Assembly (NCBI GenBank): GCA_937906345.1
Contig: CALCXY010000054.1
Coordinates: forward strand, 1-35,676
Direction: 5' to 3'
DNA: 35,676 nucleotides
Source of the DNA: Candidatus Woesearchaeota archaeon
GTDB taxonomy: Archaea; Nanobdellota; Nanobdellia; Woesearchaeales; CALCXY01
The translations under genes and the position numbers were made by a program. A model generated the notes under the pieces. It searched no databases, was not told the origin of the DNA, and was given only the letters and a program-made list of their open reading frames with translations. Of the stretch, positions 1-35,676 are shown piece after piece; within the stretch, counting starts at the first letter, position 1; every line of letters begins with the position of its first letter.

Positions 1-156
1 TTTCTTGAAAATAGCAATATTACTAGGGAATCCTATCCCTAAATAAGGAATTAGAATAGAATAATACTGATCAAGAGTATAATCACATGTTAAAATACTC
101 CAATGGCCTGCCCAAGTGCTTTTCCAGGTGTGTTTTTTAATATCTTCAATTTCCAT
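1..156 (-). CDS. Partial N-terminus, possible phosphohistidine swivelling-domain protein
   Basis: An open frame of 52 codons runs off the left edge, starting at the ATG on 156-154 (MEIEDIKKHTWK...). A TATA-like element lies 26 bp upstream, which fits a leaderless start. The first residues contain a WKSTWAGHWSILTCDY stretch that loosely resembles the W/K/R-rich N-termini of the swivel proteins at 5458 (IKWKWVHKRNSSLHHMSLL) and 9278 (IKWEKRVTRNGHF). Its position, directly downstream of a HAD-like gene, matches the HAD-swivel order at 8040-9828. The diagnostic C-terminal His domain is outside the window, so family membership is inference. The reality of the gene is better supported than its identity. 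Confidence 0.5.
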   Translation of the reverse strand, partial: MEIEDIKKHTWKSTWAGHWSILTCDYTLDQYYSILIPYLGIGFPSNIAIFKK

Positions 157-177
157 TATGATTAGTAATAGGTTTTG

Positions 178-189
178 TTATATAATACT
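178..189 (-). promoter_or_regulatory. TATA box for the left-edge partial gene
   Basis: On the minus strand this reads GTATTATATAAC, centred about 26 bp before the ATG at 156. That spacing recurs at most operon starts in the window and implies a leaderless transcript. It would give this gene its own promoter although it follows the HAD-like gene by only 34 bp. Confidence 0.5.
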
Positions 190-190
190 A

Positions 191-796
191 TCAATTTTTA
201 TATGTCTCAACAATAGATAAACCTGATTCATTTTCTTTTACTAAAAAACCATTTGCACCTTTATATGCTTTTAGTGCTGCTTCTAGGTTTGCTTTAGTGT
301 CTTCGTAGACTGCTACAATATTTGTATTTGGTTCATAGATATTTTTAGCTTTAATCCATGTATCAGATTCCTTCTTGCTTCCAAGATGTTGGATAGCATA
401 GACATCATTTGGATCTATTAATCCTAGTTCTACATATGGATTTACAGTAATATCTGCAGAGCCTTGTATATCAGCTGTGATTACTACAGGTCTAATACCT
501 TGAGCAATATAATCCTCTAATACTTCTTTTGCTTTTGGAATAGTTCTAGGAGTAAGTTTACCTTCTTGTAATAATTCATAGGTCCATTGAAGATATGTGT
601 CTGTTTCTACATTTTCTAGCATTTCTTCTTTAGTCATGCCATGCTCTTCAGCTACTTTTTCTAAGTAGAAATCTTTATTTTCACCTGGGGGAGCGTCTTC
701 ATATCCTTGGATAGTGTCTAGGCTATCAAAGACTACTATATCTTCTCCATATTCTTCTGTGTTTTCGATTGTAGATTCTAGTGATTCTTCAGTCAT
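191..796 (-). CDS. HAD-superfamily-like protein with altered motif I
   Basis: 201 aa. A haloacid-dehalogenase-like fold is suggested by a hydrophobic strand ending in FDSLDT (D24, D27), a motif II Thr in VVITAD (T107), Lys residues at 141-142 and an acidic motif IV in VYEDTK (E165, D166). Motif I is not canonical: the DxDxT spacing is replaced by DxxDT, so either the nucleophile or the acid/base position is shifted. The insert between residues 30 and 90 is large enough for a cap. The first 20 residues are acidic. It follows the receiver-domain gene by 22 bp, with AAAGGTAAT upstream as a possible Shine-Dalgarno, so the two are probably one operon. Phosphatase activity is inferred from the family and is uncertain. 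Confidence 0.6.
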   Translation of the reverse strand: MTEESLESTIENTEEYGEDIVVFDSLDTIQGYEDAPPGENKDFYLEKVAEEHGMTKEEMLENVETDTYLQWTYELLQEGKLTPRTIPKAKEVLEDYIAQGIRPVVITADIQGSADITVNPYVELGLIDPNDVYAIQHLGSKKESDTWIKAKNIYEPNTNIVAVYEDTKANLEAALKAYKGANGFLVKENESGLSIVETYKN

Positions 797-818
797 TTTA
801 ATTACCTTTGATATCTAA

Positions 819-1436
819 TTAAGCTCCTAAAGTTATATTTCCCCCCACTCCTACTTTTTTCTCTTTCTGTTCTAAGCCTTTTAAGTTATCATATTTTTTG
901 ATTTCATCTAAGACAAATGACCAGTTTTTTACCGGTTCTGAGCCTTCTGGGAGATCTCCTATTTCTTTTTCAGTTCCAATTCTTCCATCAGGTGTTTTAT
1001 ATGCCATTCCAAATATATTGAACAACAATGTATTTTCACCCATTTTCATTGGTTTTGAAACTGATCCAGTCAATGGTTTGTATTTTTGCCTTAATATCAA
1101 ATCGTTGGTTGCATATGTTTGTGCATTATCATGATGATCTGAATCACTACAGATAGCTACATAAGGAACTCCTAATTGAGCAGAATACATTGCAATATAT
1201 GTTCCTAGGTCTTGAGGAGTGCTTGCTGATTCTTTATCTCTCTGCATCTCTCCCCTACCTTGAGGAATAAACATATCTGTAAGAACAATATTATACTTTT
1301 TTTGATGAAGACTATCTACAGCATCGTCAAATGTTCCAACTATTGTAACATTATATTCTTTAAGCAATTCTCTTGCTGCTTCTTGATGTATTGGTGTGTC
1401 TTCTACAACTAATATTTCGAGTTTTTGGTTTTCCAT
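819..1436 (-). CDS. Stand-alone response-regulator receiver protein
   Basis: 205 aa. The receiver signature is intact: acidic pair E12-D13 in VVEDTP, phospho-acceptor D54 in VLTDMFIP, a Ser at the Thr/Ser switch position (S97 in ICSDSD) and conserved K128 in SVSKPM. The loops after strands 3 and 4 are unusually long, which is why the protein exceeds the usual 120 aa. There is no output domain; the tail (residues 150-205) is unrecognised. No histidine kinase is visible in the window. The start is supported by a strong Shine-Dalgarno (GAGGT) 8 nt upstream, and a TATA box at 1491-1498 would give a 5' leader of about 30 nt. It is the first gene of a minus-strand operon with the HAD-like gene, divergent from a TrmB-like regulator. 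Confidence 0.85.
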   Translation of the reverse strand: MENQKLEILVVEDTPIHQEAARELLKEYNVTIVGTFDDAVDSLHQKKYNIVLTDMFIPQGRGEMQRDKESASTPQDLGTYIAMYSAQLGVPYVAICSDSDHHDNAQTYATNDLILRQKYKPLTGSVSKPMKMGENTLLFNIFGMAYKTPDGRIGTEKEIGDLPEGSEPVKNWSFVLDEIKKYDNLKGLEQKEKKVGVGGNITLGA

Positions 1437-1490
1437 TTTTTTACCTCATTATTTTATTGAATCGTTATAGCATAGTAGTGACTTCTGGAT

Positions 1491-1498
1491 TATTTAAA
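1491..1498 (-). promoter_or_regulatory. TATA box for the receiver operon
   Basis: Minus-strand TTTAAATA, predicted start of transcription near 1468, leaving a leader that contains the GAGGT ribosome binding site at 1442-1446. It faces away from the TATA box at 1535. Confidence 0.55.
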
Positions 1499-1504
1499 CT
1501 ATCC

Positions 1505-1522
1505 TTCTCCATTTTTGGAGGA
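1505..1522. promoter_or_regulatory. Candidate operator, TTCTCC-N6-GGAGGA
   Basis: Imperfect inverted repeat TTCTCC ATTTTT GGAGGA lying between the two divergent TATA boxes. An almost identical element (TTCTCC TTTTTT GGAGAA) occupies the same position at 9870-9887 beside another TrmB-like gene. It is probably the binding site of the adjacent TrmB-like regulator; this is inferred from position and recurrence. Confidence 0.5.
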
Positions 1523-1534
1523 GGAAAAGGAAGA

Positions 1535-1542
1535 TTTATATA
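1535..1542 (+). promoter_or_regulatory. TATA box for the TrmB-like gene at 1564
   Basis: TTTATATA, centred 26 bp before the ATG at 1564, which predicts a leaderless transcript. Confidence 0.6.
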
Positions 1543-1563
1543 CTTAGAAAGTAAAATCTAGGT

Positions 1564-2289
1564 ATGGATACTGCTATTTTAGAAGATATTGGGTTAACTA
1601 ATGCTGAGATCAAGGTATATATGGCATTATTAGAGTTAGGGACTTCGACAGCTGGACCTATTTTGGAAAAATCAGGATTGCAGAGTTCTGTTGTATTTAT
1701 GACTCTTAATAAATTAGTTGAAAAGGGCTTTGTATCTTTTATTAAAGAAGGAACTAGGAAGCATTACCAATCTGCAAATCCTAAGCATATTATTGAGTTT
1801 ATTGATGAGAAGAAAGAGAGATTTGAGAAAATATTACCAGAATTAATGCTTAAGCAGGAGAGTGCCAAAGAAAAACCAGAGGTTGTTACTTACAGAAATA
1901 TTAGAGGGATAAAACAATTATTATTTGAACTATTAGAAGCTGGAGGAGATGAACATCATACTTTTGGATCGACAGCTGAATCTTTAATGTTAGGAGATGC
2001 ATGGTGGGTAAGATATCATAAAAAAAGAGCTAGATTAGGAATTAGTGCAAAGTTACTATTTAATGAATCATTGAAAGCATGGAAAGCTGAATCCAAGTAT
2101 CCAAAAGCTGAATTAAAGTATACTCAATCAGGATTTGAACCTTTAACTGAGACAATTATTAGATATGATAAGATAGGGATTATTATTTGGACAAAGAAAC
2201 CCATTGGGATATTGATACATAATAAAATCGCAGCTCAATCCTATGATAATTTCTTTAATATTATGTGGAAAGGAGCTTTAAGGATATAA
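1564..2289 (+). CDS. TrmB-like transcriptional regulator, copy 1
   Basis: 241 aa. Residues 1-70 form a TrmB-type winged helix-turn-helix: LEDIGLTNAEIKVYMALLEL opens helix 1, followed by an alanine/glycine turn and a recognition helix near SSVVFMTLNKLVEKGFV. A charged linker helix (about 80-105) leads to a C-terminal domain of about 135 aa that lacks an obvious sugar-binding TrmB motif. It is clearly paralogous to the regulators at 3859 and 9921; the first ten residues are nearly identical to copy 2. It is divergent from the receiver/HAD operon with a shared inverted repeat between them, so it probably controls both directions. It could act on HerA too, whose promoter begins right after its stop. 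The effector is unknown. Confidence 0.85.
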   Translation: MDTAILEDIGLTNAEIKVYMALLELGTSTAGPILEKSGLQSSVVFMTLNKLVEKGFVSFIKEGTRKHYQSANPKHIIEFIDEKKERFEKILPELMLKQESAKEKPEVVTYRNIRGIKQLLFELLEAGGDEHHTFGSTAESLMLGDAWWVRYHKKRARLGISAKLLFNESLKAWKAESKYPKAELKYTQSGFEPLTETIIRYDKIGIIIWTKKPIGILIHNKIAAQSYDNFFNIMWKGALRI

Positions 2290-2292
2290 ATC

Positions 2293-2300
2293 TTTAAATA
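2293..2300 (+). promoter_or_regulatory. TATA box for the HerA-like gene
   Basis: TTTAAATA just after the stop of the TrmB-like gene, centred 26 bp before the ATG at 2323. It gives the ATPase its own leaderless promoter. Confidence 0.55.
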
Positions 2301-2322
2301 TCTTTATTGAGTAGCTGTATTT

Positions 2323-3846
2323 ATGATTAAAGGGCAGATTGTTTCTGGAGGATATGGTAAGATAAAGGCTAGGGAGAAAGCAGATGCTAAATTAGAGATT
2401 GGAGAGATCTTAATTGCAGAGGGAAAAGAGCATATTTTAATGCAAGTGACTGATTTAGAGTTTGGCAGTCAAATTGCTGAGCAGAACCTTGAGTTGTATA
2501 GTGGAATGAAGATGGAGCAAGGTTCTGAATTGTTTTTAATGGATAAAGAGTTGAGAACATATACCCTTGCTACACTTAAGAGTATGGTGACTGTTGAGGA
2601 TAAGAAAGCTTTTGTGTGTAAATGTATGCCTACTTTATTTTCTTCGCTTAGAGGTGTTACTAAAGAGGATTTAGGTTTTATTACAAAACCTCAAAATCCA
2701 CTTTTTATTGGAAAATTGAGGAGTGGTAGTAAGGCAATTGATGTTGATTTGTTTTTGGAGGGGAAAGAAGTGTTCTCACATCACATTTTAATTCCAGCTA
2801 CAACTGGAAGAGGAAAGAGTAATTTAGTTAAAACCATGCTGTGGGATACTGTTGATAAGGATTATTGTGGTATATTGGTTTTAGATCCTCATGATGAATA
2901 TTATGGAAGGAATGACTTAGGTATTAAAGATCATTCAGCTAAGGATAAGGTTGCTTATTATACTCCAAAAGATGTTCCTCCTGGTGGAAAAAGTCTTAAA
3001 ATTAATTTAAAGAAAATAACTCCTATGCATTTTAATGGAGTTGTTGAGTGGAGTGATCCCCAAATGCAAGCATTGTATTCTTATTGGAAAAAGTATAAAG
3101 AAGATTGGGTAAAATGTTTGGTGATGGAAGAGGAATTAAGTGATACAGAAAAGTATGTTGAGGGAACGCTTAATGTTGTGAGGAGGAGATTATTACAATT
3201 ATTAGATTTGGATGTTACTGAAAATGGATTGGAATGTAATGGAATATTTGATATTCAAGCAGGAGAAACAGTTATAGCAGATATTTGTTCGGAGCTTGAG
3301 GATGGGAAGTGCGTGATTATTGATACTTCACATTTTCAAGGGAATGTAGAGATTTTAATAGGGAGTTTAATTGCAACAGAGATTTTGAGTAAATATCGTT
3401 ATTATAGTTCAACTGGAGTTTTAAAAGATAAGCCTGTTGTGAATATTGTGATTGAAGAGGCTCCCAGGGTGTTAGGTAAAGAAGTTCTTGAGAGAGGTAG
3501 TAATATCTTTAAAACCATAGCTCGAGAAGGTCGTAAATTTAAAGTGGGATTAACTGCTATTACTCAATTGCCCTCTCTTATTCCTAGAGATATATTAGCT
3601 AATATGAATACTAAGATTATTTTAGGAATTGAGATGAAACCTGAGAGAGTAGCGATTATTGAATCATCTGCACAGGATCTTTCAGATGATGATAGGAATA
3701 TTAGTTCATTGGATAAAGGAGAGGCTATAATTACTAGTAATTTTGTAAAGTTTGCAACACCAGTTAAGATTCCCTTGTTTTCTGAATTTGTTAAAATTGA
3801 AAAAAGTGATGTGAAAAGGGATTTTGGGGGGGTTGATTTAGGATGA
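2323..3846 (+). CDS. herA: HerA-like hexameric DNA translocase ATPase
   Basis: 507 aa, the usual size of archaeal HerA. Residues 1-100 are beta-rich and consistent with the HAS-barrel. Walker A is [10 protein letters not shown] (K165, S166), Walker B is [11 protein letters not shown] (D188, E192), and [13 protein letters not shown] (about 375-388) is the second acidic strand typical of the family, with the EGRKFKVGL stretch following as in HerA-FtsK ATPases. Archaeal HerA drives DNA-end resection with NurA and Mre11-Rad50. An Mre11-like gene lies 3 kb downstream on the same strand, but no NurA or Rad50 is seen in the window. It has its own TATA box. Whether it acts in repair or in another translocation role cannot be decided here. 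Confidence 0.85.
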
Positions 3847-3858
3847 TGCTAGCCATAC

Positions 3859-4590
3859 TTAATCCTTAGCCTTACCCCATAATAATTCAAAGTATTTTTT
3901 ATAACCCTCAACTACTGTTTTGTCTTTGATTAAAATTCCATAAGGGTTTTCTGTGAATAAGTTAATAGCAACGTAGTCTCCAATGATAACTGTTTCTTGG
4001 AGTTGTTCAAAGTCTTGAGAAAGATATCTGATATTTGTTATTGGTTTTTTGTTTAAGTAGGAACCTAGCTTTCTTATTGATTCATCAAAAACTTGTCGTG
4101 CAGGGATTTTTTTAGCTATTCTCTTTATGTGTAGGTTTTTCCACCAAGTATCTCCCATTACTTTGTAAGTAACTCTTTTACCTCCACCAAATGTATTGTA
4201 TTCTTTTCCTCCTGACTCTAAGAGAATAGTGTAGATTTCTTTTATTCCTCGCATGCCTCTGTAAATACTTGCTTGTTGCGGTTCTTTAGCAAAGAATTGT
4301 TTCTTTTTTAATTCTGGGAGTAATTGGTCGAATCGATTACGCTTTTCTTCTATGAAATTATGAAAATTTTCAGGATCTGTTGCTTGATAGATTTTCTTTT
4401 TTCCTTCTAAAATATATGAGATGAGACCTTTGTTAATTAGAGTGTGTAAGGATCTATGAATAACAGAGTTTTGTAAATTAGATTTATCTATAATAGGACC
4501 TGCAGATGAGGAACCTAGTTCTAATAATGCTATATACACTTTAATTTCTGCGTTTGTTAAGCCTAAATCTTCTAGTATTGTTGTGTCCAT
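3859..4590 (-). CDS. TrmB-like transcriptional regulator, copy 2
   Basis: 243 aa. The N-terminal winged helix (LEDLGLTNAEIKVYIALLEL, then a recognition helix around NSVIHRSLHTLINKG) is closely related to the regulator at 1564. The C-terminal half keeps the same overall layout, including a conserved GDTWW/GDAWW motif near the middle of both proteins. It is divergent from the phosphoesterase/swivel operon at 4676 and convergent with herA (12 bp between stops). The ATG lies 26 bp from a TATA box at 4612-4619, so it is probably leaderless. The ligand is unknown. Autoregulation and control of the divergent operon are inferred from the inverted repeat between the two promoters. Confidence 0.85.
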   Translation of the reverse strand: MDTTILEDLGLTNAEIKVYIALLELGSSSAGPIIDKSNLQNSVIHRSLHTLINKGLISYILEGKKKIYQATDPENFHNFIEEKRNRFDQLLPELKKKQFFAKEPQQASIYRGMRGIKEIYTILLESGGKEYNTFGGGKRVTYKVMGDTWWKNLHIKRIAKKIPARQVFDESIRKLGSYLNKKPITNIRYLSQDFEQLQETVIIGDYVAINLFTENPYGILIKDKTVVEGYKKYFELLWGKAKD

Positions 4591-4611
4591 GCTTGTATTA
4601 GGTGGATTTGC

Positions 4612-4619
4612 TATATAAA
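4612..4619 (-). promoter_or_regulatory. TATA box for TrmB copy 2
   Basis: Minus-strand TTTATATA, centred 26 bp upstream of the ATG at 4590; predicts a leaderless message. Confidence 0.55.
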
Positions 4620-4632
4620 TGTTATTATTATA

Positions 4633-4648
4633 GTCTCAATTGGGAGGA
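4633..4648. promoter_or_regulatory. Candidate operator between divergent promoters
   Basis: GTCTC AATTGG GAGGA. It resembles the TTCTCC-N6-GGAGRA repeats at 1505 and 9870 but the arms are two bases closer. It lies between the TATA boxes of TrmB copy 2 and the phosphoesterase gene. A variant site for a diverged paralogue is plausible but weak on its own. Confidence 0.35.
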
Positions 4649-4656
4649 TAAATATA
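4649..4656 (+). promoter_or_regulatory. TATA box for the phosphoesterase/swivel operon
   Basis: ATAAATAT directly after the candidate operator, centred about 24-26 bp before the ATG at 4676. Confidence 0.5.
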
Positions 4657-4675
4657 GATAAGTATTGAAGGATCT

Positions 4676-5461
4676 ATGGTGTTTATGACAGAAGAAATTG
4701 CTATAGGATCAGATCATCATGGAGATGTTGAAACTCTAGAAGAGGAGTTGGAAGGAGCAGAAGATGCAGAGCATATTTATTATGCAGGAGATGCTGGGCA
4801 GATGTATATTGATGCTGATCATCCTATGAGGCAATATCAAGAAGAAGGGATGGAAACAAGAGAGGCTTTAGATATCTATGTTTCAAAGCATCCAGAGGAA
4901 GCTAGAAAGTATTTTGAAGATGTTATTGAGTCTACAAAAAGAACTAGAGAATTACTTGATAGATATGATCCCTCAGATATTACTCATTTTGCAGGAAATG
5001 GAGTAATGGTTTGGGATGGTTTGATTGAGAAGTATTTTCCAGAGATGGAATTAGTAAGTTCAATTTATGATGAGATGAATATTCCTTATGAAACATTGTC
5101 TAAAGTAGATCATTATGGAGAAACTAGTGTTATTACTGTGCCTTTTCCCATGGATGATGAGTTGGAGGATAGTTTGGCAGAGAGTATTGAGGAGATTCTT
5201 CATTATCAGCCTAGGAAAATTATCCAGATACAACATGAACATCCTACTGATGAAGCTGGAAGAGGTAGAAAATGTGAACATAAAGAACTCTACTATGATA
5301 TTATGCGTAGATTAAGTAATTTAGATTCAGTTGAAGAATATCAATTATATTATGGACATATACAGAAAGGTCTTGAAGAATTTAGATTTACTGATAAAGA
5401 ATTTGGCATTGAAATGATTCATAGTCATGAAGGTGGAAGATTTACACGGGGGAAATTATGA
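4676..5461 (+). CDS. Calcineurin-like metallophosphoesterase, divergent active site
   Basis: 261 aa. The metallophosphoesterase motifs appear in order: GSDHHGD (D13, H15), YAGDAGQ (D39), AGNGVM (N108), QIQHEH (H187) and YYGHIQ (H228). Two positions are altered: the GNH[D/E] motif reads GNG, losing the catalytic His, and the final GHxH reads GHIQ, losing one metal ligand. Activity may therefore be reduced or specialised. The start at 4676 fits the TATA spacing; an alternative ATG is at 4685. The stop overlaps the start of the swivel protein by four bases (ATGA), so the two are translationally coupled. The pairing with a phosphohistidine-domain protein suggests a shared phospho-substrate; this is inference. 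Confidence 0.7.
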   Translation: MVFMTEEIAIGSDHHGDVETLEEELEGAEDAEHIYYAGDAGQMYIDADHPMRQYQEEGMETREALDIYVSKHPEEARKYFEDVIESTKRTRELLDRYDPSDITHFAGNGVMVWDGLIEKYFPEMELVSSIYDEMNIPYETLSKVDHYGETSVITVPFPMDDELEDSLAESIEEILHYQPRKIIQIQHEHPTDEAGRGRKCEHKELYYDIMRRLSNLDSVEEYQLYYGHIQKGLEEFRFTDKEFGIEMIHSHEGGRFTRGKL

Positions 5462-6825
5462 AAGAAATAAAATGGAAATGGGTGCATAAGAGAAATAGTT
5501 CTCTACATCATATGAGTTTGTTAGTTAAAGGACTCCATGGAAAAGGGTTTTTACCAGAGGCTAATTTTTTTCTTAAAAATCAAATCGTGATTGGGAAAGA
5601 AGATGGATGCTATATTTTTTATGATGAAGATGAACTTAATCAAAAATTGAAAGATATTCAACAAAGTATTTTAGAAAAAGGGTTTGTTGAAAAGTTTCGA
5701 GAGAAACAAGATTTAATTTTTGAGGAATTATTTGTAGTTTGTAAAAAAATTGAGAATAGTGATTTTGGGAAATTTTCAATTTTAGAATTGAAAAGATTGG
5801 TTGAGGAGTTTACGGAGAAAATTACTAAAGGTCCTTTAATCTCTGTTCAGCTTTGGGGGATTGATGCTTGTTGGGATGATGAGTTTATTTTAATGGAAGA
5901 ATTAAGAGGTAAGGATGATTTGGTAAAGCTCAAAGGAATTTTATCTCAAAGTTCTGGAAAGAGTGTTGCATTTAGTGAAAGAGAGAGTTTTTTGAATGTT
6001 GCTCTACAAAAAAAATTATTGCAGAAGCATATTGATAATTTTAACTGGGTTGATAGTGAATATGTTGGAAGGAGAAAAAGTTTTTCAGAATGGAAAGAAT
6101 TGCTTTCTAAAGAGAAAAATCCTGAGAACAGTTTGAAAAAGCTTTATATTCAATATGAAAATGCTCTTGCTGAGAAAGAGAATGCTATAAAAGAAATAGG
6201 ATTTAGTGGCGAAGCGTTATTAGTTTTAGAAGCATTAAATGCATTTGTAGCTCAAAGAGATTGGGCTAAGGGAAAGTTTTGCTATGCTTTGAGTGTTTAT
6301 GACACCTTACTCATTGAGATTAGTAAGAGATTAAACATTTCGAAGGAATTTATACTGAACTTAGATATTGATAGTTTTCTTTTGTTGTTAGATAAGAATT
6401 TTGGATTAGTTTCTATAGATGGAAAAATATCTGTTAAGGATGGAGATAACATTGTTCATGAAGCTGGATTAATAGATGTTTTTTCGAAAGTTGAAGGAAA
6501 AGACAAAGTAAAAGGTGTAGGTGCAAGGCATGGTAAGGTTGAAGGAAAGGTGCGAGTGATTACAAATGCTTCAGATATTGATCATTTTCAAGAAGGTGAG
6601 ATATTAGTTACCTATATGACAACTATGGAATTTACTCCTCTTTTTAAAAAAGCTGTAGGGATAGTTTGTGATGAAGGTAGTTTAAGTAGTCATGCAGCTA
6701 TAATTGCAAGAGAGTTTGGCATACCTTGTATTGTTGGGACTCAAGAAGGAACTAAGGTTTTTAAGACAGGTGATTTGGTTGAGTTGGATGGTAGTAAAGG
6801 TATAGTTGAGTTACTAAAACATTAA
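5458..6825 (+). CDS. Phosphohistidine swivelling-domain protein without ATP-grasp domain, copy 2
   Basis: 455 aa. The C-terminal 100 residues are a PEP-utilising enzyme mobile domain as in PEP synthase and pyruvate phosphate dikinase: a GVGARHGKVEGKVRVI entry strand, then DEGSLSSHAAIIAREFGIP with the phosphorylatable His at 412, then a closing beta hairpin. The N-terminal 340 residues are mostly helical, begin with a W/K/R-rich stretch and show neither an ATP-grasp nucleotide-binding domain nor a PEP/pyruvate TIM barrel. The protein alone therefore has a phospho-carrier His but no visible kinase. It overlaps the upstream phosphoesterase by four bases. Rifampicin phosphotransferase is a known enzyme with the same mobile domain, but that enzyme carries its own ATP-grasp domain. 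Confidence 0.75.
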   Translation: MKEIKWKWVHKRNSSLHHMSLLVKGLHGKGFLPEANFFLKNQIVIGKEDGCYIFYDEDELNQKLKDIQQSILEKGFVEKFREKQDLIFEELFVVCKKIENSDFGKFSILELKRLVEEFTEKITKGPLISVQLWGIDACWDDEFILMEELRGKDDLVKLKGILSQSSGKSVAFSERESFLNVALQKKLLQKHIDNFNWVDSEYVGRRKSFSEWKELLSKEKNPENSLKKLYIQYENALAEKENAIKEIGFSGEALLVLEALNAFVAQRDWAKGKFCYALSVYDTLLIEISKRLNISKEFILNLDIDSFLLLLDKNFGLVSIDGKISVKDGDNIVHEAGLIDVFSKVEGKDKVKGVGARHGKVEGKVRVITNASDIDHFQEGEILVTYMTTMEFTPLFKKAVGIVCDEGSLSSHAAIIAREFGIPCIVGTQEGTKVFKTGDLVELDGSKGIVELLKH

Positions 6826-6850
6826 AAACAATGAGTGATTACTTATTTCT

Positions 6851-8053
6851 ATGGTAAAGTTTGCACATATAGCTGATGTTCACATAGGTGGATGGAGAGA
6901 GCCTAAGCTCAGAGAATTAGGGTATGAGGCTTTTAAGAAAGCTATGCAGATATGTAAAGATAAGAAAGTTGACTTTGTTCTTGTTGCAGGGGATTTGTTT
7001 AATACTGCTATGCCTGGGATTGATGGTATGAAAATAGTTGTTGAGGAGTTTAAAGATTTGCAAGAGGTTGGAATTCCTATTTATTTGATAGCAGGGAGTC
7101 ATGATTATAGTCCTTCAGGTAAAACAATGCTGGATGTGTTGGAGAAGGCTGGTTTATTTGTTAATGTGTGTAAAGGGGTAGATGTTGATGGGAAATTACA
7201 ACTTAGATTTACAGTTGATGAGAAAACAGGAGCTAAGATAACTGGAGTTTTGGGAAAAAGAAGTGGGTTAGATAAAAGTATTTATCATGATTTGCTTTTA
7301 GAAAGTTTGGAAAATGAGGAAGGGTATAAGATTTTCATGTTTCATAATTTATTAACAGAGTTTAAAACAAAAGAATTAGAGAAAGTTGATAGTAGTCCTT
7401 TATCATTATTGCCTAAAAAGTTTAATTATTATGCAGGAGGACATGTGCATATTGTTGAGCAGAGAGATGTTGAAAGTCATGGTAAAATTGTTTATCCAGG
7501 ACCTTTATTTCCTAATAGTTTTGATGAGCTTGAAAAATTAGGTTTTGGTGGCTTTTTTATTGTTGATAATGAGAAAACAGAGAGAGTAGAATTGGAGATG
7601 AAAAAACACTTAGGTTTTAACATAAGTGTGGATGGATTATCAGTAGAACAAGCAGATCAGAAAATTAAGGAGACACTTGAAGGAAAGGTTTTTACAGATG
7701 TGATTGTTACCTTACGAGTTTATGGAACATTATCTATGGGAAAACCTTCAGATATTAAATTTAAGGAAATGTTTGAGTTTATGAATTCTCAAGGTGCGTT
7801 TTTTATTATGAAGAATACAAATAAATTGGAAAGCAAAGAATTTGAAACTATCAATGTTGAAACAGGGAATGTGAAAGAAATTGAAGAGAAATTAATTAAA
7901 GAACATTTAGGACAGATAGCTGTTGATAAAGATGAGCAAAAACTAATTCTAGGTTTAATGGAATCTTTGAGTAAAGATAAAGTTGAAGGTGAACGAGTAA
8001 CAGATTATGAAGAAAGGATGAAAAAGGAAGTTGAAAGGATTATTGAGTTGTGA
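6851..8053 (+). CDS. Mre11/SbcD-like DNA repair exonuclease
   Basis: 400 aa. The nuclease motifs are in order: IADVHIGG (D9, H11), LVAGDLF (D48), IAGSHDYS (H84, D85), MFHNLL (H165) and GGHVHI (H198, H200). The usual GNHD is GSHD, so one metal-ligand Asn is replaced by Ser; the rest of the site is complete. The C-terminal region (about 250-400) is the capping/regulatory part and is shorter than in classical Mre11. It acts on DNA double-strand ends, normally with Rad50 and, in archaea, HerA-NurA. HerA is upstream in the same orientation, but no Rad50 is in the window. It starts 25 bp after the swivel protein, with only a weak TATA-like CATTAAAA upstream, so read-through is possible. Its end overlaps the convergent gene by 14 bp. 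Confidence 0.85.
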   Translation: MVKFAHIADVHIGGWREPKLRELGYEAFKKAMQICKDKKVDFVLVAGDLFNTAMPGIDGMKIVVEEFKDLQEVGIPIYLIAGSHDYSPSGKTMLDVLEKAGLFVNVCKGVDVDGKLQLRFTVDEKTGAKITGVLGKRSGLDKSIYHDLLLESLENEEGYKIFMFHNLLTEFKTKELEKVDSSPLSLLPKKFNYYAGGHVHIVEQRDVESHGKIVYPGPLFPNSFDELEKLGFGGFFIVDNEKTERVELEMKKHLGFNISVDGLSVEQADQKIKETLEGKVFTDVIVTLRVYGTLSMGKPSDIKFKEMFEFMNSQGAFFIMKNTNKLESKEFETINVETGNVKEIEEKLIKEHLGQIAVDKDEQKLILGLMESLSKDKVEGERVTDYEERMKKEVERIIEL

Positions 8054-9278
8054 TTTGGTTTTTTATAGCATCTACTATTATTTCTTGATTGTTTTTCAAT
8101 ACTTTAGTTGCATTACTAGTTCCTATAATACAAGGAATATTAAGTTCTCTGCTTACAATAGCAGCGTGGCAGGATAAGCCTCCTTCATCTGTGATGATTG
8201 CTGTGGCTTTAGCCATTAAGGGAAGAAAATCAGGAGTTGTCATAGTAGTTACCAAAATATCTCCTTTATTAAAATTTAATTTATCTTTTGGAGAATGAAT
8301 TATTTTTACTTTACCCTTGGCTATTCCTTGACATGCAATAGTTCCTTTCATTATTTTTAAATCTGGTTTAGATTCAAAGGAATTAACAAGTGATTTTGCT
8401 TCATCTCCTGATATAATTATTAGTTTATTATCTATTTTACCAACAACAAAGCATTGCTGTCTTTTAACTAATTCCTCTCTAGAAACTAATGGTTTTTTCT
8501 GTTTAATAATTTGTTTTACTTCATTGACTGTTAATAAGAAAAACTCTTCTTTTGTTAAGCCAATTTTTTCAGCAAGAAAAATAGAGGTTTTATCAATGTG
8601 AAACCATAATTTTTGTGAGAGTTCTTTTATTCTGTTTCTTAAGAATATGCCTATTTGTAAACCAGTTATGAGATGCTCTTCATTTTTAGGGATACTAGGA
8701 ATTATTGTTTTTCTTATTTTTTGATTTACAATATCCTCATTTGTAACAGGCTCAATAATATTATAAAATGTTTTTAACCAAGGAAAATCATTTTTTGGAT
8801 CAGAAGAATCTGAAAAGGTATCAATATCTAATTCCTTAAATGGTTTAGCAAAATCATTTGCATTAATATTTTTTTTAATTAGTTCATTTTCACAATAATT
8901 TGTTAAAGGAACTGCAATGGTGTAATATTTTTGTATTTTTTTTAAAACATCTACATATAGTTTAAAATGTAAGAGACTAGGATTCATTAATAAATTTATA
9001 ACATTTTCTACTTTTATTGTTAATTGATCAAATTCATCCATTATTTTCAATGGAAATGATTTATCCTCTGTAAATGCTAAAGTAAATATACTTTCCCAAG
9101 GTAAGATTTCATATAATTTTACGTTGTGAATCCAAATAGAGTTTTTAATGTGAACTTTTATTGACTGAGTTAATTGGAGAGGAATTGTTTCTGCTTGTGT
9201 TAAAATGACTTTTGGTTGAAAGTGACCATTTCTTGTAACACGTTTTTCCCATTTAATAGACTTAAGCTTCTGCAGCAT
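8040..9278 (-). CDS. Phosphohistidine swivelling-domain protein without ATP-grasp domain, copy 3
   Basis: 412 aa. The C-terminus carries the PEP-utiliser mobile domain: KGTIACQGIAKGKVKIIHSP leads into TDEGGLSCHAAIVSRELNIP with the His at 371 and IIGT following. The N-terminal 290 residues are helical and unrecognised; they open with IKWEKRVTRNGHF, similar to copy 2. No ATP-grasp or TIM-barrel domain is visible. The ATG lies inside the end of the upstream HAD-like gene (17 bp overlap), so the two are probably translationally coupled. The tail (IKNQITTQ) lacks the usual final Gly-Ile-Val strand, so this copy is slightly shortened. The role is probably transfer of a phosphate between a donor protein and an unknown acceptor. 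Confidence 0.75.
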   Translation of the reverse strand: MLQKLKSIKWEKRVTRNGHFQPKVILTQAETIPLQLTQSIKVHIKNSIWIHNVKLYEILPWESIFTLAFTEDKSFPLKIMDEFDQLTIKVENVINLLMNPSLLHFKLYVDVLKKIQKYYTIAVPLTNYCENELIKKNINANDFAKPFKELDIDTFSDSSDPKNDFPWLKTFYNIIEPVTNEDIVNQKIRKTIIPSIPKNEEHLITGLQIGIFLRNRIKELSQKLWFHIDKTSIFLAEKIGLTKEEFFLLTVNEVKQIIKQKKPLVSREELVKRQQCFVVGKIDNKLIIISGDEAKSLVNSFESKPDLKIMKGTIACQGIAKGKVKIIHSPKDKLNFNKGDILVTTMTTPDFLPLMAKATAIITDEGGLSCHAAIVSRELNIPCIIGTSNATKVLKNNQEIIVDAIKNQITTQ

Positions 9279-9828
9279 CTGCTTCCACCTCTAAACTTTC
9301 AGCTCCTTCTCCTATTTCATCTATAGTTTCCTCTGCTTCGGTATAATCAGGATTGTTTGCATCAACATAGACAGCTTTATCTACTTCACCCTCAATAGCA
9401 GCGTCTATTTCTTCTTTAGAATCATTTACTACGATAATATATTCTAATCCTTCTTGATGTCTAATCATTCTGTAGGAATCTGGGTTCTTTTTATCTCCAA
9501 CACTCTTGGGATCTATGGCCCTTACACTCATATTGTTTAATTCAAAAGATTTCTCTATAAACTCTCTATGGCCGTTTGAATATACTAATACTTCTAAATC
9601 TGCATGTATTGATTTATTATATAATTCTTTAACACCCTCAAAGAAGATAGACTGGGTTTTTTCAATAGCTTTTTCGTTATTATTGTTTATTTCTTCTAGA
9701 AGTTTAGAACCTCCCCTATCATAATCAATTTTTCCATTATCGGTTTTTCCTATATATGATTCTATAAGAGAATCTAATCCATTCTTGCTTACTGCTGTTC
9801 CGTAAAAGTCTAAGATTAATGCATTCAT
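9262..9828 (-). CDS. HAD-superfamily-like hydrolase, dehalogenase-type motif I
   Basis: 188 aa. Motif I is LILDFYGTAV (nucleophile D7, with Y9 where phosphatases have the second Asp), motif II is LVYSNGH (S84), motif III is GDKKNP (K113 or K114), and motif IV is VVNDSKEE (D136). Tyr at the +2 position is typical of 2-haloacid dehalogenases, not of phosphatases, so the reaction is uncertain. Residues 12-75 would form a small helical cap. The last 30 residues are very acidic and Glu/Ala-rich. A TATA box (9856-9863) would start transcription within about 5 nt of the ATG. It overlaps the downstream swivel protein by 17 bp and is divergent from TrmB copy 3. Confidence 0.7.
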   Translation of the reverse strand: MNALILDFYGTAVSKNGLDSLIESYIGKTDNGKIDYDRGGSKLLEEINNNNEKAIEKTQSIFFEGVKELYNKSIHADLEVLVYSNGHREFIEKSFELNNMSVRAIDPKSVGDKKNPDSYRMIRHQEGLEYIIVVNDSKEEIDAAIEGEVDKAVYVDANNPDYTEAEETIDEIGEGAESLEVEADAAEA

Positions 9829-9855
9829 TTTACTGATTAGTAATAACTCCTAGAG

Positions 9856-9863
9856 TATATTAA
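9856..9863 (-). promoter_or_regulatory. TATA box for the HAD/swivel operon
   Basis: Minus-strand TTAATATA, predicted transcription start about 5 nt upstream of the ATG at 9828. Confidence 0.45.
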
Positions 9864-9869
9864 CTTTTA

Positions 9870-9887
9870 TTCTCCTTTTTTGGAGAA
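9870..9887. promoter_or_regulatory. Candidate operator, TTCTCC-N6-GGAGAA
   Basis: Perfect inverted repeat with six-base arms around a T6 spacer, 3 bp upstream of the TATA box of TrmB copy 3 and 6 bp from the oppositely directed TATA box. Nearly the same sequence is present at 1505-1522. A regulator bound here could block both promoters. Confidence 0.55.
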
Positions 9888-9890
9888 AGA

Positions 9891-9898
9891 TTTAAATA
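9891..9898 (+). promoter_or_regulatory. TATA box for TrmB copy 3
   Basis: TTTAAATA centred 26 bp before the ATG at 9921; predicts a leaderless message. Confidence 0.6.
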
Positions 9899-9920
9899 AT
9901 ATCTATTATTTATAAAGAAA

Positions 9921-10664
9921 ATGGGAGAATTTGATGCTTTACGTGAGTTAGGGCTTACTCAAGCTCAAAGTAAGGTCTATTTAGGTTTATTGACCTTAGG
10001 AGAGACAACTAGTGGGCCATTGATTCAAGAATCAGGTTTGCAGAACTCAGTGGTTTATAATGCTTTGAATCAATTAATAGAATTAGGGTTAGTGAGCTTT
10101 ATTCTCAAAGGGAAAAGAAAACATTTTTCAGCTGTAAATCCTCAAATGTTAATTGAATTAGCTGAGAAACAAAAACAGAACATTGAGAAAATTGTACCTC
10201 AACTTATTGCTAAACAAACTCTCACGAAACAAAAACAAGAAGCTCAAGTTTTTATTGGTTGGAAAGGATTGTATAATGCATTTAATAAAATATTAGAGAT
10301 TTTACCAAAAGGTTCTGAATATATTGGTTTTGCAGCCGGATTTGAAGACCAATATACAGAAGAGGCAAAAAGGTTCTTTAGAGAATTTCAAAAAAAAAGG
10401 GCGTTGATGAAGTATAATGTGAAATTAATTGTTAATGAAGAAGCTCGTAAACAAGTAGAAAAGTATAAGTATTATGGAAAATTTGGCAAGCCTGAATATA
10501 AATTTGTAGATGGAATAGCTCCTGTTGGTGTGATTATCTTTAAAGATCATGTGTTGAATGTTGGTTTTGAGGGAGAACCTGTATCTGTGTTAATTACTTC
10601 AGAGGCAATAGCTTCAAGTTATAGAAGATTTTTTTATAAAATGTGGGAGATTGGGAGGGATTAA
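9921..10664 (+). CDS. TrmB-like transcriptional regulator, copy 3
   Basis: 247 aa. The N-terminal winged helix (LRELGLTQAQSKVYLGLLTL, recognition helix near NSVVYNALNQLIELG) is paralogous to the regulators at 1564 and 3859 but more diverged, and the C-terminal domain is only distantly alike (it lacks the GDxWW motif). A charged, Gln/Lys-rich linker helix spans about 75-105. It is divergent from the HAD/swivel operon with a perfect inverted repeat between them. Its stop overlaps the stop of gatB by four bases (convergent). Control of the divergent operon and of itself is inferred from the arrangement. Confidence 0.83.
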   Translation: MGEFDALRELGLTQAQSKVYLGLLTLGETTSGPLIQESGLQNSVVYNALNQLIELGLVSFILKGKRKHFSAVNPQMLIELAEKQKQNIEKIVPQLIAKQTLTKQKQEAQVFIGWKGLYNAFNKILEILPKGSEYIGFAAGFEDQYTEEAKRFFREFQKKRALMKYNVKLIVNEEARKQVEKYKYYGKFGKPEYKFVDGIAPVGVIIFKDHVLNVGFEGEPVSVLITSEAIASSYRRFFYKMWEIGRD

Positions 10665-12061
10665 TTAAGAAGTTTCTTTAGAATACCATTAACCTCATTG
10701 GGAGTTGCTTGGCCTTTGGTTTTTCTCATGACTTGGCCTGTTAAGAAATGTAAAGCTTTCTCATTACCTGATTTGAAGTCATTAACAGCATCAGGGTTTT
10801 CTTTAATAGCTTCTTGGCAGAATTTTTCAATTGATCCTGAGTCTGATACTGCTCCAAGATTATTATCTTTAACATATTTTTCAATGTCAAAGGGTTTTAC
10901 AATGAAAGATTCTAATATTTTTTGAGCTGTTGTGTCTGTTATTGTTTTTTTCTCTATTAATTTTAATAATTTGAAAAAGTTTTCCTCATCAAAATCAATG
11001 TCTTTTAGTTTTTTCTTGTTATAATTTAAAACACGGTTAAGCTCTCTTCTAATCCACTTAGCAGCGAGGTCTGCTGGGACTTTTTTAGATGCTTTTTCTA
11101 ATAATTCAGATAATGCTTTATCAGTTGAGATAACTTTCGCTGTATCTTCTGCTATGTTTAATGTATCCATAAATTTATTTAGTTTTTCTTCTGCTAATTC
11201 TGGTAAGGACTCTTTTGTTGACTTAATCATCTCATCTGTTATTTGAGTAATTGTAAGATCTGGATCAATAATGTAGCCGTATTCTTCTTCAGTTTCTTTT
11301 TCTCTTAGCATAGAAGTGATTTGTTTTTCAGAATCCCAAGATCGAGTATGTTGTTTTGATTTTTTTCCTTCTTTTAGTTCTTCACGTTGACGAGATAATT
11401 CATACTCAATAGCTTTTTGAATTTCTTTAAATCCTGTAACGTTTTTAATTTCAACTCTTGGATAGGGTTTAATGTTAACATTCACATCTGCTTTTATGAT
11501 GCATTTATTTATATCAAATATCTCTAAATATTCTAATAGAGTAATTAGTTTTTTCATAAATGCTCTTGCTTCTTCTGCAGAGTGCATATCAGGTTCTGTA
11601 ACAATTTCAACAAGAGGATTACCAGACCTATTATAATCAACTAACACATACGGACTTTTTTCCATATTTCCAATATGTGCTAATGATGCTGGATCTTCTT
11701 CCATGTGGATTCTAATGAGATTGATTGTTTTAGATTTGTCAAGTATAATTTGACCTTTGTCTCCTAATGGAATTTCATATTGGGTAATTTGATAATTTTT
11801 AGACATATCAGGATAAAAATATGATTTTCTGCTGAAAATAAGTTCTGGTGAGATTTTGCAATTTGCTGCAAGGCACAATTTAAGAGCGTGTTCTACTGCT
11901 TTCTTGTTTAAAACTGGTTTTGATCCTGGCATTCCAATGCACGTTGGGCATGTTCTTGAATTTGGTTCATCAGAGCCTTGCGTAGGGCAAGAGCAGAACA
12001 GTTTTGTAGCTGTATCTAATTGAACATGAATCTCTAATCCAATTAATATTTTTTCTGCCAT
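10661..12061 (-). CDS. gatB: Asp/Glu-tRNA amidotransferase subunit B
   Basis: 466 aa, normal for GatB. The N-terminus IGLEIHVQLDTATKLFCSC and the following RTCPTCIGMPGSKPVLN are the GatB catalytic-domain signature, including Cys residues of the zinc site. YNRSGNPLVEIVTEPDM is the conserved kinase-active-site region. The C-terminal 120 residues are the helical YqeY-like tail that grips tRNA. GatB activates the side-chain carboxylate of mischarged Asp-tRNA(Asn) (or Glu-tRNA(Gln)) with ATP and amidates it with ammonia supplied by GatA. It is the last gene of gatC-gatA-gatB, one base after gatA. In archaea GatCAB normally serves Asn because GatDE makes Gln-tRNA. Confidence 0.96.
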   Translation of the reverse strand: MAEKILIGLEIHVQLDTATKLFCSCPTQGSDEPNSRTCPTCIGMPGSKPVLNKKAVEHALKLCLAANCKISPELIFSRKSYFYPDMSKNYQITQYEIPLGDKGQIILDKSKTINLIRIHMEEDPASLAHIGNMEKSPYVLVDYNRSGNPLVEIVTEPDMHSAEEARAFMKKLITLLEYLEIFDINKCIIKADVNVNIKPYPRVEIKNVTGFKEIQKAIEYELSRQREELKEGKKSKQHTRSWDSEKQITSMLREKETEEEYGYIIDPDLTITQITDEMIKSTKESLPELAEEKLNKFMDTLNIAEDTAKVISTDKALSELLEKASKKVPADLAAKWIRRELNRVLNYNKKKLKDIDFDEENFFKLLKLIEKKTITDTTAQKILESFIVKPFDIEKYVKDNNLGAVSDSGSIEKFCQEAIKENPDAVNDFKSGNEKALHFLTGQVMRKTKGQATPNEVNGILKKLLN

Positions 12062-12062
12062 C

Positions 12063-13457
12063 TTACACTTTTTCTATTATTTTTGCAGCTTCAAGTAAAG
12101 CAGGTTCATTATTATGATCTGCTATGAGCATTAAACCAACTGGCATGCCATCTTTTTCTCCAATAGTAACATTCATGTGAGGTAAACCTGCAAGATTTGG
12201 CCCTACTGTCATAATATCCATCATATAATTTTGTAATGGTGATAATTTATCAATTTCCTCAAATTTTGGAGCAACAATTGGCATTGTAGGGGAAGCTAAC
12301 ACTTCATAGGTTTTGAATAATTTTTTGTATTCCTCAATAATTTTTGTTCTCACTTTAGTTGCTTTGAGGTAAAATGCGTCTCTATAACCTGCCATTCTTG
12401 CAAAAGTGCCTATAATGATTCTTCTTTTTGCTTCTTCATTGAAATGTTTAGATCTCACGTGAGAAAAATAGTGATTAAAATTACCTTTCAAAGGCTCATG
12501 TTGGCCGTAACGCATACCACAATATTTTGAAAGGTTTGTTGAGGCTTCAGCCATTGCTAAAAGATAATATGTTGAGACTCCATATTTTTGTGTAATTGGT
12601 AAAGAAACTTGAGCATGTTTAATATCTGATTCATCAACAACATTAAGGAGCATGTCTTTAATTTTAGGATCTGTCCCTTTTCCAAGAGATTCTTTAACAA
12701 TTCCTAAATGAAGATTTTTTAAGTCAATTGTTTTTTGAGAAGTTCTGGTTGGTAGAGATGTGGAGTCTTTTGGATCATGTCCTGATATGATATTTAAAAG
12801 TAATTCCACATCTTCAATTGTTTTTCCCATTGGACCTATTTTGTCAAGAGAATTTCCGTAATCCATTAAACCATACCTGGAAACTTTACCATATGTTGGG
12901 CAGAGTGCATTTACACCACAAAATGAACCAGGAGCTACAATTGAGCCTCCTGTAGATTCACCTAATGAAAGATGAGGATATTGAGATAATTGAGTAATTC
13001 CAGCAGAGCCGCCAGAAGATCCTCCACATGCCCTGGTTTTATCAAAAGGATTTAAGGGAATTTGCATACCTAATCCTACGTTTGTGGCAAAGGATCCAAA
13101 ACCAAACGTGTCTTGTGAGGTTTTACCAATAATAATAGCTCCTTCTTTTTTTATTTTCTCAATAACTGTTGCATCAAAAAGAGGTTTGTATCCTGTTAAT
13201 ATTCTCGAACCTGCTGTAGATTCTACATCTTTTACACAAATAGCATCTTTAATACTAACTGGGATGCCAGCTAATTTTCCTTTAGGATTTTTTTGGATAA
13301 CTTTTGCTTGTTGTTTTGCTAAAGATTCACTGATTATGTTGAAGTAATTGTATTCTTTGTTAATCTTTTTAGCTTCATCTAGAACTTTAGCAGTATGCTC
13401 AACTACATCAATCTCTCCTGAATGCACTTTTTTAACAAAACTTGAAACTGAAACCAT
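12063..13457 (-). CDS. gatA: Asp/Glu-tRNA amidotransferase subunit A
   Basis: 464 aa, an amidase-signature enzyme that releases ammonia from glutamine or asparagine and channels it to GatB. The catalytic triad is visible: Lys70 in GIPVSIKDAICV, the cis-Ser in CGGSSGGSAG (S148) and the nucleophile Ser172 in ESTGGSIVAP. The MLIADHNNEPALLEAAKIIE tail matches the family C-terminus. It lies 3 bp after gatC and 1 bp before gatB, so the three are one transcript. Nothing is truncated. Confidence 0.96.
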   Translation of the reverse strand: MVSVSSFVKKVHSGEIDVVEHTAKVLDEAKKINKEYNYFNIISESLAKQQAKVIQKNPKGKLAGIPVSIKDAICVKDVESTAGSRILTGYKPLFDATVIEKIKKEGAIIIGKTSQDTFGFGSFATNVGLGMQIPLNPFDKTRACGGSSGGSAGITQLSQYPHLSLGESTGGSIVAPGSFCGVNALCPTYGKVSRYGLMDYGNSLDKIGPMGKTIEDVELLLNIISGHDPKDSTSLPTRTSQKTIDLKNLHLGIVKESLGKGTDPKIKDMLLNVVDESDIKHAQVSLPITQKYGVSTYYLLAMAEASTNLSKYCGMRYGQHEPLKGNFNHYFSHVRSKHFNEEAKRRIIIGTFARMAGYRDAFYLKATKVRTKIIEEYKKLFKTYEVLASPTMPIVAPKFEEIDKLSPLQNYMMDIMTVGPNLAGLPHMNVTIGEKDGMPVGLMLIADHNNEPALLEAAKIIEKV

Positions 13458-13460
13458 TTT

Positions 13461-13745
13461 TCATACAGCTTTAGGGCCTTTAAAGTAATTATCTTTTTTA
13501 TGTTCTGTAAGTGAAAGAGCTTGTTTTTGTGTTAAGCATTTAGAGGGTTTATCTTCTCTTAAGGCATTTTTTAATTCTACTGGTTGAAATGAAGAACTAG
13601 TAGATTTTGTATCTACTTTACTAATATCAGAAAATGCACTAATTACTTGCTTTAATTCTGGAAGGAATTTTTTTATTTCCTCTTTTGTAAGCTTAAGTCG
13701 TGCAACTTCTGCTACATGTTCAATTAATTCTTTATCTATTTTCAT
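13461..13745 (-). CDS. gatC: Asp/Glu-tRNA amidotransferase subunit C
   Basis: 94 aa, typical GatC length. The N-terminus (ELIEHVAEVARLKLTKEEIK) is the conserved GatC helix and the C-terminal half is the extended belt that ties GatA to GatB. It is the first gene of the gatCAB operon. A TATA box 26 bp upstream of the ATG predicts a leaderless message. Confidence 0.92.
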   Translation of the reverse strand: MKIDKELIEHVAEVARLKLTKEEIKKFLPELKQVISAFSDISKVDTKSTSSSFQPVELKNALREDKPSKCLTQKQALSLTEHKKDNYFKGPKAV

Positions 13746-13768
13746 GTAATTGAGTGAGGGATAGTGGT

Positions 13769-13778
13769 ATAAATATAT
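13769..13778 (-). promoter_or_regulatory. TATA box for gatCAB
   Basis: The plus-strand sequence TATAAATATA reads TATATTTATA on the minus strand, centred 26-28 bp before the gatC ATG. It is nearly symmetrical, but the plus-strand gene has a better-placed box at 13819-13829. Confidence 0.55.
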
Positions 13779-13852
13779 TGTGGTTTGCTGTTCTCAATTA
13801 TATCTTCTTCTCTATAGAAATTATTAAATATTGGAAAAGTTATATCTTTCCT

Positions 13853-14254
13853 ATGGCAGAGAATGTCCAGCCTAGAAATACTGTAGAGAGAGTAGATAGA
13901 ACTTCAATCCAGGATCAATTTTTTAAAATTTTGGATAAACATCCTATAAAAACTTTAGGAGGATTCTCTATTCTGGCATGTCTTGTGATGAATTCAATAT
14001 GGCACAATTCAACTAACCCTCAGGATGCAGGAGCACTTATAGGAATGTATGATGCACTTGTAACTCCAATAAATGCTTTACTTCATATTTTTTCTAGCGG
14101 AAAATATTCCATTGCTTCAGATGGAGATGGATTTATTCGGAATGATCAATATACAAGGGCTTATAAGGGAGGTCTTTACATAGGAATGGTTTATCCTCTT
14201 TTCTATATTGCATCATTGGTGAGTAAGCCTAGCGAACAACAGGATACACCTTAG
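13853..14254 (+). CDS. Small membrane protein of unknown function
   Basis: 133 aa from the chosen start. The frame is open 33 codons further upstream (to 13754), but that extension would cross the gatC promoter, while an ATTATTAAATA box at 13819-13829 lies 26-28 bp before the ATG at 13853, where the protein starts MAENVQPRN. Two hydrophobic stretches follow (about residues 33-51 and 103-121), with a polar middle. I recognise no family. It is convergent with the glycosyltransferase gene (26 bp overlap at the 3' ends). Confidence 0.55.
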   Translation: MAENVQPRNTVERVDRTSIQDQFFKILDKHPIKTLGGFSILACLVMNSIWHNSTNPQDAGALIGMYDALVTPINALLHIFSSGKYSIASDGDGFIRNDQYTRAYKGGLYIGMVYPLFYIASLVSKPSEQQDTP

Positions 14255-14912
14255 ACCTTTTTCCAAATAAATTTTTCCAGAATTCTACAAACCAAAACAA
14301 AACAGGTTTAATGTAACCTAATTTTTGATATCTTCTCATAGATTCAGTTACTATTGTTTTTTTTATATATTGAAAAGGATTTAGTTTTGCAGCTGCACGA
14401 ATAAAGTAACCATCTTCGTGAAAGGGTAAATCTTCTCTAAATCCTTTAATTTTTTCAAAAATTTCTTTGTGCGTGATAATTATTCCATTAGAGGTTTTTC
14501 TTAAACCAGAGGTGATATACAATTCCTTAGCTAAAAGGATAAGATTTGGTAAGAATGTGTTGATATCAGGAACTGCTTTAACTGTTGCAGATGAATATTG
14601 AGATGTGAAGTCTTTATTAATTATTTCAAGAAGATCTTGAGGGATTATTGTATCAGCATCTAAAAATATTAATATTTTTCCTTGAGCAATAGATGCACCT
14701 TTATTCCTAGCAATAGATGCTCTTCTTGCTTGTATTGAAAGAAATTTAATGTTTTTGTATTTTTTAACAACATCTAAAGTGTTATCAGTGCACGCATCTA
14801 AGATAACAATGACTTCAAAATCTTTGAATGAGGATGAGAAAACAGCATCTAGTGTTTTTTTTAAGTATTTTTCTTCATTACACGCTGGGATAATAATTGA
14901 GATTTTTGGCAT
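14229..14912 (-). CDS. Family 2 glycosyltransferase
   Basis: 227 aa. GT-A fold signatures: an N-terminal SIIIPACNEEKYL strand, VILDACTDNT (nucleotide-sugar contact), ARNKGASIAQG, and the metal-binding DAD in ILIFLDADTIIP. The HEDGYF acidic motif near residue 165 fits the catalytic-base region. A hydrophobic segment near the C-terminus (LGYIKPVLFWFVEFW) may lie against the membrane. It would add a sugar to a lipid or protein carrier; the substrate cannot be read from the sequence. A TATA box at 14932-14942 lies 26 bp before the ATG, so it has its own promoter despite following aspS by only 30 bp. Confidence 0.85.
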   Translation of the reverse strand: MPKISIIIPACNEEKYLKKTLDAVFSSSFKDFEVIVILDACTDNTLDVVKKYKNIKFLSIQARRASIARNKGASIAQGKILIFLDADTIIPQDLLEIINKDFTSQYSSATVKAVPDINTFLPNLILLAKELYITSGLRKTSNGIIITHKEIFEKIKGFREDLPFHEDGYFIRAAAKLNPFQYIKKTIVTESMRRYQKLGYIKPVLFWFVEFWKNLFGKRSKVYPVVR

Positions 14913-14942
14913 AACTCAAAGAACATCAGTTGATTTATAATG

Positions 14943-16709
14943 CTATTGTTTTTTCACAACATTAGACTTAATATGAAGATCTTTAAATTGTTCATCTGTT
15001 ATATCAGATGGGCAGCCATCCATAGGGCATTCTGCATTTTTATTTTTAGGGAAGGCAATTACTTCTCTAATATCCTCTAATCCTAATAATAAAGTTACTA
15101 ATCTATCAAATCCTAAACCCATTCCACCATGAGGTGGGCCGCCATACTCATATGCTTTTAATAAAAAACCAAATTTTTTATCAGCTTCTTTTTCGTCTAA
15201 GCCTATAACTTTCATCACACGTCTTTGTAAATCAGGTTGTGATATTCTAATAGAACCAGAACCTAACTCTGTTCCATTTAATACAATATCAAATAAGTCA
15301 GCTTTTACTTTGCCTGGATCTTTTTCTAAATATTGAATAGATTCATCTTTTGGTTTTGAAAAAATATGATGGCAAGGAATCCAAGCATCTGTATCCTCAT
15401 CTTTTTCAAACAAAGGATAATCAACAACCCAACAATATTTAAATTCATTAGGCTTAATGAGTTTTAATCTTGATGCTAATTCTTGCCTTAATAGGTTAAG
15501 CACATTATTACATACAGATGGTTTATCAGCTATAAACATGAGTATAGAGTCTTTCTTTGCTTTTGTTTTAGCTAAAATCTTTTTTTGGATTGCTGGTGAG
15601 AAAAATTTTGCAATATTAGATTCTAATCCTTTATCAGTTACACGCATCCAAGCCATGCCTTTTGCTCCAGCTTTAATACAAAAATCAATAAGAGCATCAA
15701 TTTCTTTTCTAGGCAAGTCTTGTTCTGGATTAATACATTTTACTAATCCTCCTGAAGCTACAATGTCCTTAAACACTTTGAAATCAGAATCTTTTACTAC
15801 ATCTGAAACATTTGTTAATTTAAGGTTATAACGTAAATCTGGTTTATCAGTTCCATATTTTTCCATAGATTCATCAAAAGTAAGAACTGGGAACTTTTCT
15901 TTGATTGTAATGTTTTTTACTTTTTTAGTGATATGCTTGTATAGGTTTTCAACAAATTCCATGACTTCTTCTGCTGTTACAAAGCTCATCTCAAAATCCA
16001 TTTGGGTATGTTCAGGTTGTCTATCAGATCTTAAGTCTTCATCCCTTAGGCAGCGAGCAATTTGGTAATAACGATCAAATCCTGCAACCATGAGTATTTG
16101 CTTGTATAATTGAGGTGATTGAGGAAGTGCAAAGAATTTTCCAGGGACTGTTCTACTCGGAACTACATAGTCACGAGCACCTTCTGGAGTTGCTTTCATG
16201 AGTAATGGGGTTTCTACCTCAATAAAATCATTTTGATCAAAAAACTCTCTTGCAGATTTAGTGCAATCATTCCTAAATTTTAAATTATTAAACATTTTAG
16301 GTCTTCGTAAATCAAGATAACGATACTTTAGTCTTGTTTCTTCTGAAGACTCTATTCTATCATCAATTTCAATAGGAGGTGTTTTTGATTTTGAAAAAAT
16401 ATTTATTTTATCAACTAGCACTTCAACATCTCCTGTTGCTAGTTTAGGATTAGCCATGCCTTTAGGCCTAGATCTTACTTTACCTTCAATTGTAATAACA
16501 TCTTCACGAGTAAGTGATTCAGCTACTTGATGAGCTTTTTTATTATGTTTTGGATCAAACGCTAACTGAGTTAAACCATACCTGTCTCTTAAATCTATGA
16601 AAATTAAGCCTCCATGATCTCTTCTGCTGAGATTCCAGCCAGATAAGATTACTTTTTTACCTATTTCTTTCTTAGTTAATTGGTTACAGGTATGTGTTCT
16701 ATATGTCAT
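14943..16709 (-). CDS. aspS: Aspartyl-tRNA synthetase, bacterial type, probably non-discriminating
   Basis: 588 aa, the length of bacterial AspRS; archaeal enzymes are about 430 aa. The N-terminal OB-fold anticodon domain (1-105), class II motif 2 (LRDEDLRSDRQPEHTQMD), the inserted GAD domain (about 290-420) and motif 3 (GMGLGFDRLV) are all present. The anticodon-domain segment RRDHGGLIF has His32 where discriminating bacterial enzymes such as that of E. coli have Leu; His here marks the non-discriminating enzymes studied in Pseudomonas. With gatCAB nearby, the likely role is to charge both tRNA(Asp) and tRNA(Asn) with Asp. The start is supported by a TATA box 26 bp upstream. A bacterial-type AspRS in an archaeon suggests horizontal origin. 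Confidence 0.93.
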   Translation of the reverse strand: MTYRTHTCNQLTKKEIGKKVILSGWNLSRRDHGGLIFIDLRDRYGLTQLAFDPKHNKKAHQVAESLTREDVITIEGKVRSRPKGMANPKLATGDVEVLVDKINIFSKSKTPPIEIDDRIESSEETRLKYRYLDLRRPKMFNNLKFRNDCTKSAREFFDQNDFIEVETPLLMKATPEGARDYVVPSRTVPGKFFALPQSPQLYKQILMVAGFDRYYQIARCLRDEDLRSDRQPEHTQMDFEMSFVTAEEVMEFVENLYKHITKKVKNITIKEKFPVLTFDESMEKYGTDKPDLRYNLKLTNVSDVVKDSDFKVFKDIVASGGLVKCINPEQDLPRKEIDALIDFCIKAGAKGMAWMRVTDKGLESNIAKFFSPAIQKKILAKTKAKKDSILMFIADKPSVCNNVLNLLRQELASRLKLIKPNEFKYCWVVDYPLFEKDEDTDAWIPCHHIFSKPKDESIQYLEKDPGKVKADLFDIVLNGTELGSGSIRISQPDLQRRVMKVIGLDEKEADKKFGFLLKAYEYGGPPHGGMGLGFDRLVTLLLGLEDIREVIAFPKNKNAECPMDGCPSDITDEQFKDLHIKSNVVKKQ

Positions 16710-16730
16710 AAAGAATTGAGTTCATAGAAT

Positions 16731-16740
16731 GTTTATAAAG
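16731..16740 (-). promoter_or_regulatory. TATA box for aspS
   Basis: Minus-strand CTTTATAAAC, centred 26 bp upstream of the aspS ATG; leaderless. Confidence 0.6.
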
Positions 16741-16792
16741 GTTTTGTGAAAAAAGGATTTAGATGGAAATGTTTTCTGCAGTAGCATAATTA

Positions 16793-16800
16793 TTATAAAG
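16793..16800 (+). promoter_or_regulatory. TATA box for the acylphosphatase gene
   Basis: TTATAAAG, centred 25 bp before the second ATG (16821) and only 16 bp before the first (16812). This favours the second ATG as the start. Confidence 0.5.
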
Positions 16801-16820
16801 TTTAAACGTATATGCATATT

Positions 16821-17096
16821 ATGAAGAAAAGGATTAGAATTAGAGTAAGAGGAGATGTGCAAGGGGTTTCTATGAGATACTATGTGAAAGAGTTTTCTAG
16901 GGAAAAGGGCATAGTTGGATGGGTAACCAATAAAAAAGATGGTAGTGTTGAGATTGTTGCAGAAGCAGATGAAGAAATTTTATTTGCTTTGTTGGAATTA
17001 TGTAAGAAGGGACCAAAATGGGCTCATGTTGTTAAAGTTACAGAAGCGTGGGAAGATCCTACTGATAGTTATGATGAATTTAGGATAATTTATTAG
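16821..17096 (+). CDS. acyP: Acylphosphatase
   Basis: 91 aa, the normal acylphosphatase size. The phosphate loop is RVRGDVQGVSMRYYV with the catalytic Arg19, and the catalytic Asn is N37 in GWVTNKKDGSVEI. The enzyme hydrolyses carboxyl-phosphate bonds such as acetyl phosphate and 1,3-bisphosphoglycerate. The Phe before the catalytic Arg in most members is Met here. An ATG three codons upstream (16812) is in frame but fits the TATA spacing less well. The gene stands alone between the aspS promoter and tgt, each with its own TATA box. Confidence 0.9.
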   Translation: MKKRIRIRVRGDVQGVSMRYYVKEFSREKGIVGWVTNKKDGSVEIVAEADEEILFALLELCKKGPKWAHVVKVTEAWEDPTDSYDEFRIIY

Positions 17097-17106
17097 CATT
17101 AGTTTT

Positions 17107-17114
17107 TTAAATAA
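17107..17114 (+). promoter_or_regulatory. TATA box for tgt
   Basis: TTAAATAA, centred about 26 bp before the ATG at 17134. Confidence 0.5.
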
Positions 17115-17133
17115 ATACTTCTTTTGTTTTTCC

Positions 17134-18246
17134 ATGTTTAAGATTATTGAGACTGATTCAAAAAATAAAGGAAGAACAGGAGTTTTATCAGTAAATAATA
17201 GAAAGGTTGAAACACCTTTCTTGATGCCATGTGCTACAAAAGGTTCTGTAAAGTGTATTACTCCTGCTGATTTGAAGGAAATTGGAACAAAGGCTTGGAT
17301 CTCTAATAGTTTAGTGTTGAGCTTGAACCCTGGAGTGGAGGTTATTAAAAAAGCAGGGGGATTGCATACTTTTACTGGGTATGATGGAGTTATATTTACA
17401 GATTCTGGAGGGTTCCAAGCTGATAGAGAAAGTTTTTATCTTAAAAGTGAAAATAAAGGAATTGTTTTTAAAAATCCTTGGCATGGTAAAAATTTTCTCT
17501 ATACTCCAAAAGATGCAATGCAAGTGCAAATGAATCTTGGAAGTGATGTAGCTATGGCTTTAGATGACATGCCTAAAGTAAAAGCTGGTAAAAAAGATGT
17601 GGAGAAGAGTCTAGAGAGAACTCATAGATGGGCTCAAGAATGTATTAATTTTCATTCACGTAAAAAACAATTGTTATTTGGGATATGTCAAGGTGCTCTT
17701 TATGCTGATTTGAGGAGAGCAAGTGCTGAATATATTAATGGACTAGATTTTGATGGAGTAGCAATAGGAGGATTAGCATTAGGTGAAGGACATGCTGCTA
17801 TGGTTAAAGCTATGAAACAAAGTATTAAATTTCTTGATGATACTAAAATAAGGTATCTTATGGGTGTTGGGAATCCTAGTGATATTGTAGAAGCAGTTGC
17901 AGCAGGAGTTGATTGTTTTGACTCTGCTTTTCACACACAGAATGCAAGACATGGCACATTATTTACAACTCAAGGGAAAATTAAAATTAAGAATGCTGCT
18001 TATAAAAATGATTCTAAAGCTATTGATAAAAATTGTAAATGTTATGTTTGTAAGAATTTTAGTAGAGCATTTATTTCCTATCAAATGCGAATGAATGAAC
18101 CTACAGGATTTAGGTTAAGTAGTTATCACAATCTTGCTTTTATGCAGGATTTAATGGGTAAAATTCAAAGTGCTATTCAAAAAGGGAGTTTTGAAACTTT
18201 GCGTAAAGAGATAAAACAAAAATACCAAGTAAATGACAAAAGTTAG
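17134..18246 (+). CDS. tgt: tRNA-guanine transglycosylase, bacterial-length, no PUA domain
   Basis: 370 aa. Exchanges guanine for a 7-deazaguanine base in tRNA. The general-acid Asp is D90 in FTDSGGFQ, the nucleophile is D263 in CFDSAFHTQNARHGTLF, the base-binding loop is GGLALGE, and the zinc site is C301, C303, C306 (CKCYVC) with H332. Length and order of motifs match bacterial queuine-type TGT (about 375 aa). Typical archaeal ArcTGT, which inserts preQ0 at position 15, is longer and carries a C-terminal PUA domain; this protein ends after the TIM barrel. So either position 34 is the target or the PUA part is encoded elsewhere. The stop codon lies in the loop of a perfect 12-bp hairpin. Confidence 0.92.
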   Translation: MFKIIETDSKNKGRTGVLSVNNRKVETPFLMPCATKGSVKCITPADLKEIGTKAWISNSLVLSLNPGVEVIKKAGGLHTFTGYDGVIFTDSGGFQADRESFYLKSENKGIVFKNPWHGKNFLYTPKDAMQVQMNLGSDVAMALDDMPKVKAGKKDVEKSLERTHRWAQECINFHSRKKQLLFGICQGALYADLRRASAEYINGLDFDGVAIGGLALGEGHAAMVKAMKQSIKFLDDTKIRYLMGVGNPSDIVEAVAAGVDCFDSAFHTQNARHGTLFTTQGKIKIKNAAYKNDSKAIDKNCKCYVCKNFSRAFISYQMRMNEPTGFRLSSYHNLAFMQDLMGKIQSAIQKGSFETLRKEIKQKYQVNDKS

Positions 18247-18268
18247 TTATAAATTGTTTGTCATTTAC
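18229..18268. repeat. Perfect 12-bp hairpin spanning the tgt stop codon
   Basis: Left arm GTAAATGACAAA (18229-18240), right arm TTTGTCATTTAC (18257-18268), 16-nt loop that includes the tgt stop codon and TTATAAATT. It is the first of two adjacent hairpins. It may be a transcript-end or RNA-processing structure. Confidence 0.75.
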
Positions 18269-18270
18269 AA

Positions 18271-18317
18271 ATTAGAAGCAGACATTAATTTATAAATTCT
18301 TTGTGTCTGCTTCTAAT
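18271..18317. repeat. Perfect 14-bp hairpin downstream of tgt
   Basis: Left arm ATTAGAAGCAGACA (18271-18284), right arm TGTCTGCTTCTAAT (18304-18317), 19-nt loop. The loop contains the 12-base palindrome AATTTATAAATT and shares TTATAAATT with the loop of the previous hairpin. The arms of the two hairpins are unrelated. No T-run follows the stem immediately. Confidence 0.75.
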
Positions 18318-18328
18318 CAATAGAAAAC

Positions 18329-18336
18329 TTAATAAA
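18329..18336 (+). promoter_or_regulatory. TATA box for the lipoprotein gene
   Basis: TTAATAAA, centred 26 bp before the ATG at 18359. Confidence 0.45.
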
Positions 18337-18358
18337 TTAGGTTTTTTCTTAATAGTGT

Positions 18359-18763
18359 ATGAAGAAATTAATTGTGATACTGGTTCTTATTTGCTTATTT
18401 TTAATAGCGTGTAATAAAGAGCCAGAGGAATCTGCCACTTTTTTAAGTGCAATTTTAGAACCCTCTACTATTACGAGTGGTGAATCAACTGATCTCATAT
18501 TAGATGCAAGGAACAATGGAGATCTTCCTATAACACTTAATTATAAAGTGACTTCTGAAAGTGAAGATAGAGTAAGTTTTCAGTATCCACAACAACTTGC
18601 ATACCCATTACAACCAGGAGAGACAACTGGTAATAAAATTGTAAAAGTTTCTGCAACTAGTGATACTGTAAGAACAGATTATAGAATAACTGTGTTAGCA
18701 ACTGATTCTTTAGGAGAAATTGTTTATGCACAAAAAGAACTTGTTTTAACAGTTACTAACTAA
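18359..18763 (+). CDS. Predicted secreted lipoprotein with Ig-like/CARDB-type domain
   Basis: 134 aa. A signal peptide (MKK, then a hydrophobic core to residue 17) ends in a lipobox LIAC with Cys18, after which the mature protein begins NKEPEES. The remainder (about 30-132) is a single beta-sandwich: LEPSTITSGESTDLILDARN and the repeated strand pattern resemble CARDB or similar Ig-like folds that presents on cell surfaces. It is predicted to be anchored on the outer face of the membrane. It lies between tgt and a convergent MBL gene. The ligand is unknown. Confidence 0.75.
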   Translation: MKKLIVILVLICLFLIACNKEPEESATFLSAILEPSTITSGESTDLILDARNNGDLPITLNYKVTSESEDRVSFQYPQQLAYPLQPGETTGNKIVKVSATSDTVRTDYRITVLATDSLGEIVYAQKELVLTVTN

Positions 18764-18770
18764 AAAAAAA
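18762..18770 (-). terminator. Oligo-T terminator after the MBL gene
   Basis: Nine consecutive T on the minus strand immediately after the MBL stop codon, matching the U-tract terminators of archaea. It ends the translin-HD-MBL operon. Confidence 0.6.
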
Positions 18771-19403
18771 TTATTCTTTATCTAATATTCTTACTTCGCA
18801 ATCACATAATTCTTTAAATTTATTGGCATCATCAATTGAACCTACGATGTCACCATAATGCATGGGTATTGCGATTTTAGGTTTAATAATTTTAGAGGCT
18901 TCAGCTGCTTCCTCAGCAGTCATTACATAGGTTCCAGAAACTGGGAGGATTGCTATATCGCAAGTTAAGTTATTCATCTCTTCAATAAGATCTGTATCAG
19001 CAGAGAAATATAAGGTTTCATTATCTATTGTTAGGATAAAACCCACCCATTCATTATCTTTAGGGTGAAAATCTTTATTTGTATTATATGCAGGGACTGC
19101 TTCAATTTTTATTTCTTCAATTTCAATAGTGTCATGAGGTTTCACTAATTTAATATCAGCAACTTTATCTGCGTAAGATGCGATCTTTGATTGATTACCA
19201 GGAACTGTTACAATTATTGTAGAATCTTTAATGACTTTTTCAATATCTTCTGGAGAACAATGATCATAATGTTCATGACTTATCAATAAAATATCTGCTT
19301 TTTCAGTAGTTGTAAGTTTAAAAGGATCTATCATGATATTTTTTTCTCCTTTTATTAAAAAAGATGCGTGTCCTAGAAAATGAATATTGTCTATAAGAGC
19401 CAT
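18771..19403 (-). CDS. Metallo-beta-lactamase-fold hydrolase (UPF0173/UlaG-like)
   Basis: 210 aa. The MBL signature is ISHEHYDHCS (H43, H45, D47, H48) preceded by the HASFLI and IDPF strands; ADTDL supplies a further acidic ligand and IPMHYGD the last His. The protein is compact with no RNase-specific beta-CASP insert, so it resembles the small UPF0173/UlaG-like hydrolases. It is cytoplasmic, with no signal sequence. It is third in an operon with the Trax-like nuclease and the HD phosphohydrolase, 8 bp after the HD gene, which points to nucleotide or phosphodiester turnover; this is contextual inference. Confidence 0.85.
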   Translation of the reverse strand: MALIDNIHFLGHASFLIKGEKNIMIDPFKLTTTEKADILLISHEHYDHCSPEDIEKVIKDSTIIVTVPGNQSKIASYADKVADIKLVKPHDTIEIEEIKIEAVPAYNTNKDFHPKDNEWVGFILTIDNETLYFSADTDLIEEMNNLTCDIAILPVSGTYVMTAEEAAEASKIIKPKIAIPMHYGDIVGSIDDANKFKELCDCEVRILDKE

Positions 19404-19411
19404 TGGAATTA

Positions 19412-19981
19412 TTACCTTTCTATTTTTTTAAGATCTTTCCACCAATCATTGGGCTGAGAAGAATCTAATTCTTTTAATAATTTTTTAGCAGATTCTGTTT
19501 TTATTAATGGAGTAATATTATCAATATGATTTTGTGCATCTTTATAGCCAAGTTCGATTAATTCTTTTGCTTTAAAACCATAATCTAACAAGTCAGCGTC
19601 TCTTGCTATAATTCCTTCAGGTGTATTTTCTGATTTATAGGTTTCTTGTAAATTTTTTATTGAAGATGCAAGTTCATTAGGCAAACTCATTAATTGATCT
19701 CTCAAAACTTCTACTTCTACTTTCTTTAAATCAATATATTTTTGAGCGACTTTATGCAAGTCATTAATTCTTGTTTCCTGCATATCATGGAATAATACAA
19801 TAGATGCTGCTTTTTCTGCATCAGCGTTTTCTAGCTTAGCTAAAACAAATGCAATTGTAGATGCTCTATAGACATGCTCAGCAACGCTAGGAGGGTTTTG
19901 CATACCCACTAGCCAGTAACCTGAATTAGCAACTCTTGTAAGTTGTCCTGCTTCATGTAAATACTTAACAATGTTTTTCAT
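19412..19981 (-). CDS. HD-domain phosphohydrolase (YfbR/HDDC2-like)
   Basis: 189 aa. The HD motifs are SVAEHVYR (H36), VLFHDMQETRIND (H65, D66, E69) and ARDADLLDYG (D128/D130), matching the YfbR/HDDC2 5'-deoxynucleotidase arrangement. These enzymes remove the 5' phosphate of deoxynucleoside monophosphates with a divalent metal. The start overlaps the stop of the translin-family gene by four bases (ATGA), so the two are translationally coupled. The combination of nuclease, nucleotidase and MBL hydrolase fits a nucleic-acid breakdown path. Confidence 0.85.
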   Translation of the reverse strand: MKNIVKYLHEAGQLTRVANSGYWLVGMQNPPSVAEHVYRASTIAFVLAKLENADAEKAASIVLFHDMQETRINDLHKVAQKYIDLKKVEVEVLRDQLMSLPNELASSIKNLQETYKSENTPEGIIARDADLLDYGFKAKELIELGYKDAQNHIDNITPLIKTESAKKLLKELDSSQPNDWWKDLKKIER

Positions 19982-20529
19982 TTTTTTAGATTATACACAA
20001 CTTCTTCAAGTCTTAATAAATTATATTTAATTTGATCTGATTTTTTACGTAGTTCTCCGTTTCTTAAATCTAACTCTAAAAATTGACCATAAATTTCTTC
20101 TACACTATTTTTTGCTTTTTCAGTTTCTTTTTTATTATTTTTAACAGCTTGATTTACACCAAAGCGAACAATTTCTCCTGTTAGATCACACATTCCTAAT
20201 AAATACTGATCAGAAGAAACATCAAGTGTTTTTCTTCCAGGAATTTTTCCAGATTTAACAAATTCAAAAAATGTTAAGGCTTCTACGTATTCTTGTTTTG
20301 CAACATTTGCCATGCCTGTATCATAATTTTTTTCAGGTAATAGTTTAACTTTTTTAGTGATCTCAGGAATTAATGATTTAGCTTTATCCATATCAGTTCT
20401 ATGAACAGCGTAAATTATTTTTTTAGATAGTTGAATAATAGTTCTAGATAATGCAATAACTTCTTCACGTTTCTCTTCAAAGGATAATAAGTCTTTCTTA
20501 ATATCTTCAAATTCTGCTTTGTTGATCAT
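19978..20529 (-). CDS. Translin/Trax-family endoribonuclease
   Basis: 183 aa, all helical. The Trax catalytic pattern is visible: KQEYVEALTF gives E80 and E83, and LLGMCDLTGEIVR gives D115 and E119, corresponding to the ExxE and DxxxE of human Trax. The closing segment KKSDQIKYNLLRLEEVVYNL is the family C-terminal helix. Archaeal members form octamers like the eukaryotic C3PO complex and cleave RNA. It is the first gene of an operon with an HD phosphohydrolase and an MBL hydrolase. A TATA box at 20552-20560 sits 26 bp upstream of the ATG. Confidence 0.85.
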   Translation of the reverse strand: MINKAEFEDIKKDLLSFEEKREEVIALSRTIIQLSKKIIYAVHRTDMDKAKSLIPEITKKVKLLPEKNYDTGMANVAKQEYVEALTFFEFVKSGKIPGRKTLDVSSDQYLLGMCDLTGEIVRFGVNQAVKNNKKETEKAKNSVEEIYGQFLELDLRNGELRKKSDQIKYNLLRLEEVVYNLKK

Positions 20530-20551
20530 GGTTTAGAGGAGCGTATGTTAT

Positions 20552-20560
20552 TTTATAAAT
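20552..20560 (-). promoter_or_regulatory. TATA box for the translin-HD-MBL operon
   Basis: Minus-strand TTTATAAAA, 26 bp upstream of the ATG at 20529. Confidence 0.55.
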
Positions 20561-20588
20561 CTTTCTACTTAAAGCCTTTATAGAAACC

Positions 20589-20596
20589 TTTATATA
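20589..20596 (+). promoter_or_regulatory. TATA box for the first membrane protein
   Basis: TTTATATA centred about 27 bp before the ATG at 20620. Confidence 0.6.
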
Positions 20597-20619
20597 TTGA
20601 ATTTTTCAAATATAAGTTA

Positions 20620-21213
20620 ATGGCATCGCAATTTAGAGAGATTATAGAATTTTTTGATAGAATTGGAGTTTATGATGTATTATTACCTTTTCTTCTTGTA
20701 TTTACCATTGTTTTTGCAATATTTGAAAAAACAAAGGTTTTAGGAGTAGAAAAAATAGAGGGAAAAGAATATTCTAAGAAGAATCTCAATGCTATGGCTG
20801 CATTTGTTATTTCATTTATGGTTGTTGCTTCTTCAAGATTAGTTCAAACTATAACCGAAATAAGTTCCAATATGGTAGTTTTGCTATTCTTATCAGTATT
20901 TTTCTTACTTTTAATAGGAAGTTTCTACAGGGAAGGAGAATTGGTCTCTTTAGAAGGTCCATGGAGAAAATTGTTCATGGTTATTATGTTTATAGGAATA
21001 GTTGCTATTTTCCTTTATGGTATTAAAACAGAAGATGGAGATCCTTGGTTAGAATATGTTTTAGAATATATAGTCGATAATTTTGACTCTACAGCAGTAG
21101 GAAGCATTGTATTAATTATCATTATTTTAATCTTTATGTGGTATGTTGTGCAGGATCCTAAGCCCTCAGGAGATAATCATAAAGGGTCGGATCATTCTAA
21201 AAGTAAACATTAG
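20620..21213 (+). CDS. Multi-pass membrane protein, paralogue 1 of 3
   Basis: 197 aa with about five predicted membrane helices (near 21-38, 57-76, 85-106, 118-136 and 160-180) and a short polar, Lys/His/Ser-rich tail. It shares a motif around the first helix, LLPFLLVFTIVFAIFEKTKV, with the next two genes, so the three arose by tandem duplication. No enzyme motif is visible. The neighbouring coiled-coil proteins, secretion ATPase and TadC-like protein suggest a part in a filament or secretion apparatus, but this rests on context alone. Confidence 0.7.
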   Translation: MASQFREIIEFFDRIGVYDVLLPFLLVFTIVFAIFEKTKVLGVEKIEGKEYSKKNLNAMAAFVISFMVVASSRLVQTITEISSNMVVLLFLSVFFLLLIGSFYREGELVSLEGPWRKLFMVIMFIGIVAIFLYGIKTEDGDPWLEYVLEYIVDNFDSTAVGSIVLIIIILIFMWYVVQDPKPSGDNHKGSDHSKSKH

Positions 21214-21254
21214 AAGGCATTCTTTTTAAGTCTATAATTCAATAAACCAAAACC

Positions 21255-21262
21255 TTTATATA
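21255..21262 (+). promoter_or_regulatory. TATA box for the second membrane protein
   Basis: TTTATATA with a predicted transcription start near 21285, leaving a leader of about 32 nt. The leader contains a strong Shine-Dalgarno (GAGGTG, 21305-21310) 6 nt before the ATG. This is one of the few leadered messages in the window. Confidence 0.55.
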
Positions 21263-21316
21263 TGTTAAATCAATAAAATTAGAAAAGATTACGTATAATA
21301 CTCAAGAGGTGTAAAC

Positions 21317-21916
21317 ATGGCAGATTTTGTTCAACTTGTAGAAGCTTTGGAATCATGGGGTTTAACAGATGCACTGTTACCGTTTCTATTGATATTTGTA
21401 TTAATGTTTGCTGTTTTACAGAAAACTAGAGTATTAGGTGAAGGAAAAAAGAATTTTAATGTTATTGTAGCATTAGTTATTTCATTACTTGTAGTTATAC
21501 CTCACGTAACAAATAGTTACCCTCCAGGCGGAGATGTTGTGGATATTATTAATACTGCATTGCCTAATGTTTCTATACTTGTTGTTGCTATTATCATGTT
21601 ACTTGTTTTAATAGGGATCCTTGGAGGAGAAGCCAGATGGATGGGTGGATCTTTATCAGGATGGATTGCTATAATTGCTTTTTTAGTTATCTTATGGATA
21701 TTCGGAAGAGCTGCTGGATGGTTTGAAAGAACACCTTATTGGTTAAAATGGATAGAGGATCCCGATGTATGGGCCTTGATTATTATCTTATTAGTCTTTG
21801 GAATTGTTATCTGGTTTATCACTAGAGATTCGGAAGAACAGGATAAGCTTAAAGGCTTTTCAAAGTTTACGGAAGGCATAGGAGACTTTTTCAAAGGTGG
21901 TCAAGGAGGCCATTAA
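21317..21916 (+). CDS. Multi-pass membrane protein, paralogue 2 of 3
   Basis: 199 aa with about five membrane helices. The first-helix motif LLPFLLIFVLMFAVLQKTRV and the following NVIVALVISLLVV are close to paralogue 1. A loop with two Gly-rich, Trp-containing stretches (MGGSLSGW, AGWFERTPYW) separates helices 3 and 5, and the tail is Gly/Lys-rich. It has its own promoter and a strong Shine-Dalgarno, implying high expression. The function is unknown. Confidence 0.7.
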   Translation: MADFVQLVEALESWGLTDALLPFLLIFVLMFAVLQKTRVLGEGKKNFNVIVALVISLLVVIPHVTNSYPPGGDVVDIINTALPNVSILVVAIIMLLVLIGILGGEARWMGGSLSGWIAIIAFLVILWIFGRAAGWFERTPYWLKWIEDPDVWALIIILLVFGIVIWFITRDSEEQDKLKGFSKFTEGIGDFFKGGQGGH

Positions 21917-21925
21917 TGGTAGACA

Positions 21926-22480
21926 ATGGCTACTCCACTTGATACAGGGTTATTAAATAATTTTTCTATTATATTTCCATTCTTATTAGTTTTTTGTATA
22001 ACGTATGCTATTTTTTTAAAATCTCAATTATTTGATGAGAATAAAGGATTGGCTGCTATTATTGCATTGGTTCTTGGAATATTAGTTTTATTTTTCCCTA
22101 TCGTAAGAGATAGTATTAATGTTATGGCACCATGGTTTGTTTTACTTATGTTTGCAGTAGTATTTATCATTATATGTTTCATGATATTTGGATTTGGTGA
22201 AGGAGATATTATGGAAACTCTTAGATCAAAAGATTTTGGATATATTAATACATGGGTTGTAGGAATTGGTTTACTTATTGTGTTTGGATCCATTACTAGT
22301 GTTATTTCTGATCATGGAGGAATAGGAGAAAGTGAAGGGGGTTATACCGTTACTATAGCAGAAGATGGAACACAAGAAAACAGTTTTTGGGATACTATTA
22401 CTCATCCTAAAGTTTTAGGAGCTATTCTTATATTATTGATAGGTTCATTTACAGTTTCACGATTATCACTTAGCACATAG
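21926..22480 (+). CDS. Multi-pass membrane protein, paralogue 3 of 3
   Basis: 184 aa with about five membrane helices. It keeps the family motif in weaker form (IFPFLLVFCITYAIFLKSQL) and the GLAAIIALVLGILV second helix, but lacks the charged C-terminal tail and ends shortly after the last helix. It follows paralogue 2 by 9 bp and is probably co-transcribed. It is convergent with the Pro-rich coiled-coil gene (3 bp between stops). Confidence 0.68.
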   Translation: MATPLDTGLLNNFSIIFPFLLVFCITYAIFLKSQLFDENKGLAAIIALVLGILVLFFPIVRDSINVMAPWFVLLMFAVVFIIICFMIFGFGEGDIMETLRSKDFGYINTWVVGIGLLIVFGSITSVISDHGGIGESEGGYTVTIAEDGTQENSFWDTITHPKVLGAILILLIGSFTVSRLSLST

Positions 22481-22483
22481 AAC

Positions 22484-23173
22484 TTATTTCTTTTTAGCCT
22501 TCGGCTTTTTTACATTTTTAGTTATTCTACTCAATTCATTAATATTATCTGTAAATGTAGGGAGAATTTTTTGGAAAACTTTTTCCATGGCTTTAAGGTC
22601 AGTTCCTACATTAATAATATTTTGATCATATTCAGAGATTTTGCCTATAACTCCTTTATGGAGTTTATCAAAATTTTCCTTTAAGTCAATCATTTCCTGA
22701 GACATTTTTTTAAGTGTTCCTTCTGTTTTTTCCTTCCATTCAAAAATTTTATTTATATTTTTAATGAGTTCTTCCCATTTTTCATCAATAATTGTTTCTG
22801 CAAGTTCTTCAATACGTTCACGATCTCCACCTATATCTGGAACTGGCCCTTGAGGAGGGGTAGCAGGTCCTGGAGGAGGCATAGGAGGCATTCCTTGAGG
22901 TGCAGATCCTTCAGGTAATGGACCAGCATGAGCCATACCTGATTGATTCATTGCATCAAATACTTGATCAGAAGAGAATCCGTCTCTTTGTAAAGCTTGT
23001 ATAATCTGATTATCACTCATACCTTGAGACCTTAAATTATTGATTTGGTCAGTAGGTAATGTGTTTTGTGCACCTTGCTGTGCTGGAAAATCTGGAGGTA
23101 AATCTGAAGGAAAGGGTTGTGCTTGTTGAGGAGGTGCTTCCTCCTTTTTTTTACCAAAACTAAATAATGCCAT
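22484..23173 (-). CDS. Proline-rich coiled-coil protein, possible filament-machinery accessory
   Basis: 229 aa. It begins MALFSFGKKKEEAP, followed by a Pro/Gln-rich linker, a UBA-like helical repeat around residues 40-75 (MSDNQIIQALQRDGFSSDQV), a second Pro/Gly-rich linker (about 80-110) and a long coiled coil (about 115-215) ending in a Lys-rich tail. The start is supported by a GAGGT Shine-Dalgarno 8 nt upstream and a TATA box near 23206. The short LFSxGKK start is shared with the next coiled-coil gene. A likeness to archaellum FlaC/D/E-type coiled-coil proteins is possible but not demonstrable here. Confidence 0.6.
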   Translation of the reverse strand: MALFSFGKKKEEAPPQQAQPFPSDLPPDFPAQQGAQNTLPTDQINNLRSQGMSDNQIIQALQRDGFSSDQVFDAMNQSGMAHAGPLPEGSAPQGMPPMPPPGPATPPQGPVPDIGGDRERIEELAETIIDEKWEELIKNINKIFEWKEKTEGTLKKMSQEMIDLKENFDKLHKGVIGKISEYDQNIINVGTDLKAMEKVFQKILPTFTDNINELSRITKNVKKPKAKKK

Positions 23174-23205
23174 TTTACCTCTTTTTTGTTATTACTCTGT
23201 TCTGA

Positions 23206-23215
23206 GTATATAAAA
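23206..23215 (-). promoter_or_regulatory. TATA box for the Pro-rich coiled-coil gene
   Basis: Minus-strand TTTTATATAC; predicted start near 23185, leaving about 12 nt of leader with the GAGGT site. Confidence 0.5.
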
Positions 23216-23225
23216 TTTTCTATTG

Positions 23226-23687
23226 TTATTTTTTTGTAATATTTGAATGGGAAGATGCTGTTTTATGATCATTAATTGCTTCTTTGATCATTTTTTCAGC
23301 TTCAGTTCGTGTAACAAAATTAACAGGCTCCCATAAATTAATATATTTTTGTAAAACCAATACATCTTGTTTATTAGCTGTTCTTTTTAATTCTTTAATA
23401 ACTAGGATTAATTTATCTTCAACATCCTTTATCAATTTTTTTGCTTCATTAAAATCTGTGTTAACAATATTAACTTCTTCTTTTAATTTTTTCCCATGAG
23501 AAAGCATGTTTTGATCTAATACTGTAACACGTCTTCTCATATTAGTATATTGCTCTTCCATGACTCTTAATCTTCTTGTAACTTGAGCTATATCTTTCAA
23601 TAACTCAGGATCAGGACCCATTGGTTTAGGAGCTGCTTTTTTACTAAATAAACCTCCTTTTTTTTCCTCGGGTACCGGAACTACCAT
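23226..23687 (-). CDS. Coiled-coil protein, possible FlaC/FlaE-like
   Basis: 153 aa. The N-terminus has a short GGLFSKKAAPKP motif and a Pro stretch, then a coiled coil from about 30 to 115, and a C-terminal segment YINLWEPVNFVTRTEAEKMI that recalls the short C-terminal helical module of archaellum FlaD/FlaE proteins. Together with the upstream Pro-rich coiled-coil protein and the FlaI/FlaJ-like pair it could belong to a pilus- or archaellum-like machine; the resemblance is by eye only. A TTATTAAAC box lies 26 bp upstream of the ATG. Confidence 0.55.
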   Translation of the reverse strand: MVVPVPEEKKGGLFSKKAAPKPMGPDPELLKDIAQVTRRLRVMEEQYTNMRRRVTVLDQNMLSHGKKLKEEVNIVNTDFNEAKKLIKDVEDKLILVIKELKRTANKQDVLVLQKYINLWEPVNFVTRTEAEKMIKEAINDHKTASSHSNITKK

Positions 23688-23748
23688 AGTATTATCATAG
23701 AAATTAGTGTTTAATAAGGTTTGTGATTATAAAACAAAGTGTATAAAA

Positions 23749-24168
23749 TTATTCATCCATATCATCTAAAAATAAAGTATATTGTTCACCTTCTTTGAGG
23801 TTTTGCTTTCTATAGAAATTTACAGATCTTGGATTGTTTGAGGGGGAGATTAAAGAATAAGATTTGATGCCTTTTGATTTCATTTCTTTTCTGAATGTAT
23901 TAATTAGTGATTCACCAACTTTCTTGCTTCTGTGAGACTCTGCTACTGTTAAAAGATCAAGAAAACCATATGTTTTTGTAAGTTGAAAACCTACTGCTAA
24001 TCCAATTACCTCATTATTTTCTTCTGCTACAAGAAAAATACCTTTTTCTATACTTGTTTCAAAGTATTCCTGATCAGGATAAAGATTTCCTGGAAGCACA
24101 AATTCTTCAATTTTGCTTAATGTAATGCATTTGGGAATGTCTTTTGATTCAGCTTTACGGAGGTTCAT
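23749..24168 (-). CDS. GNAT-family N-acetyltransferase
   Basis: 139 aa. GNAT layout: an N-terminal LRKAESKDI strand-helix, FLVAEENNEVIGLAVGF (beta 2-4), the acetyl-CoA pyrophosphate loop LTVAESHRSKKVGESLI (Q/RxxGxG/A variant with K-V-G) and the C-terminal SVNFYRKQNLKE helix-strand that positions the acceptor. The substrate may be a small molecule or a protein N-terminus or lysine. A TATA-like TTTAAAAG lies 26 bp upstream of the ATG. No operon partner is evident. Confidence 0.85.
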   Translation of the reverse strand: MNLRKAESKDIPKCITLSKIEEFVLPGNLYPDQEYFETSIEKGIFLVAEENNEVIGLAVGFQLTKTYGFLDLLTVAESHRSKKVGESLINTFRKEMKSKGIKSYSLISPSNNPRSVNFYRKQNLKEGEQYTLFLDDMDE

Positions 24169-24223
24169 TTAGTGGTGAAAGTGCTTCTTCTTTAAAAGAT
24201 TTGTTGATTTTTCATAAAGATAT

Positions 24224-24241
24224 GATAAAATATATTTTATC
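24224..24241. promoter_or_regulatory. 18-bp perfect AT palindrome upstream of the RHH-secretion operon
   Basis: GATAAAATATATTTTATC is fully symmetrical over 18 bases. It lies 25 bp upstream of the TATA box at 24267, in the BRE/activator region. It could be a regulator-binding site. In AT-rich DNA such palindromes can arise by chance, but this one is flanked by G and C. Confidence 0.45.
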
Positions 24242-24266
24242 TTATATTATGTATATTATACGATAG

Positions 24267-24275
24267 TTTTATATA
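24267..24275 (+). promoter_or_regulatory. TATA box for the RHH-secretion operon
   Basis: TTTTATATA; predicted transcription start near 24297, within the tandem 10-bp repeats. Confidence 0.5.
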
Positions 24276-24290
24276 GGGAATTTGCTATTA

Positions 24291-24320
24291 TAGGGTAAAA
24301 TAGGTAGAGTTAGGTAGTTT
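24291..24320. repeat. Three tandem 10-bp repeats at the predicted transcription start
   Basis: TAGGGTAAAA, TAGGTAGAGT and TAGGTAGTTT follow each other in register with a 10-bp period; the last two share TAGGTAG exactly. One helical turn of spacing at +1, just upstream of a ribbon-helix-helix gene, is what an autoregulatory operator for such a protein looks like. Confidence 0.55.
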
Positions 24321-24331
24321 GATGTGAATAT

Positions 24332-24475
24332 ATGAAAAAACCGATAAGTGCTACACTTGAAGAAGAGCTTATCAAATGGATTGATGAGCAGTGTTCTAAT
24401 AAAGAGAAATATAGGAATAGAAGTCACTTGATTGAGATTGCACTAGCTAAAATGAGGGAAAAAGAGGAGAAATAA
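24332..24475 (+). CDS. Small ribbon-helix-helix (CopG-like) regulator
   Basis: 47 aa, beginning MKKPISATLEEELIKWIDEQ. The ISATL segment is the DNA-contacting strand, the ELIKWIDEQ stretch is helix A, and RNRSHLIEIALAKM is the loop plus helix B with the RSHLI/NRSxLI signature of CopG/MetJ-fold proteins. It is too short to carry another domain. Its stop shares one base with the ATG of the secretion ATPase (TAATG), so the two are translationally coupled. Tandem 10-bp repeats at the predicted transcription start suggest that it represses its own operon. Confidence 0.75.
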   Translation: MKKPISATLEEELIKWIDEQCSNKEKYRNRSHLIEIALAKMREKEEK

Positions 24476-26760
24476 TGGCAATGTTTAATGGGAAAAAGGA
24501 ATATGAAGTGGTAAAAGAAGGAGATGAAATAATCTTGCGAATAGATTATGAGAGTCATACTTTGCCGCCTAGTATTGAAGATAATTCCCAATGCATGTCA
24601 AGAACGATAGATATACTCAGCCAACTCTCAGGAGTGACTAAGATTATATTCTCACAAAAAAGAGATTATGAGTATAACTATAAACAAACACAGTTTCTCA
24701 TGGAGATTGCAAATGTGTATCGGAAGATATCAAAACAGGGGCTGGTCCAATATCAGGTATTTTTAACTCCGGGGTATGAGAGATATGCAACTTCATGGTT
24801 TTCTAAGTTGCAGCATATTATGCATCATACTATAAAACACGATCCTTTGGGTGCTTATGTTGAATTAAAACGATTATTACGGAGAGAAGAGTTAGATATT
24901 GAGAGAAGCACTGATGAAGGTTATTTAATTGCAGTACAAAAATACCTCTCTATTTTAAAATATTTAATAAAAGAAGTAGAAAATACACAATTTATTCAGA
25001 CCATTCATCATCATTTAGCTGGATTTAAACCAGGAGATAGGACTCTTTATACAAGAATTTTTTCACCTCTTGTAAAGCCAGATTTTATGAATACTCGATT
25101 GATGGCTGCATATCCTCAACATGCCGAAGAATTAGAAAGCTATAAAGTAGAAGATACTGATATTTCACTTTTTGCGTTGCCTGATAGCACTTTATATTTG
25201 TATCATATGATGCCTCCTGAGTTTAGACTTACAGAGGAAAAATATGAATTATTAGATGCAGCAAGGAAAATTATGGCAGAGCATCAGCCAAAGCAGCAGG
25301 AATTTGTAGATCCTGAAAGGATGCGACAGGTATTTTCAAATGTTGGTTCTGATTTATTGGATGAATTAAGCGCACACCATGGTGTAAAACTAAAAGAAAA
25401 AGAAGTTGAACAGCTTACAAATATTTTAGTAAGGTATAGTGTAGGATTTGGGTTAATTGAAATTTTAATTCAGGATGAAAGAATCCAAGATATTACTATG
25501 AATAGTCCAATGGGACAGATTCCTATCTTTATTGTTCATCAAGATTATGATAATTGTCAAACTAATGTTGTTCCTACAAGGTCAGAGGCTGAATCTTGGG
25601 CATCAAAACTTAGATTAATCTCTGGAAGGCCATTAGACGAGGCTAATCCCATCCTAGATACTGAATTAACATTACCTGGAGGAGAAGCAAGAGTTGCAGT
25701 TATTGCGCCCCCTCTTAACCCTACAGGATTAGGGTATGCTTTAAGGAGACATAGGGATAAACCTTGGACATTACCTTTATTTATTAAAACAAAAATGGTA
25801 ACTAATCTTGCTGCAGGAGTATTAGATTTTTTAATTGATGGTAGTAGAACAATGTTAGTTGCAGGAACTCGAAGTGCTGGAAAAACATCTCTTCTTGGAT
25901 CACTCCTTGTTGAGATTATGAGAAGGTATCGAATTATTACTATTGAAGATACATTAGAATTACCTACTGTGTCTTTACGTAAATTAGGATTTAATGTTCA
26001 ACCTATGAAAGTTGCTGCTGCAATGGCTAAAGGGTCAGCAGAAGTGTCAGCTGCAGATGGGATTAGGACAACGTTACGTTTAGGAGATTCAGCATTAATT
26101 GTGGGAGAAGTAAGAAGTCAAGAAGCAGCTGCGTTATATGAAGCTATGAGAGTAGGAGCGTTAGCAAATGTTGTAGCAGGCACTATTCATGGAGATAGCC
26201 CTTATGGTGTGTTTGATAGAGTTGTTAATGATCTAAAAGTACCTAGAACGAGTTTTAAAGCAACAGATGTAATAGTAGTATGTAATCCTGTCAAAAGTGC
26301 TGATGGTTTACATAGATGGAGAAGAGTTACTTCCATAACAGAGATTAGAAAAGAATGGGAAACAGATCCTTTACGAGAAAATGGATTTGTTGATCTACTC
26401 AAATATGATGCTACAACAGATGAGTTAGCTCCTAGTAATGACCTTATAAATGGAGAAAGTGAAATTTTAAAATCCATAGCAGGGAATGTAAAAGAATGGG
26501 CAGGTAATTGGGATGCTGTTTGGGACAATATTCAATTACGAGCCAAACTCAAACAAGGGTTAGTTGATATGGCTGAAAAATCTAAAAATGATGATATTTT
26601 AGAAGCAAAGTTTTCGATTATGGCTAAAGATGAATTTCATAGATTAACTGAAAAAATATCAAACGAAACTGGAGCATTAGATAGTAAACGACTTTATACA
26701 GAGTGGGAAAGTTGGTTGAAACATAAAGTTAAGAAATGGAAGCCGGAAGAGAATGGTTGA
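24475..26760 (+). CDS. Type II/IV secretion-system ATPase (FlaI/GspE-like)
   Basis: 761 aa, longer than archaellum FlaI (about 540 aa) because of an N-terminal region of about 270 residues. The ATPase core has Walker A GTRSAGKTS (K470, A468 replacing the usual Gly), an Asp box IEDTLELP, Walker B LIVGEVRSQEA (E545) and a His-box IHGDSPYGVFDR. It would power assembly of a pilus, archaellum or secretion filament from the cytoplasmic face. A C-terminal helical tail of about 130 residues is unusual. It is coupled to the RHH gene by a TAATG overlap and overlaps the downstream TadC-like gene by 8 bp, so it forms an operon. The pilus subtype cannot be decided without pilin genes. Confidence 0.88.
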   Translation: MAMFNGKKEYEVVKEGDEIILRIDYESHTLPPSIEDNSQCMSRTIDILSQLSGVTKIIFSQKRDYEYNYKQTQFLMEIANVYRKISKQGLVQYQVFLTPGYERYATSWFSKLQHIMHHTIKHDPLGAYVELKRLLRREELDIERSTDEGYLIAVQKYLSILKYLIKEVENTQFIQTIHHHLAGFKPGDRTLYTRIFSPLVKPDFMNTRLMAAYPQHAEELESYKVEDTDISLFALPDSTLYLYHMMPPEFRLTEEKYELLDAARKIMAEHQPKQQEFVDPERMRQVFSNVGSDLLDELSAHHGVKLKEKEVEQLTNILVRYSVGFGLIEILIQDERIQDITMNSPMGQIPIFIVHQDYDNCQTNVVPTRSEAESWASKLRLISGRPLDEANPILDTELTLPGGEARVAVIAPPLNPTGLGYALRRHRDKPWTLPLFIKTKMVTNLAAGVLDFLIDGSRTMLVAGTRSAGKTSLLGSLLVEIMRRYRIITIEDTLELPTVSLRKLGFNVQPMKVAAAMAKGSAEVSAADGIRTTLRLGDSALIVGEVRSQEAAALYEAMRVGALANVVAGTIHGDSPYGVFDRVVNDLKVPRTSFKATDVIVVCNPVKSADGLHRWRRVTSITEIRKEWETDPLRENGFVDLLKYDATTDELAPSNDLINGESEILKSIAGNVKEWAGNWDAVWDNIQLRAKLKQGLVDMAEKSKNDDILEAKFSIMAKDEFHRLTEKISNETGALDSKRLYTEWESWLKHKVKKWKPEENG

Positions 26761-28903
26761 GATAGGGAAAAAAGAAATATTTGATCTCATGCATAAATAT
26801 GAGGGAAAACTTAATTCAAGTAGTCCTAAAGATAAACCTACAGATGGTGAAAGTGATCAAGTACGAACTAAAGAATATCTTTCTTTCAAAAATGAAATGC
26901 TTCCAAAACATTTGAGTTTTTATGAGAAAGCATGTCAATGGTGTGAACATCTTGTAAAAATGAAACCTTCTGAAAAGAAAGGGGTGGAATTACAAGAGGC
27001 TATTGATTTATGTCATTTGAATATTACTCCAACTGGAGTTATGAGTTTTTCAATACTTTTACCTATGGCAGTTATGTTAGGCGGATCATTTATGAGTTTT
27101 ATCTTTTTAGGATCAACCTATTTTGGAGTTTTCTTTTTAATTATAGGTGCAATAATGATCAAGCCAATGCAAAAAATTCCATTTTTCTTTGCATCAGAAT
27201 GGAGAATGGCAGCATCGAATCAGATGGTATTGAGTATTTTTTATGTAGTAACGTTTATGAGGCATACCTCTAATTTAGAGAAAGCTATTCAATTTGCATC
27301 AGAACATTTAGGACCTCCTTTATCCATGGATTTTAGGAAAATTTTATGGGATGTTGAAAATGAAACCTATGAAAATATCAAGGAAAGTTTAGATGTGTAT
27401 TTAGAACAATGGAGAGACACTAATATGGAATTATTGGAAAGTTTCCATCTTATTGAAAGTTCCTTATTTGAATCTTCAGAAGATAGAAGATTGGAATTAT
27501 TAGATAAATCTTTAGATGTTATTTTAGAAGAAACATATGAAAAAATGCTTCACTATGCTCAAAACCTTAGAGGGCCAGTAACAATGCTGCATATGATGGG
27601 AGTAATTTTACCTATTCTTGGATTAGTTATTTTACCATTAATGGTTAGTTTTATGGATGGTGTTGAATGGTATCATATTGCTTCCCTGTATAATGTTATT
27701 TTACCTATAGGAGTTTATCTTCTTGGTAAAAATATCCTCATAACTAGGCCAAGTGGAGGAGGAGAAAGCACTAAAGCAGATGAGAATGCGAAGAAAAAGG
27801 TTGAAAATATTACAATGAATATTATGGGAAACTCTATGACATTTTCACCCAAAAAATTATGCATCATTGTAGGATGTGTTTTATTTTTTATTGCATTAAG
27901 TCCAATTATTATCCATATTATGGCTCCAAACTTTGATTTACCTCCAATAGGAGGATTTACCTTTTTAGAATATAAGGTGAGTGATACTACTGGAGAAACT
28001 ATAGGACCTTTTGGTTTTGGAGCTTCGATTATCAGTTTATTTGTACCTTTGAGTTTTGGAGTTGGTATTGGGCTCTATTATAAAATAACTAGTGGAAAAT
28101 TAAAAGAACAAAGGGAAAAATCCAAAAAATTAGAACAAGAGTTTGCTAGTGCCTTATTTCAATTAGGAAACAGGTTAGGAGATGGATTACCTATTGAATT
28201 AGCTGTAGGGAAAGTATCAGATGTTATGGAAGGCACTACATCAGGCAATTTCTTTAAGGTTATAACAATGAATATACGGAAAATGGGTATGGGAATTAAA
28301 GAAGCTATTTTTAATTCCAGATCAGGAGCATTAGTTTATTTTCCATCAGATATGATAGGGAGCTCTATGAAAGTGTTAATACAAGCAATTGAAAAAGGGC
28401 CTAAAGTAGCAGCACAAGCATTAACCAATATATCACGATATATTAAAGAGATCCATAAAGTGAATGAACGTTTGAGGGATTTAATGAGTGATATTATTAG
28501 TAGCATGAAAAGTCAAATTAGTTTTTTAACACCTGTTATAGCAGGAATTGTAATAGGAATTACCTCTATGATTACTAATATTTTAGGTAAATTATCTACA
28601 CAAATTAAAACAGTTTCAGCTGATGGTGCAGGATCACAAGCAGCTTCCTTAGCAAATTTATTTGGGACAGGAATTCCAACGTATTACTTTCAAATTGTGG
28701 TTGGAGTTTATGTGGTTCAAATTATTTATATCCTTACAATTTTATCCAATGGCATTGAAAATGGTAAAGATAGTATGAATGAGTCCTATATGTTAGGAAA
28801 GAATATGATTAGGAGTGTTGTATTATATTGTATTGTAGCTTCTATTATTATGTTAATCTTTAATATGATTGCGAATAGTATATTGACTGCGACGGTGGGA
28901 TAA
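26753..28903 (+). CDS. TadC/FlaJ-like membrane platform protein of the secretion ATPase
   Basis: 716 aa. Two type II secretion F-domain units are visible: the first around residues 140-310 (helical, followed by membrane helices near 275-325) and the second around 460-600 (QLGNRLGDGLPIELAVGKVS is the F-domain motif), each next to groups of membrane segments (near 95-135, 275-330, 365-385, 425-445, 595-620, 645-670 and 690-715). This is the archaeal double-domain layout of FlaJ/TadC proteins, which form the inner-membrane platform for the ATPase encoded just upstream, whose gene it overlaps by 8 bp. No pilin or prepilin peptidase gene is in the window. Confidence 0.87.
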   Translation: MVEIGKKEIFDLMHKYEGKLNSSSPKDKPTDGESDQVRTKEYLSFKNEMLPKHLSFYEKACQWCEHLVKMKPSEKKGVELQEAIDLCHLNITPTGVMSFSILLPMAVMLGGSFMSFIFLGSTYFGVFFLIIGAIMIKPMQKIPFFFASEWRMAASNQMVLSIFYVVTFMRHTSNLEKAIQFASEHLGPPLSMDFRKILWDVENETYENIKESLDVYLEQWRDTNMELLESFHLIESSLFESSEDRRLELLDKSLDVILEETYEKMLHYAQNLRGPVTMLHMMGVILPILGLVILPLMVSFMDGVEWYHIASLYNVILPIGVYLLGKNILITRPSGGGESTKADENAKKKVENITMNIMGNSMTFSPKKLCIIVGCVLFFIALSPIIIHIMAPNFDLPPIGGFTFLEYKVSDTTGETIGPFGFGASIISLFVPLSFGVGIGLYYKITSGKLKEQREKSKKLEQEFASALFQLGNRLGDGLPIELAVGKVSDVMEGTTSGNFFKVITMNIRKMGMGIKEAIFNSRSGALVYFPSDMIGSSMKVLIQAIEKGPKVAAQALTNISRYIKEIHKVNERLRDLMSDIISSMKSQISFLTPVIAGIVIGITSMITNILGKLSTQIKTVSADGAGSQAASLANLFGTGIPTYYFQIVVGVYVVQIIYILTILSNGIENGKDSMNESYMLGKNMIRSVVLYCIVASIIMLIFNMIANSILTATVG

Positions 28904-29043
28904 GTTAATTTTGTTTACATAGTTCTGCTTGCTATTTTAATCCGCAAATTTTGTAATCACTTCGGAAAATATTCAATAATTAAATAATAATTTTTGGAAA
29001 AATCGGAAGACTTTACCACAACCACACGACAAGTATAGGTGAG
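28904..29043. other. Intergenic region between tadC-like and LAGLIDADG genes
   Basis: AT-rich sequence of about 140 bp, with no open frame, RNA-like arm structure or repeat that I can support. It contains the sequence CACAACCACACGACAAG, locally unusual for this AT-rich DNA. Confidence 0.3.
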
Positions 29044-29052
29044 GTATAAAAA
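29044..29052 (+). promoter_or_regulatory. TATA box for the LAGLIDADG gene
   Basis: GTATAAAAA; predicted start near 29074, leaving about 20 nt of leader with a GTGAT Shine-Dalgarno (29085-29089). Confidence 0.45.
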
Positions 29053-29093
29053 TCAATTAGATTATCTCATTCTAGTAAAAATTAGTGATTACA

Positions 29094-29807
29094 ATGAAAT
29101 TTGATTTGAGTAAAATAGAAGCAAGTAATAATGATAAATTAAAGAATATTAAATTACCAGATCATGCCACTGAGAAATTAGCAGAGTTTATAGGCATTCT
29201 TGCAGGTGATGGGTATTTATATCGTGGATCAAACTCATATACAATGGGTATAGTTGGCCATCCAATTAAGGATTATGAATTTTTTAAATATGTTCAATAT
29301 TTGATCTTGGAACTCTTTAACAAACCTACTAAGGTAAAAGAAAGACAAAGAGCTATTAGAATTGTATTTCAATCAAAATGGGTTTCTGAATTCCTCATAA
29401 AAATTATCAAAATGCCATATGGTAATAAAAAATGCTTTCAAGTTTGTGTACCTGAATTCGTACGACAGGATAATGCATTATCACGTAGCTTCTTGAGAGG
29501 ATTATTTGATACTGATGGATCTGTTTTTGTTTCTGATAAAAGAGGTAGTCCTAATTATCCAACTATAGAGCTTTCAACAACTAGTTCAGCAATGATAAAT
29601 CAAGTTCATAAAATACTTCAGCGCTTAGGATTCCGTGTAACAAATATTCGAAGCAATTTAAGGTATCCAAATCCCAATTTCATTTATATAGTTAGTTTGA
29701 ATGGCAATAAAAACATGCAAATGTGGTATGATCAAATAGGATTTTCTAATCCAAGTAAGAAGAAAGTTTTATTAAAAATATTAAAAAATGGGGACGCTGG
29801 GATTTGA
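29094..29807 (+). CDS. Free-standing LAGLIDADG homing-endonuclease-like protein
   Basis: 237 aa with two LAGLIDADG motifs: EFIGILAGDGYL (acidic D39) and SFLRGLFDTDGSVF (acidic D141), about 100 residues apart, as in single-chain homing endonucleases. Each keeps its catalytic acid, so it may be active. There are no intein splicing blocks or host protein around it. The ATG at 29094 is preferred over a GTG three codons earlier because GTGAT there serves as Shine-Dalgarno. The last 19 bases overlap, in the opposite direction, the 3' end of a tRNA-Phe gene that has two introns. The target site is unknown; association with the tRNA or its introns is inferred from position. Confidence 0.8.
   Translation: MKFDLSKIEASNNDKLKNIKLPDHATEKLAEFIGILAGDGYLYRGSNSYTMGIVGHPIKDYEFFKYVQYLILELFNKPTKVKERQRAIRIVFQSKWVSEFLIKIIKMPYGNKKCFQVCVPEFVRQDNALSRSFLRGLFDTDGSVFVSDKRGSPNYPTIELSTTSSAMINQVHKILQRLGFRVTNIRSNLRYPNPNFIYIVSLNGNKNMQMWYDQIGFSNPSKKKVLLKILKNGDAGI
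29783..29788 (-). terminator. T6 terminator of the tRNA-Phe gene
   Basis: Six T on the minus strand immediately after the discriminator base A73, a typical archaeal stop signal. It lies inside the coding 3' end of the LAGLIDADG gene. Confidence 0.6.
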
Positions 29808-29834
29808 ACCCAGGACTCCTACGTCTTCAGCGTA

Positions 29835-29855
29835 TAGAGCTGCATTTTGATGCAT
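29835..29855 (-). other. tRNA-Phe intron 2 (21 nt), position 27/28
   Basis: The RNA forms a strict bulge-helix-bulge: exon GAGC pairs with intron GCTC (4 bp), three-base bulges ACA and TAT flank it, and the inner hairpin is TGCAT/ATGCA with loop CAAA. Cleavage between the second and third bulge bases joins C27 to U28 and completes the anticodon stem CTACG/CGTAG. The GAGC used is also the 3' strand of the D-stem, so the D-arm cannot be folded while this intron is in place. Confidence 0.85.
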
Positions 29856-29864
29856 GTGCTCTCC

Positions 29865-29886
29865 TAAGACGTTTGGATTCCAAACT
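29865..29886 (-). other. tRNA-Phe intron 1 (22 nt), in the D-loop after G18
   Basis: Exon AGAC pairs with intron GTCT (4 bp), bulges TGA and TAG flank it, the inner hairpin is GTTTGG/CCAAAC with loop AAT, and the outer helix is CTC/GAG. Cleavage at the second/third bulge bases restores the D-loop AGACTGGGA. Confidence 0.85.
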
Positions 29887-29930
29887 CAGTCTGAGCTACG
29901 TCCCCATTGTTACTATGGATTCAGGATTGC

Positions 29931-29940
29931 TTTATAAATA
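29931..29940 (-). promoter_or_regulatory. TATA box of the tRNA-Phe gene
   Basis: Minus-strand TATTTATAAA, centred about 30 bp from the first base of the tRNA, the normal archaeal placement. Confidence 0.65.
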
Positions 29941-29972
29941 TTGCTAAAAGAATTAATAAAATTAAAAAATAA

Positions 29973-30371
29973 TTACTCAACCTTTTCTTCAGTTACATCA
30001 GCTGATTCTACTGGTTCAGGTTTTTCTTCTGGAGCTTCTGCAGGAGCGTCTGATGCAGGAGTATCAGTAGAAGCGTCTCCAGCGCCTTTCTCAACTTCCA
30101 TTTTACCAAACTTTCCTGCTGATAATTGGAGTTCTCCTTGAAACTCAGAACACCAACCATTGGTGATTTTAACTTTATCTCCTGGACTTACTTGTTCAAT
30201 TTCATCATTCCAGAGAGTTAAAGAAACAGTACCTGATTCATCCTTAACTTTAGCATTACAGACTCTGCCTGCTTTACCAAATTTATTAAATTCTCTCACA
30301 TCGCCCTTTTCTAGAACAGAAGCGGTTATATCACATTTTCCTTGATTTGCAGCTAAATCTTTAATTTGCAT
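29973..30371 (-). CDS. Single-stranded DNA-binding protein, OB-fold, RPA-like
   Basis: 132 aa. Residues 1-90 are one OB-fold: IKDLAANQGKCDITASVLEK opens it, followed by RVCNAKVKDESGTVSLTLW and the closing NGWCSEFQGELQLSAG strand, the pattern of archaeal RPA/SSB and human SOSS-B-like proteins. The last 40 residues are disordered and acidic (Glu/Ala/Pro-rich), a typical partner-binding tail of SSBs. The start is supported by a GGTGAT Shine-Dalgarno 4 nt upstream, and a TATA box (TTTATAAAT) is near 30405. It coats ssDNA during replication and repair. It stands upstream of the tRNA-Phe gene on the same strand. Confidence 0.88.
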   Translation of the reverse strand: MQIKDLAANQGKCDITASVLEKGDVREFNKFGKAGRVCNAKVKDESGTVSLTLWNDEIEQVSPGDKVKITNGWCSEFQGELQLSAGKFGKMEVEKGAGDASTDTPASDAPAEAPEEKPEPVESADVTEEKVE

Positions 30372-30403
30372 TTATATCACCTATAATCAGGTTGATTGAT
30401 GTT

Positions 30404-30413
30404 ATTTATAAAT
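30404..30413 (-). promoter_or_regulatory. TATA box of the ssDNA-binding protein gene
   Basis: Minus-strand ATTTATAAAT; predicted start near 30382, about 11 nt before the ATG, leaving room for the GGTGAT site. Confidence 0.5.
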
Positions 30414-30426
30414 TTATTGGTAGAAA

Positions 30427-31959
30427 TTATGATGTTTTTACGGGTTTTCCGGCTTTTTCAAATTTTATATCATTATATAACAAAGAAAAAAGTGTATCTG
30501 GAAGGTCTATGATTTTCACTCTTACCTGTTTTGTTGAATCTCTATCTCTAATAGTTACTGCTTTGTCAGTTTTTGAATCAAAATCAAAGGTAATACAATA
30601 TGGAATACCTAATTCATCTGCTCGAGCGTATCTTCTTCCTACAGAACCTGGTTTATCATACGTGCATGGGAATGATTTAATAAGATCATCAAATACTTTT
30701 CTAGCATCTTTATCAAGTTTATTTACTAATGGTAAAACAGCTGCTTTAACAGGAGCTAATTTTGGATGAAGTTTTAATACAATGTTTCCTCTTTTTTTAT
30801 CATCAGTATAAGCATCGAACATAAATACTAAGAAAGCTCTTCCAACACCTAAAGAAGGTTCACATACCACATTAGGTACAATTTTCTTTTTTTGCTCTTC
30901 ATCAAATAAAGTTAAATCTTGTTTTGAATGTTTCATATGTTGTTGTAGATCAAAATCAGTTCTATTAGCTAAGCCTTGGAGTTCTTTCCAACCAAAAGGA
31001 AATTGGTATTCTAAATCCCAAGTGTCTAGAGCGTAATGTGATTTTTCAGTTTGGACATGTTGTCTGATTCTAAAATTGTCTTTGTTGGCTCCGAGTGAGA
31101 TGAACCATTGATGTTCTAATGCTAGAAAGTAAGCGTGCCATGGTGTTTTGATAATTTTTTTGTCTAAACACTCTTTCATGGATAATTGCGCAGGTTTTTG
31201 TTTCTTTTTTTGCATTTCTTCAGAGTATACTAACACTTTATGTTTTAACATAGTAGAAAGGAATGGACATTCATCACTCTTCTCAGGATGTATAAAATAT
31301 TCAATTTCCATTTGTTCAAACTCTCTTGCTCTAAAGAGAAAATCCCTTGGTGAAATTTCATTTCTGAAAGCTTTTCCAATTTGTGCTATTCCAAAAGGCA
31401 ATTTTAATCTTGCATTTTCAGTAACAAGTTTAAAATTTGTAAAAATAACTTGAGCTGTTTCAGGTCTTAAAAATGTTTGAGAATCTTTAGATGCAACAGG
31501 ACCTACATTTGTTGAAAACATTAAATTAAAATGTGATACTTTTTCAAAATCATCTTTGCAACTTGGACATTTTAGATTGTTTTTATTGATTAAAGTGTTT
31601 ATTTCCTCAGGAGACATACCATCTGCAGGTATTTTTAGTTTATCTTCAATAAAATGATCTGCACGGATTTTTGTTTTACATTTTTTACAAGTTAGCATGA
31701 TATCTGCAAAGTTAGCTGCATGACCTGATGCTTCCCAGACTTTAGGATGTGTTATGATAGAACCATCTATTCCAACAATATCAGGTCTACTTGTAACATG
31801 ATATTTCCACCATTCTTGTTTAATATTGTTTTTTAGGTCTACACCATAAGGGCCATAATCAAAAAAACCTGCTATGGAGTTGTAGATTTCACTATTTTGA
31901 TACACAAAGCCTTTCTTTTTACAGAATGTTGCTAATGATTCTATTGATAAATTTGACAT
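30427..31959 (-). CDS. glyS: Glycyl-tRNA synthetase, alpha2 type
   Basis: 510 aa from the chosen start, normal for archaeal/eukaryotic-type GlyRS. The frame is open 18 codons further (to 32013), but MSNLSIESLATFCKKKGFV aligns with the family start and a TTAAATAT box lies 26 bp upstream of the ATG at 31959. Class II features: GFFDYGPYGV, the two zinc Cys pairs CKKC and CPSC (C91, C94, C131, C134), motif 2 IGKAFRNEISPRDFLFRARE and motif 3 PSLGVGRAFLVF. The C-terminal anticodon-binding domain spans about 400-510. It charges tRNA(Gly) with glycine. It is divergent from the alpha/beta hydrolase gene. Confidence 0.95.
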   Translation of the reverse strand: MSNLSIESLATFCKKKGFVYQNSEIYNSIAGFFDYGPYGVDLKNNIKQEWWKYHVTSRPDIVGIDGSIITHPKVWEASGHAANFADIMLTCKKCKTKIRADHFIEDKLKIPADGMSPEEINTLINKNNLKCPSCKDDFEKVSHFNLMFSTNVGPVASKDSQTFLRPETAQVIFTNFKLVTENARLKLPFGIAQIGKAFRNEISPRDFLFRAREFEQMEIEYFIHPEKSDECPFLSTMLKHKVLVYSEEMQKKKQKPAQLSMKECLDKKIIKTPWHAYFLALEHQWFISLGANKDNFRIRQHVQTEKSHYALDTWDLEYQFPFGWKELQGLANRTDFDLQQHMKHSKQDLTLFDEEQKKKIVPNVVCEPSLGVGRAFLVFMFDAYTDDKKRGNIVLKLHPKLAPVKAAVLPLVNKLDKDARKVFDDLIKSFPCTYDKPGSVGRRYARADELGIPYCITFDFDSKTDKAVTIRDRDSTKQVRVKIIDLPDTLFSLLYNDIKFEKAGKPVKTS

Positions 31960-31978
31960 GAGAAAACAACAATATTGA

Positions 31979-31989
31979 AGATATTTAAT
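31979..31989 (-). promoter_or_regulatory. TATA box for glyS
   Basis: Minus-strand AATTAAATATC, centred 26 bp before the ATG at 31959. It decides between the two possible starts. Confidence 0.55.
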
Positions 31990-32015
31990 TGTTTCTGTTT
32001 TAGTAATCATCATGA

Positions 32016-32023
32016 TTTATAAA
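32016..32023 (+). promoter_or_regulatory. TATA box for the alpha/beta hydrolase gene
   Basis: TTTATAAA, 27 bp before the second in-frame ATG (32046) and 21 bp before the first (32040), which favours the second. Confidence 0.5.
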
Positions 32024-32045
32024 GCCTTTTTCTTGGATTATGTAT

Positions 32046-32855
32046 ATGAAGGAATTTAATTCATTTGATGGTATTAATATTAGATATACCTATCAAAAAG
32101 GAAAAAGAGAGACATTAATTTTTTTACATGGATGGCCTCATAATCATACTGTTTGGAAAAAGCAATCTGCTTATTTTTTGAAAAAGGGTTATGGTGTTGT
32201 TTTAGTAGATTTAAGAGGACATGGATTATCAGATAAACCTATGAAAGGAAAGTATACATTTTCACATTTTTCTAAGGATATCCATGGATTAATTAAACAT
32301 GAACAGATTAGAGATGCAATTCTCATTGGGCATTCTTTTGGAGGAATGATGATATTAAAATATTTAGAGATGTTTCCTAAAAGTGTGCAAGGTGCTGTAT
32401 GTATTGGGACAACGTATGAGGATCCCTTAAGAGAAATTCCTATACTAAAACATTTACATCTTACTCCTCTTATGATTTGTCTTACTCATTTTTTTCTAAA
32501 ATTTTTAGAAATTGGGAAGGAACCAAAGAAAAGTATTGATTATAGTTCAATGAAAATAAGTAGTGATATCTATTATTGGATACAAGGAGTAAGAACTACG
32601 CCACTCGTTAGTGTATTGGCTTGTTTAAAAGAAATGTTAAGATTTGATCATTATTCTGTATTGCAAAAAATACATATTCCTGTTTTAATTTTGCAAGGGG
32701 AATATGATTTTAAAACTCCTCATAATTTAGCAAATATGATGTATAAGAAGATTAAGCAATCAAAATTAGTTATTATTAAAAAAGCAACACATGATATGAA
32801 TCTTCAAAATCCAGATGAAGTAAATGAGCAGATTTATAAGTTTTTAACAGGTTAA
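32046..32855 (+). CDS. Alpha/beta-hydrolase-fold protein
   Basis: 269 aa. The fold is clear: LIFLHGWPHNHTVW (oxyanion HG), VLVDLRGHGLSDKP, the nucleophile elbow IGHSFGGMM (S97), the acid in LQGEYDFKTP and the His in KKATHDMNLQNP. These are the marks of an esterase/epoxide-hydrolase-type family that hydrolyses ester or related bonds of small molecules; the substrate is unknown. There is no signal peptide, so it acts in the cytoplasm. The alternative start at 32040 adds only Met-Tyr. It is divergent from glyS. Confidence 0.9.
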   Translation: MKEFNSFDGINIRYTYQKGKRETLIFLHGWPHNHTVWKKQSAYFLKKGYGVVLVDLRGHGLSDKPMKGKYTFSHFSKDIHGLIKHEQIRDAILIGHSFGGMMILKYLEMFPKSVQGAVCIGTTYEDPLREIPILKHLHLTPLMICLTHFFLKFLEIGKEPKKSIDYSSMKISSDIYYWIQGVRTTPLVSVLACLKEMLRFDHYSVLQKIHIPVLILQGEYDFKTPHNLANMMYKKIKQSKLVIIKKATHDMNLQNPDEVNEQIYKFLTG

Positions 32856-32882
32856 TTGTAGTAATTACCATAACTACACCCA

Positions 32883-32890
32883 TTTATATA
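32883..32890 (+). promoter_or_regulatory. TATA box for swivel protein copy 4
   Basis: TTTATATA centred 26 bp before the ATG at 32913; leaderless. Confidence 0.6.
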
Positions 32891-32912
32891 CAAATTTAAC
32901 ATTCCCATACCT

Positions 32913-34418
32913 ATGAAATACATAAAAGGACATTTACAACAGCAAATAGGTAAATGGAAGAATAAACAATGGTATAGGCAAAGGTTTGATGGATGTCCTT
33001 ATTTTCTTCATATGATAGCAGAAGCTGAGATTGCATATCATAAAGATAGGAAGAAAAATGGTGCGTTTACAGTGCATTATAGCTATTTTCAGAATGGTAG
33101 AGGAGACTGGTATATTGCTATGGGGGATATTGAACAAGTTACAAAATATGTGATTGATCAGAGTAAGGGAAAATCTGATATTAGTAAAGAATATCTTAAA
33201 CTTTGGAAGAAAGATGAGAAAGCATTTTATGATTACTGTTATTCCATTGATGGTATTGATATTCCTGGTTTATCTGATGATGCGTTAATGGAATTACATA
33301 ATGATTTTATGGAGATTACTCTAAAGAGATTTAGCTCTAGCAGTTTAATTGATGGATTTGCATTAGGGACTGATGAGTTAATTGCAAATCAGATTCAAAA
33401 AGTATATGATAAAAGTGATTTGAAGAATACTTTAAAGTTTACAGAGGTATTTTCTACTCTTACTGCGCCAGTTGATATCTCTTTTATTAATGAAGCAGAG
33501 GTGGAGTTACTAAAAGTAGGAGTAAAAATTAAGGATTTGGATAGTGAGGAAGCTACTTTATTATTGGAAAAACATCAAAAAAACAATTATTGGATTCTTA
33601 ATAATTATGTAAGGTCAACTGTATTAGATGTTGCTTATTTTAAGAAAGAATTGAAAGCAATATTTGAATCTAAAATTGATATTCATCAGGAGATTAAAAA
33701 AATAGAAGAAACTCCTCAAGAAAATAAAAAGAAGAAACAAAAGCTTATGAAAAAACTTTCTTTGGATGAAGATTTAAAGAAACTTATTGTTATAAGTGAA
33801 GATTTTACTAAATGGCAGGATGATCGTAAGAGGGCAACGTATTGGGCAACTCATTATTTTAGTATTATATTAGCAGAGATTGCAAAACGAGTTGGAATTA
33901 CTTTAGGTGAGATTAAATTTATGAGTTGTAGAGAAGTGAGTAAGCTTTTTGAGGAAAAACCTGATCAAAAAGAATTGCAAGCTAGAATTAAAAATTGTAT
34001 GTATTTTTGGGATACTGCAGGATTGGAGGCGGTTTCTGGCAAAGAAGCTGAAAAGGTTAAAGAAGAAATCTTGGGAAGTTTGGACTTGAGTGATGTAGAT
34101 GATTTTAGAGGATTAACAGCATCACCTGGTAAGGCTACTGGAACAGTAAAAGTTCTGAAAAGTGCAACAGAAATTGATAAAATTGAGAAAGGAGATGTGC
34201 TAGTTGCTGTTATGACTAGGCCTGATTATATCCCTGCTATGAAGAAAGCAGCTGCTATTGTAACAGATGAGGGAGGAGTTACTTGCCACGCTGCTATTGT
34301 TTCTAGAGAGTTAGGGATTCCTTGTGTTATAGCAACTAAAATAGCTACTCAAGCATTGAAAGATGGGATGCAAGTAGAGGTTAATGCAGACCATGGGATA
34401 GTTAATATTAAGAGATGA
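32913..34418 (+). CDS. Phosphohistidine swivelling-domain protein without ATP-grasp domain, copy 4
   Basis: 501 aa. The C-terminal 110 residues are the PEP-utiliser mobile domain: FRGLTASPGKATGTVKVL, then TDEGGVTCHAAIVSRELGIP with the phosphorylatable His at 459. It is the copy closest to true PEP synthase in this domain. The N-terminal 380 residues are helical and charged, including a Lys-rich segment around 265-285. They contain no ATP-grasp, glycine-rich loop or TIM barrel that I can see. It has its own TATA box (leaderless). The next gene is a HAD-histidine-phosphatase fusion, repeating the swivel-phosphatase pairing seen at 5-10 kb. Confidence 0.78.
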   Translation: MKYIKGHLQQQIGKWKNKQWYRQRFDGCPYFLHMIAEAEIAYHKDRKKNGAFTVHYSYFQNGRGDWYIAMGDIEQVTKYVIDQSKGKSDISKEYLKLWKKDEKAFYDYCYSIDGIDIPGLSDDALMELHNDFMEITLKRFSSSSLIDGFALGTDELIANQIQKVYDKSDLKNTLKFTEVFSTLTAPVDISFINEAEVELLKVGVKIKDLDSEEATLLLEKHQKNNYWILNNYVRSTVLDVAYFKKELKAIFESKIDIHQEIKKIEETPQENKKKKQKLMKKLSLDEDLKKLIVISEDFTKWQDDRKRATYWATHYFSIILAEIAKRVGITLGEIKFMSCREVSKLFEEKPDQKELQARIKNCMYFWDTAGLEAVSGKEAEKVKEEILGSLDLSDVDDFRGLTASPGKATGTVKVLKSATEIDKIEKGDVLVAVMTRPDYIPAMKKAAAIVTDEGGVTCHAAIVSRELGIPCVIATKIATQALKDGMQVEVNADHGIVNIKR

Positions 34419-34442
34419 ATTTTTGTTTTTTTAGGTTTTTGA
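34419..34442 (+). terminator. T-rich terminator after swivel protein copy 4
   Basis: Runs of five, seven and five T follow the stop codon within 24 bases, as in archaeal U-rich terminators. The following 87 bp up to the TATA box at 34529 holds two similar segments (TTAATTTCAATATGG and TTAATTTCTATATTG) but no gene. Confidence 0.45.
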
Positions 34443-34528
34443 TTTAAAAAGGGGAATTAATTTCAATATGGAAAAGATAATTAATTTCTATATTGTAAAT
34501 AATATAAATCATTCGTGATTTCACAAGA

Positions 34529-34536
34529 TTTAAATA
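34529..34536 (+). promoter_or_regulatory. TATA box for the HAD-histidine-phosphatase gene
   Basis: TTTAAATA; predicted transcription start near 34559, leaving a leader of about 23 nt with a GGTGGG Shine-Dalgarno-like site 3-4 nt before the ATG at 34582. Confidence 0.5.
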
Positions 34537-34544
34537 GGAGTTCC

Positions 34545-34559
34545 TACTACTAAGTAGTA
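34545..34559. promoter_or_regulatory. 15-bp palindrome at the predicted transcription start
   Basis: TACTACT-A-AGTAGTA, perfect seven-base arms, lying between the TATA box and the expected +1. This is a classical archaeal repressor position. No regulator gene is next to it. The sequence is unrelated to the TTCTCC repeats of the other loci. Confidence 0.5.
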
Positions 34560-34581
34560 AGATTTAGTAATTGGTGGGAAT

Positions 34582-35676
34582 ATGATTGAAGGAAACAATG
34601 CTTTAAAATTAGAACAGCCACGAAGTTATGAATTAAATAGTGATAAATCTAATATTATTCCTTTTGATCGAGGATTACATTCTGAAAATCATTCTAAAAA
34701 TTATACTGTTATTAGTGATATGCATGGAACAACTCATCCTGCAAAAGATTATGATCGAGTAACATGGAATAGCCATGTAGAACATCCTAAAATTTATGAT
34801 AAAGTAGCTAAGGAATTAGGAACTGACTTAGAAGGATTATTAGATTATAAGAAAAAAGGCGATGCAGCTGATAAAGGAACACCTGACTTCGAAAAAATGG
34901 TTGAGGTTGGAGACAAATTAACTCTTGAATTATTAGAATCTGGAGTAACATATCCTATTTTTGAGGATGTATCTCCTGTTTTTAACAAATTAAAATCTGA
35001 TGGTATTGATATTCACATTTATTCTAGTGGTGGATTTGAAGCTTTACAGAAAAATTATGATAAATCTAAATTAAATGGAAAAACAAAAGAAGTGCATAGT
35101 GCACAAGATGTTGGTCCTAAATATGATGCTCAAACCTATATTGGAATTATGAATAAAATTGGAGCTGATCCTAACTTTACTGTGTATGTGGCTGATAACA
35201 AGAAAGAATGTGCAGCTGCAGCTCAAGCAGGAATTAAACATGTTTACTTTATTGACAGATCTGGAAAAGATCATGGAAAGAAAGAAGAGGGTTATAAGAT
35301 TATTAAAGAATATGGAGAAATAACTGAACACTTAAACGGACAAGAGAAAGTTAACTTTGTTGATTTTGCTGAATTTATAAAATCAGGGCATGGAACTAAA
35401 GAAGTAAAATTAGTTATGAGAAGGCATAGCCATAAAGGAAAAGGAAAGCAAGGCGATCAATTAACTGATGAAGGTCATAAATACTCAGAGGAAATTGGTA
35501 GAGAACAATTACCTGGAAAAGAGTATGAGATGGAAGGTATTAGTTCTCCAATGAATAGGACAAGGCAAACTTTGGAGAACTTGTTAAAAGGTGGAAAAAG
35601 GCAAGATGCTTCTAGAAGGACAGATGCACGATTAAAAGAATTACCTAATGATATTTCAGATTATATGAAGAAGCAA
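34582..35676 (+). CDS. HAD-like (enolase-phosphatase-type) and histidine-phosphatase fusion, runs off the right edge
   Basis: 365 codons are visible with no stop. Residues 40-225 are a HAD-like domain: motif I ISDMHGTTH (D46, with H48 at the second-Asp position, compare DIEGTT in enolase-phosphatase E1), motif II IYSSGG (S148/S149), motif III VGPKYDAQTY (K180), motif IV VADNKKE (D205). Residues 272 onward start a histidine-phosphatase domain: LVMRRHSHKG (R281, H282, an RHS variant of RHG), LTDEG and SSPMNRTRQT (R326). I know of no common protein with this order. It follows swivel protein copy 4, separated by a T-rich terminator and with its own promoter. The two domains could act on different steps of one phospho-relay; this is inference. 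Confidence 0.75.
   Translation, partial: MIEGNNALKLEQPRSYELNSDKSNIIPFDRGLHSENHSKNYTVISDMHGTTHPAKDYDRVTWNSHVEHPKIYDKVAKELGTDLEGLLDYKKKGDAADKGTPDFEKMVEVGDKLTLELLESGVTYPIFEDVSPVFNKLKSDGIDIHIYSSGGFEALQKNYDKSKLNGKTKEVHSAQDVGPKYDAQTYIGIMNKIGADPNFTVYVADNKKECAAAAQAGIKHVYFIDRSGKDHGKKEEGYKIIKEYGEITEHLNGQEKVNFVDFAEFIKSGHGTKEVKLVMRRHSHKGKGKQGDQLTDEGHKYSEEIGREQLPGKEYEMEGISSPMNRTRQTLENLLKGGKRQDASRRTDARLKELPNDISDYMKKQ

Follow-up and report, generated by a model that had tools for sequence, protein, structure and literature searches.

A twice-interrupted tRNA-Phe gene beside a predicted LAGLIDADG homing endonuclease points to possible collaborative homing of tRNA introns in Woesearchaeota

Archaeal tRNAs interrupted by several introns at non-canonical positions are known from Thermoproteales and Asgard archaea, where the introns are short and sit in bulge-helix-bulge (BHB) motifs with a 4-bp central helix, and where the splicing endonuclease EndA is present (PMC4090602, PMC8450103, PMC11291895). 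Relaxed versions of the motif are reported to be removed efficiently only by (αβ)2 and ε2 enzymes (PMC6379350). Homing endonucleases offer a second set of precedents. In cyanophage S-PM2, the free-standing endonuclease F-CphI is encoded next to psbA, a gene bearing a group I intron, and it targets the intronless allele, the intron itself blocking cleavage (PMC6083498). Among the 16S rRNA introns S1205 and S1213 of Pyrobaculum oguniense, an endonuclease promotes co-conversion of a short hairpin intron nearby that itself encodes none (PMC4496867), while T-even phages encode the free-standing GIY-YIG endonuclease SegB next to tRNA genes in which the enzyme cuts (PMC13096335). Why archaeal tRNAs acquire introns at so many scattered sites has no settled answer, and one earlier proposal is that such introns protect tRNA genes from integrating elements (PMC3293823). 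The locus described here and its relatives suggest a concrete, testable driver: a homing endonuclease that targets the tRNA from a neighboring gene, matched by an intron.

The locus lies in a 35,676-nt stretch of DNA, analyzed at its full length and called the window below, from an uncultured Woesearchaeota-like archaeon whose genome bin of 1.64 Mb is 77% complete. A tRNA-Phe(GAA) precursor gene of 117 nt with two introns occupies positions 29789-29905 on the reverse strand, as judged from the sequence, the spliced fold, a BHB search and comparison with relatives. On that strand, exon 1 (29887-29905; 19 nt, tRNA positions 1-18) is followed by intron 1 (29865-29886; 22 nt, position 18/19), the 9-nt micro-exon GGAGAGCAC that forms exon 2 (29856-29864; tRNA positions 19-27), intron 2 (29835-29855; 21 nt, position 27/28) and exon 3 (29789-29834; tRNA positions 28-73), which carries the anticodon GAA. 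A search over all BHB-compatible intron pairs in the gene ranked 18/19 with 27/28 first, confirming the intron lengths and positions given in a sequence-only reading of the window. Its prediction of a perfect 74-nt tRNA after intron removal is likewise borne out, the spliced 74-mer folding as a full, canonical cloverleaf with all four helices and the anticodon GAA.

Each intron shows a 4-bp central helix (AGAC/GTCT in motif 1 and GAGC/GCTC in motif 2, exactly as proposed), 3-nt bulges and predicted cut sites 2 nt into each bulge. Both motifs had been described as strict BHBs. The description holds for motif 1, with 3 outer, 4 central and 6 inner base pairs, but not for motif 2, which has 5 inner and 4 central pairs and no closing outer helix and is better classed as a relaxed, HBh′-like motif. 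At 21-22 nt, and with no Rfam match at the gathering threshold, neither intron qualifies as a group I intron. ARAGORN and Rfam at the gathering threshold both miss the gene, and tRNAs with introns at such odd positions escape these tools. Judged from its sequence, the locus appears to be a functional tRNA-Phe gene whose two archaeal BHB introns would be spliced in vivo.

Comparison with relatives strengthens this assignment. Pattern matching across 353 genomes of the order, joined by G031 from a separate scan, found both tRNA-Phe sites interrupted in 14 genomes including the host (G000, G144, G145, G148, G149, G157, G165, G172, G175, G222, G235, G005, G169 and G031), with diverged intron sequences; in G169 the second intron lies at 25/26 instead of 27/28, a position seen in six genes. 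Five genomes carry intron 1 alone (G079, G228, G246, G039, G023) and three carry intron 2 without intron 1 (G167, G177, G275), and the remaining matches are mostly uninterrupted at these sites. The pair of positions had seemed unfamiliar for a tRNA-Phe, and both are absent from the (non-exhaustive) list in PMC4090602, but the pair is not peculiar to the window's gene and is spread over families f1, f6, f10, f32, f66 and f71 of the order. A scan of named genomes placed the two-site architecture mainly in records called Woesearchaeota.

Motif 1's central helix is Watson-Crick paired at 98 of 104 positions across the 26 genes that have intron 1, against 7-23 of 104 in slid registers, and exon base N16 shows covariation with the intron base it pairs with (p=0.0003 against shuffles). 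Because the sequences change while the pairing is kept, the motifs are conserved as structures. The interruption of both sites in 13 other genomes, together with helix pairing and covariation, therefore argues that the two-intron reading is not a product of chance. The same evidence bears on whether the gene is a decayed pseudogene, with the real tRNA-Phe lying in the 23% of the genome that the bin lacks. The incompleteness of the bin and the second tRNA-Phe copy in G031 would be compatible with decay, but the cloverleaf is perfect, exon-intron covariation extends across many genomes, and the 77%-complete bin yielded no other tRNA-Phe(GAA). Decay is accordingly a most improbable explanation.

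Several other matches were set apart. Those in Bathyarchaeota and Micrarchaeota were considered as the same architecture and rejected: they too have an intron at 18/19, but with the second intron, placed by eye, at 30/31 in three Micrarchaeota loci (L088, L100, L114) and seven of Bathyarchaeota and Hecatella (L090, L093, L102, L104, L105, L118, L119). Several of these genes have a further T-loop intron. A few matches in bacteria and at some single loci are chance matches within other sequence. The G031 bin holds two tRNA-Phe genes (C53, C103), possibly through bin mixing; one has both introns and an endonuclease, and the other is interrupted elsewhere, in the anticodon-loop region.

The two motifs overlap at a single base, G22, used by motif 1 in its outer helix and by motif 2 in its central helix, as the sequence-only reading had recognized. 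It had further argued that the D-arm cannot form while intron 2 is present and that splicing may be ordered; the overlap would then be a regulatory device. The native D-stem indeed competes with motif 2, whose central helix is incompatible with it. Constrained folding, however, gives -38.5 kcal/mol with both motifs formed, compared with -32.0 and -30.9 kcal/mol for either alone; joint folding costs motif 1 one outer pair, and motif 1 is absent from the default fold. Each intron occurs alone in some relatives and must therefore be spliceable alone. Taken together, joint folding and the single-intron relatives mean that the shared G22 forces no order of splicing, and a regulatory role for the overlap is very unlikely.

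The host genome encodes a plausible splicing machinery, comprising a gene for the ligase RtcB and just one alpha-type EndA gene, whose product has both N and C domains. EndA would cut out both introns and RtcB would join the exons. Across 40 genomes of the order, 37 carry one alpha-type EndA copy and none was found in three, although the introns occupy many positions. No EndA beta subunit was recovered by PF01974, by PF02778 or by a profile of the alpha type, which leaves room for a very divergent one; no second EndA copy appeared in 11 genomes at E<=10 save one insignificant match, and the Crenarchaea-specific loop is absent from alignments read by eye. The marks of (αβ)2 and ε2 enzymes (a beta subunit, a three-unit fusion or the specific loop) were thus not found in these searches. 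Odd-position, apparently relaxed introns alongside only a single alpha-type EndA gene sit badly with the view expressed in PMC6379350. Separately, RtcB matches at G000:C87:17951-20749 fall in two pieces of a single 987-aa frame, a layout that an intein could explain, and LAGLIDADG_3 domains also occur in other long frames of the host genome.

The tRNA-Phe gene does not stand alone. The adjacent open reading frame, overlooked in the sequence-only reading, encodes a predicted homing endonuclease, and this association proves to be systematic. The gene, at 29085-29807 on the forward strand, is convergent with tRNA-Phe and specifies a 240-aa LAGLIDADG_3 protein (Pfam E=9e-19). Its translation contains two LAGLIDADG motifs with acidic residues, LAEFIGILAGDG (29178-29213) and SFLRGLFDTDGS (29487-29522), both on the forward strand and in nearly invariant columns of alignment A1. 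A structure model (pLDDT 89.9) has the LAGLIDADG fold, with structural matches to PI-PfuI, the TliVMA intein and I-DmoI. The product is thus predicted from sequence and model to be an intact LAGLIDADG homing endonuclease, likely to cleave DNA. Its last 16 coding nucleotides and stop codon lie inside the 3′ end of tRNA-Phe, where the TGA is the complement of T-loop sequence.

Homologues occupy the same place beside multi-intron tRNA-Phe genes in other genomes. Within the host genome they also lie beside intron-bearing Met, Gly(CCC) and Gln tRNAs, and a relative of the endonuclease accompanies 5 of 13 intron-bearing tRNAs and none of 10 intronless ones (Fisher p=0.046). A further element, G000:C34:415-547 (L027), resembles a 133-nt pre-tRNA, probably with several introns; its acceptor stem, GGGGACG/CGTCCCC, is that of tRNA-Phe, and an endonuclease gene adjoins it. 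The BHB solver gave no solution for L027.

In a census of 101 tRNA-Phe loci, a convergent endonuclease gene lies just downstream of 9 of the 55 genes with introns and 0 of the 46 without (p=0.0036); the other 46 of the 55 intron-bearing genes have no neighboring endonuclease now. Viewed from the endonuclease side, a pre-tRNA lies within 400 nt in 51 of 90 loci of the order, compared with 0 of 90 in a reversed-sequence null. Search profile A1 derives mostly from copies next to tRNAs, so these fractions are biased upward and do not represent LAGLIDADG genes at large. At 47 of the 51 the tRNA is at the 3′ end of the endonuclease gene, often with a 16-nt overlap, and about 45 of the 51 tRNAs have a length that allows for introns. 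All 12 loci from outside the order have a tRNA near the endonuclease (flanks of about 1.5 kb on each side), with 5 of the 12 tRNAs intronless; intronless tRNAs also adjoin L327 and a few other endonuclease loci within the order. The genomes in all these counts are not independent samples. Even allowing for the profile bias, chance is untenable in view of the reversed-sequence null and of the loci from outside the order.

The endonucleases are further sorted by the tRNA they accompany. On a tree of 56 endonucleases, tRNA isotype requires 15 changes (minimum 9), whereas shuffled labels average 33.2-33.3, and none of 200 and none of 1000 shuffles reached a value as low as 15. Host family requires 32 changes on the same tree, against a shuffled mean of 38.3, and the copies beside tRNA-Phe come from nine host families. 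The clades therefore follow tRNA isotype, not host family, and match their targets.

Empty sites suggest that the gene is mobile. In G148, about 1.05 kb including the endonuclease separates tRNA-Phe from the next gene; its congeners G149 and G165 have 35-55 nt in this interval, and the flanks are 74-89% identical. G170, with the endonuclease, and G169, without it, share flanks and differ in their tRNA-Phe introns. Such inserts might instead reflect use of the tRNA 3′ end as an integration site by mobile elements, the endonuclease being remnant cargo. Archaeal elements do often enter tRNA genes, which has been proposed as a cause of intron gain (PMC3293823). However, the insert of about 1 kb is mostly the endonuclease gene, the gene beside tRNA-Gln is located upstream, its own 3′ end facing the tRNA 5′ end, and integration sits poorly with clades that track isotype. 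There is accordingly little to recommend this explanation.

Intron positions also vary with the endonuclease clade. For tRNA-Gln, where introns were assigned by reading the sequences, an intron at 10/11 is present in 8 of 8 genes of one endonuclease clade and 0 of 4 of the other, and a D-arm intron in 1 of 8 and 4 of 4, respectively. For tRNA-Phe, a variable-loop intron occurs in 7 of 7 genes of two endonuclease clades and 1 of 11 elsewhere, while anticodon-stem introns do not separate the clades (8 of 11 and 3 of 7, p=0.33). These clade-intron contrasts are exploratory, the groups having been seen before testing. The apparent tRNA-Gln intron at 10/11, between the acceptor and D-stem, was noticed on contig 52 of G000 (L014/L171) and also in seven relatives whose endonucleases belong to that clade.

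These intron patterns bear on whether the introns and the endonuclease have anything to do with each other. The BHB introns could be inherited vertically in an intron-rich lineage, the endonuclease being a selfish, free-standing, tRNA-targeting gene whose self-protection comes from its own insertion or from divergence of the site. Independence of this kind would account for the copies beside intronless tRNAs, for the majority of intron-bearing tRNA-Phe genes that lack an endonuclease, and for genus g108, in which genomes with and without the gene have the same introns. It does not predict the skew of the census (0 of 46 intronless against 9 of 55 intron-bearing genes) or the agreement of intron positions with endonuclease clades at tRNA-Gln and tRNA-Phe. 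Moreover, with the gene located outside the tRNA, a site in either the D arm or the anticodon arm would stay uninterrupted by the gene's insertion alone. We consider independence a serious but rather unlikely explanation.

Some hallmarks of collaborative homing are present: a free-standing endonuclease gene adjoins an intron-bearing target, relatives have empty sites, and endonuclease clades follow their targets. We favor, at a probability of roughly 60%, a reading in which the BHB introns are spliced by EndA and RtcB and are spread and kept by collaborative homing. The tRNA-Phe gene and its convergent, tRNA-Phe-specific LAGLIDADG endonuclease would form one module. The endonuclease would cut tRNA-Phe alleles that lack a protecting intron, and repair from the donor would copy the intron or introns, the 3′ part of the tRNA and the endonuclease gene together. 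The intron, by destroying the recognition site, would render the donor immune, while splicing would restore a normal tRNA. This would amount to collaborative homing in which the group I intron is replaced by protein-spliced tRNA introns. If one intron of the window's tRNA-Phe is protective, our guess from relatives, whose pattern is not significant, is intron 2 at 27/28. The strongest counter-evidence to collaborative homing is the occurrence of endonucleases beside intronless tRNAs and of many introns without an endonuclease; both exceptions would come from a homing cycle with loss and decay, but equally from independence.

Endonucleases beside particular, mostly intron-bearing tRNAs suggest a route for the spread and persistence of tRNA introns. 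In the wider form of this proposal, to which we give somewhat better than even odds, Woesearchaeota and relatives harbor a tRNA-isotype-specific LAGLIDADG family flanking tRNA genes, short odd-position BHB introns spread and persist by shielding the tRNA gene from its own endonuclease, and collaborative homing is a driver of archaeal tRNA intron gain.

BHB introns and collaborative homing are both of known kinds. Their combination with isotype-specific endonucleases flanking archaeal tRNAs was not found in the literature searched, nor was a description of tRNA-flanking LAGLIDADG genes in archaea, most subscription journals lying outside its coverage. Compared with the BHB-interrupted tRNAs of Thermoproteales and Asgard archaea, the present gene belongs to Woesearchaeota, with only a single alpha-type EndA gene found. 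SegB belongs to another nuclease family and to phage genomes, and is described as not favoring particular tRNA isotypes. In contrast to F-CphI, the system described here, predicted from sequence, involves a LAGLIDADG enzyme, an archaeal chromosome, a tRNA target and protein-spliced introns of about 20-30 nt. In P. oguniense, the endonuclease gene resides inside a second rRNA intron, whereas here it lies outside the tRNA gene.
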